Shown here in pieces: positions 1 through 5,044 of a stretch of 5,044 nucleotides of DNA. A program made the translations under genes and the position numbers. Source of the stretch: Chloroflexota bacterium (GTDB lineage: Bacteria > Chloroflexota > Limnocylindria > Limnocylindrales > CSP1-4); assembly GCA_021815005.1 (NCBI GenBank), contig JAKAHL010000174.1, positions 1 to 5,044 of the forward strand, written 5' to 3'. Within the stretch, counting starts at the first letter, position 1. Every line of letters starts with the position of its first letter. The notes under the pieces are model-generated. The model had not been told where the DNA came from, made no database searches, and worked only from the letters and a program-made list of their open reading frames with translations.

Positions 1-57
1 CTCGTGGTGGAGCCAGGCCACCTCGGCCAGGAGGTCGCGGCGGTCGTCGGGGGTCAC
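1..57 (-). CDS. N-terminus of probable SorC-family sugar-binding transcriptional regulator (partial)
   Basis: Only the first 19 codons are in the window; the gene continues past the left edge. It starts with GTG, and that codon overlaps the TGA stop of the RuBisCO-like gene in a GTGA junction, so it is the fourth gene of the minus-strand operon. The visible residues read MTPDDRRDLLAEVAWLHHE. The segment AEVAWLHHE resembles the first helix of SorC/LsrR-type regulators (for example ARIAWFYYHD in LsrR from memory), which precedes their helix-turn-helix. Such regulators bind phosphorylated sugars and often control their own operon, which suits the inverted repeat upstream of the operon's first gene. 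The family call rests on 19 residues and is an inference; that a coding region starts here is much more secure. Confidence 0.5.
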   Translation of the reverse strand, partial: MTPDDRRDLLAEVAWLHHE

Positions 58-1229
58 GCGGCGGCCCCGCCCGGAGCCCCGGCGGCCGGGCCGCTGCCGG
101 GCTCGATCGCGGCCCGCATCCGGCGGGCGTTCTCCAGCAGGTCGCCGCGCTGCAGGTCGCCGCCCACCAGCAGGGCCGTGTCGGGGCCGTAGAAGGCGTC
201 AAGCTCGGGGAGGCGCGCCAGCGTCATGCCGCCGCCCGGCGTCGGCAGGATCGGCGCGACCGCCCCGAGCGGAGCCCGGCAGGCGTCCGCGATCGACCGG
301 CAGGCGGCCCGGCTGAACGAGAACCGCCCGCCGTAGTTCGGGTACACGGTCATGTCGGCGCCGGCGAGGCGATACAGCGTGCCGAACAGCACGCCGTGCT
401 CGATCCCGTGCGCCTCCGAGAGCACGTAGGCGCCCAGAAAAGCCGGGTGGCCCATGATCGGCAGGCCGATGGCGTCGTCGTCCGCGAGCGCCCGCATGCT
501 GTCGAGACCGGTGAGCCCGGGCAGCACCAGCAGCCCGCCGGCCCCGGCATCCCGGGCGATCCTCGCCCGCTCGGCGAACTCCGGCGCGGGGCCGTTGAGC
601 GACGGCATGTACAGGGTCCGGGTGCCCAGGCGCCGGTTCGCCTCGCGCACCGACGCGGCGCACGCTCGCACGCGCTCCTCCCAGGGGGCGAAGGGCTGGT
701 TCGCGAGGCCGTGGTCGTCCTTGACGATGTCGATTCCGCCCTCGGCCATCGTCGCGGCGATCGCCGCCATGTCGTCCGCGGACAGCCCCATCGGCTTGAG
801 GGCGCTGGCGAGGATCGGCCGGCCCTCGGCGGCCAGGAGCCGGCGCAGGCCGGCGATCCCGAACCGCGGGCCGCGGAACTGCCGGAGCACCTCGGGCGGC
901 AGGTCCAGGCCGACCAGGCGCACGCCCGGGTAGAGCGAGCAGTTGCCCAGCAGCACGTTGAGGAACTGCGGGAGCTCGCCGGCAAAGGTCTCCGCGGCGT
1001 AGCTGATCCGGACGACCGAGAGCTCCGGGCCCACCGCGTCCACCGCCTCCACGCGCCCGACCACGTGGCGGCGGATGTCGTCGTCGGCCACCAGGTCCAC
1101 CGGGAACTCGATCGTCTGCTCCATCGCGATCCCCTCGGCCCGACCGCGGGCGGCGTCGTGGGGACCGGCGATGGCGTAGCGGGCGGCAAAGCGGTGGCCG
1201 CTGACCGCGAGCGACTTGGCGGGGATCAC
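54..1229 (-). CDS. RuBisCO-like protein (RLP, form IV-type), sugar-acid catabolism candidate
   Basis: A 391-residue protein of the RuBisCO large-subunit family, slightly shorter than usual for the family (about 400-430). Aligned by eye to true RuBisCO, it keeps the equivalents of E60 (E37, in AMEQT), N123 (N96, in LLGN), K175 (K145, in LKPMG), K201 (K170) and D203 (D172) in KDDHGLANQPF, H294 (H261, in GHPAF), and the glycine phosphate-binding loops (PGGGM 331-335, VGGDL 355-359). It lacks K177, has His173 in place of E204, and shows no loop-6 lysine motif, so it should not fix CO2. Known RLPs act as enolases or isomerases in methionine salvage, or as decarboxylases or transcarboxylase/hydrolases on 3-oxo-isoapionate 4-phosphate; the sugar-gene context favours the second group. 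The GTG start at 1229 forms a GTGA overlap with the upstream transketolase stop. The internal ATG at 1124 would cut off family-typical N-terminal sequence (HRFAARYAI...ARGRAEGIA) and is rejected as the start. Confidence 0.88.
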   Translation of the reverse strand: MIPAKSLAVSGHRFAARYAIAGPHDAARGRAEGIAMEQTIEFPVDLVADDDIRRHVVGRVEAVDAVGPELSVVRISYAAETFAGELPQFLNVLLGNCSLYPGVRLVGLDLPPEVLRQFRGPRFGIAGLRRLLAAEGRPILASALKPMGLSADDMAAIAATMAEGGIDIVKDDHGLANQPFAPWEERVRACAASVREANRRLGTRTLYMPSLNGPAPEFAERARIARDAGAGGLLVLPGLTGLDSMRALADDDAIGLPIMGHPAFLGAYVLSEAHGIEHGVLFGTLYRLAGADMTVYPNYGGRFSFSRAACRSIADACRAPLGAVAPILPTPGGGMTLARLPELDAFYGPDTALLVGGDLQRGDLLENARRMRAAIEPGSGPAAGAPGGAAA

Positions 1230-2242
1230 AGCGAATCGGCGTTCCTGGCGGCCGCGCCCACCGGGACGACCTCGGTGTGGGCGAGCTCCTCGGCGTCGAT
1301 GCCCAGCGGCTCGCCCACAACGCGCTCCACCGCCTGCACGATGGCGAGCGCGTCGAGCCCGTACTCGCGCATCAGGTGCGCCCGCGAGGCACCGTGCGCA
1401 TAGGTGTCGCGGAGCCCCACCCGCACGAGGCGCTGGCCGAGCCCGGCATCGGCGATCCGCTCCGCGACCGCCGACCCGAGGCCGCCGGTGACGAGGTGGT
1501 TCTCGGCGGTCACGATCCCCCGCGAGGCGCCGGCGATCGAGGCCAGCACCTCGGGGTCGTCGAACGGCTTGTGGGTGGATACGTGGAGGTGGCGCACGCC
1601 GACACCCCGCGCCTGGAGCGCCCGGACGGCCCGGAGGCCCTCCTCGGTCTCCACGCCCGCGGTGACCAGCGTGACGTCCTCGCCGGTCGAGAGGACGCGC
1701 GCCGTGTCGAGCCGCATCGGCTCGCTCCTGGGGAACAGCCTGGGCATGACGCCGCGCAGCATCCGCACGTAGACCGGGCCGTCCACGGCCTGCGCCACGT
1801 CGAGCACGCTCTCGACCTCGGTGGCGTCGCCCGTCTCGAGGACGGTCATGTTGGGCGTCGCCCGCAGGATCGCCACGTCCTCGATGGCCTGGTGGGTCAC
1901 CCCGCCGGGGGTGAGGATGCCGGGCAGGAAGCCGATCATCCGGACCCGCAGGTTGGGGTACGCCACCGACATCGCGAGCTGGTCGTAGGCGCGCCGGTAG
2001 ATGAACACCGCGAACGTGTGGATGTACGGGGTGTACCCCTCGCGCGCGAGCCCGGCCGCGAACCCCAGCATGTTCTGCTCGGCCATGCCCACCGAGAAGT
2101 AGCGGTCGGGGTAGGTGTCCCGCCACTTGCCCACCTCGGAGCTGTTGGTGAGGTCGGCCGTGACGACCACGACCTCGGGCTTGTCCTTGGCCCACGCGAT
2201 GAAGTTCTCCACGTGGGGCCGGACGACCGTCTCGAGCGTCAT
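1226..2242 (-). CDS. Transketolase, C-terminal subunit (pyrimidine-binding and C-terminal domains)
   Basis: A 338-residue protein matching the second half of transketolase, as in split two-gene transketolases. The pyrimidine-binding domain comes first. GMAEQN at 52-57 carries the glutamate (E55) that activates the thiamine diphosphate aminopyrimidine ring. It is followed by HTFAVFIYRRAYDQL near 75-89 and GGVTHQAIEDVAILRATPNM at 113-132, the conserved substrate/cofactor-side loop. The C-terminal transketolase domain runs from roughly residue 190 to the end. It should form the active enzyme with the product of the gene just upstream, because the active site lies between the two halves; together they transfer a two-carbon ketol group between sugar phosphates. 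Its ATG overlaps the TGA of the N-terminal subunit gene (ATGA), and its own TGA overlaps the GTG of the RLP gene. Split transketolases of this kind include apulose-4-phosphate transketolase (AptA/AptB), but the substrate cannot be read from sequence. Confidence 0.92.
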   Translation of the reverse strand: MTLETVVRPHVENFIAWAKDKPEVVVVTADLTNSSEVGKWRDTYPDRYFSVGMAEQNMLGFAAGLAREGYTPYIHTFAVFIYRRAYDQLAMSVAYPNLRVRMIGFLPGILTPGGVTHQAIEDVAILRATPNMTVLETGDATEVESVLDVAQAVDGPVYVRMLRGVMPRLFPRSEPMRLDTARVLSTGEDVTLVTAGVETEEGLRAVRALQARGVGVRHLHVSTHKPFDDPEVLASIAGASRGIVTAENHLVTGGLGSAVAERIADAGLGQRLVRVGLRDTYAHGASRAHLMREYGLDALAIVQAVERVVGEPLGIDAEELAHTEVVPVGAAARNADSL

Positions 2243-3168
2243 GCCGTCACCGCCTCTCGCGCCAGCGCGTCGTACGCGGCCTGGTAGCGCGCCTTCTCGT
2301 CCGGGGACTTGAAGCGCAGGGTGTGGAGCAGGGGCGCCTTCTCAGCCAGCAGCGGCACGCCGCGGGTCGGGTCCGTGAACGCGAGCACCATGTGGGGCCG
2401 TCCCGTCTCGCGCGCCGCGGCCGCGTCGAGCGCATCGAGGTCGTGGCCGTCCACCTCGTCGCAGGACCAGCCGAAGGCGCGGACGCGATCCCCGAGGTGC
2501 TCGAGGTTGCCGACCGCGCTGACCAGGCCGTCGCACTGCTGGCCGTTCACGTCCACGATGACCCGCAGGTTGTCGATGGCGTGGAACGCGGCGTTGGCGA
2601 GCGCCTCCCAGGTCTGCCCCTCCTCGAACTCCCCGTCCGACATCATGACCCAGACTCGGCCGGTGTCCCCGCGCCGGCGGCGTGCCACCGCGATGCCGGC
2701 CGCCTGGGAGAGCGCCTGGGCGAGCGACCCGGTGGTGGTCTCGATGCCGGGCGAGTGCTCGGCGCCGATCATCTCCACGGTGCTGCCGTCGCGGTTGAAG
2801 TCATCCAGCCCGGCCGGGTCCAGCCGGCCCACCTCGATCAGGGCGGCGTACAGCGCCAGAGCGTACTGCGCGGGGGAGAAGATGAACCGGTCGAGCCCGG
2901 GTCCGGGCGCCCCGTGGTAGACGGCCCCCGTGCGGTAGTCCGGGTTCGCGGGCCCGGGAACCCCGGTGAACGGCGGCGGCACGATCGGGGCGTCCACCGG
3001 CGCCAGCCGGAGCGTGCGCGTGTACAGCATGGCCAGCAACTCGGCGGCCGAGCAGGCCTGCGACAGGTAGCCCTCGCCGTGGCGGAGGACGTGCTCGAAC
3101 ACGCGCCGGCGGATCCCCGCGGCAACAGCGCGGGTCCGGTCCTGCCAGGCTGCGGACGGGTCGGACAT
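2239..3168 (-). CDS. Transketolase, N-terminal subunit (thiamine diphosphate-binding domain)
   Basis: A 309-residue protein matching the first half of transketolase. From the ATG at 3168, HSPGIETTTGSLAQALSQAAGIAVA lies at about 138-162. The metal/diphosphate-binding motif follows: SDGEFEEGQTWEA at 177-189, where SDGE replaces the usual GDGE, with VDVNGQQ at 205-211. It pairs with the C-terminal subunit encoded immediately downstream in a 4-base overlap, and is the first gene of the operon. The ATG at 3168 is preferred over an in-frame GTG at 3180 because GAGGTG sits 9 bases upstream of the ATG, while the GTG has no usable ribosome-binding site. One oddity: FSPAQYALALYAAL (97-110) has Gln101 where transketolases normally carry a histidine (SxGHxxxxLY) that contacts the cofactor. 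No other sign of decay is seen, so a functional variant is more likely than a pseudogene. Confidence 0.92.
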   Translation of the reverse strand: MSDPSAAWQDRTRAVAAGIRRRVFEHVLRHGEGYLSQACSAAELLAMLYTRTLRLAPVDAPIVPPPFTGVPGPANPDYRTGAVYHGAPGPGLDRFIFSPAQYALALYAALIEVGRLDPAGLDDFNRDGSTVEMIGAEHSPGIETTTGSLAQALSQAAGIAVARRRRGDTGRVWVMMSDGEFEEGQTWEALANAAFHAIDNLRVIVDVNGQQCDGLVSAVGNLEHLGDRVRAFGWSCDEVDGHDLDALDAAAARETGRPHMVLAFTDPTRGVPLLAEKAPLLHTLRFKSPDEKARYQAAYDALAREAVTA

Positions 3169-3216
3169 GGAGGGCGGCACCTCGACGCGGCAACCCTGTC
3201 GTCACCGCGCCCTGTA

Positions 3217-3234
3217 GGTGCACGATTGTGCACC
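3217..3234. promoter_or_regulatory. Perfect inverted repeat, candidate operator of the transketolase-RLP operon
   Basis: GGTGCAC-GATT-GTGCACC has perfect 7-base arms around a 4-base centre and lies 49 bases upstream of the first operon gene (ATG at 3168). On the minus strand, TGGACA (3245-3250) resembles a -35 box and would put the repeat over the -10 region; no good -10 hexamer is seen, so the promoter itself is not called. The size and symmetry suit a dimeric repressor, and the TGCAC...GTGCA form is compatible with SorC-type operators. The likely binder is the regulator encoded at the operon's end; this is inference. A weaker half-site-like ATTGTTGCA lies at 3250-3258. Confidence 0.6.
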
Positions 3235-3307
3235 GATGAATTTCTGTCCATTGTTGCAGATCCCCGACGCCTCCGCCAGCCCAGGCGCCCGCCGGAATTC
3301 GGGGGAC

Positions 3308-3337
3308 TTGCTTGCGTACTTGCGCAAGTGCTAAATT
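3308..3337 (+). promoter_or_regulatory. Putative promoter of the OsmC gene with internal palindrome
   Basis: TTGCTT (3308-3313) and TAAATT (3332-3337), separated by 18 bases, form a plausible -35/-10 pair in one of the few AT-containing patches of this window. The spacer holds the perfect 12-base palindrome ACTTGCGCAAGT (3318-3329). An extra half copy, ACTTGC, begins exactly 12 bases earlier (3306-3311). A palindrome between -35 and -10 is the classical position for a repressor. The start codon of the OsmC gene is 50 bases downstream of the -10 box. Confidence 0.42.
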
Positions 3338-3386
3338 CTGCCTGTGCTCGCCCGCCAGACGGGCCTACCGAACGAGGAACCCCACC

Positions 3387-3797
3387 GTGGATATGGTCAT
3401 CGACTTCCCGGGCGGCGCGCGCGTCGACGCCCACTTCGGCCCGTACACGTTCCCCACGGACCAGCCCCCGTCCGGCGGCGGCACGGGCTCGGCGCCCACG
3501 CCCTTCCTGACCTTCCTGTCCACCATCGGGACGTGCGCGGGCATCTACGTCCTGGGCTTCTGCCGCCAGCGCGGCATCCCCACCGACGGGATCCGCCTCA
3601 TCCAGCGCATGGCCTCCAACCCGATGACCGGCATGGTCACCGACGTGGAGGTGACCATCGAGCTGCCCGAGACCTTCCCGGCCAAGTACGCCGACGCCGT
3701 CGTGCGCGCCGCCGAGCAGTGCGCGGTCAAGAAGCACTTCGAGCAGCCCCCCGCCATCCGCGTCGAGAGCCACATCGCGGCCTCGGCCAAGGCCTGA
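3387..3797 (+). CDS. OsmC family protein
   Basis: A 136-residue protein of the OsmC/Ohr family, the usual size for it. Members are typically cytosolic thiol peroxidases that reduce organic hydroperoxides, although the functions of many OsmC-like subgroups are unproven. The conserved thiol positions are visible: Cys50 in STIGTCAGIYV on the central helix (peroxidatic position) and Cys112 in AEQCAVKKHFEQPP (resolving position); there is a further Cys59. The CAVKKHFEQPP ending resembles the YhfA-like OsmC subgroup more than classical Ohr. GTG at 3387 is chosen because GAGGA (3374-3378) lies 8 bases upstream; the in-frame ATG at 3393 is spaced less well, and the reading frame upstream to 3312 has no family resemblance. 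It is divergent from the sugar operon and has its own putative promoter. Substrate specificity cannot be assigned. Confidence 0.88.
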   Translation: MDMVIDFPGGARVDAHFGPYTFPTDQPPSGGGTGSAPTPFLTFLSTIGTCAGIYVLGFCRQRGIPTDGIRLIQRMASNPMTGMVTDVEVTIELPETFPAKYADAVVRAAEQCAVKKHFEQPPAIRVESHIAASAKA

Positions 3798-3828
3798 CCC
3801 GACCGTCTCGCGGCGCCGGTCGCGGAGC

Positions 3829-3849
3829 CGTCGTCCAACCCGGACGACG
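3829..3849 (+). terminator. Possible hairpin terminator after the OsmC gene
   Basis: CGTCGTCC-AACCC-GGACGACG is a perfect 8-bp stem with a 5-base loop, starting 31 bases after the OsmC stop codon and ending 70 bases before the next gene. There is no following T-run, so it is not a canonical intrinsic terminator. High-GC bacteria often have hairpins without a U-tract, and it could equally be an mRNA-stabilising structure. Confidence 0.35.
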
Positions 3850-3919
3850 CGCTGCCGGCCGGCGCCGCATCATGTCCAGCGCGGGAGGCGACCCGTCCCG
3901 CGCAGGAGGCATCCCAGCC

Positions 3920-4477
3920 GTGTTCGACCAGACCGCCCGCGACGAGCTCGTGAGGGCCATCGAGGCCCACCGCGCGGAGAAGGACGAGTACTTCCGATTC
4001 GCGCCGGACAGTCCGATCGAGCCGGACGACCGCGAGGCATTCCCGGGCCTGGCCTACTTCCCCGTTGACCCGGCCTACCGATTCGAGGGACTCGAGCTGG
4101 GGCCGTACGAGGGCACCGAGCCCGAGATCTTCGGCATGCCCACCTCGACGGATGACGTCCGGCGGGCCGTGCGCGCGGGGACGTTCCGGTTCGCGCTCCG
4201 CGGGCAGCAGCTCCGACTCGTCGCGTACGACCTCGGCGGGGGCGAGCTGTTCGTGCCCTTCCTGGATGCGACGAGCGGCACCGACACGTACGGCGCCGGT
4301 CGCTACCTCGACCTCGAGTCCGAGGACGACGGCACCTACACGCTCGACTTCAACCTCGCCTACTTCCCGCTGTGCGCGTACTCGCCCTGGTACTCGTGCC
4401 CGCTCACGCCGGCGGAGAACCGCCTCGCGGTCCGGATCGAGGCGGGCGAGCGGCTGCGCGAGGCCACCGGGGGCTGA
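3920..4477 (+). CDS. DUF1684 domain-containing protein
   Basis: A 185-residue protein of the DUF1684 family, whose biochemical role I do not know. The family signature is clear. It opens with [20 protein letters not shown] (about 14-33) and [16 protein letters not shown] (41-56). After a variable middle come [25 protein letters not shown] (109-133), [35 protein letters not shown] (137-171) and an acidic tail. Cys152 and Cys160 bracket the aromatic-rich AYSPWYS. No signal peptide or membrane segment is seen, so it is probably cytosolic. GTG at 3920 is preferred because AGGAGG (3904-3909) lies 10 bases upstream. An in-frame ATG at 3872 would add 16 Gly/Ser/Ala-rich residues with no ribosome-binding site. 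It is co-oriented with the OsmC gene, 122 bases downstream, probably as a separate unit. Confidence 0.87.
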
Positions 4478-4685
4478 CGCCCGGGCCAACGCCGGGGAGG
4501 TCGGGGCAACCCCTGGCGCGGGTCCCGGAACCTCTCAAGCCGCACCCACGGCCTGGGCCGCCGTCGAGCGGCTGTCGCACAGTCCGGAAGGACCTCGCGC
4601 GATAGGCTGCGCGTACCGCACACTCGCCGGATCAACGGCCCCAGTCGGGATGCTCGATGGCGTGCGGGGCCGCCTGGAGGACACG
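4478..4685. other. Non-coding interval before the PEP carboxykinase gene
   Basis: These 208 bases separate the DUF1684 gene from the PEP carboxykinase gene and show no convincing coding frame on either strand. GATAGGCT (4601-4608) contains TAGGCT, which fits the TAnnnT -10 pattern of high-GC bacteria and lies about 80 bases before the start codon, but no matching -35 is seen at a normal distance. The promoter of the next gene probably lies here; it cannot be placed with confidence. GGGG-CAA-CCCC (4503-4513) is a short 4-bp hairpin, too weak to call a terminator. Confidence 0.5.
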
Positions 4686-5044
4686 ATGCGCAACGCGAAG
4701 CTCGACGCCTGGGTCGAGGAATCGGCCGCCCTGTGCAAGCCGGACCGCATCCACTGGTGCGACGGCTCGGCGGCCGAGCACGACGAGATGATCCGCCTCA
4801 TGGTGCATGCCGGGACGGCCGTGCCGCTCGACGACGCCAAGCGCCCGGGCAGCGTGCTCGTCCGCTCCCACCCGGCTGACGTCGCCCGCGTCGAGGACCG
4901 CACGTTCATCTGCTCGGCCCGCAAGGAGGACGCGGGCCCGACCAACAACTGGGCCGAGCCGGCCGAGATGAAGGCCACCCTCCGCGGCCTGTTCGACGGC
5001 GCCATGGCCGGCCGCACGATGTACGTGATTCCCTACTCCATGGG
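4686..5044 (+). CDS. pckG: Phosphoenolpyruvate carboxykinase (GTP), N-terminal part (partial)
   Basis: The first 119 codons of GTP-dependent PEP carboxykinase, a roughly 600-residue cytosolic enzyme that interconverts oxaloacetate and GTP with PEP, CO2 and GDP (gluconeogenesis/anaplerosis). The gene runs off the right edge. The N-terminal family signature is strong: [23 protein letters not shown] near 6-28, [30 protein letters not shown] through about 90, and [20 protein letters not shown] at the edge, matching the substrate-site region of the family (R-TMYVIPFSMGP). ATG at 4686 is favoured because GGAGG (4676-4680) lies 5 bases upstream. In-frame ATG at 4650 and GTG at 4662 are alternatives that would add 12 or 8 residues. 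It is not part of the left-hand sugar operon, although it would feed from central metabolites. Confidence 0.93.

Follow-up and report, generated by a model that had tools for sequence, protein, structure and literature searches.

A RuBisCO-like protein (RLP) and a split transketolase-like enzyme, encoded by coupled genes of a Chloroflexota bacterium, are proposed to belong to one pathway, in which the RLP would make 1-methylthio- or 1-deoxy-xylulose 5-phosphate and the coupled transketolase (TktN and TktC, together TktNC) would cleave this product between C2 and C3, a reading to which we give a probability of about 0.6. The predicted role is the breakdown of the sugar left from S-adenosylmethionine, and the route would be new. 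Known RLP-dependent methylthioadenosine (MTA) salvage has one downstream partner, a cupin, and TktNC would be a second, thiamine-dependent one, in five phyla. Such a partner would explain the disposal of these sugars in purple sulfur bacteria and in some Chloroflexota wherever MtnB, MtnD and class II aldolase were not found, and would extend the set of routes with a possible release of methanethiol, while one RLP group would gain a testable function.

Coupled genes and their neighborhood in relatives

The window, i.e. the whole stretch of DNA analyzed, is the entire contig JAKAHL010000174.1, exactly 5,044 bases long, and all of its features discussed here lie on the minus strand. TktN, the N-terminal (ThDP-binding) half of the enzyme (2239..3180; 313 aa), starts either at the GTG at 3180 or at the ATG at 3168 chosen in the preliminary description, both being equally possible, and matches PF00456 (Transketolase_N; 68.6 bits, cut-off 22) and PF13292 (DXP_synthase_N; 30.4 bits, cut-off 21.2). 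TktC, the pyrimidine-binding and C-terminal half (1226..2242; 338 aa, ATG start), matches PF02779 (Transket_pyr; 105 bits) and PF02780 (Transketolase_C; 71 bits). The RLP (54..1229; 391 aa, GTG start) was assigned by PF00016 (RuBisCO_large; 81.7 bits), by its match to 3qfw (E 2.7e-84) and by its position in a tree. Only the first 19 codons of a regulator are present (1..57; GTG start at 57), cut by the contig end, and this fragment is regarded as SorC-type because its complete relative in a sister MAG (L023), which begins TPDSRRDLLTEVAWLHHE after the start codon, matches PF04198 at 140 bits. Stop and start codons overlap in ATGA between TktN and TktC (2239..2242; 'tcat' on the plus strand) and in GTGA both between TktC and the RLP (1226..1229) and between the RLP and the regulator (54..57; 'tcac' on the plus strand in each case). 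The gene calls and the three 4-base overlaps of the preliminary description were confirmed in the sequence, and the coupled operon that it proposed, in which a transketolase of two subunits is joined to an RLP and a SorC-type regulator, is borne out by the Pfam matches and by PF04198 in L023.

Since the contig ends with the window, the extension to the left of position 1 was taken from relatives, where a SorC regulator, a class II aldolase, MtnA, an aldolase-dehydrogenase, a ribose-type ABC transporter and MtnK are found; the kinase and transporter genes previously guessed to lie there are thus present. In L023 the RLP and SorC genes are followed by those for MtnA (400.6 bits, cut-off 279), MtnK (361.8 bits, cut-off 275), aldolases and the transporter; L005 and L006 have the same order, and L004 has it up to the end of its contig. 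The MtnK-type kinase, MtnA-type isomerase and class II aldolase, before which the window ends, occur together in L005, L006 and L023, the family scores being those of L023. In the single-contig genome L051, one strand carries SBP-ATPase-permease-MtnK-MtnA-TktN-TktC-RLP, with MtnK at 475.8 bits and MtnA at 440.3 bits and no aldolase in the cluster; one class II aldolase is encoded elsewhere in that genome. The cluster in these relatives is a 5-methylthioribose/5-deoxyribose salvage cluster. It resembles the DHAP shunt, or 5-deoxyribose salvage (DrdK-DrdI-DrdA; MtnK-MtnA-Ald2), which in the part of the source consulted (PMC6079011) likewise has a sugar transporter encoded in one operon with a kinase, an isomerase and a class II aldolase. 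In contrast to that system, an RLP and a split transketolase are added, the L051 cluster is without aldolase, and no class II aldolase was found in five of six gammaproteobacterial TktN genomes.

The association between TktNC and the RLP is not due to chance, since TktN and TktC were found near the RLP in 17 of 22 loci although these were gathered by a search with the RLP alone as query. Sixteen of these 17 loci have the order TktN-TktC-RLP, which dispels the concern that it might be unique to the window genome, and L008 has RLP-TktN-TktC; a gap or an extra gene separates TktC from the RLP in five loci (L007, L012, L015, L019, L020). Concerning the other five loci, a TktN match (E<=1e-40) is absent genome-wide in L010 and L018, the RLP of L021 and L024 lies at a contig edge, and L023 and L003 are the two halves of one genome. 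The module is distributed over five phyla, and among 400 genomes a close RLP is present in 7 of the 8 with TktN versus 5 of the 392 others.

Kinship of the RLP and its genomic partners

The RLP family of the window and the 3qfw/RLP1 group are split from the MtnW-type and Photo rows with a support of 98/93, these outgroups consisting of two partial rows each on long branches (program warning), and the family is placed beside, not inside, the characterized R. palustris RLP1 clade (branch support 76/78). Motifs common to both, in their most common forms, are KDDH (711..722, minus strand, in the window), GGRF (321..332, minus strand) and (S/T)A(L/I/V)KP. MtnW-type and Photo rows read KDDE at the first of these; KDDQ is seen in some database rows of the window family, and RLP1 rows have KP-Q where most of the window family has KP-M. 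The activity of RLP1, according to the available text of PMC5893883, is that of a methylthioribulose-1-phosphate (MTRu-1P) 1,3-isomerase. Based on this kinship, the RLP is likely to be of the predicted 5-methylthioribulose-1-phosphate 1,3-isomerase type. The preliminary description had held a grouping with methionine-salvage enzymes to speak against its reading; such a grouping is found with the methylthioribulose-phosphate isomerase RLPs, beside which the protein stands, but not with the MtnW-type branch, outside which it falls.

The MTA-isoprenoid shunt of Rhodospirillum rubrum and Rhodopseudomonas palustris comprises MtnP, MtnA, a DeepYkr RLP and a cupin methylsulfurylase. Genomes with an RLP of the window family are similar in having MtnA (over its cut-off in 17 of the 17 RLP genomes searched, versus 8 of 14 controls), a sister-group RLP and, in some cases, a Rru_A2000-type cupin. 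They differ in that 19 of the 21 genomes with TktN and RLP yielded no such cupin, in that a dedicated split transketolase adjoins the RLP, and in that several lineages have a transporter and MtnK and no MtnP over its cut-off. With a query cupin chosen after its sighting beside an RLP, a methylsulfurylase-type or near cupin (E<=1e-10) was present in 7 of 8 RLP genomes without TktN versus 2 of 21 with TktN (29 RLP genomes), and counting strong cupins only the figures are 3/8 and 2/21 (p 0.11). The three are G305, G005 and G012, and the RLP-adjacent cupin of G305 has as its best match Rru_A2000 (3jzv), the MTXu-5P sulfurylase; G054 and G279 have weakly matching cupins (E 5e-17 and 7e-16, respectively), which do not adjoin the RLP. 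Cupin and TktN are both present in two Myxococcales genomes (G008, G010), and at E<=1e-10 no cupin methylsulfurylase was detected in G000 (72% complete), G416 (85%), G380 (92%), G075, identical to G002 (93%), and G001. Regarding other salvage enzymes, PF00596 gave no match in five of six gammaproteobacterial TktN genomes, so that neither MtnB nor a class II aldolase of the DHAP shunt was found there. A search for MtnD (ARD) in 29 genomes gave matches in two, none convincing, the one over the cut-off (28.7 bits over 52 of 157 positions) being taken for a generic cupin.

Active-site residues of the split transketolase

Among solved chains, the nearest are those of the split transketolase from Carboxydothermus: 6yak, its N half, for TktN, and 6yaj for TktC. 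The enzyme of Carboxydothermus hydrogenoformans shares the two-chain architecture; in contrast to it, the window family has its donor-site His and its acceptor-site Asp and His replaced, and another transketolase, a full-length one, is encoded in the genome. This gene, together with that of a full DXS (684 bits, L088), rules out that the pair is the sole housekeeping transketolase. In TktN residues 136-145, EMIGAEHSPG (2746..2775, minus strand), M137 is placed by the sequence alignment at H100 of E. coli, the His of 'GHP' in the donor site, and this position is Met in 15, Leu in six and Arg in one of the 22 TktN, whereas His is found in 13 of 13 transketolase rows (11 distinct genes) and in the split ChTK, and Phe in one DXS row. 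In TktC residues 104-118, GFLPGILTPGGVTHQ (1889..1933, minus strand), where transketolases have 'THDSIGLGEDGPTHQ', Leu takes the position of E. coli H461 and Gly that of D469. Both original residues are gone in all 22 TktC, while every one retains an Arg at the position of R520; none of the 22 TktN and 22 TktC, therefore, has the donor-site His or acceptor-site Asp of an ordinary transketolase. D469 is in contact with a hydroxyl of the kind present in glyceraldehyde 3-phosphate, so that with its loss a DXS-like site for this compound is absent, a point against the proposed reading. Neither half reaches the cut-off of a DXS model: TktC scores 163.6 of 466 bits (TIGR00204), and TktN has 19.9 of the 510 bits required by a DXS subfamily model. 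As reported in the accessible parts of two studies, H100L or H100F alone raises the activity of transketolase with pyruvate (PMC7661550), and an E. coli variant carrying H100L, D469T and four more changes also uses pyruvate (PMC10787763). In the proposed reading, TktN would represent a transketolase whose donor pocket carries Met/Leu in nature, comparable to engineered changes for donors devoid of the C1-hydroxyl.

The proposed route and its alternatives

We hypothesize that in the window lineage the ribose-type ABC transporter imports the sugar, MtnK would add phosphate at C1, and MtnA would yield the 1-phospho-ketose. The RLP, shifting the carbonyl to the opposite end as in its characterized kin, would isomerize 5-methylthioribulose 1-phosphate or 5-deoxyribulose 1-phosphate to 1-methylthio- or 1-deoxy-xylulose 5-phosphate. 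The product would have the skeleton of D-xylulose 5-phosphate, the normal transketolase donor, with CH3 or CH2-SCH3 replacing CH2-OH, and the replacement of the C1-OH-binding His by Met/Leu in TktN fits such a donor. That the transketolase would act on the ketose phosphate formed by the RLP, as the preliminary description suggested, is retained here as a hypothesis. Cleavage by TktNC, in the place of the cupin methylsulfurylase of the R. rubrum shunt, would leave a two-carbon adduct on ThDP besides glyceraldehyde 3-phosphate, and this adduct may be released as an aldehyde or, with the methylthio substrate, resolved by losing methanethiol; the SorC protein is likely to sense a sugar phosphate of the pathway. 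Phosphoketolase and sulfoacetaldehyde acetyltransferase are ThDP enzymes whose two-carbon adduct loses a beta leaving group, and a methanethiol-releasing TktNC is likened to them by reaction logic. More tentatively, and with the odds rather against it, TktNC may convert 1-methylthio-xylulose 5-phosphate to glyceraldehyde 3-phosphate and an adduct that expels CH3SH by a phosphoketolase-like beta-elimination, leaving an acetyl group, and thereby replace the cupin in an oxygen-independent third way to methionine sulfur. In the window lineage, RLP and TktNC may not be the only outlet, since the class II aldolase of the same operon could in principle consume the RLP substrate.

The same enzymes could instead act on ribose or on the ribose 1-phosphate of nucleosides, with ribulose 1-phosphate formed by the MtnK/MtnA-type enzymes, xylulose 5-phosphate by the RLP, and an ordinary two-carbon transfer by TktNC. 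The chemistry would be identical with OH for SCH3, the transporter is of the ribose type, and the L023 class II aldolase scores 131 bits on the ribulose-1-phosphate aldolase model (cut-off 300). Nevertheless, this substrate is unlikely given the loss of the donor-site His in all 22 TktN and of the acceptor-site Asp in all 22 TktC, the scores of MtnK and MtnA over curated methylthioribose kinase and isomerase cut-offs, and the strong cupins of the type whose known substrate bears a methylthio group in G305, G005 and G012, all without TktN.

Somewhat less probable still is a synthetic TktNC, a two-part DXP synthase or acyloin synthase with pyruvate as donor, next to an RLP that is a separate salvage enzyme sharing the operon. 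Met/Leu at the H100 position and the DXP_synthase_N and DXS model scores given above favor it, but a full DXS is already encoded, TktC has neither the Arg of the DXS rows in the H461 region nor the Asp, and TktNC co-occurs with the RLP across genomes, the cupin pattern tying it to the RLP product. We find it improbable that TktNC directly cleaves the 1-phospho-ketose of MtnA, before or beside the RLP, as in 5-deoxyadenosine salvage of M. jannaschii, for which the part of PMC8102628 consulted suggests promiscuous transketolase cleavage of 5-deoxyribulose 1-phosphate: the donor C1 would bear a phosphate ill-suited to the Met/Leu pocket, and the tracking of the RLP by TktNC (7/8 versus 5/392 genomes) and their coupling would be left unexplained.

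AptA/AptB is the split transketolase of the apiose route, and the apiose/apionate or sugar-acid setting favored in the preliminary description would pair an enzyme of this type with an OiaX/OiaT-type RLP. RLPs do occur in apiose pathways, according to the portion of PMC6302742 available, but this setting is highly improbable and at odds with the salvage gene set of the relatives (MtnK, MtnA, aldolases, ribose-type transporter), beside whose operon no apiose-pathway gene was recognized in those read, with a score of 82.2 bits (cut-off 700) on the OiaX NCBIfam model, and with the tree position beside RLP1; the NCBIfam matches of the window proteins included no model named for AptA/AptB. Equally remote is a role of the RLP as the MtnW-type enolase in aerobic universal methionine salvage, which the similarity to NF007095 (228 bits, cut-off 409) and TIGR03332 (175 bits, cut-off 513.6) might suggest, as the RLP has KDDH instead of KDDE and lies outside that branch, no convincing MtnD was seen in the 29 genomes, and seven gammaproteobacterial RLP genomes gave no PF00596 match and thus no MtnB. 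One further RLP of the window family (L118) lies in an FGGY-kinase sugar cluster and calls for another explanation.

Gene order in the window and at related loci

The window is the complete contig (C151, 5,044 bp) of G000, a 2.05-Mb metagenome-assembled genome (MAG) that is 72% complete. On its minus strand, gene calls place the N half of a split transketolase-like enzyme (TktN, 2239-3180) ahead of the C half (TktC, 1226-2242), the RuBisCO-like protein (RLP, 54-1229, with a GTG start at 1229) and a regulator gene cut off by the contig end after 19 codons (1-57), and all three junctions are 4-base overlaps, as the preliminary description had observed. The GTG start is natural because the sequence upstream of the inner ATG encodes the RLP N-terminus and can be aligned, from residue 11, with the solved protein 3qfw. 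Profile matches to OsmC (3387-3797), DUF1684 (3872-4477) and the start of a GTP-type PEP carboxykinase gene (from 4686) lie on the plus strand and diverge from the operon (3387-5044), with the same neighbors in L003, a contig of a sister MAG.

A search of 84,980 species genomes with the window RLP returned 22 loci, from hosts that include Chloroflexota, Chromatiaceae, Achromatium, a Planctomycetota MAG, Ornithinimicrobium, an Actinomycetales MAG and Myxococcales. The query was the RLP alone, and TktN and TktC were found close to it at 17 of the 22 loci, so that the gene order is conserved outside this genome. Among 400 Chloroflexota genomes, TktN (E<=1e-50) is present in 8 and an RLP match (E<=1e-40) in 17, 12 of them close by a line of E<=1e-100 set post hoc from the match list; TktN and a close RLP occur together in 7 (Fisher p = 2e-11; 6e-7 if the family of the window enters as a single case).

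The sister MAG is represented by two contigs, L003 and L023 (identities over the available parts of 94% for TktN, 98% for TktC and 95-99% for the RLP). L023 begins within the RLP, which is followed by genes for a SorC regulator, a class II aldolase of 232 aa, MtnA, an aldolase-dehydrogenase of 666 aa, a ribose-type ABC transporter and MtnK, an order repeated in L005 and L006, each on a single contig, and in L004 up to the contig end. The kinase and transporter genes anticipated to the left of position 1 are thus found in relatives, and the regulator is of the SorC type, as its complete gene there matches PF04198. MtnA (400.6 bits, cut-off 279) and MtnK (361.8 bits, cut-off 275) score above their thresholds, and the aldolase-dehydrogenase falls slightly below that of the RhaD-type model (529 bits, cut-off 568). 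Pfam assigns the 232-aa protein to the class II aldolases (147.8 bits, cut-off 22.2), and it scores higher against the FucA-type model (139 bits, cut-off 264) than against MtnB (59.5 bits, cut-off 137). The same set of kinase, isomerase, aldolase and transporter has been described for 5-deoxyribose salvage (PMC6079011), and the relatives' operon adds to it the RLP and the split transketolase. The regulator also differs from that of the E. coli DHAP-shunt operon, which is reported to be controlled by the DeoR-family repressor MtnR (PMC12632272). A general replacement of the aldolase was rejected as an explanation because the window's lineage possesses both the aldolase and the RLP with its transketolase pair (TktNC).

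In L051, a single-contig genome, one strand carries SBP-ATPase-permease-MtnK-MtnA-TktN-TktC-RLP followed by an SBP-like gene and a SorC gene; no aldolase is found inside this cluster, the one class II aldolase of the genome being located elsewhere. Another genome (L045/L022) combines transporter, MtnK, MtnA, microcompartment shell genes and a class II aldolase with TktN-TktC-RLP, and this locus is possibly a 5-deoxypentose microcompartment; it has EutN/CcmL and BMC shell genes and an acylating-family acetaldehyde dehydrogenase (564 bits, cut-off 620), with the aldolase upstream (L022:3977-11119 and L045). Immediately upstream of TktN in L011 is an LsrF gene (L011:61-942; 455 bits, cut-off 297; phospho-autoinducer-2 thiolase family), and a similar gene was noted by eye directly upstream of TktN-TktC-RLP in L017 (L017:1-894); the L050 cluster also contains an LsrF-like gene (40%). 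The L011 and L017 genomes hold an MtnA-transporter-MtnK cluster on a separate contig. In Ornithinimicrobium, a second, N-terminally incomplete RLP reading (L013:12861-13679, also L037:1-594; 47% identity) lies about 1.8 kb past the intact RLP.

Relationships of the RLP

The best solved relative of the window RLP by phmmer is 3qfw (286.6 bits), ahead of MtnW-type chains (4nas, 2oek, 2oej, 2zvi and 3fk4; 142-185 bits) and of the Photo RLPs 1tel, 1ykw and 2qyg (118-129 bits). The 3qfw protein, from Rhodopseudomonas palustris, shares 64% identity with another R. palustris cluster, and one of its relatives is named S-methyl-5-thioribulose 1-phosphate isomerase. R. palustris RLP1 is reported to be the 5-methylthioribulose 1-phosphate 1,3-isomerase (PMC5893883), and we infer that 3qfw is of this type. 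A tree of 53 rows places the 14 rows of the RLP1 group in a clade (100/100) and all 35 rows of the window's family to the same side of a branch with 76/78 support. The two sets jointly are separated at 98/93 from the MtnW-type and Photo rows, two of each; the branches to these outgroups drew a length warning from the program. The motifs KDDH, GGRF and (S/T)A(L/I/V)KP are common to the window's family and the RLP1 group, while MtnW-type and Photo rows have KDDE.

The apiose or apionate setting raised in the preliminary description was rejected because the OiaX score, the tree and the neighboring genes all speak against it. An MtnW enolase identity was rejected on the KDDH motif, the tree position and the lack of a convincing MtnD among the 29 RLP genomes. 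MtnA is above its cut-off in 17/17 RLP genomes and MtnP in 18/29; the 11 below comprise G000, four family relatives, three actinobacterial genomes, one planctomycete and two genomes that narrowly miss the cut-off of 275 bits with 261-263 bits. Six genomes with no MtnP above cut-off (G001, G002, G416, G007, G011 and G017) hold MtnK and at least a partial transporter. O-acetylhomoserine sulfhydrylase exceeds its cut-off in 25/29 RLP genomes, but also in 9/14 controls. No PF00596 match was found in five of six gammaproteobacterial TktN genomes (G003, G004, G006, G009 and G014, assemblies of unstated completeness), the sixth, G013, having one.

Active site of the split transketolase

TktNC is not the housekeeping transketolase, since G000 has a separate full-length enzyme (697 aa, L085:1273-3366; 866.6 bits, cut-off 682) as well as a DXS (L088:2012-4138; 684 bits, cut-off 466), and because of the latter, supply of DXP for isoprenoids is less likely as its main role. 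Part of a further split-type C half, unlike TktC, was seen by eye on another contig of this genome (L089:2-859, contig C53).

The column of the donor-site histidine, H100 in E. coli transketolase and residue 137 in TktN, holds Met in 15, Leu in 6 and Arg in 1 of the 22 TktN, the Met and Leu residues lying within E(M/L)IGAEHSPG in all 21 cases. This column is His in 13/13 transketolase rows (11 distinct genes) and in the split ChTK, and Phe in the single DXS row. DXS is reported to have Phe at this position, and H100F and H100L substitutions to raise transketolase activity with pyruvate, a donor without a C1-hydroxyl (PMC7661550). In all 22 TktC the segment of H461 and D469 (E. coli numbering) is replaced by GFLPGI(x)(T/S)-(P/A)GG followed by a conserved TH, and the equivalent of R520 is retained. 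Pyruvate is reported to be used by an E. coli transketolase variant that combines H100L and D469T with four further substitutions (PMC10787763); TktNC therefore differs from ordinary transketolase at both the H100 and the D469 position. The loss of Asp in TktC fits a changed second half-reaction, yet it also means that the DXS way of holding glyceraldehyde 3-phosphate is missing, which we count as unexplained.

The Arg-137 pair (L052:8160-10120) occurs in a genome with no RLP match at E<=1e-40, and is perhaps a sister enzyme with another specificity.

A putative route and its cupin-bearing counterpart

The sequences show the parts of the module, their order, kinship and co-occurrence. The operon appears to be a new branch on a pathway of known type, in which one enzyme step is predicted. 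Either MtnK with a transporter or MtnP would, together with MtnA, yield 5-methylthio- or 5-deoxy-ribulose 1-phosphate, which the RLP would convert to a 1-substituted xylulose 5-phosphate; we keep, as putative, the earlier proposal that the transketolase uses what the RLP makes, here by cleaving it. If the substrate is a 5-deoxy sugar, cleavage would release its two-carbon part as acetaldehyde. The acetaldehyde dehydrogenase at the microcompartment locus agrees with this, although the class II aldolase there may be an alternative source. With a methylthio substrate, TktNC may release methanethiol, which is chemically reasonable because the thiomethyl group would sit beta to the carbanion of the ThDP adduct. 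No report of such a route was found in a search mostly outside subscription journals; the nearest found in print is a promiscuous transketolase elongating 5-deoxyribose, together with a suggested transketolase cleavage of 5-deoxyribulose 1-phosphate (PMC8102628).

Three Chloroflexota genomes have an RLP of this kind and no TktN, and in each a cupin gene abuts the RLP (RLP identity 39-40% in L120, 49-54% in L116 and L119). The L120 cupin matches Rru_A2000 (3jzv) at E 6.7e-44, and Rru_A2000 is reported to act in R. rubrum after the RLP Rru_A1998 as the MTXu-5P sulfurylase (PMC4958253); the cupins of L116 and L119 are nearest to 3ibm, then to 3jzv and 3kgz. Among the 29 RLP genomes, which are not independent, a cupin (E<=1e-10) occurs in 7/8 without TktN versus 2/21 with it (p = 1.7e-4, for a query selected after the cupin had been noticed beside the RLP); the exceptions are G201, with neither, and G008 and G010, with both. 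The figures become 5/8 versus 2/21 for strong or RLP-adjacent cupins (p = 0.008) and 3/8 versus 2/21 for strong ones only (p = 0.11). Chromatiaceae divide cleanly in this respect: a strong cupin without any TktN match occurs in Thiobaca and Thiodictyon, and TktN without any cupin match in Thiocystis, Marichromatium and Halochromatium. The Thiobaca RLP groups with that of Thiocystis (97/85) despite this difference.

Two small cupins near these clusters (L041:12602-12985 and L024:2537-3004), 41% identical to one another, were rejected as methylsulfurylases, with no match to the Rru_A2000-type query at E 1e-4. In Thiobaca (L010:4705-9847) the RLP faces genes resembling, by eye, a corrinoid protein and a corrinoid methyltransferase. 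A DJ-1/PfpI-like gene, also identified by eye, adjoins the RLP in three Chloroflexota genomes (L115:3508-4032, L117:8585-9109 and L049:12703-13233). At L118:100-5969 an RLP of the window's family, with neither transketolase nor cupin, lies among an FGGY-type kinase, a dehydrogenase and two sugar permeases (by eye), a cluster that perhaps serves another sugar.
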